Positions 1 to 37,733 of a stretch of DNA of 37,733 bases are shown here, in pieces. This DNA comes from Peptococcaceae bacterium. Lineage in GTDB: Bacteria > Bacillota > UBA994. The stretch lies in NCBI GenBank assembly GCA_018334055.1, contig JAGXSS010000001.1:1-37733 (forward strand). The letters are read 5' to 3'. A program made the translations under genes and the position numbers. How positions within the stretch are numbered: the first letter of the stretch is position 1; each line of letters begins with the position of its first letter. The notes beneath the pieces were generated by a model that was given only the letters and a program-made list of their open reading frames with translations, ran no database searches and was not told where the DNA came from.

Positions 1-1
1 C

Positions 2-259
2 CCCGTCTTAGATAATCCCGAAGGGCTACCCACCATAGTCGAGATGATTAATGCCCAGTACGGACTTGACTTGACTGTTAACGATGTGGTTGCCCTTGGG
101 CAGAGCATATTAAAAACAGAGTTAGCCTTTAACATCAAGGCTGGTTTCACCAAGGCAGACGACCGCTTGCCGGAGTTTTTCTACACCGACAAGCTGGCTC
201 CGCATAACACGGTCTTTGATATCAGTGACGTGGACCTAGACTCTGTTTTCGAGAAGTAG
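2..259 (+). CDS. Aldehyde:ferredoxin oxidoreductase, C-terminal end (partial)
   Basis: The reading frame is open from the left edge, so the gene starts outside the window; about 85 C-terminal residues are visible. The block around FNIKAGFTKADDRLPEFF resembles the conserved C-terminal segment of tungsten-dependent aldehyde:ferredoxin oxidoreductases, which oxidise aldehydes to acids and reduce ferredoxin in the cytoplasm. The two genes that follow, MoaD/ThiS-like and MoeB/ThiF-like, are typical partners of AOR genes and support the call. The tungstopterin and 4Fe-4S ligands lie upstream and cannot be checked. A different member of the AOR family is possible; the substrate is unknown. Confidence 0.85.
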   Translation, partial: PVLDNPEGLPTIVEMINAQYGLDLTVNDVVALGQSILKTELAFNIKAGFTKADDRLPEFFYTDKLAPHNTVFDISDVDLDSVFEK

Positions 260-291
260 CGCCGAGTAGATGATAGAGGCGGGGTGGGGCA

Positions 292-528
292 ATGCACATT
301 GAACTTAGGGTTTACACTGGTTTAGAGAAGTATGTCGGCGTGCGGCATGGGGAGATGACCACAGTCGCCATTGACGGCACGTTGACCATCGCCGACTTGC
401 TCCACCGCTTCGATATACCGCCAGCCGAGGTTACCTCGGCCTTGGTCAATGGACGGCATAAGGAGCTTGACTACCGCCTGCAAGACAAAGACCGGGTGTC
501 GCTTTTCCCTCCTGTAGGCGGAGGCTAG
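292..528 (+). CDS. MoaD/ThiS family sulfur-carrier protein
   Basis: This 78-residue protein has the size of the ubiquitin-like sulfur carriers and ends in a Gly-Gly tail (PPVGGG), the residue pair that is adenylated by a MoeB/ThiF partner and then thiocarboxylated. In the family this sulfur builds the dithiolene of molybdopterin (MoaD) or the thiazole ring (ThiS). It lies 32 nt after the AOR gene, and its stop overlaps the start region of the MoeB-like gene, so it most likely serves the tungstopterin of that oxidoreductase. The ATG follows a GGGGTGGGG ribosome site. The extra Gly at the tail (GGG) is slightly unusual. Confidence 0.88.
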   Translation: MHIELRVYTGLEKYVGVRHGEMTTVAIDGTLTIADLLHRFDIPPAEVTSALVNGRHKELDYRLQDKDRVSLFPPVGGG

Positions 529-1292
529 TGATGAGCACGCTATCTCCTCTGCAAGAAAAGCGTTACCACAGGAATACTCAACTGCCTGGGGTAGGGGATG
601 AGGGCCAACTCAAATTGCTGCAATCCTCGGTGTTGGTCGTCGGTGCGGGGGGGCTTGGCTCCCCCGCCGCCTACTATCTCGCGGCTGCGGGCATCGGGAG
701 GCTGGGTATAGCGGATGGCGACGTGGTGGAACTCTCGAACCTGCAGCGGCAGATACTGCATTTTACCGCTGATATTGGCCGTCCGAAAGTCATGTCGGCG
801 GCGGACAAATTGGTGGCCTTAAACCCCGACTGCCATGTGGTCACCCATCATTGCGCCGTAACTGCAGAAAACGCGGCGGACATGGTGAGTCAATACGACT
901 TAGTCATAGATGCTACAGATAATTTCCCCAGTCGATTTGTCTTAAATAAAGCCTGCCTGGTGACCAACAAACCGTTTATACATGCCGCCGTACTCTCTAT
1001 GGCCGGGCGCGTGATGACCATACTGCCGAATCAGGGGCCGTGTTTGCGCTGCGTATTTCGCGAGCCCCCCGCTCCTTCAGCCAAGACAACCTTTGAGCTT
1101 GGCGTCTTAGGGGCGACTCCGGGTTTGGCGGCCTGCATACAAGCGTCTGAGGCCATCAAGTACTTGCTCGGGCTGGGGGACCTCTTGGTAAACCGCTTGC
1201 TCATATTTGACGCTCTGGCGATGTCTTTTGAAGTTGTGGAGGTGCTTCGCGACACCGACTGCCCTGACTGTGGCTCTGGCGCCCAAATTTAA
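528..1292 (+). CDS. MoeB/ThiF/HesA family adenylyltransferase
   Basis: This 254-residue E1-like enzyme is expected to adenylate the C-terminal glycine of the preceding sulfur carrier. The nucleotide-binding loop GAGGLGSPAAYYLA is near residues 40-53, followed by DGDVVELSNLQRQILH, the Asp/Arg signature of the ThiF/MoeB fold. CLRCVF in the middle and CPDCG near the C-terminus form the two CxxC pairs that bind structural zinc. The start is either GTG at 528, overlapping the stop of the carrier gene by one base, or ATG at 531; both fit translational coupling. Length matches MoeB. There is no rhodanese domain, so the sulfur donor is elsewhere. Confidence 0.9.
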   Translation: MMSTLSPLQEKRYHRNTQLPGVGDEGQLKLLQSSVLVVGAGGLGSPAAYYLAAAGIGRLGIADGDVVELSNLQRQILHFTADIGRPKVMSAADKLVALNPDCHVVTHHCAVTAENAADMVSQYDLVIDATDNFPSRFVLNKACLVTNKPFIHAAVLSMAGRVMTILPNQGPCLRCVFREPPAPSAKTTFELGVLGATPGLAACIQASEAIKYLLGLGDLLVNRLLIFDALAMSFEVVEVLRDTDCPDCGSGAQI

Positions 1293-1306
1293 TCAGGGCA
1301 AGGTTA

Positions 1307-1336
1307 TTGACGGTACAAGGCCGCGGGCGATAAAAT
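1307..1336 (+). promoter_or_regulatory. Sigma-A-type promoter for the ZIP transporter gene
   Basis: TTGACG at 1307-1312 and TAAAAT at 1331-1336 are separated by 18 bases, close to the housekeeping consensus. Transcription from it would give a leader of about 75 nt that includes a possible CAGCG/CGCTG hairpin before the gene at 1419. No known riboswitch motif was recognised in this leader. Confidence 0.5.
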
Positions 1337-1418
1337 GGTGGTGTAGCTAGGAGGGTGAGAGCAGCGCGCTAGTGGGACGCTGTGGATAGGCCCGCGTAGC
1401 CTTGAACGGAGGAATAAA

Positions 1419-2222
1419 ATGGAGATGCAAAATGTTTGGTTCGCCTTTGGTTTGACCCTGTTTGCTGGGTTGGCCACCGGCGTTGGCAGTGCCCTCGCTT
1501 TTTTCACCAAGAAGACGGACGCAAAATTCTTATCTATAGCCTTGGGTTTTTCGGCGGGGGTAATGATCTATGTCAGCTTTGTTGAAATTCTCCCTAAGGG
1601 ACAGGAGTCCCTAGTAGCGGCCCTCGGCGAAAGAGCTGGTACAGGGTGGGCCATAGTGGCGTTCTTTAGTGGCATGCTACTCATTGGCATTATTGACAAG
1701 TTGGTGCCCTCACCAGTCAATCCCCATACCATGCGCAAAGTCGAGGAGCTTGGGGATAGTCGCGATAAGGCGGGGCTGCTCCGCATGGGCTTGCTAACGG
1801 CGTTGGCCATAGCGATACACAACTTTCCGGAAGGGCTGGCGACTTTCACCGCGGCCATCTATGATCCTCGCTTGGGCCTGTCTATCGCCATAGCCATCGC
1901 CATACACAACATTCCCGAAGGCATAGCCGTGTCTATTCCCATTTATTATGCGACTGGGGATAAGAAAAAGGCGTTTCTCTATTCGTTTGTGTCAGGGCTA
2001 TCGGAACCGCTGGGGGCGGTAGTCGGATTTTTCCTTTTAGGGCGCCTCTTTAACGAACTGACTTTCGGCTTACTCTTTGCTTTCGTGGCGGGGATTATGG
2101 TCTTTGTATCTCTAGATCAACTGTTGCCCGCTGCCGCAAAATACGGCGAGCACCACCTATCTATCTACGGGTTGGTCACCGGCATGGCGGTCATGGCCGT
2201 CAGCCTAGTGCTGGTTTTGTAG
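1419..2222 (+). CDS. ZIP family metal transporter (ZupT-like)
   Basis: This is a 267-residue, very hydrophobic protein with about eight membrane segments. Two histidine-rich signature motifs typical of ZupT, HNFPEG and HNIPEG, lie in consecutive membrane segments near the middle and would form the metal path. ZIP proteins of this type import zinc and, less selectively, iron, manganese or cobalt. The ATG at 1419 follows GGAGG at a good distance. It has its own promoter upstream and a strong terminator downstream, so it is probably monocistronic. Its position just before feoAB makes a metal-homeostasis neighbourhood. The exact metal cannot be read from sequence. Confidence 0.92.
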
Positions 2223-2263
2223 CTGACGCTCGCGCTTTGGGCAACGCCCTAAGAATCACTCCT

Positions 2264-2304
2264 AAAACCGACCTATGCCTCATGAATGGTGGGTCGGTTT
2301 TTTT
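2264..2304 (+). terminator. Rho-independent terminator after the ZIP gene
   Basis: AAAACCGACC at 2264-2273 pairs with the segment GGTCGGTTTT ending near 2301, with a loop of about 17 bases, followed by a run of T to 2304. It separates the ZIP gene from the feo promoter that begins two bases later. Confidence 0.85.
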
Positions 2305-2305
2305 G

Positions 2306-2334
2306 TTGATTTTTGGCGCGGAGCGGAATATAAT
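2306..2334 (+). promoter_or_regulatory. Promoter of the feoAB operon
   Basis: TTGATT at 2306-2311 and a perfect TATAAT at 2329-2334 are exactly 17 bases apart. This is a strong sigma-A-type promoter directly after the ZIP-gene terminator. The expected start point is near 2341, leaving a leader of about 100 nt. Confidence 0.7.
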
Positions 2335-2339
2335 GACTA

Positions 2340-2354
2340 TGATTGTCAATATCA
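2340..2354 (+). promoter_or_regulatory. Fur-like operator at the feo transcription start
   Basis: TGATTGTCAATATCA is a 7-1-7 inverted repeat that matches the Fur-box model TGATAAT-N-ATTATCA at 11 of 14 arm positions. It begins 5 bases after the -10 box and would cover the transcription start, where an iron-bound repressor would block initiation. Inference from motif and position only; another metalloregulator could use it. Confidence 0.55.
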
Positions 2355-2441
2355 GCTGCACTCCTGCGCACAGCCAGATTGTGAATACGCGCAAATCGGC
2401 CTTCATAGGTATTTTCTACATGATTAACGGGGGGATGAAAC

Positions 2442-2678
2442 ATGAGGATGAGCGATTTGCGCAAGGGCGATGTGGTCATCATTAAGGGCATTAAGAGCGA
2501 CCTAGTGCGGGCGCAAGCCATACGTTTTGGCATTTCTGAAGGGAACCAAGTTTGCGTAGAAGAAGTCTTGCCTAAGGGGCCCATTGTCCTGCGCCGCGGT
2601 TTAATGCGTTACGCCCTCGGGAGGAACCTCACCGAGCAAATAATCGTAGAGAAGGCGAAGGTCAAAAAACATGGCTAA
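2442..2678 (+). CDS. feoA: FeoA family ferrous iron transport accessory protein
   Basis: This 78-residue protein has the SH3-like FeoA fold pattern: LRKGDVVIIKGI near the start, a central RFGISEGNQVCVEEVLPKGPIVL and the terminal ALGRNLTEQIIV stretch. FeoA is a small cytoplasmic partner of the FeoB iron channel. The ATG at 2442 follows a GGGGGG ribosome site. It overlaps feoB by 8 nt, showing translational coupling. A promoter and Fur-like box lie upstream. Confidence 0.92.
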   Translation: MRMSDLRKGDVVIIKGIKSDLVRAQAIRFGISEGNQVCVEEVLPKGPIVLRRGLMRYALGRNLTEQIIVEKAKVKKHG

Positions 2679-4503
2679 ACGTCAGAATCAGGCAGCGGCC
2701 ACTACAACGCGGGTAGTCCTCGTTGGCAACCCTAATTCCGGAAAGTCGGTTATTTTTAACTCCCTAACCGGCATGTACGTGGATGTTTCTAACTATCCGG
2801 GCACCACCGTAGAGATTACCGAGGCGCGCGTGGGCAATCGTGTCTATGTTGATACCCCTGGGGTATACGGTATTTCTGCCTTTAATGATGAAGAGAGGGT
2901 TACGCGCGATGTGGTGCTGACGGCAGATCTAATCCTGAACGTGGTCAATGCAGTCTATTTAGAGCGAGACATTTTTCTCACGCTCCAGTGTATTGACATG
3001 GGGCTACCCGTGGTTGTGGCCGTCAATATGCTTGATGAAGCGGCGTCACAGGGGTTAAAGGTGGACTTGCATCTGTTATCCAATCTATTGGGAGTGCCCG
3101 TAGTGGGTACAGTTGCCGTTTTAAATAAGGGCTTTGCCGAACTCCATGCGGCTCTAGAGCAGCCAAAGACGGGTATCATTGGCGATTACTTGCGGGGCGC
3201 ACAGGGGGATTTGCTCGCTAAGCTAGGCAGCCCAGCCGAGGTTATGCTCTACTTAGAAGACGACAAGGATATTGCCAAGCGTCATGGACTAAAACCTCCG
3301 GGAAGCCGCGAAAAGACTTACCTAGCGAGGAAGGAGAGGGTCAATGCGATAGTGGGGCAGGTGGTGAGGGAGGACTACAGCCAGACAGGTTTTGCCGCCT
3401 TCCTCGGGAAGCTCATGCTCAAGCCGCTCACCGGCTTACCGCTGCTCCTGGGAACCCTGTCTGCCATGTACCATATCCTAGGCGTCTTCATCGCCGGCTC
3501 GATAGTGGGCGTAACCGAAGAAAGAATCATGCTTGGCGTCTATGAGCCTTTTGTGCGCAGGCTAGTGGAGGGCGTTTTCCGCGAGGGCACCCTGATGTGG
3601 ACTGTGCTAGTCGGAGAATTTGGTTTACTGACCATGACCGCGACCTATGTGTTAGGCCTCTTACTACCCTTGGTCATCGGTTTCTATCTATTGCTCGCCA
3701 TCCTTGAGGACTCCGGCTACTTGCCGCGCATAGCTGTTTTACTGGATAGCTCCCTGACCAGTATAGGGCTGAATGGTCGTGCGGTCATCCCGATGATCCT
3801 GGGCTTTGGTTGTGTGACCATGGCTAAAATTACCACTCGACTGCTCGGCACATCCAGGGAGCGCCTGATTGCCATCACCTTGCTGGCCATTACTATTCCC
3901 TGCTCGGCGCAACTCGGGGTCGTGGTGGGACTGATAGGCCCACTCGGTTGGCCCTATGTAGTTAGTTACATTGGGACCATAGTGGCGACATTCCTTATAA
4001 TTGGCACGCTGCTCCATAGATTATTGCCTGGGAAATCCTCGGACCTGCTCATCGACATTCCGCCCTTGCGTCTGCCGCGCCTTGGCAATGTATTGAAAAA
4101 GACTATGAACAAGAGCTATATGTTTCTAATCGAAGCTGCCCCGCTCTTTGCCCTCGGCGCGCTGGCAATCACCGCCCTCGAGTTGAGCGGAGCATTGGTG
4201 GCCCTGCAGCATTTTTTCGCTCCCCTCACGGTGGGGTGGCTGGGCCTGCCGCGGGAAGCGGCGACCGCGTTTATAATGGGCATAGTAAGGCGAGATTTTG
4301 GCGCTGCAGGTCTGGCAGAAATGGACCTCACTGCGGCGCAGACGGTAGTCTCTATGGTGACAATCACGCTCTTTGTCCCCTGCATTGCCTCGGTCATCGT
4401 CATGTTCAAGGAGCGCAGCTTTAAAGAAGCCCTAGTGCTATGGCTGAGCGCTTTTGCGATAGCTTTCCTTGTCGGCGGTCTGGTCGCGCGGGTGATATTC
4501 TAA
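2671..4503 (+). CDS. feoB: FeoB family ferrous iron transporter, variant gate motif
   Basis: A 610-residue GTPase-membrane fusion, slightly short for FeoB. The N-terminal G domain has G1 GNPNSGKS, NYPGTT, G3 DTPG and G4 NMLDE. A helical spacer region follows to about residue 240, then two Gate regions and the core membrane helices. It imports Fe2+ driven or gated by GTP hydrolysis. The first Gate motif is GFGCVTMAKITTR near residue 381, with the Cys kept, but it differs from the usual GCNVPAIM-type sequence; PCSAQLGV and VRRDFGAAGL are also present. This looks like a divergent FeoB subgroup, so another divalent metal is conceivable. It is co-transcribed with feoA. Confidence 0.93.
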   Translation: MAKRQNQAAATTTRVVLVGNPNSGKSVIFNSLTGMYVDVSNYPGTTVEITEARVGNRVYVDTPGVYGISAFNDEERVTRDVVLTADLILNVVNAVYLERDIFLTLQCIDMGLPVVVAVNMLDEAASQGLKVDLHLLSNLLGVPVVGTVAVLNKGFAELHAALEQPKTGIIGDYLRGAQGDLLAKLGSPAEVMLYLEDDKDIAKRHGLKPPGSREKTYLARKERVNAIVGQVVREDYSQTGFAAFLGKLMLKPLTGLPLLLGTLSAMYHILGVFIAGSIVGVTEERIMLGVYEPFVRRLVEGVFREGTLMWTVLVGEFGLLTMTATYVLGLLLPLVIGFYLLLAILEDSGYLPRIAVLLDSSLTSIGLNGRAVIPMILGFGCVTMAKITTRLLGTSRERLIAITLLAITIPCSAQLGVVVGLIGPLGWPYVVSYIGTIVATFLIIGTLLHRLLPGKSSDLLIDIPPLRLPRLGNVLKKTMNKSYMFLIEAAPLFALGALAITALELSGALVALQHFFAPLTVGWLGLPREAATAFIMGIVRRDFGAAGLAEMDLTAAQTVVSMVTITLFVPCIASVIVMFKERSFKEALVLWLSAFAIAFLVGGLVARVIF

Positions 4504-4523
4504 AAAATTTTGGAGGAATGTTT

Positions 4524-4850
4524 GTGCCACGTTTAAACTTTCATGCCATTTCAGAGGGACAAGTCAAGGGCATCGCCAAGTCCTTGACAGATGAGCTGGC
4601 GATACTCATTGGGTGCGCTAGGGAACATTTTGTTCTAGAGTGTGTAGCGTCCACATATGTGTGGGATGGACAGGTCGTCTTGGGACATCCCTATGTCGAG
4701 GTGCATTGCTTCGACCGGGGGATAGAAGTATTTGACCGTATGGTGGAGATCATCACCAGGCACCTAAGTCACGCCGGCTGTCCTTCTGTGGACGTGGCGT
4801 TTAGGCTGCTTGAGCGACGCTTCTACTATGAAGATGGGGCTCATCTATAA
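4524..4850 (+). CDS. DUF1904 family protein
   Basis: A 108-residue soluble protein. The sequence from PRLNFHAISEGQ to the end, with HPYVEVHCFDRG in the middle and RRFYYEDGAHL at the C-terminus, resembles DUF1904, a small tautomerase-like family of unknown function. GTG at 4524 is chosen because GGAGG at 4512-4516 sits 7 nt before it; the ATG at 4518 is too close, and an open frame reaching to 4440 would overlap feoB. It lies 20 nt after feoB and may share its transcript. No enzymatic role can be assigned. Confidence 0.8.
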   Translation: MPRLNFHAISEGQVKGIAKSLTDELAILIGCAREHFVLECVASTYVWDGQVVLGHPYVEVHCFDRGIEVFDRMVEIITRHLSHAGCPSVDVAFRLLERRFYYEDGAHL

Positions 4851-4889
4851 TCGATATATCTGGGAAGTACGCGCGGGGAGGGCATGGGA

Positions 4890-6068
4890 ATGAATATTTT
4901 AGCGGATGTTATCGCCATTGAAGAGGAAATAATAGCCTGGCGCAGGCACATTCACGCTCATCCGGAGCTAGGTTACGCCGAATTTCAGACGGCCGCTTTT
5001 GTGGCGGAAAGGCTTGGCGAATGGGGTCTAGAGGTTCACGCCGGGGTAGGTGGTACTAGCGTAGTCGGAGTTCTGCACGGGGCTAGACCGGGTCGGTGCG
5101 TGGCACTGCGCGCCGACATGGACGCCCTGCCCGTAACCGAAGAAACCGGCCTCTCGTTCGCCTCAATAAACCCCGGGTGCATGCATGCTTGTGGACATGA
5201 TGGCCACACGTCGATGTTGCTCGGAGCGGCTAAGGTGCTGGCCGCCAAACAGAGCGAAATAGCCGGTACCGTTAAATTTGTGTTTCAATCCGCTGAGGAA
5301 TGTTCCCCTCGCGGCGGAGCCATCCCCTTGATTGAGGCCGGTGCGCTCGACAACCCTAAGGTAGACTATATTTTCGCGCTACACTTATGGCCGGAGGTGC
5401 CCTTTGGCAAAGTGGGAGTTAAGGCCGGTCCACTCATGTCGGCTTCCGACCGCATCCAGGTCCATGTCACGGGGCGCGGCGGGCATGGTGCTGCGCCGCA
5501 CCAGACGGTAGACGCTGTGGTTGTAGCCAGCCACATGGTGACTGCGTTACAGGCGATTGTCAGCCGGCAGATGGACCCGCTCGAACCGGTTGTCGTGACT
5601 ATCGGGCGGTTTATCGCTGGGCAACGCCACAATGTTATCGCTCCGACCGCCTACTTAGATGGCACCGTACGAACGCAGAATGAAGTCGTGCGGCAGTCCC
5701 TCCCCCACAAAATCTCGCAACTAGTAGAGGGTATTGCGGCAGGTTTTGGGGCGAGTGCGAGCGTGGATTATGAGTTTGGTTACCCGACCTTGCACAATCA
5801 TCCCGAAGGGGCGAGATTGGTGGTCGAAGCTACCGACTTAGCCCTAGGTGAGGGGAATGTGGTCACTTTAGAGCGACCTTCCATGGGCGGCGAAGATTTT
5901 GCCTACTACCTTGACCATGCCGTAGGCGCGATGTTTTGGCTGGGCTGCAAGGGTCCCGGGGCGTCAGAATTCCCGGTGCACAACTCCCGGTTCGATTTTG
6001 ATGAGAAGGCGCTTAGCCGTGGTACCGCCGTCCTGGCAGAGGTGGCATTGCAGGCCTTGCGTAAGTGA
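4890..6068 (+). CDS. M20 family amidohydrolase (N-acyl amino acid/hippurate hydrolase type)
   Basis: A roughly 392-residue cytoplasmic metallopeptidase-like enzyme. Metal-ligand motifs of the M20D group are visible: ALRADMDALP, MHACGHDGHTSMLLGAAK with the Cys and His ligands, FQSAEE, ALHLWPEVPFG and the C-terminal VHNSRFDFDE. The family removes acyl groups from N-acyl amino acids (N-acetyl, hippurate, IAA conjugates); the substrate is unknown. ATG at 4890 has GGGGAGGG 7 nt before it, while the ATG at 4884 is only 1 nt from it. It is the last gene of the plus-strand group; the ABC operon converges on it. Confidence 0.9.
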   Translation: MNILADVIAIEEEIIAWRRHIHAHPELGYAEFQTAAFVAERLGEWGLEVHAGVGGTSVVGVLHGARPGRCVALRADMDALPVTEETGLSFASINPGCMHACGHDGHTSMLLGAAKVLAAKQSEIAGTVKFVFQSAEECSPRGGAIPLIEAGALDNPKVDYIFALHLWPEVPFGKVGVKAGPLMSASDRIQVHVTGRGGHGAAPHQTVDAVVVASHMVTALQAIVSRQMDPLEPVVVTIGRFIAGQRHNVIAPTAYLDGTVRTQNEVVRQSLPHKISQLVEGIAAGFGASASVDYEFGYPTLHNHPEGARLVVEATDLALGEGNVVTLERPSMGGEDFAYYLDHAVGAMFWLGCKGPGASEFPVHNSRFDFDEKALSRGTAVLAEVALQALRK

Positions 6069-6120
6069 CTGCTCTAGGGAGGCAATCTCTGTGGATGTAA
6101 TCTCCCCTGGCGTATTTATT

Positions 6121-6981
6121 TCATCTTACCTTGCGGGTCAGGTTCCACGTAGCCAGCGCGAAGAAGAAGATAGCTGATCCTAGGAGAAAAGCGATATGCG
6201 TAGCAGTGCCTGCTGTAAAGTCCCCGTACGCAAACACCACGCCCATACCACGCTTGAACTCCGCGACCACGCTTGCAGGTGCACCCGCGAATGCTTGTGC
6301 TAGCGCGTCCTCCATCATCACTTGCCGAAACAAAGCCGCGCCGTGCGAGGCAGGAAACAGCTTGACTGCATACTGCACACCTGTAGGCAAAACTCCAATA
6401 GGCACATAGATACCCGTCAGGAAGCCAATTAGTGCACCAAGGACAGAGGCAGCCGCGCCGTAAGCGTTAGTGGAAGAGAAAAAAGAAACCATAAAGATCA
6501 TCATTGCGGCGCTGGAAGTTACAGTCAGCACCATGATGGCTAAGACCCTAAATGAGTTCGTCAAGCTCAAAAACTGTCCCCCGTAGGCGACTATGTACAG
6601 TTGCCCAAGCGCAAAGGTAATCAGCGAAAGCACCAGGCCAACAACCAGCGCACAAAGCACATATCCACCGACAAGTGTCGATCGCTTGAGCGGGGAAGCG
6701 CGAAAGTCACGCAGTAGTTTTCTGCTGCGATCCTCTACCATTGTACCTAATGCGCCCATAGTCGCCGTCACCGAGACCATGGCTAAGAGCCCAGCCATAA
6801 TCCAAGTGTCCGCAACAAGGCGCGCCCCCGGTGCCTGACCGACATTGTTTTGCATCATGTTTCCCAGGAACAACACATACAAACCAATGGTTATGAAGAC
6901 GGAAAGCAGTGAGAAGAACACCGACAAATGATCCCGGAAAAAGACCTTAAGATTGCGCTCCGTAAAGCTTACCACACTCAT
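6121..6981 (-). CDS. ABC-2 type transporter permease
   Basis: A 286-residue protein with an N-terminal cytoplasmic stretch (VVSFTERNLKVFFRDHLSVFF) and about six membrane helices. The conserved region EDRSRKLLRDFRASPLKRSTLV lies before helix 3, as in ABC-2 permeases of drug, polyketide or polysaccharide exporters. Its start codon overlaps the stop of the ATPase gene (ATGA), so the two are translationally coupled and form one exporter. Cargo is unknown; the DrrAB-like arrangement suggests a small hydrophobic compound. Confidence 0.88.
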   Translation of the reverse strand: MSVVSFTERNLKVFFRDHLSVFFSLLSVFITIGLYVLFLGNMMQNNVGQAPGARLVADTWIMAGLLAMVSVTATMGALGTMVEDRSRKLLRDFRASPLKRSTLVGGYVLCALVVGLVLSLITFALGQLYIVAYGGQFLSLTNSFRVLAIMVLTVTSSAAMMIFMVSFFSSTNAYGAAASVLGALIGFLTGIYVPIGVLPTGVQYAVKLFPASHGAALFRQVMMEDALAQAFAGAPASVVAEFKRGMGVVFAYGDFTAGTATHIAFLLGSAIFFFALATWNLTRKVR

Positions 6982-7892
6982 GCTTTCAGCTCTCCTCCCG
7001 TTATGGCGATAAAGGCGTCATCGAGGCTACCGCTTACTACTTCAAAGCCGGTTAGATAATCTTCGCACAGCTTAAGCAAAGGCAAAGCATCAAGTGTGCG
7101 CTCGAGCTTGACTAAGACGCGTCCACCAACTATCTCGTAGGCCATGTGGGCGTTGCCTAAGGCCAATTCGACAGATGTTAGTTCCTTGACGGAGAGCTTA
7201 AGATAGTCGCTGCTAAACTGCTCGCGCAGTTGTGCCGGACGACCTTTAGCGGAAATCTTGCCGTGGTTGATTACGGCCACATAGTCGGCATTGGCCGCTT
7301 CTTCCATGTAGTGCGTGGTGAGAAACACCGTCAGGCGGTGTTCTTGCTGGAGATTGCGGATGGTCTGCCAAACGTGCTGGCGCGTCTGCGGGTCGAGCCC
7401 AGACGTAGGCTCGTCGAGGAATAGCACCCGCGGCGTGTGCACTAATGCCCGAGCAATATCCGCCCGTCTCCTCTGCCCGCCCGACAAATTGCCGTAAGGG
7501 CGCGCCAAAAAGTCTTCGACCTCGGTAGCTTGCGCCGCCCGTTGTACTTGTTCCCGCAACTTCGCCCCTGAAAACCCATAGAAACTAGCGCGCAAGGCCA
7601 GGTTTTCGCGGACAGTCAATAGATCGTCAAGCATGCTGTGCTGAAAGACCACCCCGATATGAGAGCGAATCGCATCGTCGTTCTTCCCCAGGGTGTGGCC
7701 GTTAACGGTTACCGTTCCGCTGTCTGGTGCGAGTAAAGTACAAATAATGTCTATAGTGGTTGACTTCCCTGCTCCGTTGGGGCCAAGAAAAGCAAAAAAC
7801 GCACCTTCCTCAACGTAAAAGTCTATCCCGCGCACGGCATGGACTTGGCCATAGCTCTTGGCTAGACCCGTGACCTCAATAATCTTCCCCAC
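6978..7892 (-). CDS. ABC transporter ATP-binding protein (DrrA/NodI-like)
   Basis: A 304-residue cytoplasmic ATPase. It has Walker A GPNGAGKST near residue 40, the Q-loop in GVVFQHSML, signature LSGGQRRR, Walker B RVLFLDEP, a D-loop and the switch His in TTHYMEEA. A C-terminal extension of about 80 residues after the core ATPase is typical of DrrA-type exporters. The start is GTG at 7892 with AGGGTGAG a few bases upstream. It pairs with the permease downstream. A large inverted repeat 18 bases before the start probably controls it. Confidence 0.92.
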   Translation of the reverse strand: MGKIIEVTGLAKSYGQVHAVRGIDFYVEEGAFFAFLGPNGAGKSTTIDIICTLLAPDSGTVTVNGHTLGKNDDAIRSHIGVVFQHSMLDDLLTVRENLALRASFYGFSGAKLREQVQRAAQATEVEDFLARPYGNLSGGQRRRADIARALVHTPRVLFLDEPTSGLDPQTRQHVWQTIRNLQQEHRLTVFLTTHYMEEAANADYVAVINHGKISAKGRPAQLREQFSSDYLKLSVKELTSVELALGNAHMAYEIVGGRVLVKLERTLDALPLLKLCEDYLTGFEVVSGSLDDAFIAITGGELKA

Positions 7893-7909
7893 AATCTCAC
7901 CCTTTCTGA

Positions 7910-7951
7910 AACGCTCGTTCCCTACGTAGTGTTACGTACGGAACGGGCGTT
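7910..7951. promoter_or_regulatory. Large inverted repeat upstream of the ABC exporter operon
   Basis: Two 19-base arms (7910-7928 and 7933-7951) around a 4-base centre match at 17 of 19 positions; the inner core TACGTA-GTGT-TACGTA is perfect. It lies 18 bases upstream of the GTG start of the ATPase gene. There is no T-run, so a terminator is unlikely. It is best read as an operator for a dimeric (TetR- or MarR-type) repressor or as a leader hairpin. No regulator gene lies beside it. Confidence 0.65.
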
Positions 7952-8238
7952 AGTTTCCCTCCTGCTTTGTCACAAGGCAACTACGGCATGGCAATGGGCC
8001 ATGAATCGCGAATAGAGCTACTAGTGTACAAACTTCCTCTAATGTATTTTAACACAGCTATTTTTTCAGACCAAAGCTCTTGTTTTCGCTAGTTTGACTG
8101 CCAGTTTTGATATGAGTAACCAGAAGTCCTTGAAGCGCAAGTCCACTGACAAAGTTGGTTTCAGCGGCCTCGCTCCGTCCCCACAGCTTCTCGCTCCTAC
8201 GACTTCTTTTGTAGTAAATTTGGCATGCTAGGAGTGAG
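7952..8238. other. Divergent intergenic region
   Basis: These bases separate the minus-strand ABC operon from the plus-strand FMN-protein gene and must hold both promoters. A second inverted repeat is present, CATGGC-AATGG-GCCATG at 7987-8003. I could not identify a convincing -35/-10 pair for either direction, and no open frame here looks like a gene. Confidence 0.4.
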
Positions 8239-9651
8239 GTGAAAAAGGTGGAGATGAGCAAGTCGGAACTAGGGAGAGTGGCTTCTCGCCTAGGGGCTTC
8301 CCTGCTGGCAGGGTTCGGGGCCGTTTGGTTGCTGCGCTTTATGGGTCAACAAGCTACGCGCTGGTCAATGACGCGCGTTATGACAGATGATTATGATGAA
8401 AATTTGGCGGAGTTTTATTCGGCGAGCAGGCGAGTTGGCGTACAGAATATCATAGAAGCAAATCTGCGTGCCGAAAAGGGGGCGGCGATAGCTAGACCCC
8501 TCGGCTCTCCGCGGGCGATGCTTGATTTTTCTTCTCTCATGTTTAATGTGGCCCAGCTAGCACAGCGGCCAACGCCAAGGGAAGTGCACATAGACTTGTC
8601 TGTGGTCATCGGCCCGTGCTCTAAGAGGCCCCTCAAGGTGCAAACGCCGATTATTGTTTCGGCTATGGCGTATGGCGAGGCCCTGAGTGCTAAGGTCAAA
8701 GTGGCCCTCGCTAAGGGCGCTACTCTGGGGGGCGCGGCTATTAATGGGGGCGAGGGGCCCTTTCTCCCTGCCGAGCGTCTGGCCGCCAGACATTACATTT
8801 TGCAGTATAATCGTGCCACTTGGGGTAAGGCGATAGAGGAACTCGTGCAGGCTGATGCCATTGAGATCCAAATTGGGCAAGGGGCGATGGGAGGGGTGGG
8901 GCATAGTATTGAGCCTGCTGAAATAGACGCCACCCTCTACAAAGCGTTAAAAATCCCACGCGGTAGCGACGCCGTGATTGAGGCTCGGCAGAGGCACACA
9001 GCAAACCCCGCTGATTTTGGCGCCTTTGTAGAACAAATGCGGGGGATAACCGGCGGAGTTCCAATTGGGGCGAAAATTGCAGCGGGCATGGACATCGAGC
9101 AGGATATCACCTTCTTAGTAAAGAGTGGCGTTGATTTTATCTCCATCGATGGTGCCCAAGCCGCCACCAAGGGGTCCTCACCTACTCTGCAGGATGATTT
9201 TGGTCTGCCCACCGTTATGGCGCTATGCCGGGCAGTGCAGCAGTTAGAAAAATTGCGCGCTCGGGAGAGAGTCAGTCTCATCGTTGCCGGTGGTCTCTTT
9301 ACCCCGGGGGACTTTCTCAAGGCCATGGCGCTCGGTGCGGATGCCGTCTACATCGGGACGGCGGCACTGTTTGCGGTAGCTCATACGCAGACTCTGAAGG
9401 CCCTGCCTTACGAACCGCCGACCGAAGTGGTGTGGTACACCGGTCGCTACGCTTCGCGCTTTAATGTAGAGCAGGGTGCGAAACACCTAGGTAATTTCCT
9501 CAAGGCTTGTCGGGAGGAATTGTCGCAGGGGTTGCAGGCTCTTGGGAAATGCTCGCTCATGGATCTCTCCGCGGAAGATCTCTTCGGCCTCTCACCATTT
9601 ATCTGCGAAGTAGCCGGGGTGCGACCGGCGTGGAAACCACGAAAGCCCTAG
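8239..9651 (+). CDS. FMN-binding glutamate synthase family protein
   Basis: A roughly 470-residue protein whose body matches the FMN-binding (alpha/beta barrel) domain of glutamate synthase. GAKIAAGMDIEQDI, FISIDGAQAATKGSSPTL and VAGGLFTPGDFLKAMALGADAVYIGTAAL form the flavin and 2-oxoglutarate site region. A hydrophobic N-terminal stretch near residues 13-25 could be a membrane anchor. The amidotransferase domain of GltB is absent, and the Cys cluster for the 3Fe-4S centre is not seen, so it is not a complete glutamate synthase. Such stand-alone proteins have no settled role. The start may be GTG at 8239 (AGGAG at 8230-8234) or GTG at 8248. Confidence 0.85.
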   Translation: MKKVEMSKSELGRVASRLGASLLAGFGAVWLLRFMGQQATRWSMTRVMTDDYDENLAEFYSASRRVGVQNIIEANLRAEKGAAIARPLGSPRAMLDFSSLMFNVAQLAQRPTPREVHIDLSVVIGPCSKRPLKVQTPIIVSAMAYGEALSAKVKVALAKGATLGGAAINGGEGPFLPAERLAARHYILQYNRATWGKAIEELVQADAIEIQIGQGAMGGVGHSIEPAEIDATLYKALKIPRGSDAVIEARQRHTANPADFGAFVEQMRGITGGVPIGAKIAAGMDIEQDITFLVKSGVDFISIDGAQAATKGSSPTLQDDFGLPTVMALCRAVQQLEKLRARERVSLIVAGGLFTPGDFLKAMALGADAVYIGTAALFAVAHTQTLKALPYEPPTEVVWYTGRYASRFNVEQGAKHLGNFLKACREELSQGLQALGKCSLMDLSAEDLFGLSPFICEVAGVRPAWKPRKP

Positions 9652-9704
9652 AGCAGGAATTGACCACTGAAACAGGGAATAGTGCAGGAAAGGGGGCATG
9701 TGGA

Positions 9705-10667
9705 ATGAGAAAGAAAGCGGGCAGGATGGCGCAAATTGCGGATTTGATCCTAGAGCGGGGGACGGTGCGGGCGCAGGAGCTAGCCGATTTGTTTAAGACT
9801 AGTAGGCGCACTATTTATCGCGACATTGATGCCTTGCAGGAAAGCGGCTTTCAGGTTGAGGCCTATCCAGGTAGCAATGGAGGTTTTCGCCGCGCGGCGC
9901 AGGACAGAAATCCTACCAAGGAATTATCCACGGAGGAGTTGTATGCCCTCATGGTGGCCGGGTCTCTGGCACTCGAGAACAATGCGTTGCCCTACGCCAC
10001 TGCCCTAGCGGCAGCGCTGCAAAAACTCACGCTAATGCTAGGGCCGGAGCAGCGAGAGGTGATCATAGAAACGCTGCCCTACATCAGCCTGATAGCCGAA
10101 AGAACCGGCGATGAAACAGATTGCAATGAATATTTAGACAAATTAACGCAGGCCATTGCGCACCACCAGGGCGTGGGCATTACCTACTATGCTCTCTATC
10201 GCGACTGTGCCGAACCACGGGAAATAGACCCCTACCACTTGTACAGCGTCAAAGGGGCTTGGTATGTAATAGCTTATTGCCATCTCCGCGAGCAAGTGAG
10301 GGTCTTTCGTGTTGATCGCATCAAGGAAATATACATGTCGGAGCGTCGCTTTCAAAGGTTGGCTGACTTCAATGTGCAGTCTTTTTTCGGCTCGGCTTGG
10401 AGTATGGTCAAGGGTGACAAGTACACAGTGCGGGTGAGGTTTACCCCTCCTGTGTCGAGGTTCATAGCCGAAAGCGTGTGGCACCCCACTCAAAAAATTG
10501 AGTCCAGCCCTGATGGAAGTGTCATCTTTTCCGCGGAAATCGAGGGTCTTGAAGAATTTCAGCGCTGGGTGCTGACCTATGCCGAACACGCGGAAGTGCT
10601 AGAGCCTACCTCGCTTCGGGATAGCCTCCAAAGGAGCCTAAGTAAAGTGGCGAGTTTTTATCAGTAG
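9705..10667 (+). CDS. HTH and WYL domain transcriptional regulator
   Basis: A 320-residue DNA-binding protein. The N-terminal winged helix (residues about 5-60, AQELADLFKTSRRTIYRDIDALQ) is the DeoR/HTH_11 type, and the central and C-terminal part is a WYL domain (around VKGAWYVIAYCHLREQVRVFRVDRI) with the WCX extension. WYL proteins sense ligands, often nucleic acids or nucleotides. ATG at 9705 is chosen because AGGAAAGGGGG lies about 8 nt upstream; the longer frame from 9507 would overlap the preceding gene. It starts 53 nt after the FMN-protein gene and may be its regulator. Confidence 0.9.
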   Translation: MRKKAGRMAQIADLILERGTVRAQELADLFKTSRRTIYRDIDALQESGFQVEAYPGSNGGFRRAAQDRNPTKELSTEELYALMVAGSLALENNALPYATALAAALQKLTLMLGPEQREVIIETLPYISLIAERTGDETDCNEYLDKLTQAIAHHQGVGITYYALYRDCAEPREIDPYHLYSVKGAWYVIAYCHLREQVRVFRVDRIKEIYMSERRFQRLADFNVQSFFGSAWSMVKGDKYTVRVRFTPPVSRFIAESVWHPTQKIESSPDGSVIFSAEIEGLEEFQRWVLTYAEHAEVLEPTSLRDSLQRSLSKVASFYQ

Positions 10668-10698
10668 CTGACCTATGTTTTGGGCCAAAACGAGTTTT

Positions 10699-11469
10699 CT
10701 ATAAATCCCGTCTCCGATCGCTTAACACCGGGATTTTGGCCCGCGCCGTCATGATGCTCGCCGTATCAATATCGACTGTAAAGACCCCTTCACTGTCGCC
10801 TGCTTCGAGCAAAATTTCTCCCCAGGGGTCAACAACGAGGGAGTGCCCGAAGAATGTATTGCGAGGGTCATGCCCGACGCGATTACACGCCAGCATGTAA
10901 CATTGGTTTTCGATGGCCCGGGCGCGCACGAGGGTACGCCAATGTTCCAGGCGGGGCAGTGGCCATTCGGCCACGAGCAAGTTGAAATCGACTGGGACGT
11001 CGGCATATTGACGAAAAATTTCCGGAAACCGCAGGTCATAACAAATGGCCAGCCCGACCTGACCCCAGGCAGTGGGTACAGATACAATTGATTTACCTGG
11101 GCTTAGATATTTATCCTCGTTCATGAGCTTGAACAGATGAGTTTTATCATAGGTAGCGACAATTTGGCCACTAGGGGCGATTAAGACAAAGGTGTTACAT
11201 ACGTGGTCATGGCGACGCATCAACAACGAGCCACCCACGTATGCTTCAGTCTGCCGTGCTAATTGGGTCATGAAGTCGGTCGAGGGGCCTCTTTCGTCTT
11301 CGGCCAGTTCTTTGGCGCGCTCGAGGGCGTAGCCGGTGTTCCACAGTTCCGGCAATAAGATAAAATGGCTCTTCGCGACTTGGGCCGTTAGTTGGCGTGC
11401 CCGAGATAAGTTCTTTTCCTTGTCGCCGAGGGCAATGTCCATCTGCACAAGTGTAACTTTTATCTGCAC
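10699..11469 (-). CDS. Carbon-nitrogen hydrolase (omega-amidase/nitrilase superfamily)
   Basis: A 256-residue cytoplasmic hydrolase with the complete catalytic triad: Glu41 in LLPELWNTGY, Lys109 in YDKTHLF and Cys143 in AICYDLRFPE. The pattern is closest to omega-amidases (YafV/Nit2 type), which hydrolyse alpha-ketoglutaramate or alpha-ketosuccinamate, the products of glutamine or asparagine transamination, but other amides are possible. The start is GTG at 11469 with AAGGAGGA upstream. The membrane-protein gene upstream on the same strand lies 28 nt away, suggesting an operon. Confidence 0.9.
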   Translation of the reverse strand: MQIKVTLVQMDIALGDKEKNLSRARQLTAQVAKSHFILLPELWNTGYALERAKELAEDERGPSTDFMTQLARQTEAYVGGSLLMRRHDHVCNTFVLIAPSGQIVATYDKTHLFKLMNEDKYLSPGKSIVSVPTAWGQVGLAICYDLRFPEIFRQYADVPVDFNLLVAEWPLPRLEHWRTLVRARAIENQCYMLACNRVGHDPRNTFFGHSLVVDPWGEILLEAGDSEGVFTVDIDTASIMTARAKIPVLSDRRRDL

Positions 11470-11497
11470 TGCTAAGTCCTCCTTCAGCCTGCGGCCG

Positions 11498-11914
11498 CTA
11501 CATGCTTGATAACTCTCGGCGTTGCCCTACAAGACGGCTCTTTCTCACGCCAGCAATGGCGCCATAGATGAAGAAGCTGCCGATAAGCGCCCAAGGCAAA
11601 CCGAGTATCATGGCGAGAGCCAAGTCGAAACGAGCCAGGGCAAAGGCATTCACTCGGGCATTTTCGAGGCCTATACCCAAGCGACAGGGAAGGGCAATAG
11701 TATATAGAAATATTTTATCGAACACTCCGAGCAAGGACCTATCCGGCATGAGAAAACCCAAGAAATTATAGGACATGCCAAGGACCCACCAAATTCCTGC
11801 TGAGCGGACCACAAATAAGAGACGGGCTTTGTTTTTTTTCTTCTTGGGAACAGGTAGAAGGAAAACAATCCACCACATGGCCGCCAAGAGTATGACAAAA
11901 ACGTAGTTGAACAT
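11498..11914 (-). CDS. Small membrane protein of unknown function
   Basis: 138 residues, with one membrane helix at the very N-terminus (FNYVFVILLAAMWWIVFLL), a basic stretch KKKKNKAR, and two or three more hydrophobic segments (near residues 40-60 and 95-120). The C-terminus is basic and polar. I do not recognise the family. ATG at 11914 has GGGAGGAT at a good distance. It lies 28 nt upstream of the nitrilase gene on the same strand and is probably co-transcribed with it; nothing in the sequence links the functions. Confidence 0.65.
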   Translation of the reverse strand: MFNYVFVILLAAMWWIVFLLPVPKKKKNKARLLFVVRSAGIWWVLGMSYNFLGFLMPDRSLLGVFDKIFLYTIALPCRLGIGLENARVNAFALARFDLALAMILGLPWALIGSFFIYGAIAGVRKSRLVGQRRELSSM

Positions 11915-12066
11915 GGACTTATCCTCCCTAGCTTTGTAGAAACAGTAAGCACTTCAGTTCATCTTAGCACAGATTCAGTGTTTATGACACCAACTGATAC
12001 TTAGGCTTCACGGAACCCCCCTTTTTGCATAAGATATGATGAACTGCCAAAGGGGAGGGGAAAAGC

Positions 12067-14283
12067 ATGTCCAAAAAAAAGGCCGCAAACCCGGTTGAGA
12101 AAGAGATTCCAACGGAAAGCACCTTGTCATGGCGTAAGCGTCTAGAAAATGAGCGGTTGAAGCGCGAAAAACAAGTGAATGAGGCGCTCGATAAGGAGCA
12201 ACGGCTCCTAGATGTCGAATGGCGCAAGGTCGAACGGGCGAGAATTGACGAACAAGAAAGAAAACTGCTTGAAGCTATCGCCGATAGACAGGCCAAGCTC
12301 GAAGATGATTGGCTAATGCAAAGGAAAAATGAGAGTGAGAGTAAGGCGTTAGATTGGTTGCGTGAGAATCAACGGCGGGTAAGTGCCGACCTGCAACTTG
12401 GTATCACCAAGTTGCGCCAGGACATCGACGAGCGCGAGGTAGCATGGCAGGAACAACAAAATGGTAGGTTAGCGGAGCTTGAAATCGAGTGGGGCGAGAA
12501 AATGCGCCAGGAAATGCGAGAATTAGAGGTGGAATGGCGTGAGCAAGAAATAATGCATCGTGAAAGGGGACGCTTTGCCGAGCTCGAAAAGGAGCTTCGC
12601 GATGCGCAAGTAGCTACCATGACGCAGCAATTGGCAACTATGCAGGCCGACAGTCTCGCGATGCAGAAGGCGACCCTTGATGCCCACCTTTACCTTGAAA
12701 AGGAAGAATGGTCAACTCTGAGGGAAGCATTGCGCCAGGAACTGCTTGATATGCTGCAAAAGCAACAGCTGAAGGCACATAACGAAGCATCATGGTGGCA
12801 GAAGGAGATAGCGGATAGACTGCGGGAAGAAATTGTGGAATGGAAGAAGCAAGTAATAAGGCAAGTAGAAGTCGAAAACAGCGCATGGAGGCAAGATCAG
12901 GCCGAACAAACAGTGCATTGGCTGCAGTCTAATCTGGCAGTCTGGAATGAGCAGACTGCCGACATATTTCGGCAGTGGCTGGCGCGAGAAGAAGGGCAGC
13001 TCCGGGAGAAAATCTCGGCCATGGTTGAGGTGGTTAATTCTAAATACTTCGGTTCTTGGGAGGAGCGACACGACCAGGCATTAATAATCTGGCAGCAAAA
13101 GAGCGCCGAACTCGAGCAGCAGATTGTTAAACAAGTAAGCGGTAGGTTGGAGGGCTTCCTGCAAGTATGGCGGGGGGAGCAAAGCGCGGAAAACAGGTCT
13201 CTCTGCGACATAGGCTTCGTCCAGCTGAAGGAAAGCTTGGCACTATGGCAGGAAAGTGTGTTGGGCAGACTTAAAGAGCAATGCGCTCGTTATGTCGAGG
13301 GGGAGAGGAGTTCTTTCTTGCGTCAGCACGAGCAAGAAATAGAATTGATAGGTCAAGAACTGCGGCTTGACCTCGGCAAGATACTGGCGAGTAGCGCTAA
13401 TGCCTTGAGCGAGAACTATCAGCGGGAATTGGCGAGTTTGGGTCTTTCTTACCAAGAGAGCTTCGAGGCTGGTCAATCGGCCTGGCGCAAGGAGAATAGT
13501 CAAGCCTATGAAAGTCATCTTGGTGAGCTGCAGGCTGCCTGGCAGGAGCGGACGGATCTGTTGCTGCAAAGTATGCGGGGAGAGTTTTCGCAAGACATGA
13601 GGGATGCTCGGAAAAGGCTAGAAGGAGAAATGCTGGCTCAGCACCAATTGTCGGGCCAGGAGTTGCAGGCCGAACTGCAGAGAGAATTTGCTGCTCGCTT
13701 TGCGTTGTCGGTTATTGATTGGACATCGCTACTGGAGGCACAGTTAGGGCGATGGGACGTGGTTTGGGAAACGAGTCAGGCGGGACTTCAAGAGCAGATC
13801 GAGACATTCCAGAAACAAGTAGAGATGGCCCTTGAAGGAAAGATGCAAGTGCAACAAGCGAAGGTAGTCACTGCCAACCAGCAAAGCATTCAAGAGCTAT
13901 ACGCCAGCTGGACGATGGCAACAGGGGTAAAACTTGCAGAAATTGAAGAGGTGCTACAAAATGCCATCAAGAGAAATGTGGCTGGCATTGTGACCGACAT
14001 GGAAGAGGAATATGTGGCCAGACTGGACTCGCTGAAGGGCGATGCCTATCGTGAGTATCGGGGACGGCTAGGTAAAATTGTTGAAGAATTAGTGGAGCGT
14101 CACCAGCGCGAGATGACCAAGTGGCAAGAGCAGCACGACCAAGACTTCCGGGAGTACTGGGCAGGGGAACTAAAAAAGGAGCTGGTTGCTCAAATGCTAC
14201 AAACACAGCCTGTCGAAAAAACAGTCGCAGATAAAGACAAGGGGCGCAGAAAAGGAGATAATCGTGTACAATCAAGGAGGTAG
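12067..14283 (+). CDS. Large tryptophan-rich coiled-coil protein, unknown
   Basis: 738 residues, no signal peptide and no membrane segment; almost entirely charged helix rich in Glu, Gln, Arg and Leu. It contains 27 Trp, about three times the usual share. The first seven (residues 22, 52, 82, 97, 127, 142, 157) lie exactly on a 15-residue grid; later gaps include 11, 15, 19, 26 and 30. These are numbers expected for hendecad/pentadecad rather than heptad coiled coils. The last 25 residues are a basic tail. ATG at 12067 follows AGGGGAGGGG. The Lit-like gene begins 28 nt downstream. I cannot assign a family; a cytoskeletal, scaffold or spore-structure role is only a guess. Confidence 0.85.
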   Translation: MSKKKAANPVEKEIPTESTLSWRKRLENERLKREKQVNEALDKEQRLLDVEWRKVERARIDEQERKLLEAIADRQAKLEDDWLMQRKNESESKALDWLRENQRRVSADLQLGITKLRQDIDEREVAWQEQQNGRLAELEIEWGEKMRQEMRELEVEWREQEIMHRERGRFAELEKELRDAQVATMTQQLATMQADSLAMQKATLDAHLYLEKEEWSTLREALRQELLDMLQKQQLKAHNEASWWQKEIADRLREEIVEWKKQVIRQVEVENSAWRQDQAEQTVHWLQSNLAVWNEQTADIFRQWLAREEGQLREKISAMVEVVNSKYFGSWEERHDQALIIWQQKSAELEQQIVKQVSGRLEGFLQVWRGEQSAENRSLCDIGFVQLKESLALWQESVLGRLKEQCARYVEGERSSFLRQHEQEIELIGQELRLDLGKILASSANALSENYQRELASLGLSYQESFEAGQSAWRKENSQAYESHLGELQAAWQERTDLLLQSMRGEFSQDMRDARKRLEGEMLAQHQLSGQELQAELQREFAARFALSVIDWTSLLEAQLGRWDVVWETSQAGLQEQIETFQKQVEMALEGKMQVQQAKVVTANQQSIQELYASWTMATGVKLAEIEEVLQNAIKRNVAGIVTDMEEEYVARLDSLKGDAYREYRGRLGKIVEELVERHQREMTKWQEQHDQDFREYWAGELKKELVAQMLQTQPVEKTVADKDKGRRKGDNRVQSRR

Positions 14284-14311
14284 AAGAGGGGTAAGTTAGA
14301 GGAGGCGTGCT

Positions 14312-15028
14312 ATGCGCGGTCTGGCTGTCGTACTTGGGGTGTTGTTGGCAATAGCTGTGTTTCTTGCCTGTCTATCAGCGGCACTTCTTTGGGTTAGTTT
14401 TGATCGTGGTTTTTATGCCGCGGAGTTCACCGCTTTGGGTGTTCCCGCCGACCTCATGGTTGACTTGCCGACTCTCATGGGCTATACGGAAGTATTGCTT
14501 GATTATTTAAGGGGCGAGGTCCCAAGCCCAAACGTGGTAGCGACTGTGCGGGGGCGAAATGGACCGCTCTATGGTGAGCGGGAAGTGCACCATCTCAAGG
14601 ACGTTAGGGTGCTCATTGCCTTGGCCTTCTTGGTGCGAAATCTTAGCATCGTCTTGGTTTTGGCATTGTCGTCAATGCTCATTGTTATCCGGCAAATTAA
14701 AGAGGCAGCAAGGGCGTATCTGTATGCCGCAGCTGGCATCCTTGCTGTGCTCCTAGCTTTAGTTGTTTTAGTGGCAGTGGATTTCACCCATTATTTTACC
14801 GTCTTTCACCTAATCGCCTTCGACAACGACCTGTGGTTGCTTGACCCTGCTACCGAGTACTTGATACGCATGGTGCCCGAGCTTTTCTTCATTGCGGCGG
14901 CGCGGCGCATTGCGTTACTGGCCGTGGGTAAATTTGTGGCCTTAGGCTTAGCGGTCTTAGTGGCGGTTTCTCTTCACGCACATGCTGTTAAAAGAAACAG
15001 TACCCAGGTCTTCCAATCTACTCTGTAG
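14312..15028 (+). CDS. DUF1461/TIGR01906 membrane protein, Lit-like (lipoprotein intramolecular transacylase family)
   Basis: 238 residues with membrane helices near 4-28, 100-127, 136-158 and 200-225 and an outer loop between the first two. The loop motif EVHHLKDVRV (His93/94) and YFTVFHLIAFDNDLWLLDP (His166) match conserved features of TIGR01906/DUF1461 proteins. That family includes Lit, which in low-GC Firmicutes moves an acyl chain within diacylglyceryl lipoproteins to give the lyso-form N-acylated lipoprotein, using two essential histidines. ATG at 14312 has AGAGGAGG upstream. It is probably co-transcribed with the coiled-coil gene. Its last 72 nt overlap a convergent gene. Family membership is firmer than the Lit activity. 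Confidence 0.75.
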   Translation: MRGLAVVLGVLLAIAVFLACLSAALLWVSFDRGFYAAEFTALGVPADLMVDLPTLMGYTEVLLDYLRGEVPSPNVVATVRGRNGPLYGEREVHHLKDVRVLIALAFLVRNLSIVLVLALSSMLIVIRQIKEAARAYLYAAAGILAVLLALVVLVAVDFTHYFTVFHLIAFDNDLWLLDPATEYLIRMVPELFFIAAARRIALLAVGKFVALGLAVLVAVSLHAHAVKRNSTQVFQSTL

Positions 15029-15214
15029 CTGATGGCGAGTTTCGGCGTTGCACTCCATCACCAAGGTGATAAGGCCGTTGTCGCTGCTAGGGTCTGGTAT
15101 GCCGAAACGGCCGAGGATGCATGGGCCAAAATCAGAGATGACGCGTTGAACTGTGGGGGCATGCTCAGGTTTGTTGTTGACGATAATGCCGACAATGCTT
15201 AATTCCTTCTCCAT
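14957..15214 (-). CDS. TM1266-family putative iron-only hydrogenase system regulator
   Basis: 85 residues; the pattern ELSIVGIIVNNKPEHAPTVQ, then FGPCILGRFGIPDPSSDNGLITLVM, matches the small ferredoxin-like (ACT/NikR-like) TM1266 family, often encoded with [FeFe]-hydrogenase maturation genes. ATG at 15214 has AAGGAGAGGG directly upstream; a longer frame to 15376 runs into the DUF401 gene and is rejected. No hydrogenase or HydEFG gene is in this window. It lies 74 nt after the DUF401 gene on the same strand, and its 3' end overlaps the end of the convergent Lit-like gene by 72 nt. Confidence 0.75.
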   Translation of the reverse strand: MEKELSIVGIIVNNKPEHAPTVQRVISDFGPCILGRFGIPDPSSDNGLITLVMECNAETRHQLQSRLEDLGTVSFNSMCVKRNRH

Positions 15215-15288
15215 ACGTCCCTCTCCTTTGCGGATTGTCTTTTCATCCTGCCCTGAATGTCTGGGTTGTATGCAGTGAGGGTGGTGGC

Positions 15289-16491
15289 TTACATGGCCAA
15301 TGAAATTCCCGCCATCGCGATGAGGACCGCGACGAGCGGCCATTTGTATTCGCGGTAAAGCGGCATGATCTTGCACTCGAAGTGAGCAAGGGTTACTACT
15401 TGACAGAGGTGTAGGGGAGAGGCAAAGTACCCCACGAGGGATGAGGAGTAGGCTGCGACTGTGCCGAAGACAACTAAATCAGTGGCAACCATGATCGGGA
15501 ACAAAAGGGGCATAGTAAGGGCTATCGCGGATGTGTTTGACGAAGAAAAGAAGCCCACCAGTAGTGGCAAAATAATAAAGAGGGCCTGGGGTGGCAAGCC
15601 GGAGCGGAGGAGTTGTTCAATGAGTGGGGGTAAGGATGCTACCTGGACAGTGACAGCCTTAAAAATCATAATACTGGCACCCGAAGCGATGATGGGAAAA
15701 TTAAGGCTGCGATAGAGCAGCCGAGGAATACCAGCCAGCGGCACTCCCCCTAGGTAAAGAGCCAAAACCAGCCCCACCAGAAGAGCTACCGGAAGGGGAA
15801 TATCTAAGGCGACAGTCAAAGTCAGACTCACCCACATCGGCGAAGTGAATTTTAGTAGTTCGTATATGTCGCGCCTGGTGGCCCGCCGAGCAATAGGTAT
15901 GTGGTCTGGAACCTTGTGGAGGTAGCTATAGTAACCGGCGACCAGCACAGCCACTGCTAGGGGTAGCTGCCAGGCAATGAGAGTGGAAATTTTAACGCCG
16001 GTGATGCTAGTGATTAGGACGAAGGCGGGCATCAGGGGGTAAACAAAGTACCAACCATGGCGGAACAATAAATTGATGGCCGAGAGCCGTTCGGGGGGCA
16101 ATTCGAGCTCTGCCCCCAGTTCTCGCACCGTGGGCGCCGACAAAATGGCTCCTCCGGTCACCAAGAGGGAGCCAATGATGGAAGGGACCAACATGATGGT
16201 CAACTTGGTGCTCCGGAGCACTATTTGTAGCAATTCCACCATGCGCGCGAGGAGCCCAAGTTCTTGCATGACGGCCCCAAGTAGGCTGATGAGACCAAGC
16301 GCCAGCATGAGGTCAATGGCCGCTGGCTCGACTAAGGCCGAGGCTGAAATCTGTAGGAGCCTGAGTAATCCCTGGCCTGAGGTCAGGCCGACTAACACTG
16401 CGCCAATAAGCAAAGCTAAGTACAAATGCACTTTGCGTTGTACGAGAAGAATGATGGCAACAAACGAGAACGCCAAACCGAGAAGATCCAT
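15289..16491 (-). CDS. DUF401 family integral membrane protein
   Basis: 400 residues with ten or more hydrophobic helices. LFRHGWYFVYPLMPAFVL near residue 150 and FFSSSNTSAIALTMPLLFP near residue 320 are typical of DUF401 proteins, which look like members of the ion-transporter-type (CitMHS/arsB/GntP-like) fold. The substrate is unknown. ATG at 16491 follows AAGGAGAAAG. The TM1266-like gene lies downstream on the same strand, so the two may be an operon. Confidence 0.82.
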   Translation of the reverse strand: MDLLGLAFSFVAIILLVQRKVHLYLALLIGAVLVGLTSGQGLLRLLQISASALVEPAAIDLMLALGLISLLGAVMQELGLLARMVELLQIVLRSTKLTIMLVPSIIGSLLVTGGAILSAPTVRELGAELELPPERLSAINLLFRHGWYFVYPLMPAFVLITSITGVKISTLIAWQLPLAVAVLVAGYYSYLHKVPDHIPIARRATRRDIYELLKFTSPMWVSLTLTVALDIPLPVALLVGLVLALYLGGVPLAGIPRLLYRSLNFPIIASGASIMIFKAVTVQVASLPPLIEQLLRSGLPPQALFIILPLLVGFFSSSNTSAIALTMPLLFPIMVATDLVVFGTVAAYSSSLVGYFASPLHLCQVVTLAHFECKIMPLYREYKWPLVAVLIAMAGISLAM

Positions 16492-16650
16492 GTTCTTTCT
16501 CCTTCCGTAGCAGGTAACTTTTTGGGAGATGATTTCAATTCATTATACAACGATATAGGCAAGTCTTCGCCCATTTTGTTACGGTTGCCATATTATTTTT
16601 GCCGGCATGGGGACATCAGACTGGGCATATCTATAGAGGGGGTGAGTGGG

Positions 16651-16920
16651 GTGAAGAAGCTTGGGTCTCTCGTTGCGGTGCTTGCTGTCCTTGGTATGTT
16701 CTACTTCGCTTTGCCGCGTCTCTCTCCGGCTAATCTGCATACCGGGGAGGGGTTGTTTTCGCTCGCTTGGCTAGTGCTCGCTGGGTGCGTGCTCATCGGT
16801 CATGGTTTAGAGTTGCGCAAAATTCGCGGACGCAAAAAAAAGATGGCCATCGTTTCACTGCGGCCGCCCAAGACTTTGGGGCATACGCCAAATAGGGAGC
16901 GACAGCGCGACCTGCGTTAA
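16651..16920 (+). CDS. Small two-helix membrane protein, hypothetical
   Basis: 89 residues with hydrophobic segments near 4-20 and 42-60, followed by a strongly basic cytoplasmic tail (RKIRGRKKK and RERQRDLR). GTG at 16651 follows GAGGGGGTGAG; the open frame extends to 16426 but would overlap the divergent DUF401 gene. No family recognised. It stands alone between the divergent DUF401 gene and dnaE. Confidence 0.5.
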   Translation: MKKLGSLVAVLAVLGMFYFALPRLSPANLHTGEGLFSLAWLVLAGCVLIGHGLELRKIRGRKKKMAIVSLRPPKTLGHTPNRERQRDLR

Positions 16921-17152
16921 CGCCCGAAGACGTGGTTGGCTATAGTTTGTCACTGCGACCGAAAATCGTGGTTTTTGTAGCGATGGTGTACTACACCGTC
17001 GTCCTTGGCAGAGGACCCCGCGTACTAAGGATGCAGGGGTCGTAGAATCAAGGCTGAAGTTGTTGTCAACAATAGAGGTTCTGCGCACAAGGAAACGCGT
17101 CGGTAGTGGCGAATGATTAAGGGGAAGTGTTTTGGCTAGGAGGCTCCGTTAG
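16921..17152 (+). promoter_or_regulatory. dnaE upstream region with two 6-1-6 palindromes
   Basis: This gap holds GGTGTA-C-TACACC (16985-16997, extended to a near-palindrome at 16981-17001) and TTGTTG-T-CAACAA (17060-17072). Both have the size of repressor half-site pairs, but their sequences differ. AGGAGG near 17139 is the dnaE ribosome site. No clear -35/-10 pair was found. Confidence 0.35.
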
Positions 17153-20100
17153 ATGGATTTTGTGCATCTGCATTTACATACTGAGTACAGCCTATTAGAT
17201 GGGTTTACGAAAATAGACAGTCTCGTCAAGCATGCTAAGCGTCTTGGTCAAAGGTCGGTCGCCATAACGGACCATGGCAACATGCACGGAGTGATTGAAT
17301 TTTACCGCGCCGCTAAGAAAGAAGGCCTTAAACCAATTATTGGGTGTGAGGTCTATGTGGCCACGCGCACCCGCCGCGACCGCGAGGCAAAAGTCGATGC
17401 TGATTCGTACCACTTGGTACTCTTGGCTACTGATGAAGTTGGCTACAAGAATCTCATCAACATGGTCAGTGCAAGTTACCTTGAAGGGTTCTACTACCGC
17501 CCACGGGTAGATTGGGAGCTGTTAGAGGCACATTCCGCCGGCTTGATTGCGCTCAGCGCCTGCCTTGGCGGCGAAATACCTCAACGGATTATGCAAAACG
17601 ATCACCGCGGCGCGCGGGAGGTAGCCCTGCGCTTGGCCACAGCATTCCCCGATCGCTTCTATCTAGAATTACAGGAGCATGGTTTGCCCGAACAGAAACA
17701 GGTCAATCTCGCCTTGGTGACCCTGGCACAAGAGCTATCCCTGCCCTTGGTGCTCACTAATGATGCTCATTATGTCACCGAGGGTGATTATGCTGCCCAT
17801 GATGTGCTCTTGTGTGTGCAAATGGCCAAGACGATTAACGACCCAAACCGTTTGCGCTTTGTCCCCCAGTTTCATGTCACGACGGCCGAAGAGTTGCTAA
17901 CTCGTATACCATACCTGCCGCACGACCTCCTCTGCGAGGCCGTAGCGAACACCGTACGCATTGCAGATAGGTGCAATGTCGAGTTTAGTTTCGATCAAGT
18001 GCACCTGCCACAGTTTGAGATTCCTGAGGGCTACACCGAGCAGTCCTATTTGGAAAAGATTTGTCGGGACAAAATTCATTGGCGCTATCCTAATCCGAGT
18101 GCGCAGGTGCTAGAGCGCCTGGCGCTAGAGTTAGATATTCTCGGGCAGGCCGGGTATGCTGGGTACATGTTGATTGTCCAAGATTTTACCAGTTTTGCAC
18201 GGGGGCAGGGCATTCCCGTCGGCCCAGGCCGGGGCTCCGCCGTCGGTTCAATTGTGGCGTATATCTTAGGTATTACCGACCTTGACCCCTTGCCCTATGA
18301 CCTGTTGTTTGAGCGTTTCTTGCATCTTGAGCGCATTACCATGCCGGATATCGACATAGACTTTTGTTATGAACGTCGCGATGAGGTTATTAAGTATGTC
18401 ACCGACAAGTATGGCTCCGATAATGTTTGTCAAATTGTTACTTTCGGTACGTTAGGCGCCAGGGCCGCAGTGCGTGATGTAGCCCGGACGATGGCCGTGC
18501 CGCTGCCTGAGGTGGACCGGATTATCAAGTTTGTCCCAGAGGAACTTAACATTACTATTAAGGAAGCGCTTGAAAAGTCCCAAGAATTGTCCGCCCTCTA
18601 CCAAGCGGATGCGCGCGTCAAGGAGCTCTTAGACTTTGCGCTAGCCCTCGAAGGGATGCCTAGACATATTTCAGTTCATGCTGCTGGGGTGGTTATTGCC
18701 CCTTACCCGCTCAGAACGCTCATCCCGTTGGCGAAATCAGGCCAAGCGGTCATCACCCAGTTTGATATGGATACCGTGATGGAGCTTGGCTTGCTTAAAA
18801 TGGATTTTTTGGGGCTACGCACCCTCACGGTCATTCGTGATTGCCTGGCTAACATCAAGGAAAAGAGCGGGCATATTGTAGATTTTTCGCGTCTAGGTTA
18901 TGAGGATGCCGATACTTACGCCATGATTGCTAAAGGTGAAACGCTGGGTGTTTTTCAGCTGGAGGGTGGCGGCATGCGCAACTTCTTCTCCAAGTTGCGC
19001 CCGACTTGTTTTGAGGATGTGGTGGCCGGTATTTCACTCTTTCGTCCGGGGCCGATGGAACAAATACCCCGTTACTTGGAAGGGCGCGAGCGTCCGGGGT
19101 CCATTGAGTATGCCGATCCGCGCTTAGAGCCGATACTCAAGGTGACCTACGGCTGCCTTGTCTACCAGGAGCAAGTGCAACGCATTTTCCGCGAATTAGC
19201 CGGATACTCTCTGGGACGAGCGGACGTGGTGCGCCGTGCCATGGCCAAGAAAAAACCCGAGGTCATGGCTCTGGAGAGGGAGTATTTCTTAAATGGCATT
19301 GTCGACGAGAAAAGTGGGAAAAAAATCGTACCGGGTGCCTTAGCCCAGGGCGTGGAGCGAGAAGTTGCTAACAGTATTTTCGATCTCATGGCAGAGTTTG
19401 CCAAGTACGCCTTTAACAAATCGCATGGGGCTGGGTATGCGGTGCTTGCCTATCAGACAGCCTACCTCAAGTGTCATTACCCGCGGGAGTTTTTGGCGGC
19501 TTTGCTCTCCTCGGTCACCGGCAATACCGATAAACTGCAGCTCTATTTAGAGGAATGCCGGCGGCTAAGTATCGCGGTGCTTCCGCCCGACATCAATGAG
19601 AGCGAGGCCAATTTCGGGGTGAGCGGCGATGCCATTCGGTTCGGATTGGCCGCCGTCAAGAATGTCGGCACCAAGGTCATTGAGCCAATCGGCAGGCATA
19701 GGAAGGCGGGAAGGTACAGCGACCTCTATGATTTCCTCCTCAGGGTTAACGATGGGGTTACCACCCGCCGCACTGTGGAGTACCTCATTCGCGCTGGGGC
19801 CATGGCTTCGCTGGGTTTGAATCGCCGTCAGCTCTTAGAAATCATGGAAGAATGCTTTGAAAAGGTGGCCAAGGAGAAACGGCAGCGCGAGACGGGCCAA
19901 ATTTCGTTGTTTGACGTTTTTGGGGAGGCTGAGACCGGTAAAGCGCAAATTAGCGTGCCGCAGATTGCTGACTTTGCCATGAGCGAAATCCTCGAGATGG
20001 AGAAAGAATTGCTTGGGTTTTTTGTTTCCGGACATCCCCTAGACGCCTATGCCTCCGTCCTCAAGAAGCACGGCAAGCAATCCATCGGTATGCTTAGCGA

Positions 20101-20617
20101 ATTAGAGGAAAAGAGCGAAGTAACTGTCGCCGGGATGATTAATGACACTAGGGTCATCATTACCAAGGCGGGAAAGCGCATGGCTTTCGCCCAAGTAGAG
20201 GATTTTGGCGGCACAATCGAGGCGGTCTTCTTTCCGCAAATTTTTGAAAAGCAAAGCGAGCAAATCGCGGCGGGTCGCGTGGCAATGTTGCGAGGAACCA
20301 TTTCCAAACGCGATGAACGCCTTTCGCTGGCCGTCAATGAAATGAAGCTTTTGGCTCTGGAGAACGACGGTCTTGGTGAGCGGCAGGAGCCACAAAAAGT
20401 CTGTTTGCGCGTAGGTCTAAAGGATAGGTCGCTGCTCGAAGAATTGCGGGGCATCTTGCGGCAGAGTCCCGGATCTGTGCCTGTGCAACTACAGGTCGGT
20501 GAGGCCACGGTGCAAGTGGACAGTAGCCTGTATGTAGCGGTCAGCACCAGTCTAACTGAGGAGCTAGTAAGAGCACTGGGTTCGTCCAACGTGGACGTAA
20601 AATGGAGGTGTCTATGA
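17153..20617 (+). CDS. dnaE: DNA polymerase III alpha subunit
   Basis: 1154 residues, full length for the DnaE1/DnaE3 type. An N-terminal PHP domain (FVHLHLHTEYSLLDG) is followed by the palm with GRGSAVGS near residue 360 and catalytic PDIDIDF at 398-404, whose Asp401 and Asp403 fall at the same numbers as in E. coli. The finger region includes FRPGPMEQIPRYL, and the C-terminal half ends with a helix-hairpin-helix segment and an OB-fold (TVAGMINDTRVIITKAGKRMAFAQVED). It makes leading and lagging strands in the replisome; in Bacillota it usually works beside PolC. ATG at 17153 has AGGAGG upstream. Its stop overlaps the next start (ATGA). Confidence 0.97.
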   Translation: MDFVHLHLHTEYSLLDGFTKIDSLVKHAKRLGQRSVAITDHGNMHGVIEFYRAAKKEGLKPIIGCEVYVATRTRRDREAKVDADSYHLVLLATDEVGYKNLINMVSASYLEGFYYRPRVDWELLEAHSAGLIALSACLGGEIPQRIMQNDHRGAREVALRLATAFPDRFYLELQEHGLPEQKQVNLALVTLAQELSLPLVLTNDAHYVTEGDYAAHDVLLCVQMAKTINDPNRLRFVPQFHVTTAEELLTRIPYLPHDLLCEAVANTVRIADRCNVEFSFDQVHLPQFEIPEGYTEQSYLEKICRDKIHWRYPNPSAQVLERLALELDILGQAGYAGYMLIVQDFTSFARGQGIPVGPGRGSAVGSIVAYILGITDLDPLPYDLLFERFLHLERITMPDIDIDFCYERRDEVIKYVTDKYGSDNVCQIVTFGTLGARAAVRDVARTMAVPLPEVDRIIKFVPEELNITIKEALEKSQELSALYQADARVKELLDFALALEGMPRHISVHAAGVVIAPYPLRTLIPLAKSGQAVITQFDMDTVMELGLLKMDFLGLRTLTVIRDCLANIKEKSGHIVDFSRLGYEDADTYAMIAKGETLGVFQLEGGGMRNFFSKLRPTCFEDVVAGISLFRPGPMEQIPRYLEGRERPGSIEYADPRLEPILKVTYGCLVYQEQVQRIFRELAGYSLGRADVVRRAMAKKKPEVMALEREYFLNGIVDEKSGKKIVPGALAQGVEREVANSIFDLMAEFAKYAFNKSHGAGYAVLAYQTAYLKCHYPREFLAALLSSVTGNTDKLQLYLEECRRLSIAVLPPDINESEANFGVSGDAIRFGLAAVKNVGTKVIEPIGRHRKAGRYSDLYDFLLRVNDGVTTRRTVEYLIRAGAMASLGLNRRQLLEIMEECFEKVAKEKRQRETGQISLFDVFGEAETGKAQISVPQIADFAMSEILEMEKELLGFFVSGHPLDAYASVLKKHGKQSIGMLSELEEKSEVTVAGMINDTRVIITKAGKRMAFAQVEDFGGTIEAVFFPQIFEKQSEQIAAGRVAMLRGTISKRDERLSLAVNEMKLLALENDGLGERQEPQKVCLRVGLKDRSLLEELRGILRQSPGSVPVQLQVGEATVQVDSSLYVAVSTSLTEELVRALGSSNVDVKWRCL

Positions 20618-21078
20618 AAGAAATCGTAATCAGGCAGCTTGCCGAGCGCGGCGTAGAACTAATGGATATTGCCGAGTTAGTCAGGGAATTGCAGCGGCCC
20701 TACAGCCCGAACCTTACGCCGGAGGTTTGTCTGTCCATGGTTGGGGCCGTATTAGAAAAACGCGAAGTCCAGCACAGCATCCTCGTGGGCATAGCTCTAG
20801 ACACTATGGCTGAAGACGGAAATATGCTTGAGCCTCTGCGCTCCATCGTGGTGGAGGATGAGCCGCTTTTTGGCGTAGACGAGATTTTAGCCCTCGGAAT
20901 CACCAATGTCTATGGGACGATTGGCCTCACTAATTTTGGGTACTTGGACAAGGTCAAGCCAGGTATTTTACGCGTGCTCAATAATCATCCCGAGAAAGTG
21001 CACACATTTTTGGATGATATAGTCGCCGGAATTGCTGCGGCTGCGTCCGCACGCATAGCCCACAATATATTTAAGTAA
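20614..21078 (+). CDS. Phosphatidylglycerophosphatase A-like protein (YutG/PgpA family)
   Basis: 154 residues, soluble-looking. LRSIVVEDEPLFGVDEILAL, VYGTIGLTNFGYLDK and VHTFLDDIVAGIAAAASARIAH are the conserved blocks of the PgpA/YutG group, with the acidic residues of the metal site. Family members dephosphorylate phosphatidylglycerophosphate, though soluble Bacillus-type proteins are poorly characterised. ATG at 20614 overlaps the dnaE stop by 4 nt (ATGA) and has GGAGGTG just upstream; an in-frame ATG at 20602 lies before the ribosome site and is rejected. Confidence 0.8.
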   Translation: MKEIVIRQLAERGVELMDIAELVRELQRPYSPNLTPEVCLSMVGAVLEKREVQHSILVGIALDTMAEDGNMLEPLRSIVVEDEPLFGVDEILALGITNVYGTIGLTNFGYLDKVKPGILRVLNNHPEKVHTFLDDIVAGIAAAASARIAHNIFK

Positions 21079-21111
21079 GGATATTTGTTGAGAGAAGGGG
21101 CAGGGATAAGT

Positions 21112-22071
21112 ATGAGGAGGATTGGGGTGCTCACGAGCGGCGGCGATGCGCCGGGAATGAATGCTGCCATTAGAGCCGTGGCACGTAAGGGCCTACATGA
21201 AGGCTGTGAAGTGGTAGGCATACGCCGTGGCTATGCCGGTCTCATCGCGGGTGACTTGTTTAACCTCGACCGAGGTGCGGTAGCAGATGCTATTCATCGC
21301 GGGGGCACCTTGCTCCGCACAGCGCGTTCACCGGAATTTATGACTGAGGCGGGTTTTCAGCGCGCCATCACGGTGCTCCGGGAACACGATGTAGATGGCC
21401 TTGTGGTCATCGGGGGCGATGGTTCACTACAGGGCGCTCAGAAACTGTATGACAGTGGGATTATGACTGTGGGTATTCCGGGGACTATAGATAATGATAT
21501 CCCGGGAACAGAGGAGTGCCTAGGGTTTGACACCGCAGTGAACACTGCAGTCGAGGCCATGGACCGCATCCGCGATACCGCTACATCGCATGAGAGAACC
21601 TTTGTCATCGAAGTTATGGGGCGTAATTCCGGGCAACTTGCGGTGGCCGCGGGCCTTGCGGCAGGAGCGGAGTCGATTTTGGTGCCTGAAGTACCCCTAG
21701 CACTGGAGGAAATATGCGCTAGACTGAGTCGCGGACAGCAGCGAGGCAAGCTCTACAGCCTTATCGTAGTCTGTGAGGGGATAGGGACAGGATTTGCTGT
21801 GGGCGAATATGTGGCTAAGTGTTCCGGCCTAGAGACTCGCGTGACGGTGTTAGGGCATGTGCAAAGGGGAGGAACGCCTAGCGCCCGCGACCGCATGTTA
21901 GCCAGCCAAATGGGTGCGATGGCTGTAGAATTGTTGCAGGCTGGCCGGGGCGGGGTTATGGTGGGAGTGAAAAATGGGAGAGTGGTTCCTATGTCCATTG
22001 CGGAGGCTCTTAGCAGTGGCTCTAATTTTAGGCATGATTTGTACAAGCTTGCAGCGATTTTAGCGCAGTAG
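21112..22071 (+). CDS. pfkA: ATP-dependent 6-phosphofructokinase
   Basis: 319 residues, the same length as the Geobacillus enzyme. GVLTSGGDAPGMNAA binds ATP phosphate near residues 5-19, GGDG is at 101-104, and PGTIDND includes catalytic Asp127; MGRNSG and the GAESILVPE block follow. It phosphorylates fructose 6-phosphate in glycolysis and is usually a tetramer. ATG at 21112 is chosen over TTG at 21085 because it gives exactly the family N-terminus and has AAGGGGCAGGG upstream. It lies 33 nt after the PgpA-like gene and 8 nt before the aldo/keto reductase gene. Confidence 0.97.
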   Translation: MRRIGVLTSGGDAPGMNAAIRAVARKGLHEGCEVVGIRRGYAGLIAGDLFNLDRGAVADAIHRGGTLLRTARSPEFMTEAGFQRAITVLREHDVDGLVVIGGDGSLQGAQKLYDSGIMTVGIPGTIDNDIPGTEECLGFDTAVNTAVEAMDRIRDTATSHERTFVIEVMGRNSGQLAVAAGLAAGAESILVPEVPLALEEICARLSRGQQRGKLYSLIVVCEGIGTGFAVGEYVAKCSGLETRVTVLGHVQRGGTPSARDRMLASQMGAMAVELLQAGRGGVMVGVKNGRVVPMSIAEALSSGSNFRHDLYKLAAILAQ

Positions 22072-22079
22072 GGGGCCAT

Positions 22080-23087
22080 ATGGAATATCGAGTGCTGGGT
22101 AGGACAGGCCTTTTAGTGTCGCGTTTAGGTTTAGGGGGCATACCCATTCAACGGGCCACGCAGGAAGTGGCAGATGAAATGCTGGCCGCATGTCAAGACC
22201 TGGGCATCAATTTCATCGATACCGCTCGCGGGTATCGCGACAGCGAAGAGAAACTGGGCAGGGCGCTCCATTCTAGGCGAGGTTCCTTTCACCTGGCCTC
22301 GAAGTCTGCGCGCCGCGATGCCGCAGGCTTTAGGGAGGATCTGGAGCGCGGTCTGCAGCTGCTCCAAACAGACTATATTGACCTCTATCAGCTACACATG
22401 GTGAGTGCGCTAGATGTCTGGGACCAAGTGCAAGCTCCGGGTGGGGCTCTGTCGGCGCTTCTCGCAGCGCGACAAGAAGGCCTAGTGAGATTCGTAGGGG
22501 TCACCAGTCATAATAACGACGTTCTTGAAATAATGATAAAGAGCAATCTTTTTGATACAGCGCAATTTCCTCTAAACGTCGTCGAGTCGCAGTTTCTAGG
22601 CTCACTGAATTTAGCGCAAAAGTTGCACATGGGCACCATTGCTATGAAACCTCTCGCCGGCGGTGCATTACAGCGCGCTGACTTGGCCTTGCGGTATCTA
22701 TTGCCTAGCACTGTGGATACTATTATTCCGGGCATGGACACGGTGGAGCAACTACATAGTAACTGCGCCGCAATAGAGCTCGGGGTACTGACAGCGGATG
22801 AGGCCGAACACCTGCAGGAAGATGCAGCAGCCCTCGGGGAAGACTTTTGCCGTCGTTGTGAGTACTGTCTGCCTTGCCCGGTAGGCATTCGCATCCCCAC
22901 GTTATTTATCTTAGAGGGTTATGTCAACAGATATGGGTTGCAGGAATGGGCGCGTGAAAGGTACTGGGGGATGCCATCGCAGGCCGATGCTTGCACCGAA
23001 TGCGGCTTATGTGAAAAGCGTTGTCCATATAATCTGGGCATTCGACGTAAATTAAAGCAGACTCAGTCTGTCTTCAGACGGGAGTAG
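22080..23087 (+). CDS. Aldo/keto reductase with C-terminal 4Fe-4S ferredoxin domain
   Basis: 335 residues. The barrel has the catalytic tetrad Asp47, Tyr52, Lys75 (LASK) and His106 (DLYQLHMV). The C-terminal part carries cysteine motifs FCRRCEYCLPCP (near residues 256-267) and CTECGLCEKRCP (near 303-314), enough for two iron-sulfur clusters. Such fused reductases are common in anaerobes and presumably exchange electrons with ferredoxin or NAD(P)H; the substrate is unknown. ATG at 22080 follows pfkA by 8 nt, so it is in the same operon. Confidence 0.92.
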   Translation: MEYRVLGRTGLLVSRLGLGGIPIQRATQEVADEMLAACQDLGINFIDTARGYRDSEEKLGRALHSRRGSFHLASKSARRDAAGFREDLERGLQLLQTDYIDLYQLHMVSALDVWDQVQAPGGALSALLAARQEGLVRFVGVTSHNNDVLEIMIKSNLFDTAQFPLNVVESQFLGSLNLAQKLHMGTIAMKPLAGGALQRADLALRYLLPSTVDTIIPGMDTVEQLHSNCAAIELGVLTADEAEHLQEDAAALGEDFCRRCEYCLPCPVGIRIPTLFILEGYVNRYGLQEWARERYWGMPSQADACTECGLCEKRCPYNLGIRRKLKQTQSVFRRE

Positions 23088-23105
23088 GGAAGGGGTGTTA
23101 GGTCA

Positions 23106-24122
23106 TTGCGGGTCGCCATTGTTGGTGCTACCGGTGTAGTGGGTCAAACTTTGCTCGGAGTGTTAAGCGAGCGCAACTTCCCCCTAAGAGAAGTTAGGTT
23201 ACTAGCTTCGGGGCGTTCCATAGGAAAGCAGTATGAGTATAAGGGCGAGAGCCTAGTTGTGGCAGAAGCACTGCCTGAGGCTTTTCGAGGGGTTGATATC
23301 GCTTTTTTCTGCGCCTCGGGCGAGGTGGCGAGGACGCTCGCGCCAAGCGCTGTTCGAGCGGGCGCGGTGGTCATTGACAATAGTTCTGCGTATCGCATGG
23401 ACGATAACGTCCCTCTTATCGTTCCTGAAGTTAACGCTGCAGAAATTGGCAGGCACTGTGGCATCATCGCCAATCCCAATTGTTCCACCGTTATCATGGC
23501 GATGGCCTTGAAGCCACTCTATGATGCGGTTGGCGTGAAACGCGTCGTCGTCTCGACTTATCAAGCGGTGTCCGGCGCAGGAATTGAGGCCGTAGAAGAA
23601 TTGAAGGAACAAGTGGCCGCCTTTAACGGAGGCACCCTCAAAGCGGCGAAGATACTGCCCACTACTGCCGCCAAGAGGCATTACCAAATTGCCTTTAATG
23701 TCATACCCCAGGTCGATCTTTTTGCCGAACATGGTTACACCAAGGAAGAGTGGAAAATGGTATATGAAACGCGCAAAATATTTGGCGATGATACGCTACA
23801 AGTATCGCCCACTACAGTGCGTGTGCCGGTAATGTGGTGCCACTCACTGGCCTTAAACGTTGAGACCCACCGTCCGCTGACCGTTGACCGCGCACGAGAA
23901 CTGCTCGCTTTAGCGCCGGGTGTTGTGCTTTTGGATGATACCGATAACCAGATCTACCCCATGCCTATTGATTTCCCCGACAGGGACGAGGTTTTTGTCG
24001 GACGTTTGCGACAAGATTTCAGTCTGCCTAATGCACTCAACATGTGGGTGGTGGGCAATCAATTGCGAAAGGGCGCGGCATCAAATGCTGTGCAGATTGC
24101 CGAATTTCTCGTTAAGAAATAG
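23106..24122 (+). CDS. asd: Aspartate-semialdehyde dehydrogenase
   Basis: 338 residues. The N-terminal VAIVGATGVVGQ is the NADP-binding loop, the nucleophile is Cys126 in ANPNCSTVIM, and TTVRVPVMWCHS supplies the conserved Arg and His. It reduces aspartyl phosphate to aspartate semialdehyde, the branch point to lysine/diaminopimelate, threonine and methionine. The start is a TTG at 23106 with GGGAAGGGGTG about 9 nt upstream; no better start was seen. It follows the aldo/keto reductase gene by 18 nt. No lysine riboswitch or other amino-acid leader is visible. Confidence 0.95.
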   Translation: MRVAIVGATGVVGQTLLGVLSERNFPLREVRLLASGRSIGKQYEYKGESLVVAEALPEAFRGVDIAFFCASGEVARTLAPSAVRAGAVVIDNSSAYRMDDNVPLIVPEVNAAEIGRHCGIIANPNCSTVIMAMALKPLYDAVGVKRVVVSTYQAVSGAGIEAVEELKEQVAAFNGGTLKAAKILPTTAAKRHYQIAFNVIPQVDLFAEHGYTKEEWKMVYETRKIFGDDTLQVSPTTVRVPVMWCHSLALNVETHRPLTVDRARELLALAPGVVLLDDTDNQIYPMPIDFPDRDEVFVGRLRQDFSLPNALNMWVVGNQLRKGAASNAVQIAEFLVKK

Positions 24123-24141
24123 TTAGGTATGGATCGTGTGA

Positions 24142-24155
24142 AGTATGGTCATACT
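24142..24155. promoter_or_regulatory. Perfect short palindrome after asd
   Basis: AGTATG-GT-CATACT lies between the asd stop and the ribosome site of the next gene. It may be an operator for the small gene at 24187; no -10/-35 pair is clear. Confidence 0.3.
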
Positions 24156-24186
24156 AGTGGCAATAACTCTAAAGGAGGGAAAAACG

Positions 24187-24591
24187 GTGAACATAGTATG
24201 GTTCGAAAAGACTCCCAAAGGTAGAGGTAATGCTGCTATCGATAAGGCCTACAAAATTACATTTACGGACAAACCTAAGGGAGTGCGCTGCAATGTGGCT
24301 CTGACGCGCAAGTTAGCTGAACTGGGTACAGATTATGTCTTGATGGGCATAGAGCAAGAGTCTTTTGTAGTAAAACCTGTTTTGGGACGGGGGCAAGGAT
24401 TCAAGCTCATCACCAACAAGAGCAGTGCCCAGGTTTGCGCGGCCTCAATTGGAGAGTGGGCGGTGAAGAACTCGCTGATTAAGAAGCGTGTCAAAGGTCA
24501 TTGGGACGAAAAAAACTCCTGTTTTGCCTTTGATTTGACTTCGGCTATTCCCGAGGGTGCTGCAGATGAACCGCTGGTGACCACTTTTTAG
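24187..24591 (+). CDS. Hypothetical protein of unknown family
   Basis: 134 residues, basic and soluble, with no membrane segment or known motif. It starts MNIVWFEKTPKGRG and ends with an acidic tail. GTG at 24187 has AAAGGAGG at 24171-24178, an excellent ribosome site, so the gene is almost certainly translated; the frame to 24145 lacks such a site. It lies between asd and a Cys/Met PLP enzyme, but nothing in the protein ties it to amino-acid metabolism. It is followed by a strong hairpin. Confidence 0.65.
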   Translation: MNIVWFEKTPKGRGNAAIDKAYKITFTDKPKGVRCNVALTRKLAELGTDYVLMGIEQESFVVKPVLGRGQGFKLITNKSSAQVCAASIGEWAVKNSLIKKRVKGHWDEKNSCFAFDLTSAIPEGAADEPLVTTF

Positions 24592-24600
24592 AGGACTTCG

Positions 24601-24640
24601 ACAATCACCCCCGAACATTAACATGGGGGTGATTGTTTTG
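24601..24640 (+). terminator. Strong hairpin overlapping the ribosome site of the next gene
   Basis: ACAATCACCCCC (24601-24612) pairs perfectly with GGGGGTGATTGT (24625-24636) over a 12-base loop; four T follow. It looks like the terminator of the gene ending at 24591. However, its 3' arm contains GGGGGTGA, the only ribosome site for the PLP-enzyme gene, so folding would also hide that site. Confidence 0.65.
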
Positions 24641-25819
24641 AAGATGAGCAAATGGAGCCAGGCCATTCATGCCGGCAAGGGCGCCAAGGCGGTACGTAGC
24701 CGTCCCACCGTCCAGCCTATTTTCCAGACGTCTGTTTTTAGTTTTGACTCTTTAGAAGAAGTGGACCAGGCCTTTAGCGGGCAAGAGGGTGGCTATATCT
24801 ATTCGCGGTACGGCAATCCTAGTGTACAAGCATTAGAACAGGCACTAGCCAGGCTGGAGGGGGGGGACCAGGCACTGGTTTGTTCCTCGGGCATGGCCGC
24901 TATAACCGCCACACTGCTGTCTTTATGCCAGGCGGGAGATCATGTTATCGCCGCTGAAGACCTCTATGGAGGTACTAGGGGGTTACTCGAGCGAGAGCTG
25001 ACACGGTTCAATATCGAATCCAGCTTCGTAAACGTCACCATGCCGAGCAAAATTGAGTCGCTGGTTCGTCCCAACACGAAGGTGATTATCGTGGAGACGA
25101 TTTCTAATCCCCTGATGCGTCTCGTTGATTTCGCGGCCCTAGTGGCCCTCAAGAGGGCCTACAGACTCACCTTGGTGGTAGACAACACGTTTGCCAGCCC
25201 TTTGTTGTGCCGTCCCCTCGAGCAAGGGGCCGACTTGGTCGTAGAAAGCCTGACCAAGTACATCAATGGGCACTCCGATGTTACCGCGGGGGCGGTCATC
25301 GGGAGCACTGATAATATTGAACGTATCAAGGGGTTTCACATTCAGAGCGGGGCGGTGGCCAGCCCCTTTGATGCTTGGTTGGTAATGCGCGGCCTGCAGA
25401 CGCTGCCGTTGCGCATGCGTCAACATACCGCCAATGCCATGGTCCTGGCTGAGTTTTTGACGGCACAACCTCTGGTGGTGTGCGTGCACTACCCCGGGCT
25501 ACCTGGCCATGGGCAACATGCTCTGGCCGCAAAACAATTAAGTGGTTTCGGCGGCATGCTCAGTTTTGTAGTCCATGGCGGCAGTTATGGCGCAGAACAG
25601 GTAGTTAAAGCCCTTTCAATGGTTGATTTCGTCCCCAGCTTAGCGGGCGTCGCCACTTCTGTTTCCCATCCAGCCAAGACCAGTCATCGCGGACTCACTC
25701 CTATTGAGCGGGCCAGACTTGGTATAGATGACGGTATGATTCGCGTCTCGGTCGGGTTAGAGGACGTTCAGGATATTTGCGCCGACTTTGCCCATGCCTT
25801 GCGGCACAAAGACAATTGA
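24638..25819 (+). CDS. Cystathionine gamma-synthase/lyase-type PLP enzyme (Cys/Met metabolism)
   Basis: About 393 residues of the trans-sulfuration fold. YSRYGNPSVQALEQALARLEG and ALVCSSGMAAI form the N-terminal cofactor region, VVDNTFASPLL has the Asp that pairs with the PLP ring, and ESLTKYINGHSDV carries the Schiff-base Lys. The C-terminus includes AGVATSVSHPAKTSH. The family includes cystathionine gamma-synthase, beta- and gamma-lyases and methionine gamma-lyase; sequence alone does not decide. TTG at 24638 is 5 nt after GGGGGTGA; ATG at 24644 is an alternative. With asd nearby, a role in methionine or cysteine synthesis is plausible. Confidence 0.9.
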   Translation: MKMSKWSQAIHAGKGAKAVRSRPTVQPIFQTSVFSFDSLEEVDQAFSGQEGGYIYSRYGNPSVQALEQALARLEGGDQALVCSSGMAAITATLLSLCQAGDHVIAAEDLYGGTRGLLERELTRFNIESSFVNVTMPSKIESLVRPNTKVIIVETISNPLMRLVDFAALVALKRAYRLTLVVDNTFASPLLCRPLEQGADLVVESLTKYINGHSDVTAGAVIGSTDNIERIKGFHIQSGAVASPFDAWLVMRGLQTLPLRMRQHTANAMVLAEFLTAQPLVVCVHYPGLPGHGQHALAAKQLSGFGGMLSFVVHGGSYGAEQVVKALSMVDFVPSLAGVATSVSHPAKTSHRGLTPIERARLGIDDGMIRVSVGLEDVQDICADFAHALRHKDN

Positions 25820-25864
25820 GGTCTAGGCATGCGGAAGTTTTTTGACAATATACTAATGGTAGTA

Positions 25865-25899
25865 TCCCTTGGTGCAGGTGATAAATTGGCACCAAGGGA
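25865..25899 (+). repeat. Perfect 11-bp inverted repeat upstream of the YibE/F gene
   Basis: TCCCTTGGTGC (25865-25875) and GCACCAAGGGA (25889-25899) flank 13 bases. A TTGACA lies at 25842-25847 and TATACT at 25849-25854, but they do not form one well-spaced promoter. No T-run follows, so it is not a classic terminator. It may be an operator or a leader hairpin ending 23 bases before the start codon. Confidence 0.5.
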
Positions 25900-25922
25900 C
25901 GAATTATGCGTGAGGTGATGAA

Positions 25923-27056
25923 GTGAAAAAACTGTTATGCCTAGTAGCGGCTATTATTTTTTTCGTTACTGCACCCGCATGGGCCGAGCCCCCAGCGGAG
26001 CCAGCGGTCGAAGAAACAGTCGTCGAGTTTGCCCGAGCGCGCATCGCGAGCATGGAAGAGCTGCCCGAAGAGGGCGGTACCGACGAATTTGGCTTCCCCT
26101 TGCGCAGTTTTCGCACTGGGATTGAGATCCTGAGCGGGCCTTTTCGTGGCCAAATTATAGAAATCACGCATGTTTTGACCGGGACACCGGCCTATGACAT
26201 TGTGGTGGGCATCGGCGATAGAGTGATAGTGGGCGTCGAGACTGATGCTGGAGCGCTCAAAGAAGTAGTCATTGCTGACTACGAGCGGGATCGCTCTCTC
26301 TATTTGCTGACTACACTATTTGCGGTACTACTGATTGGACTTGGCGGACTAAAGGGATTTAAGAGTCTGTTGTCATTGATTTTTATCGGGGTGATGATTC
26401 TCTTTGTCTTTGTCCCCCTGCTTCTGCGCGGGGTCAACCCCATCTGGTTAGCGGTCTTGGTTTCGGCAGTGTCGACAATTTTTACACTTCTCCTTGTCGG
26501 GGGTGCCAATCGCAAGAGTTTTGCCGCCATCATTGGGACGATTGGTGGCGTCGCGGTGGCAGGAGTCTTGGCCGTATTGGTGGGGGCAAACACTCATGCC
26601 ACAGGTCTGTCCGGACAAGAATCACAAATGTTGATGTTCATACCGCAAGGGGTTAACTTTGATTTCCGCGCCTTACTCATGGCCGGCATCATTATTGGCG
26701 CACTGGGTGCGGTTATGGATACCGGCATGTCCATTGCCTCGGCTATGACCGAAATACGGCGGGCGAACACAAAAATGTCGTGGGTAACGCATTTTTGGTC
26801 GGGAATGAATATAGGGCGCGACGTCATGGGAACCATGGCTAATACCCTGATTCTCGCTTATACGGGTGGTTCGCTCGCCCTACTACTCTTAGTGCAGGCC
26901 TACGAGGTAGAGTTCATCAGGCTAATCAACATGGACTCCATTGCTAGCGAGGTTCTACGAGCCTTGGCAGGGAGCATTGGTCTTGTCGCCGCCATCCCCA
27001 TAACGGCTATCGCCACAGCGTGGCTGATGCGGCCGCGCCCATACCAAAAAGACTGA
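25923..27056 (+). CDS. YibE/F-like membrane protein
   Basis: 377 residues. An N-terminal signal-like helix ends at APAWAEPP (near residue 22). An extracytoplasmic beta-rich domain follows to about residue 125 (GPFRGQIIEITH), then some seven membrane helices. The region LMAGIIIGALGAVMDTGMSIASAM is the conserved signature of YibE/F proteins, a widespread Gram-positive membrane family without established function. GTG at 25923 has GAGGTGAT a few bases upstream. It ends 4 nt from the convergent MBL-fold gene, and no terminator is seen between them. Confidence 0.88.
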   Translation: MKKLLCLVAAIIFFVTAPAWAEPPAEPAVEETVVEFARARIASMEELPEEGGTDEFGFPLRSFRTGIEILSGPFRGQIIEITHVLTGTPAYDIVVGIGDRVIVGVETDAGALKEVVIADYERDRSLYLLTTLFAVLLIGLGGLKGFKSLLSLIFIGVMILFVFVPLLLRGVNPIWLAVLVSAVSTIFTLLLVGGANRKSFAAIIGTIGGVAVAGVLAVLVGANTHATGLSGQESQMLMFIPQGVNFDFRALLMAGIIIGALGAVMDTGMSIASAMTEIRRANTKMSWVTHFWSGMNIGRDVMGTMANTLILAYTGGSLALLLLVQAYEVEFIRLINMDSIASEVLRALAGSIGLVAAIPITAIATAWLMRPRPYQKD

Positions 27057-27059
27057 GTC

Positions 27060-27800
27060 CTAGACTTCGATCGTTAACCCCGAGGCCGCCAGGATAATTT
27101 CTCCGGAGAATTGCGTCCTCGCTTCTTCGCGAATGGCCATCAGGTCGTCAGCCGGCCAAAAGTGAGTAAGTACCAGCTTCTTCACATGCGCAGCCTGCGC
27201 CAATCGACCCGCATCGCCAGCACTGAGATGTTCCGCAGTGTTGGCGCCTTTATTTTTTTCTAAGAAACTGGCCTCGGCCAGTAGTAGGTCGGCGTTTTGG
27301 CAAAATTCTACCAGATTATCCTGCCAAGTCGTGTCGCCGGTGTAGACCAGAGTCTTTCCCCCGACCATAGCCCGGACCGCGTATGCGGGGTAGATGTGCT
27401 TGGTGCGGGTAAAATCGAATTTGATACCTGCTATGTCTATGGTGCTCTCATGGATGATGGGGCGGATGTCTAGCGTGTTCAAAAATGGCAGTAGCGAACG
27501 CTCCAATGGTGGCTGCTCGGGGGACAGCACCAGAAGCGGCGACGCTTGCCCCGCCCGCATGCCCATAAAGCGGGCATAGCGTAGGACGAGCAGGTCGCAA
27601 AAATGGTCAGAATGGAGGTGGCTGAGAATCACTGCGGATAAGTCGTTATTTTGCAGGTCGCAGACTTTGCCCAGGTTGCTCACCACGCCGCTGCCACAGT
27701 CTAAAAGGACTTTGGCGGTGGCATGTTCTAGCACGTACCCCGGACCGGCACCGTTGACCGGCGGGTAGGGCGCGTAGCAGCCTAAAATGTGTACTTTCAT
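27060..27800 (-). CDS. MBL-fold metal-dependent hydrolase (RNase Z/phosphodiesterase-like)
   Basis: 246 residues. HLHSDH is the zinc signature; the Asp of YTGDT and the His of LVLTHFWP complete the ligand set typical of the RNase Z-like/PhnP-like subgroup. ATG at 27800 overlaps the surE stop by 4 nt (ATGA), so it is translated by coupling; an in-frame ATG at 27818 lies inside surE and lacks a ribosome site. Being downstream of surE suggests a nucleotide or phosphodiester substrate, but this is inference. Confidence 0.88.
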   Translation of the reverse strand: MKVHILGCYAPYPPVNGAGPGYVLEHATAKVLLDCGSGVVSNLGKVCDLQNNDLSAVILSHLHSDHFCDLLVLRYARFMGMRAGQASPLLVLSPEQPPLERSLLPFLNTLDIRPIIHESTIDIAGIKFDFTRTKHIYPAYAVRAMVGGKTLVYTGDTTWQDNLVEFCQNADLLLAEASFLEKNKGANTAEHLSAGDAGRLAQAAHVKKLVLTHFWPADDLMAIREEARTQFSGEIILAASGLTIEV

Positions 27801-28555
27801 GGCAGGGCAATCGGCCATGTACTAACTTGCGAGACGAGGCGATAGTTGGTCAAATCGAAGTGTATGGGCGTTACTGAGGCAAACCCTTGGTCAATGGCCC
27901 ACACGTCGGTATGGGGGGTGGTGTCAGTTTCCACATTGTTGCACATCCAATAATAATCTCGCCCGAAGGGGTCTTGGCGTTTATCGAAGTGGTTGGTATA
28001 GCGGCGGCTACCCAGGGTAGTGACCAACACTTTAGAGGGCGGGTTCTTTGGCCAGTTGACATTGAGCAGGGTGTCGGGGGGCAGGTTATGGGTGCTCCAG
28101 ATGCTAGCCAAGTGGCAAGCAAACTCTGCCGCTCCCTCATAATCGGTGTTGCGAAAATCGGCCAGAGATATGGCGATAGCGGGTAACCCCAACATAGCGG
28201 CTTCGATGGCCGCAGACACGGTGCCCGAGTATAGTAGATCAGTGCCCAGGTTGGCGCCGCGGTTGATGCCGGAGATGACTATATCAGGTTTAGCGATTAA
28301 TTCGGCGAGAATGGCCAGCTTGACGCAATCAGCAGGAGTGCCATCCACGGCCAGAGCCTGGTCGATACCATCAATGACCATCCGCCGCGTCCTAAGTGGT
28401 CGGTGGATAGTGATGGCATGGCCGGTGGCGCTCTGTTCCCGATCAGGAGCGACAACCGAAACCTTGCCGATCTTGCGGAGGGCCTGGCCGAGGGCCGCTA
28501 TGCCGGGAGCGCTGATACCATCATCGTTGGTGATGAGGACATGCATAAATAACAC
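27797..28555 (-). CDS. surE: 5'/3'-nucleotidase SurE
   Basis: About 250 residues. LITNDDG at the N-terminus carries the two Asp metal ligands, followed by APDREQSATGHAIT, DGTPADCVKLA and VISGINRGANLGTDLLYSGTVSAA, all SurE hallmarks. It dephosphorylates nucleoside monophosphates and is linked to stress survival. The start is GTG at 28555 (AAGGAAGG close upstream) or ATG at 28546, which gives the usual MHVLITNDDG. It lies 28 nt after asnB in the same operon. Confidence 0.95.
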   Translation of the reverse strand: MLFMHVLITNDDGISAPGIAALGQALRKIGKVSVVAPDREQSATGHAITIHRPLRTRRMVIDGIDQALAVDGTPADCVKLAILAELIAKPDIVISGINRGANLGTDLLYSGTVSAAIEAAMLGLPAIAISLADFRNTDYEGAAEFACHLASIWSTHNLPPDTLLNVNWPKNPPSKVLVTTLGSRRYTNHFDKRQDPFGRDYYWMCNNVETDTTPHTDVWAIDQGFASVTPIHFDLTNYRLVSQVSTWPIALP

Positions 28556-28583
28556 GACCTTCCTTGACTGTAGTGATTACAAT

Positions 28584-30440
28584 TTACTGAGTAAGTTTTA
28601 TGCTCTTCTCGATATAAGTGGCAAACCATAACTGGAAGACAATTATGGCCCACAATCTTCTGCTGTGGTCCTTTTTGCCGGCGGCATGTTCGGCGAGGAG
28701 GTCGAGGGCATACTGTTTGTTGATGTACTCGGTTGTGTTGCTTTGCATGAGTTGCGCGCGCACATCCTCGAGCCACTCCCGTTTCATCCACTCCCGTGTC
28801 GGCACAGGGAAACCTCGTTTTGGTCTATAGGCCACATCCTGTGGCAGCCAAGCAGTGGCTGCCTGCCGCAAGACATACTTAGTCATGTTTTCAGCAATCT
28901 TGAAGTGCGCCGGGATGGTCGCCGCGAATTCCACCACATGATGATCAAGAAAAGGAACGCGGAGCTCCAGTGAGTGGGCCATGGTCATGCGGTCAGCCTT
29001 CACTAAGATGTCGCCAGACAGCCAAGTATTAAAGTCGAGATACTGCATTTGGGAGATGTCGTCGAGATGGGAGCAGGCCGCAAAATACGGAGCCGTTACA
29101 GCAGTAGCTAGGATGCGGCGCGAGCGACAAGGCAGGAGTTTGTCCTTTTGCTCCTCAGTAAATATCAAAGCGTTCCCGAAGTATCGTTCGGCTAGGGGAG
29201 TGCTGGCGCGTCGCACATAATCTTTTCCCTTTGTTCCCTCAGGCAGAAATTTGGCCGCCCTAACTAAAAGTGCTTGCAATGCCCCCGGCAACAACCCAAA
29301 CTTGCGCACCTCTGCCGGCTCGCGGTAGATACCATAACCACCGAATACTTCATCTGCGCCTTCACCACTCAGGACCACCGTGATATCCTGTCCGGCTCTC
29401 GCGGCGACAAAGTAGAGGGCGCAGGCGGCCGGATCGGCGACTGGCTCGTCCATGTGCCACACTATGTGGGGGAGTGCTTGCCAGAACTCACCTGCCGAAA
29501 CCTTGATTTCGTGGTGGTCGCTTCCGAGCACCTCAGCGGTGCGGCGCGCTTCCGAGAGCTCGTCGTACTTATTTTCAGCGTAGCCAACGGAATATGTTGA
29601 GAGCTTTTCTTGTCGCCGCAAGAGGGCCACAATGACGCTAGAGTCGACGCCGCCTGAGAGAAAGGCTCCCCGCGGGACATCACTCATCATATGCATACGT
29701 ACCGCCTCGGTGAGAAGATGCCTGGTTCCTTCGATGAAGTGCGAGAGCGGCTTATTCTCCGGTTTAAACTCTAGTTGCCAGTATCGCTTAAGGGCGAGCT
29801 GTCCGTCCTTCAGGGAAAAATAGTGGGATGGGGGCAAGCGATAAATGCCCTCGAACAAAGTCGCCGGGTCCGGCACGAATTGGAAGGTAAAATAGTGCTG
29901 CAGGCTAGTTTCATTAATCTGCGGAACCACATGGGGATGAGCCAAAATGGCCTTGACTTCGGAACTATAGATAAAGCGATTGCCTGGCATCGTGTAATAA
30001 AAGGGCTTGATGCCGAAGCGATCTCTTGCTCCGTGGAGAGTCTTAGTCCGAGCATCCCATAACACGAAGGCAAACATACCCCGCAACTTCGCCGTGCACT
30101 CCATGCCGATTTCTTCGTAAAGGTGGATAATGACCTCGCTGTCGGTGAGCGTGGCGAAACGGTGGCCGCGCTCGATGAGCCACTCCCGCAATTCCAGGTA
30201 GTTGTAGATTTCGCCGTTAAAGGTCATCCAGACTGTTTCGTCCTCATTGGCCATAGGCTGGTGACCGGCGGCCAGGTCGATGATGCTCAATCGCCTGAAG
30301 CCCAGTGCTACCGCACCGTCACAGAAGATGCCGCTATCGTCAGGCCCACGGTGGGTAATTTCGCCCATCATAGCACTGAGGATTGGCCGCTTATCCTCTT
30401 CGGTTGTTCGCTCATCTAAAAAGCCTACGATGCCACACAT
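28584..30440 (-). CDS. asnB: Asparagine synthase (glutamine-hydrolysing)
   Basis: 618 residues in two domains. The N-terminal class II glutaminase begins MCGIVGF with nucleophile Cys2 and contains THRGPDDSG and FNGEIYNY. The C-terminal synthetase has LSGGVDSS, the pyrophosphate loop, and VVLSGEGADEVFGGY. It makes asparagine from aspartate, glutamine and ATP; family members of this length also amidate other carboxylates. The start ATG at 30440 lies inside the end of the EamA gene (16-nt overlap), with GAGGGTGA upstream. It is the second gene of the eamA-asnB-surE-MBL operon. Confidence 0.95.
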   Translation of the reverse strand: MCGIVGFLDERTTEEDKRPILSAMMGEITHRGPDDSGIFCDGAVALGFRRLSIIDLAAGHQPMANEDETVWMTFNGEIYNYLELREWLIERGHRFATLTDSEVIIHLYEEIGMECTAKLRGMFAFVLWDARTKTLHGARDRFGIKPFYYTMPGNRFIYSSEVKAILAHPHVVPQINETSLQHYFTFQFVPDPATLFEGIYRLPPSHYFSLKDGQLALKRYWQLEFKPENKPLSHFIEGTRHLLTEAVRMHMMSDVPRGAFLSGGVDSSVIVALLRRQEKLSTYSVGYAENKYDELSEARRTAEVLGSDHHEIKVSAGEFWQALPHIVWHMDEPVADPAACALYFVAARAGQDITVVLSGEGADEVFGGYGIYREPAEVRKFGLLPGALQALLVRAAKFLPEGTKGKDYVRRASTPLAERYFGNALIFTEEQKDKLLPCRSRRILATAVTAPYFAACSHLDDISQMQYLDFNTWLSGDILVKADRMTMAHSLELRVPFLDHHVVEFAATIPAHFKIAENMTKYVLRQAATAWLPQDVAYRPKRGFPVPTREWMKREWLEDVRAQLMQSNTTEYINKQYALDLLAEHAAGKKDHSRRLWAIIVFQLWFATYIEKSIKLTQ

Positions 30441-31324
30441 GAAACTTCACCCTCATCTTTCTTGTCGCGTTGCAGATAGATTACGGCAACAATAATTATC
30501 GAGACGCCAAGCCACTGCCAGAGGTGCAGCCTCTCGCCGATGAGCCATGCCGCAATAAACAAGCCACTCAAAGGCTCTAAGACGCTCGCAACGGCAGCTC
30601 TGGCGGCGCCGATGGCTTTAATGCCCACAATGTAGAGCAAGATGGCCAAGACCGAAGAAACAAAGGCGATAAACAGTCCTATGAGCCACATCTCGGCGCT
30701 TAGACTGCCATCAAGCATGTACACCGGTGGGTTAAGAATGCCCAGGAACAGGGCGCAATAGGTGATGGAATATGTAGTGACGACCAAAGCATCTTGCTTA
30801 GCGGTGGTACTTTGACCGATCAAGGTAAAGGCGCTGTAGGAAAACGCGGCCAAGAGCACCCAGGCTAGACCGACGATGGAAGGCGTCAAGGCACTGGTGC
30901 CGACTTGGGAGACCAAGGCCGTGCCCACCATAGCAAGGATTGCCGAGCGCACCACAGCGGTCCCGATGCGCTCCCTCCACAGGAGGCTGGCACAAAGGAT
31001 GGTGATCAGAGGATGGATGTAAAAGAGGATGCTCACCAGGCCCGCCGGCAGGTGCTGTAAGGCAAAGAAAAATCCAAGGGAAGTACAGGCGTAGGTTATG
31101 CCTTGCACCACCAGCGATAGTTGCAGGCTGAGGGGCAAGGCGTACTTATGCAGTCCGACTACCAAGGCCACCAGCCACATGATGAGTGCCGCCAGAGTAA
31201 AGCGCACCGTGAGCAAGCTAAGGGGCGTATATCCCATAGCGTAGCCAAATTTACCCATTGAGCCTAAGAAGCCAAAACAGAGGGAAGAAAGTGCAATCGC
31301 CGCATAGCCTAGCTTGGTAGTCAC
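30425..31324 (-). CDS. EamA/DMT family transporter
   Basis: 299 residues with ten hydrophobic helices in two EamA repeats, each containing the Pro/Gly-rich signature (TVRFTLAALIMW in the first, VASVLEPLSGLFIAAWLIGERL in the second). The family exports metabolites such as amino acids; the substrate is unknown. GTG at 31324 is selected because GGAGGATAT lies directly upstream; a longer frame to 31414 enters the palindromic region and has no ribosome site. It overlaps asnB by 16 nt, so an amino-acid-related cargo is a fair guess. Confidence 0.88.
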   Translation of the reverse strand: MTTKLGYAAIALSSLCFGFLGSMGKFGYAMGYTPLSLLTVRFTLAALIMWLVALVVGLHKYALPLSLQLSLVVQGITYACTSLGFFFALQHLPAGLVSILFYIHPLITILCASLLWRERIGTAVVRSAILAMVGTALVSQVGTSALTPSIVGLAWVLLAAFSYSAFTLIGQSTTAKQDALVVTTYSITYCALFLGILNPPVYMLDGSLSAEMWLIGLFIAFVSSVLAILLYIVGIKAIGAARAAVASVLEPLSGLFIAAWLIGERLHLWQWLGVSIIIVAVIYLQRDKKDEGEVSCVAS

Positions 31325-31383
31325 ATATCCTCCAGAGCCACAATCTTCGTTCATCATAGCATATTTTGCGATATTGCAGAAAT

Positions 31384-31406
31384 CCCACCCCTGCAGCAGG
31401 GGTGGG
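31384..31406. repeat. Perfect GC-rich palindrome
   Basis: CCCACCCCTGC-A-GCAGGGGTGGG is a perfect 11-bp inverted repeat with a one-base centre. It has no T-run in either direction. It marks the left side of the gene-poor accessory patch. Confidence 0.6.
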
Positions 31407-31692
31407 AAAAACACAAAAATTGGTGCCCAGAGGGGGGCTTGATTTTGAGACTGTCAGGTTGGGTAATAATTCCATTAGGGGGGAGTCCTTTTGTCATGTT
31501 TAGCAGGTGAGGGGGGTATAATGTACTAACAGGCGTGAACAACACTGATAAGGAGTGTTGTAAAGTGATAGCAGGCGATAAGATCAGGCCGTGTCAACTC
31601 ATTTAAAAATCTAACCGAACAGAACTGATCACTCATTTAAGAATCTTACCTAACTCGTCACGAAGTTGGTGGTGGACAAGGCGTAGGTTGTG
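31407..31692. other. Gene-free accessory segment with IS end
   Basis: No open frame here resembles a gene. A TATAAT (31517-31522) lies downstream of TTGTCA, but the 20-base gap is too long for a good promoter. AACACT and AGTGTT (31541-31556) form a small hairpin around AAGGAG, followed by GTG and a 13-codon frame; this may be the remains of a leader or transposase start. Two related 24-bp repeats lie at the right side. Confidence 0.4.
31597..31654 (+). repeat. Two directly repeated 24-bp units (putative IS end)
   Basis: Copies at 31597-31620 and 31631-31654 share the core ACTCATTTAA-AATCT and differ at four positions; each is preceded by TGTCA- or TGATC-like bases. Repeated sites at the end of an element are typical transposase-binding sites. 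They lie beyond the 3' end of the broken transposase, and TGTCAACTC at 31592 may be the tip. No inverted copy was found on the other side. Confidence 0.5.
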
Positions 31693-31722
31693 CATTCCTT
31701 CCCCCCTAGGGGGGAAGGAATG
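31693..31722. repeat. 30-bp perfect palindrome
   Basis: The segment is its own reverse complement, running CATTCCTTCCCCCC to its mirror GGGGGGAAGGAATG through TA. It could extrude as a cruciform or form a very stable RNA hairpin. It lies between the putative IS end and the transposase remnant. Confidence 0.8.
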
Positions 31723-31770
31723 GTGGGGATATTTCCAAATAAAGATGATTTAACGGATAGACCTATTCTG

Positions 31771-32714
31771 TCAATCGGTCCCCACACGCTTCTTCTCTAA
31801 CGGAGTTACTTCAGTGCTAGTAGTGAACCTTTGGGTCAGAAGCTGTTCGACTTGCTGATGCAGCTTTAGTGGATTCAAGGAATGGTACAGTTTTTGGTAT
31901 TTATCCGCGGTCTCTTTTGCTACTACCCCAGCTTCCAATGCGCGCTTTAATGGTGTTTTTGCTGTATCGTAGCCCTTTTTCACTCTGCTTCCATGCCGTT
32001 CTTTGGAGACTAGCTTTCTACTCGGCTGAAAGAGGTTGACGTATCGATCGTATTGTTCGTAGAGGGTGTTGAGCCACTCCACCTGTTCAAGCGTGTCAAA
32101 TCGCTCATAGCCGACTAGGCATCGTACATGTTGAAAGTTTTTCTGTTCGACATGGGGCTGTCGTTCTTTTTATAAGGCCGGCTCCGTGTGAACTGGAAAC
32201 AATTTTGTTCACAGTATTTCAGCACATGGGCTGAGAGAAACTCAGATCCGTTATCGGTGTGGATTCCCCATATGGCATAAGGCCATTCAAACACTATGCG
32301 CTTTATCTCTTTGTGGACTCCTACCTGCCCTCTGCCCAGTACAGCCCTTCTCCGGCTGTATCCGGTTACTACGTCGACGACGGAGAGGGTGTACGCAAAA
32401 TGACCCAGAGAAGAGCCCCCGTTATGTTCTACTAGGTCAATTTCGAGCGCGCCGGGCCTTTTTTCCTGCCATTCGTAACTCTTAATGGGGATTTGACTCT
32501 TGATGTAAGAAGCTTTCTTCGGCCAGATGGTTCTCATTCGACGTACTTGGCGAGAGCTTTTGAGCATGCGGGCGAGAGTGGCACGACTAATAGAGCTAAG
32601 GTGCTGCCAGTGTTCTTCAGTCAACTCAATCTCTTGGTGTTTCGCTAAAAGCTCTGCCGTCTCGAGCAGCACCGGATGTAGCCTTTCCGCACAGATATAA
32701 TCGAGGGCATGACG
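31771..32714 (-). pseudogene. Degenerate DDE (rve-type) insertion-sequence transposase
   Basis: Read on the minus strand, the frame from about 32714 gives LDYICAERLHPVLLETAELL and then an integrase core with EIDLVEHNGG (first Asp), IHTDNGSEF (second Asp and Glu partner) and RSRPYKKNDSP. One base is missing in a C-run near 32152; shifting frame restores PHVEQKNFQHVRCLVGYERF, which continues to 31771. An in-frame TAG at 32715-32717 ends homology upstream, and the N-terminal helix-turn-helix is missing. It is therefore broken at least twice. The family is the IS481/ISNCY-like 'integrase catalytic region' group. Confidence 0.85.
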
Positions 32715-32949
32715 CTAGGTTGGTGTACCGCGTTCCTTCTGCTTCAACAAGTAAATCTTGTCAGAGACCCAAAACTGGGACTGCTCTTAATGGGCCTTGC
32801 TTCCTTGTCCCTAATCACGCAGACAACGCCGCCAATAATGGTTCTGGCCTACATCGAGAATGCCCCGGGATCTCGCGCTGAGCGATACTGACCTCTGGGC
32901 GGATTCGCGGATAATCTGCGGATAAATCCTAAGAAACCACCCTGTAGAC

Positions 32950-32986
32950 CACGAAAAATAAACACAAAAAGGGCCCTAAGGCCCTT
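32950..32986 (-). terminator. Terminator of tRNA-Leu
   Basis: On the minus strand AAGGGCC (32986-32980) pairs with GGCCCTT (32975-32969) over a four-base loop and is followed by a T-rich tract reaching 32956. It lies 12 bases after the tRNA 3' end. Confidence 0.8.
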
Positions 32987-32998
32987 GATATTGCTAGG

Positions 32999-33083
32999 TG
33001 GTGCCGAGAGAGGGACTCGAACCCTCACATCCAGAGGACGCTTGATTTTGAGTCAAGTGCGTCTGCCATTCCGCCATCTCGGC
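32999..33083 (-). tRNA. tRNA-Leu (anticodon CAA)
   Basis: The minus strand folds into a complete 85-nt type II tRNA. The acceptor stem GCCGAGA pairs with TCTCGGC. The anticodon stem CTTGA/TCAAG encloses loop CTCAAAA with anticodon CAA, and a long variable arm and T arm (GAGGG-TTCGAGT-CCCTC) follow. CCA is encoded. It reads UUG leucine codons. Confidence 0.97.
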
Positions 33084-33237
33084 ATTGCCTGTTCAGTATA
33101 GCATCAAAAAACACGATTTTCAATACCTAGGTGCTACCTCGCGAACCAACAAATACATGGATTGTGCTGAGCAACATGGTCAAATACTAAGCATGGTTCG
33201 TTGCGACGAGCTAAAAACAGCTAGGAGGAATTTGACT

Positions 33238-33540
33238 ATGACCATTGCAAGCCAATTATCTCAGACTCTAGCGAACATGGAGGGTGCTGCCGCCAATCTC
33301 AAGACCTTTGCGTTGCAAACCCAGGATCAGCAGGCCAAACAGCTCTTTCAACAGTTAAGCCAGAACATGGACCACTCGGCGCAGCAGCTACGCGGTCGAC
33401 TGGACTATATCATGCAGGAGGAACCGCAGTACCGGAGCGAAGTTGGGGGGACCTATTCCTCCAATCAAACCACAACCACAACGCAAGTGGGTGGCAATAC
33501 CACACCGCAAAAAAAGGGTGGCAAGAACACAATTAGATAA
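33238..33540 (+). CDS. DUF1657 family protein
   Basis: 100 residues, alpha-helical and soluble. The first 65 residues (SQTLANMEGAAANLKTFALQ, then EEPQYRSE) match DUF1657, and a Thr/Gln/Gly-rich basic tail follows. In Bacillus, DUF1657 proteins are encoded in spoVA-2mob-type operons beside DUF421 proteins, or fused to them as 2Duf, a protein that raises spore heat resistance. ATG at 33238 has AGGAGG at 33223-33228; the longer frame from 33085 has none. The DUF421 gene begins 60 nt downstream. Confidence 0.85.
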   Translation: MTIASQLSQTLANMEGAAANLKTFALQTQDQQAKQLFQQLSQNMDHSAQQLRGRLDYIMQEEPQYRSEVGGTYSSNQTTTTTQVGGNTTPQKKGGKNTIR

Positions 33541-33570
33541 AGAGCAAGGATTGGGGCTAACCTAGAGGAT

Positions 33571-33588
33571 AAAGGGGAGCCCCTTTTT
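33571..33588 (+). terminator. Small hairpin between the DUF1657 and DUF421 genes
   Basis: AAAGGG-GAGC-CCCTTT followed by TT lies 30 bases after the DUF1657 stop. GGGGCT at 33553-33558 could pair with AGCCCC instead, so two exclusive folds are possible. It may act as a weak terminator or attenuator ahead of the DUF421 gene. Confidence 0.4.
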
Positions 33589-33600
33589 GGAGGTGTTTAG

Positions 33601-34383
33601 GTGACCGCACTCACCGTGGTTTTGCGTACTATGCTTTCGTTTACGCTCCTTTTTCTGATGGTGCGACTTATTGGCAAGCAGCAACTCAGTCAAATGACCT
33701 TTTTTGACTTCATTTCTGGCATTACCATTGGCTCCTTGGCCGCCATTGCCGCATCAGATTTAGAAGTAGCTTGGGAGCCGTGGTTGGCGATCTTGACTTG
33801 GACTGCCCTGACTCTCTTAGCGGCCAAACTTGCGCTTTACAATCGTCAGTGGCAAAAGATTCTGGACGGCGAGCCAACCATCCTCGTGAACAAAGGTAAA
33901 ATATTAGAAAATAATCTGGGCAAGGTTGGCTTTACGGTTGACGACCTGCGTGCCCAACTGCGCGGCAAGGGTGCCTTTGCCATGCGGGATGTGGAATACG
34001 CCATTCTCGAGACAACAGGTGAGGTAAGCGTCATGAAAAAACCCGAGCAAGAGCCGCCCGTGCGTCAAGATTTACTCATCACGGGCGAGTATGCGGGCTT
34101 AGAGTCAGAGCTCATCGTTGACGGTGAGATTATCTACGCTAACCTCGAGGCATTCCAGAAGGACGAAAAATGGTTGCGGGAAATGCTCAAGGCCTACGGG
34201 GTGGAATTTGTTGCTGAAGTAGCGTATTGCGGAATTGATGAACAAGGCAAACTCTACGTAGACCGCTATGATGATAAGCTGACCGGCGCGACCGACCCAA
34301 GCGATTACCAAGTAGACCAGTATGTCAACGCTGATCTGCCTGCGGATATTCCGCAAGGAGCGAGCAAGAACCCACATCTCTAA
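33601..34383 (+). CDS. DUF421 family membrane protein (YetF/2Duf-like)
   Basis: 260 residues. The N-terminus has three membrane helices (about 5-20, 35-50, 60-80) with the family motif LMVRLIGKQQLSQMTFFDFISGITIGS; the cytoplasmic part holds GEPTILVNKGKI and the DDLRAQLR block of DUF421. Such proteins occur in Bacillus spore membranes, including the 2Duf fusion with DUF1657. The GTG at 33601 has GGAGG 7 nt upstream. Together with the DUF1657 gene just before it, it looks like the unfused version of that system; a spore role is inference. Confidence 0.9.
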   Translation: MTALTVVLRTMLSFTLLFLMVRLIGKQQLSQMTFFDFISGITIGSLAAIAASDLEVAWEPWLAILTWTALTLLAAKLALYNRQWQKILDGEPTILVNKGKILENNLGKVGFTVDDLRAQLRGKGAFAMRDVEYAILETTGEVSVMKKPEQEPPVRQDLLITGEYAGLESELIVDGEIIYANLEAFQKDEKWLREMLKAYGVEFVAEVAYCGIDEQGKLYVDRYDDKLTGATDPSDYQVDQYVNADLPADIPQGASKNPHL

Positions 34384-34676
34384 TGGGCAGGCAGCTCAAT
34401 TTTCGGTTCGTCGGGGTTCGTTTTGTAAAGGACAAAATTGCGTCCGATCACTTGTATTAACTCAGCATTGACTTCTGCCGCTAGCTCGGTAGCCACCGTC
34501 TTAACCTCACCATCAAGGTTCTTTAGCACGCGCACCTTGACTAGTTCGCGAGCCTTTAAGACTTCGTCAACTGCGGTTGCTACAGCTTCTGTGAGCCCAC
34601 CTTTGCCGATATGCAAAAGGGGTTCTTGGGTGTTGGCCAGGCCACGCAGGTAGGCGCGCTGTTTACTAGATATCAT
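34380..34676 (-). CDS. yhbY: YhbY/CRS1-type RNA-binding protein
   Basis: 98 residues. SSKQRAYLRGLANTQEPLLHIGKGGLTEAV and VIGRNFVLYK are the typical YhbY signature, including the GxxG-like loop GKGG. These proteins bind pre-50S ribosomal particles. ATG at 34676 has AAAGGAGGTGAAA upstream; a longer frame to 34862 only reads through the tRNA fragment and is rejected. Its stop overlaps the convergent DUF421 gene by 4 nt. Confidence 0.92.
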   Translation of the reverse strand: MISSKQRAYLRGLANTQEPLLHIGKGGLTEAVATAVDEVLKARELVKVRVLKNLDGEVKTVATELAAEVNAELIQVIGRNFVLYKTNPDEPKIELPAH

Positions 34677-34708
34677 TACTTTCACCTCCTTTAATTTGCT
34701 TATCGCTA

Positions 34709-34759
34709 TGGTGGGAGCAACAGGGCTCGAACCTGTGTCCTCTACCGTGTCAAGGTAGC
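34709..34759 (-). pseudogene. tRNA-Val (GAC) 3' fragment
   Basis: On the minus strand the 3' part of a tRNA is perfect: anticodon stem CTACC/GGTAG with loop TTGACAC (anticodon GAC), T arm ACAGG-TTCGAGC-CCTGT, then TGCTCCC-A-CCA. The expected 5' strand GGGAGCA is absent. The sequence upstream resembles a D arm only if about 12 extra bases are allowed. So the gene is either a degenerate tRNA or an attachment-site copy of a tRNA 3' end. A tRNA covariance search would decide. Confidence 0.65.
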
Positions 34760-34892
34760 GAGAGACTCCTGCCGCTTTCCGAGCGCTATTGCTAGCTGCC
34801 GTTAGAACTCTTGTTAGAAATCGTGCTCGACATAGCGCTTGATCTCGTAGTGTCTTCGCCACACTCCATTGTGGGGGCTACTTGACGCTCAC

Positions 34893-34944
34893 GATAACTG
34901 CCCTTGCCACGTATAAATGGCAATGGGTTAAGGCGGTAGTTATC
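34893..34944. repeat. Nested inverted repeats downstream of the NatB-like gene
   Basis: The outer arms GATAACT/AGTTATC (34893-34899, 34938-34944) enclose inner arms TTGCCA/TGGCAA (34904-34909, 34918-34923). No T-run follows on either strand, so it is not a standard terminator. Function unknown. Confidence 0.45.
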
Positions 34945-34976
34945 ATGCCGGGCCGGGGATAGTCTTTCGTCCCTTG

Positions 34977-36164
34977 TCACTGCCGGAAAAGCACGCTCTC
35001 CTGATTGAATCTGTGAGTCGCCCAACGCAGCGCCAGTGCTGCTGCAAGAGCGCACATCAAGAAAGTGACTAGCATGTTCGCAGGTGTGAACATTCCCATA
35101 AGCAGCTCTCTGTTCAGTAATAGATTGTTAATCACTGGGACAAAGAACATATAGAAAGGAACTCTGCCATGAGGGAAGGTCTGTATCAGCATCCAAAGCA
35201 GTATCGGTGCCAGCGCGAACGCGGCCTGTAAAGCTTGCGCCTCACGGACGGACTTTGCTGGCAGGCTGAGTGAAATCTGTACAGCTGCCAAAAAGGCGGC
35301 CAGCAGAATAGCGCCTGCGAGAACCCCGAGGAGATTAGGTAGGGGCAGTATTAAGGCAGCAGTTGTTGGCTCGTCTGCTAACTGTAATTGCGCCGCAAGG
35401 CCAAGAAAAAAAGCGGCCAGGCAAAGCCATTGCGATAGAACCGAAGCCAATACCACCGTCAGATACTTCCCCACTACTAGCGACAGCCTAGAAATCGGTG
35501 CCGTAAGCAGTAGCTCGAGTGTCCCATGCTCCTTCTCGCCTACCGTTTGATCTACTGCGACGTGGATGTTGCTCGCCCCCCACATCACCAGAAACAGCGG
35601 TATTATCCCAGCTAAATAGGACATAGTGCCAGCGACACCAACCGGGTAAATCTGAATTTTCACTGGCTTCAGTAGTGTCGGGTCAACTCCCCTCTCTCTA
35701 AGTCTCGCGACGACAATGTCCTCGGCGTAGCGGTCGAGAGTCGATACTAGGTGTTGGCGCAGCGCGGCACTGCCCGGTTCATCATTGTTGTACCGTACGC
35801 TCAGAGAGGAAGCGCCTTGTTCCCTAATAGTATTTTCAAACCTAGGCGGGATCGTCAGGCTGAACTGCGCCAAGCGGGATGAAAGTGCGTCCTCAGCGCT
35901 TTCGACCGCGATTACTTCAAATGCTTCCTGCTTGAGAAAGGTCACCAGTGAAGGCCCTTCCGCCGCTCCTTCTACCGCGATGGATATGCGTACATCAGAG
36001 GCGACGGTATCGATGGCGCGGGGTGCTATCTCCATAGTGGCTGTAAATAACACCAGTAGAACGGCTAAGGGCGGAAGGGCCAAGGTATAAAACAAGTACC
36101 GCCGGTCGCGGAGGTTATCCAACACTTCTTTCCGGAAAACTACCCAGACATCCCTAAGTTTCAT
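34977..36164 (-). CDS. ABC-2 transporter permease, NatB-like
   Basis: 395 residues. The first helix (YLFYTLALPPLAVLLVLF, near 25-42) is followed by a large extracytoplasmic domain of about 130 residues, then five helices near the C-terminus; DQTVGEKEHGTLELLLTAPISR is the conserved coupling segment. This layout is that of NatB and related exporters of sodium or peptides. The start ATG overlaps the natA-like stop by 4 nt. The cargo is not determinable. Confidence 0.88.
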   Translation of the reverse strand: MKLRDVWVVFRKEVLDNLRDRRYLFYTLALPPLAVLLVLFTATMEIAPRAIDTVASDVRISIAVEGAAEGPSLVTFLKQEAFEVIAVESAEDALSSRLAQFSLTIPPRFENTIREQGASSLSVRYNNDEPGSAALRQHLVSTLDRYAEDIVVARLRERGVDPTLLKPVKIQIYPVGVAGTMSYLAGIIPLFLVMWGASNIHVAVDQTVGEKEHGTLELLLTAPISRLSLVVGKYLTVVLASVLSQWLCLAAFFLGLAAQLQLADEPTTAALILPLPNLLGVLAGAILLAAFLAAVQISLSLPAKSVREAQALQAAFALAPILLWMLIQTFPHGRVPFYMFFVPVINNLLLNRELLMGMFTPANMLVTFLMCALAAALALRWATHRFNQESVLFRQ

Positions 36165-36880
36165 GCCTTGGCACCTACCAATCGCAGGAACGTATCCTCG
36201 AAGCGGGCCGAGTAATTCCCTTTCAGCGCCTCGACGCTGCCCTGGGCTATCAGTCCCCCATGATGAATGATGGCGACTTGGTTGCAGAGCTTCTCCACTT
36301 CACCCATGTTATGGCTAGAGAAAATGATGGTCTTGCCCGCTTGCTTTTCGCGTATCATAAAGTCGGTCACCGCGTTAGCAGAGGAGACGTCCAGTCCATT
36401 GCAGGGTTCATCCAAAAGCAAAGCTAGAGGGTCATGCACGAAGGTTCGAGCTAAGCAAACTTTCTGTTTCATGCCCTTCGAAAAAGTTCCGACCGGGCGA
36501 TCCCCAACATTATCTAGTTGCAGCATGGCAAAGATCTCTGTCGTGCGTCGCCGTATGGTGTTGCGGTCAATGCCCCAGAGCTGGCCAAAGTACTCCACGT
36601 TTTCCTTAGCAGATAGCCGATTATACAGGCCGGCGTCAGCCGTCAGAAATCCAAGGTGACGCCGCACTTCGTGCGGATCTTGGCGCACACTTCGTCCATA
36701 GACTGAGATGTCACCGTCATCAGGGGATAGTACAGTGGCGATCATCCGCAGCGTGGTCGTCTTACCGGCACCATTCTCGCCAAGCAGACCAAATATCTCG
36801 CCGGGCCGCGCTTGAAACGAAATTGCATTCACGGCTGTCCTGTTGCCGAAGCGTTTGCTCAGGGCCGTAACCTGAATCAT
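36161..36880 (-). CDS. ABC transporter ATP-binding protein, NatA-like
   Basis: 239 residues. It has Walker A LLGENGAGKTTTL, signature FSKGMKQK, Walker B LALLLDEP and the switch region IIFSSHNMGEVE. The SKGM-type signature and the NatB-like partner place it in the NatA/CcmA group of exporters. ATG at 36880 follows GGGGAGGCAAT. It is the first gene of the two-gene operon. Confidence 0.92.
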   Translation of the reverse strand: MIQVTALSKRFGNRTAVNAISFQARPGEIFGLLGENGAGKTTTLRMIATVLSPDDGDISVYGRSVRQDPHEVRRHLGFLTADAGLYNRLSAKENVEYFGQLWGIDRNTIRRRTTEIFAMLQLDNVGDRPVGTFSKGMKQKVCLARTFVHDPLALLLDEPCNGLDVSSANAVTDFMIREKQAGKTIIFSSHNMGEVEKLCNQVAIIHHGGLIAQGSVEALKGNYSARFEDTFLRLVGAKA

Positions 36881-36956
36881 ACCTATTGCCTCCCCTCAAT
36901 TCCTTCTGCATGCCTTGGCTGGCCTCGAACAAATGGGACGGTTCTTTTTGTTCCGG

Positions 36957-37527
36957 TTAGTCATTATCCTGCAGGGCTTGGTGCACACGCCTATGGGTTG
37001 TTTCCAACATCGCTGCCGCTTGCCTAAGAGATAGCTTGGCCCCAATCGTCAGGCGTGCGGATATCTCCGTAAAGAGCCCAGGGTTACGTTGGATTTGCTG
37101 AGCCTTGGTTACGCCCCACTTTAAGCAAAAACAATCTAGCAATTGCTGAGCCGTTTCCTCACGCTGCTTATCTATGTCTTCCTGTATTTCAAGATAATCT
37201 GTCTCATCTAGACGAGTGTGAAAGTCGGCGAAGCTCTTTAAGTTCTCGTTGAAGAGCCCAAGTATGAAAATCCTCTGCTGCTCGTGCAAAAAAACCGGCC
37301 TCAGTCACGTACTCGTTGTAACTACTCCAGAGGTATGTTGCAGGGCCATCGGTCAGACCGGCTTTTACGGGGTTAAGGTGAATGTACCTGAGCGCGCCTA
37401 GCAGGAAAGAATCATCTTCAATGCACTCGCTTCTATATCGACCACCGAATACAGGACCGATTCTCTGCTGACCTTTATTGTAGCGGGCTGCGAACTTCAA
37501 GGAGATGACCTTAATTGCCTTCGACAT
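36957..37527 (-). pseudogene. Broken Y1 (REP-associated/IS200-like) transposase
   Basis: On the minus strand the frame from 37527 gives SKAIKVISLKFAARYNKG, then IGPVFGGRYRSECIEDDSFLL and LRYIHLNPVKAGL, the middle of a REP-associated tyrosine transposase. At a seven-T run near 37288-37294 (GGTTTTTTTGCAC) one base too many shifts the frame; skipping it continues to LHEQQRIFILGLFNENLKSF and a helix-turn-helix-like tail ending at 36957. The N-terminal half with the HxH metal motif is absent, because homology stops at about 37536, where intron-like sequence starts. Confidence 0.8.
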
Positions 37528-37536
37528 GTTGGCTAC

Positions 37537-37733
37537 GTTGCGACGTGAAGTCGAGTAATTAACTGTCTAAACTGAAATACCAGGATTAGACCCGATGTTT
37601 CCTCATCGGTAACCTACCGTCACATGCGTAGCTGGTAACGGCGGGGTATGAAGCTGACGGGACAATGTAGCCCACAATCCAAAACCGCGAGGTCAAGGAA
37701 GAACTGCTAGCATTAATGCAGAAGGGCGCTAGG
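37537..37733 (+). mobile_element. Possible 5' end of a group II intron (partial)
   Basis: From GTTGCGAC at 37537 the sequence has no coding character and resembles the structured 5' region (domain I) of bacterial group II introns: a short hairpin CCGATGTTTCCTCATCGG near 37592-37609, then GGTAACGGCGGGGTATGAAGC and TGTAGCCCACAATCC. The start resembles the GUGYG-type 5' end. It runs off the window, so the reverse transcriptase is not visible. The call rests on pattern memory, not on a structure search. Confidence 0.45.

Follow-up and report, generated by a model that had tools for sequence, protein, structure and literature searches.

Helices whose hydrophobic stripe recurs at more than about 3.6 residues per turn form right-handed supercoils. 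Right-handed coiled coils are rare, and most of them are short domains or exported fibres. The stalks of YadA-type trimeric autotransporters are long bacterial fibres built of 15/4 repeats, with a length that varies between homologues. Crescentin and FilP/Scy are long helical proteins of the cytoplasm, with heptad or mixed repeats near 3.5-3.64 residues. The VASP tetramerization domain is a right-handed coiled coil with a 15-residue repeat, according to the passages of PMC8203680 and PMC4721544 that cite Kuhnel et al. 2004, and the EG peripheral stalk of the Thermus A-ATPase contains hendecads, with a quindecad stretch in subunit G (PMC6131620).

The window analyzed here, the whole stretch of 37,733 nucleotides, encodes a 738-residue protein whose hydrophobic residues recur every 15 residues per four turns. 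Its gene has a good ribosome-binding site, as judged by reading the sequence. The coordinates, the length of the product and seven TGG positions given by an earlier sequence-only reading were all found to be correct when the DNA was read again. The features of the locus are as follows.

12052..12060, + strand: Shine-Dalgarno-like GGGGAGGGG, directly 5' of the start codon (sequence reading)
12067..14283, + strand: gene for the 738-residue pentadecad (15/4) coiled-coil protein (open frame, homologues, dN/dS of 0.20 against the nearest relative)
12067..12120, + strand: short polar N-terminal tail, residues 1-18, predicted to be unstructured (AlphaFold2 helix from residue 19; pLDDT below 50 for residues 1-15)
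12130..12606, + strand: conserved N-terminal block, residues 22-180, in ungapped 15-residue rows (row display, position profile, alignment)
12535..12606, + strand: WREQE..HRE (residues 157-166) and the subsequent shift in stripe phase (about 150-180) (sliding phase analysis, invariant columns)
12697..13686, + strand: 15/4 rod segment of near-constant phase, residues 211-540 (phase tracking, 15-position profile, alignment steps)
13321..13374, + strand: conserved mid-rod motif, family form RQHxxEIELxGQxxRxDL, residues 419-436 (invariant alignment columns)
13717..14202, + strand: C-terminal 15/4 segment, residues 551-712, phase-shifted relative to the middle segment (phase analysis, invariant columns, motif positions)
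14203..14280, + strand: basic, unstructured C-terminal tail, residues 713-738, with an Arg-rich end (net charge; pLDDT below 50 from residue 710)
14312..15028, + strand: lit-like membrane protein gene (TIGR01906/PF07314), 28 nt downstream (Pfam, NCBIfam)

Fourier analysis of hydrophobic residues (ILMVFWY) over the whole protein gave a peak at exactly 3.75 residues (15/4) with a power of 27.4, and the best of 300 shuffled sequences reached 6.3. The same analysis gave no heptad signal at 3.5 (power 0.3) and no 11/3 signal at 3.67 (power 0.0). The sequence-only reading had proposed this check, had allowed for either 15/4 or 11/3 periodicity in right-handed or untwisted coils, and had named a dominant 3.5 period as grounds for refutation. 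No such 3.5 period was found, 15/4 is retained and 11/3 is discarded; similarly, a right-handed supercoil is predicted and an untwisted one is not, as 3.75 is far from the natural 3.6-residue helix. Best-period powers in the four intact family members were 27.4, 33.5, 19.6 and 31.4 at 3.746-3.764 residues, with shuffle maxima of 6-11. Of the 76 open frames with 200 codons or more in the window and related loci, these four alone exceeded a power of 8, and the best non-family frame reached about 7.5 at a period different from 3.75. Autocorrelation of the sequence is dominated by lags of 15, 30, 45 and 60, along with 11, 19, 26, 34 and 49. On the 3.75 grid the phase of the stripe is near-constant from about residue 240 to 530 and again, in a shifted position, after residue 570; by sliding phase analysis, the phase changes at about 150-180 and 540-600.

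Within the constant-phase stretches of the four proteins, hydrophobic residues occupy positions 0, 4, 7/8 and 11 of 15 and span an arc of about 120 degrees, giving four core positions per 15 residues together with the 3.75 peak, as expected of a 15/4 coil. Charged residues are nearly excluded from this core arc in the four members (12 of 298, or 4%, versus 412 of 1197, or 34%, elsewhere). One flank of the core leans acidic (91 acidic and 52 basic residues) and the other leans basic (49 acidic and 65 basic), an asymmetry with a pooled p of 0.001 that is significant alone in two of the four proteins, and whose pooled significance is inflated by their relatedness. The core of the N-terminal block is weaker: apart from Trp, no more than about half of its core positions are hydrophobic.

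The protein contains 27 Trp residues (22, 52, 82, 97, 127, 142, 157, 215, 243, 244, 259, 274, 285, 293, 304, 331, 342, 368, 394, 473, 492, 552, 563, 567, 615, 686 and 698), the first seven of which lie exactly on 22+15k; both the count and the grid agree with the sequence-only reading. None of 200,000 random placements of seven Trp within 160 residues gave a single class modulo 15, and if any modulus from 7 to 20 is allowed, the chance of a seven-Trp grid under random placement is about 1e-4. The later Trp fall mostly at phases 4, 8, 12 and 0 modulo 15, four residues apart, which together make up one helical face. The 3.75 peak remains when Trp is omitted from the Fourier analysis (power 21.5), indicating that the Trp grid is one manifestation of a 15/4 period running through the entire protein. 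As to the unusually aromatic core that had also been claimed, Trp prefers one of the core's edges (-24 to -48 degrees), and the middle is filled by Leu, Ile, Val, Phe and Tyr.

Relatives of the protein are encoded in six other genomes, and the three full-length homologues have 756, 623 and 905 residues and 41, 33 and 29% identity, respectively. In the N-terminal block, where homologues are about 41-49% identical, the family sequences align gap-free in 15-residue rows with Trp at row position 1. Alignment of the three full-length relatives shows that the Trp spacing, on whose presence in homologues the original claim had been staked, is conserved: all seven N-terminal Trp are kept in two of them and five in the third, where Tyr and His stand in for the others. 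The WREQE..HRE segment and the phase shift after it are common to all four family members, YRGRLGK (residues 664-670, inside the C-terminal 15/4 segment) is invariant in the alignment columns, and the last 30 residues are basic in all four, with a net charge of +5 in the 738-residue protein and +3 to +5 in its homologues. The 15/4 rod segment differs in length among aligned homologues, and the spacing between conserved blocks differs by more than 150 residues among members. Relative to the 41% homologue, the internal length steps are -15, +11 and +11 residues, corresponding to -4.00, +2.93 and +2.93 turns; that these are near whole turns at 3.75 is no more than suggestive, given that the steps are just three and that the aligner may favour them. 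The dN/dS of 0.20 was computed against the nearest relative (95% identical, 396 codons), which indicates that the protein is under purifying selection.

In the nearest-relative genome (G001), contig C147 (L018:1-412) carries an intact N-terminal half; a second contig (L019) strings together pieces matching approximately residues 80-110 and 535-599 plus the final codons, owing to a chimeric assembly or to deletions within the gene where short stretches are alike. Compared with its counterpart in G007, the homologue in G005 (L017:8001-9129) lacks two internal stretches and is interrupted by a TAG stop; it is possibly a decaying gene or an assembly collapse.

All genomes with the coil gene belong to one bacterial family, in which seven of eight genomes carry it; it is absent from the seven other genomes of the class and from about 285 further genomes of the phylum. 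A scan of genome contigs returned a near relative, QLUC01000094.1, as the sole match. The protein matched no family in Pfam, NCBIfam, PHROG or PDB, and no known heptad family, consistent with the view that it has no described family; no membrane or enzymatic domain was matched in Pfam, NCBIfam or PHROG, and searches of phages, plasmids and viral contigs with the coil protein were empty. Several candidate matches were rejected. The one weak profile match elsewhere, in G166 (E = 1.3e-5, a 1008-residue frame), looks like an SbcC/Rad50-like ATPase without a 3.75 peak and was set aside as compositional; PDB matches to Skp/OmpH and ApoA-I were not significant; and the weak Pfam and NCBIfam matches each concerned one family member only.

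The neighbors of the coil gene in the window are the chromosomal housekeeping genes feoB, lit, dnaE and phosphofructokinase. The lit-like gene is probably co-transcribed with the coil gene in the source genus and is probably not functionally linked to it; in genus g2 and in G004 the two genes are on separate contigs. In genus g2 the coil gene is flanked by purA and by a histidine-phosphatase (phosphoglycerate-mutase-like) gene, the latter named from its sequence, and in G004 its neighbor is rsgA. Since neighbors differ among genera, there is no conserved operon that would hint at a function. Other families of the class were also searched for a 15/4 protein beside purA or lit, and none lay within about 1.5 kb on either side. 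In G006, a 1.4-Mb genome, the coil gene and most of the phosphoglycerate-mutase-like gene are missing from the end of purA onwards (L036:2700-4272), and only the terminal part of the latter gene is left; this is an apparent loss in this lineage, although errors are possible in draft assemblies. Judging from this absence and from the interrupted copy in G005, both in draft assemblies, the coil gene seems to be dispensable in some members. A lit-like match in G002 (L049, G002:C55:20238-20939) contains one TGA and one TAA, probably at its ends, because a 231-residue open frame exists there. Between dnaE and a DUF401 gene, the window also contains a 164-residue frame (16426-16920) that matched nothing in Pfam or PHROG.

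The AlphaFold2 monomer is helical from residue 19 to 712, with four short, low-confidence breaks (89-90, 327-329, 370-378 and 546-551) and unstructured tails; overall confidence is low (mean pLDDT 61, pTM 0.28), and this monomer-only prediction is informative for helicity and not for packing. We consider it fairly probable that the protein is a lineage-specific, cytoplasmic, parallel homo-oligomeric right-handed coiled-coil rod of about 100 nm, with conserved end blocks and a variable spacer. Residues 19-712 would form a near-continuous alpha-helix of about 104 nm at 1.5 A per residue, carrying the hydrophobic stripe of 15 residues per four turns with its core at positions 0, 4, 7/8 and 11. 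Two or more such helices would wind right-handedly round one another, as expected when 3.75 residues per turn exceeds the natural 3.6. In parallel coils unlike flanks face each other, and an acidic-leaning flank facing a basic-leaning one favours a parallel homo-oligomer. The conserved ends and the mid-rod motif may be sites of docking or end-to-end assembly, the variable middle may act as a spacer of adjustable length, and the basic tails may bind something anionic, whether nucleic acid, membrane or protein. The helix (as a prediction), the 15/4 period, the conservation, the scarcity of charge in the core and the purifying selection are established computationally, and from these features we infer handedness, oligomerization, parallel order and cellular function; the role would be that of a lineage-specific, non-essential structural rod or filament element.

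Among the other readings, the least improbable, though still unlikely, is that the same 15/4 helix is folded back or antiparallel, as intramolecular hairpins or as an antiparallel dimer. The phase shifts near 150-180 and 540-600 could be hinges or fold-backs, and the predicted helix breaks would fit such an arrangement; however, these breaks are of low confidence and only one coincides with a phase change, the unlike flanks argue for parallel packing, and segment lengths that vary freely between homologues would unbalance a hairpin. It is somewhat less likely again that a long amphipathic helix lies on membrane or lipid granules, in the manner of apolipoproteins, synuclein or perilipin, with Trp at the lipid interface. 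The position of Trp at the edge of the hydrophobic face does resemble interfacial Trp, and the weak best PDB profile matches are to apolipoprotein A-I (E = 0.011), which also has amphipathic-helix repeats. Yet a straight helix on a flat surface calls for about 3.6-3.67 residues per turn, and at 3.75 the stripe would wind round the helix several times in the course of 700 residues; apolipoprotein-like 11-residue repeats were not found at 3.67 (11/3 power of about 0), ILMVFWY content is only 27-30%, the core arc is narrow, and the ApoA-I match falls short of significance.

A low-complexity single alpha-helix, with an incidental hydrophobic pattern and without assembly, would account for a composition rich in E, Q, R and K, but it is already contradicted by the near-exclusion of charge from the core and by a period that is phase-coherent over hundreds of residues and kept at 29-41% identity, and we regard it as very improbable. 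Least credible of all is an origin in phages or mobile elements, for example as a tape-measure protein: the product is long, helical and variable in length, but it has no match in PHROG or among phages, plasmids and viral contigs, and its neighbors are housekeeping genes in the window and, with purA, in genus g2.

If the rod is as proposed, proteins that keep a single 15/4 register over hundreds of residues would provide a natural template for right-handed rods and a test set for coiled-coil prediction, which is usually heptad-tuned, and they may be cytoskeletal or spacer elements of a new kind in a bacterial family that has been little studied. More tentatively, and with our own judgement leaning slightly against it, the family might represent filaments or rods of a new class in the bacterial cytoplasm, made almost entirely of pentadecad right-handed coil of about 100 nm, which would exceed every coil of this type that we know of, and evolving in length by phase-preserving steps of 11 and 15 residues.

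Compared with known systems, the 738-residue protein shares with the VASP domain, as described in the citing passages, a 15-residue core repeat and, by prediction, a right-handed parallel coil; that domain is a short eukaryotic oligomerizer, whereas the repeat here covers about 690 residues, nearly the whole chain, and no sequence match to it was found in Pfam or PDB. With YadA stalks it has in common 15-residue (15/4) repeats and length variation between homologues, but those stalks are exported, with a signal peptide and a C-terminal beta-barrel anchor, and the protein has neither: no Pfam anchor, hydrophobic N-terminus or beta strand was found with Pfam, sequence or AlphaFold2. The Thermus EG stalk resembles it in its right-handed coil type (predicted here), in quindecads and in richness in E, R, A and L; it differs in being a 140-A heterodimeric coil with a globular domain within an ATPase, whereas the coil gene lies away from ATPase genes, and in Pfam and NCBIfam the protein matched no rotary ATPase stalk family (E, G, b and related) and the neighbors of its gene were unrelated to these. 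Crescentin and FilP/Scy are likewise long cytoplasmic helical proteins that may assemble, but theirs are heptad or mixed repeats, in contrast to a power of 0.3 at 3.5 versus 27.4 at 3.75 here. The repeat works like those of VASP, Thermus G and YadA in a protein that is a member of none of those families. Known occurrences of the 15/4 coiled coil are short domains, as in VASP and ATPase subunit G, and YadA stalks; a cytoplasmic protein made almost entirely of it appears to be new.
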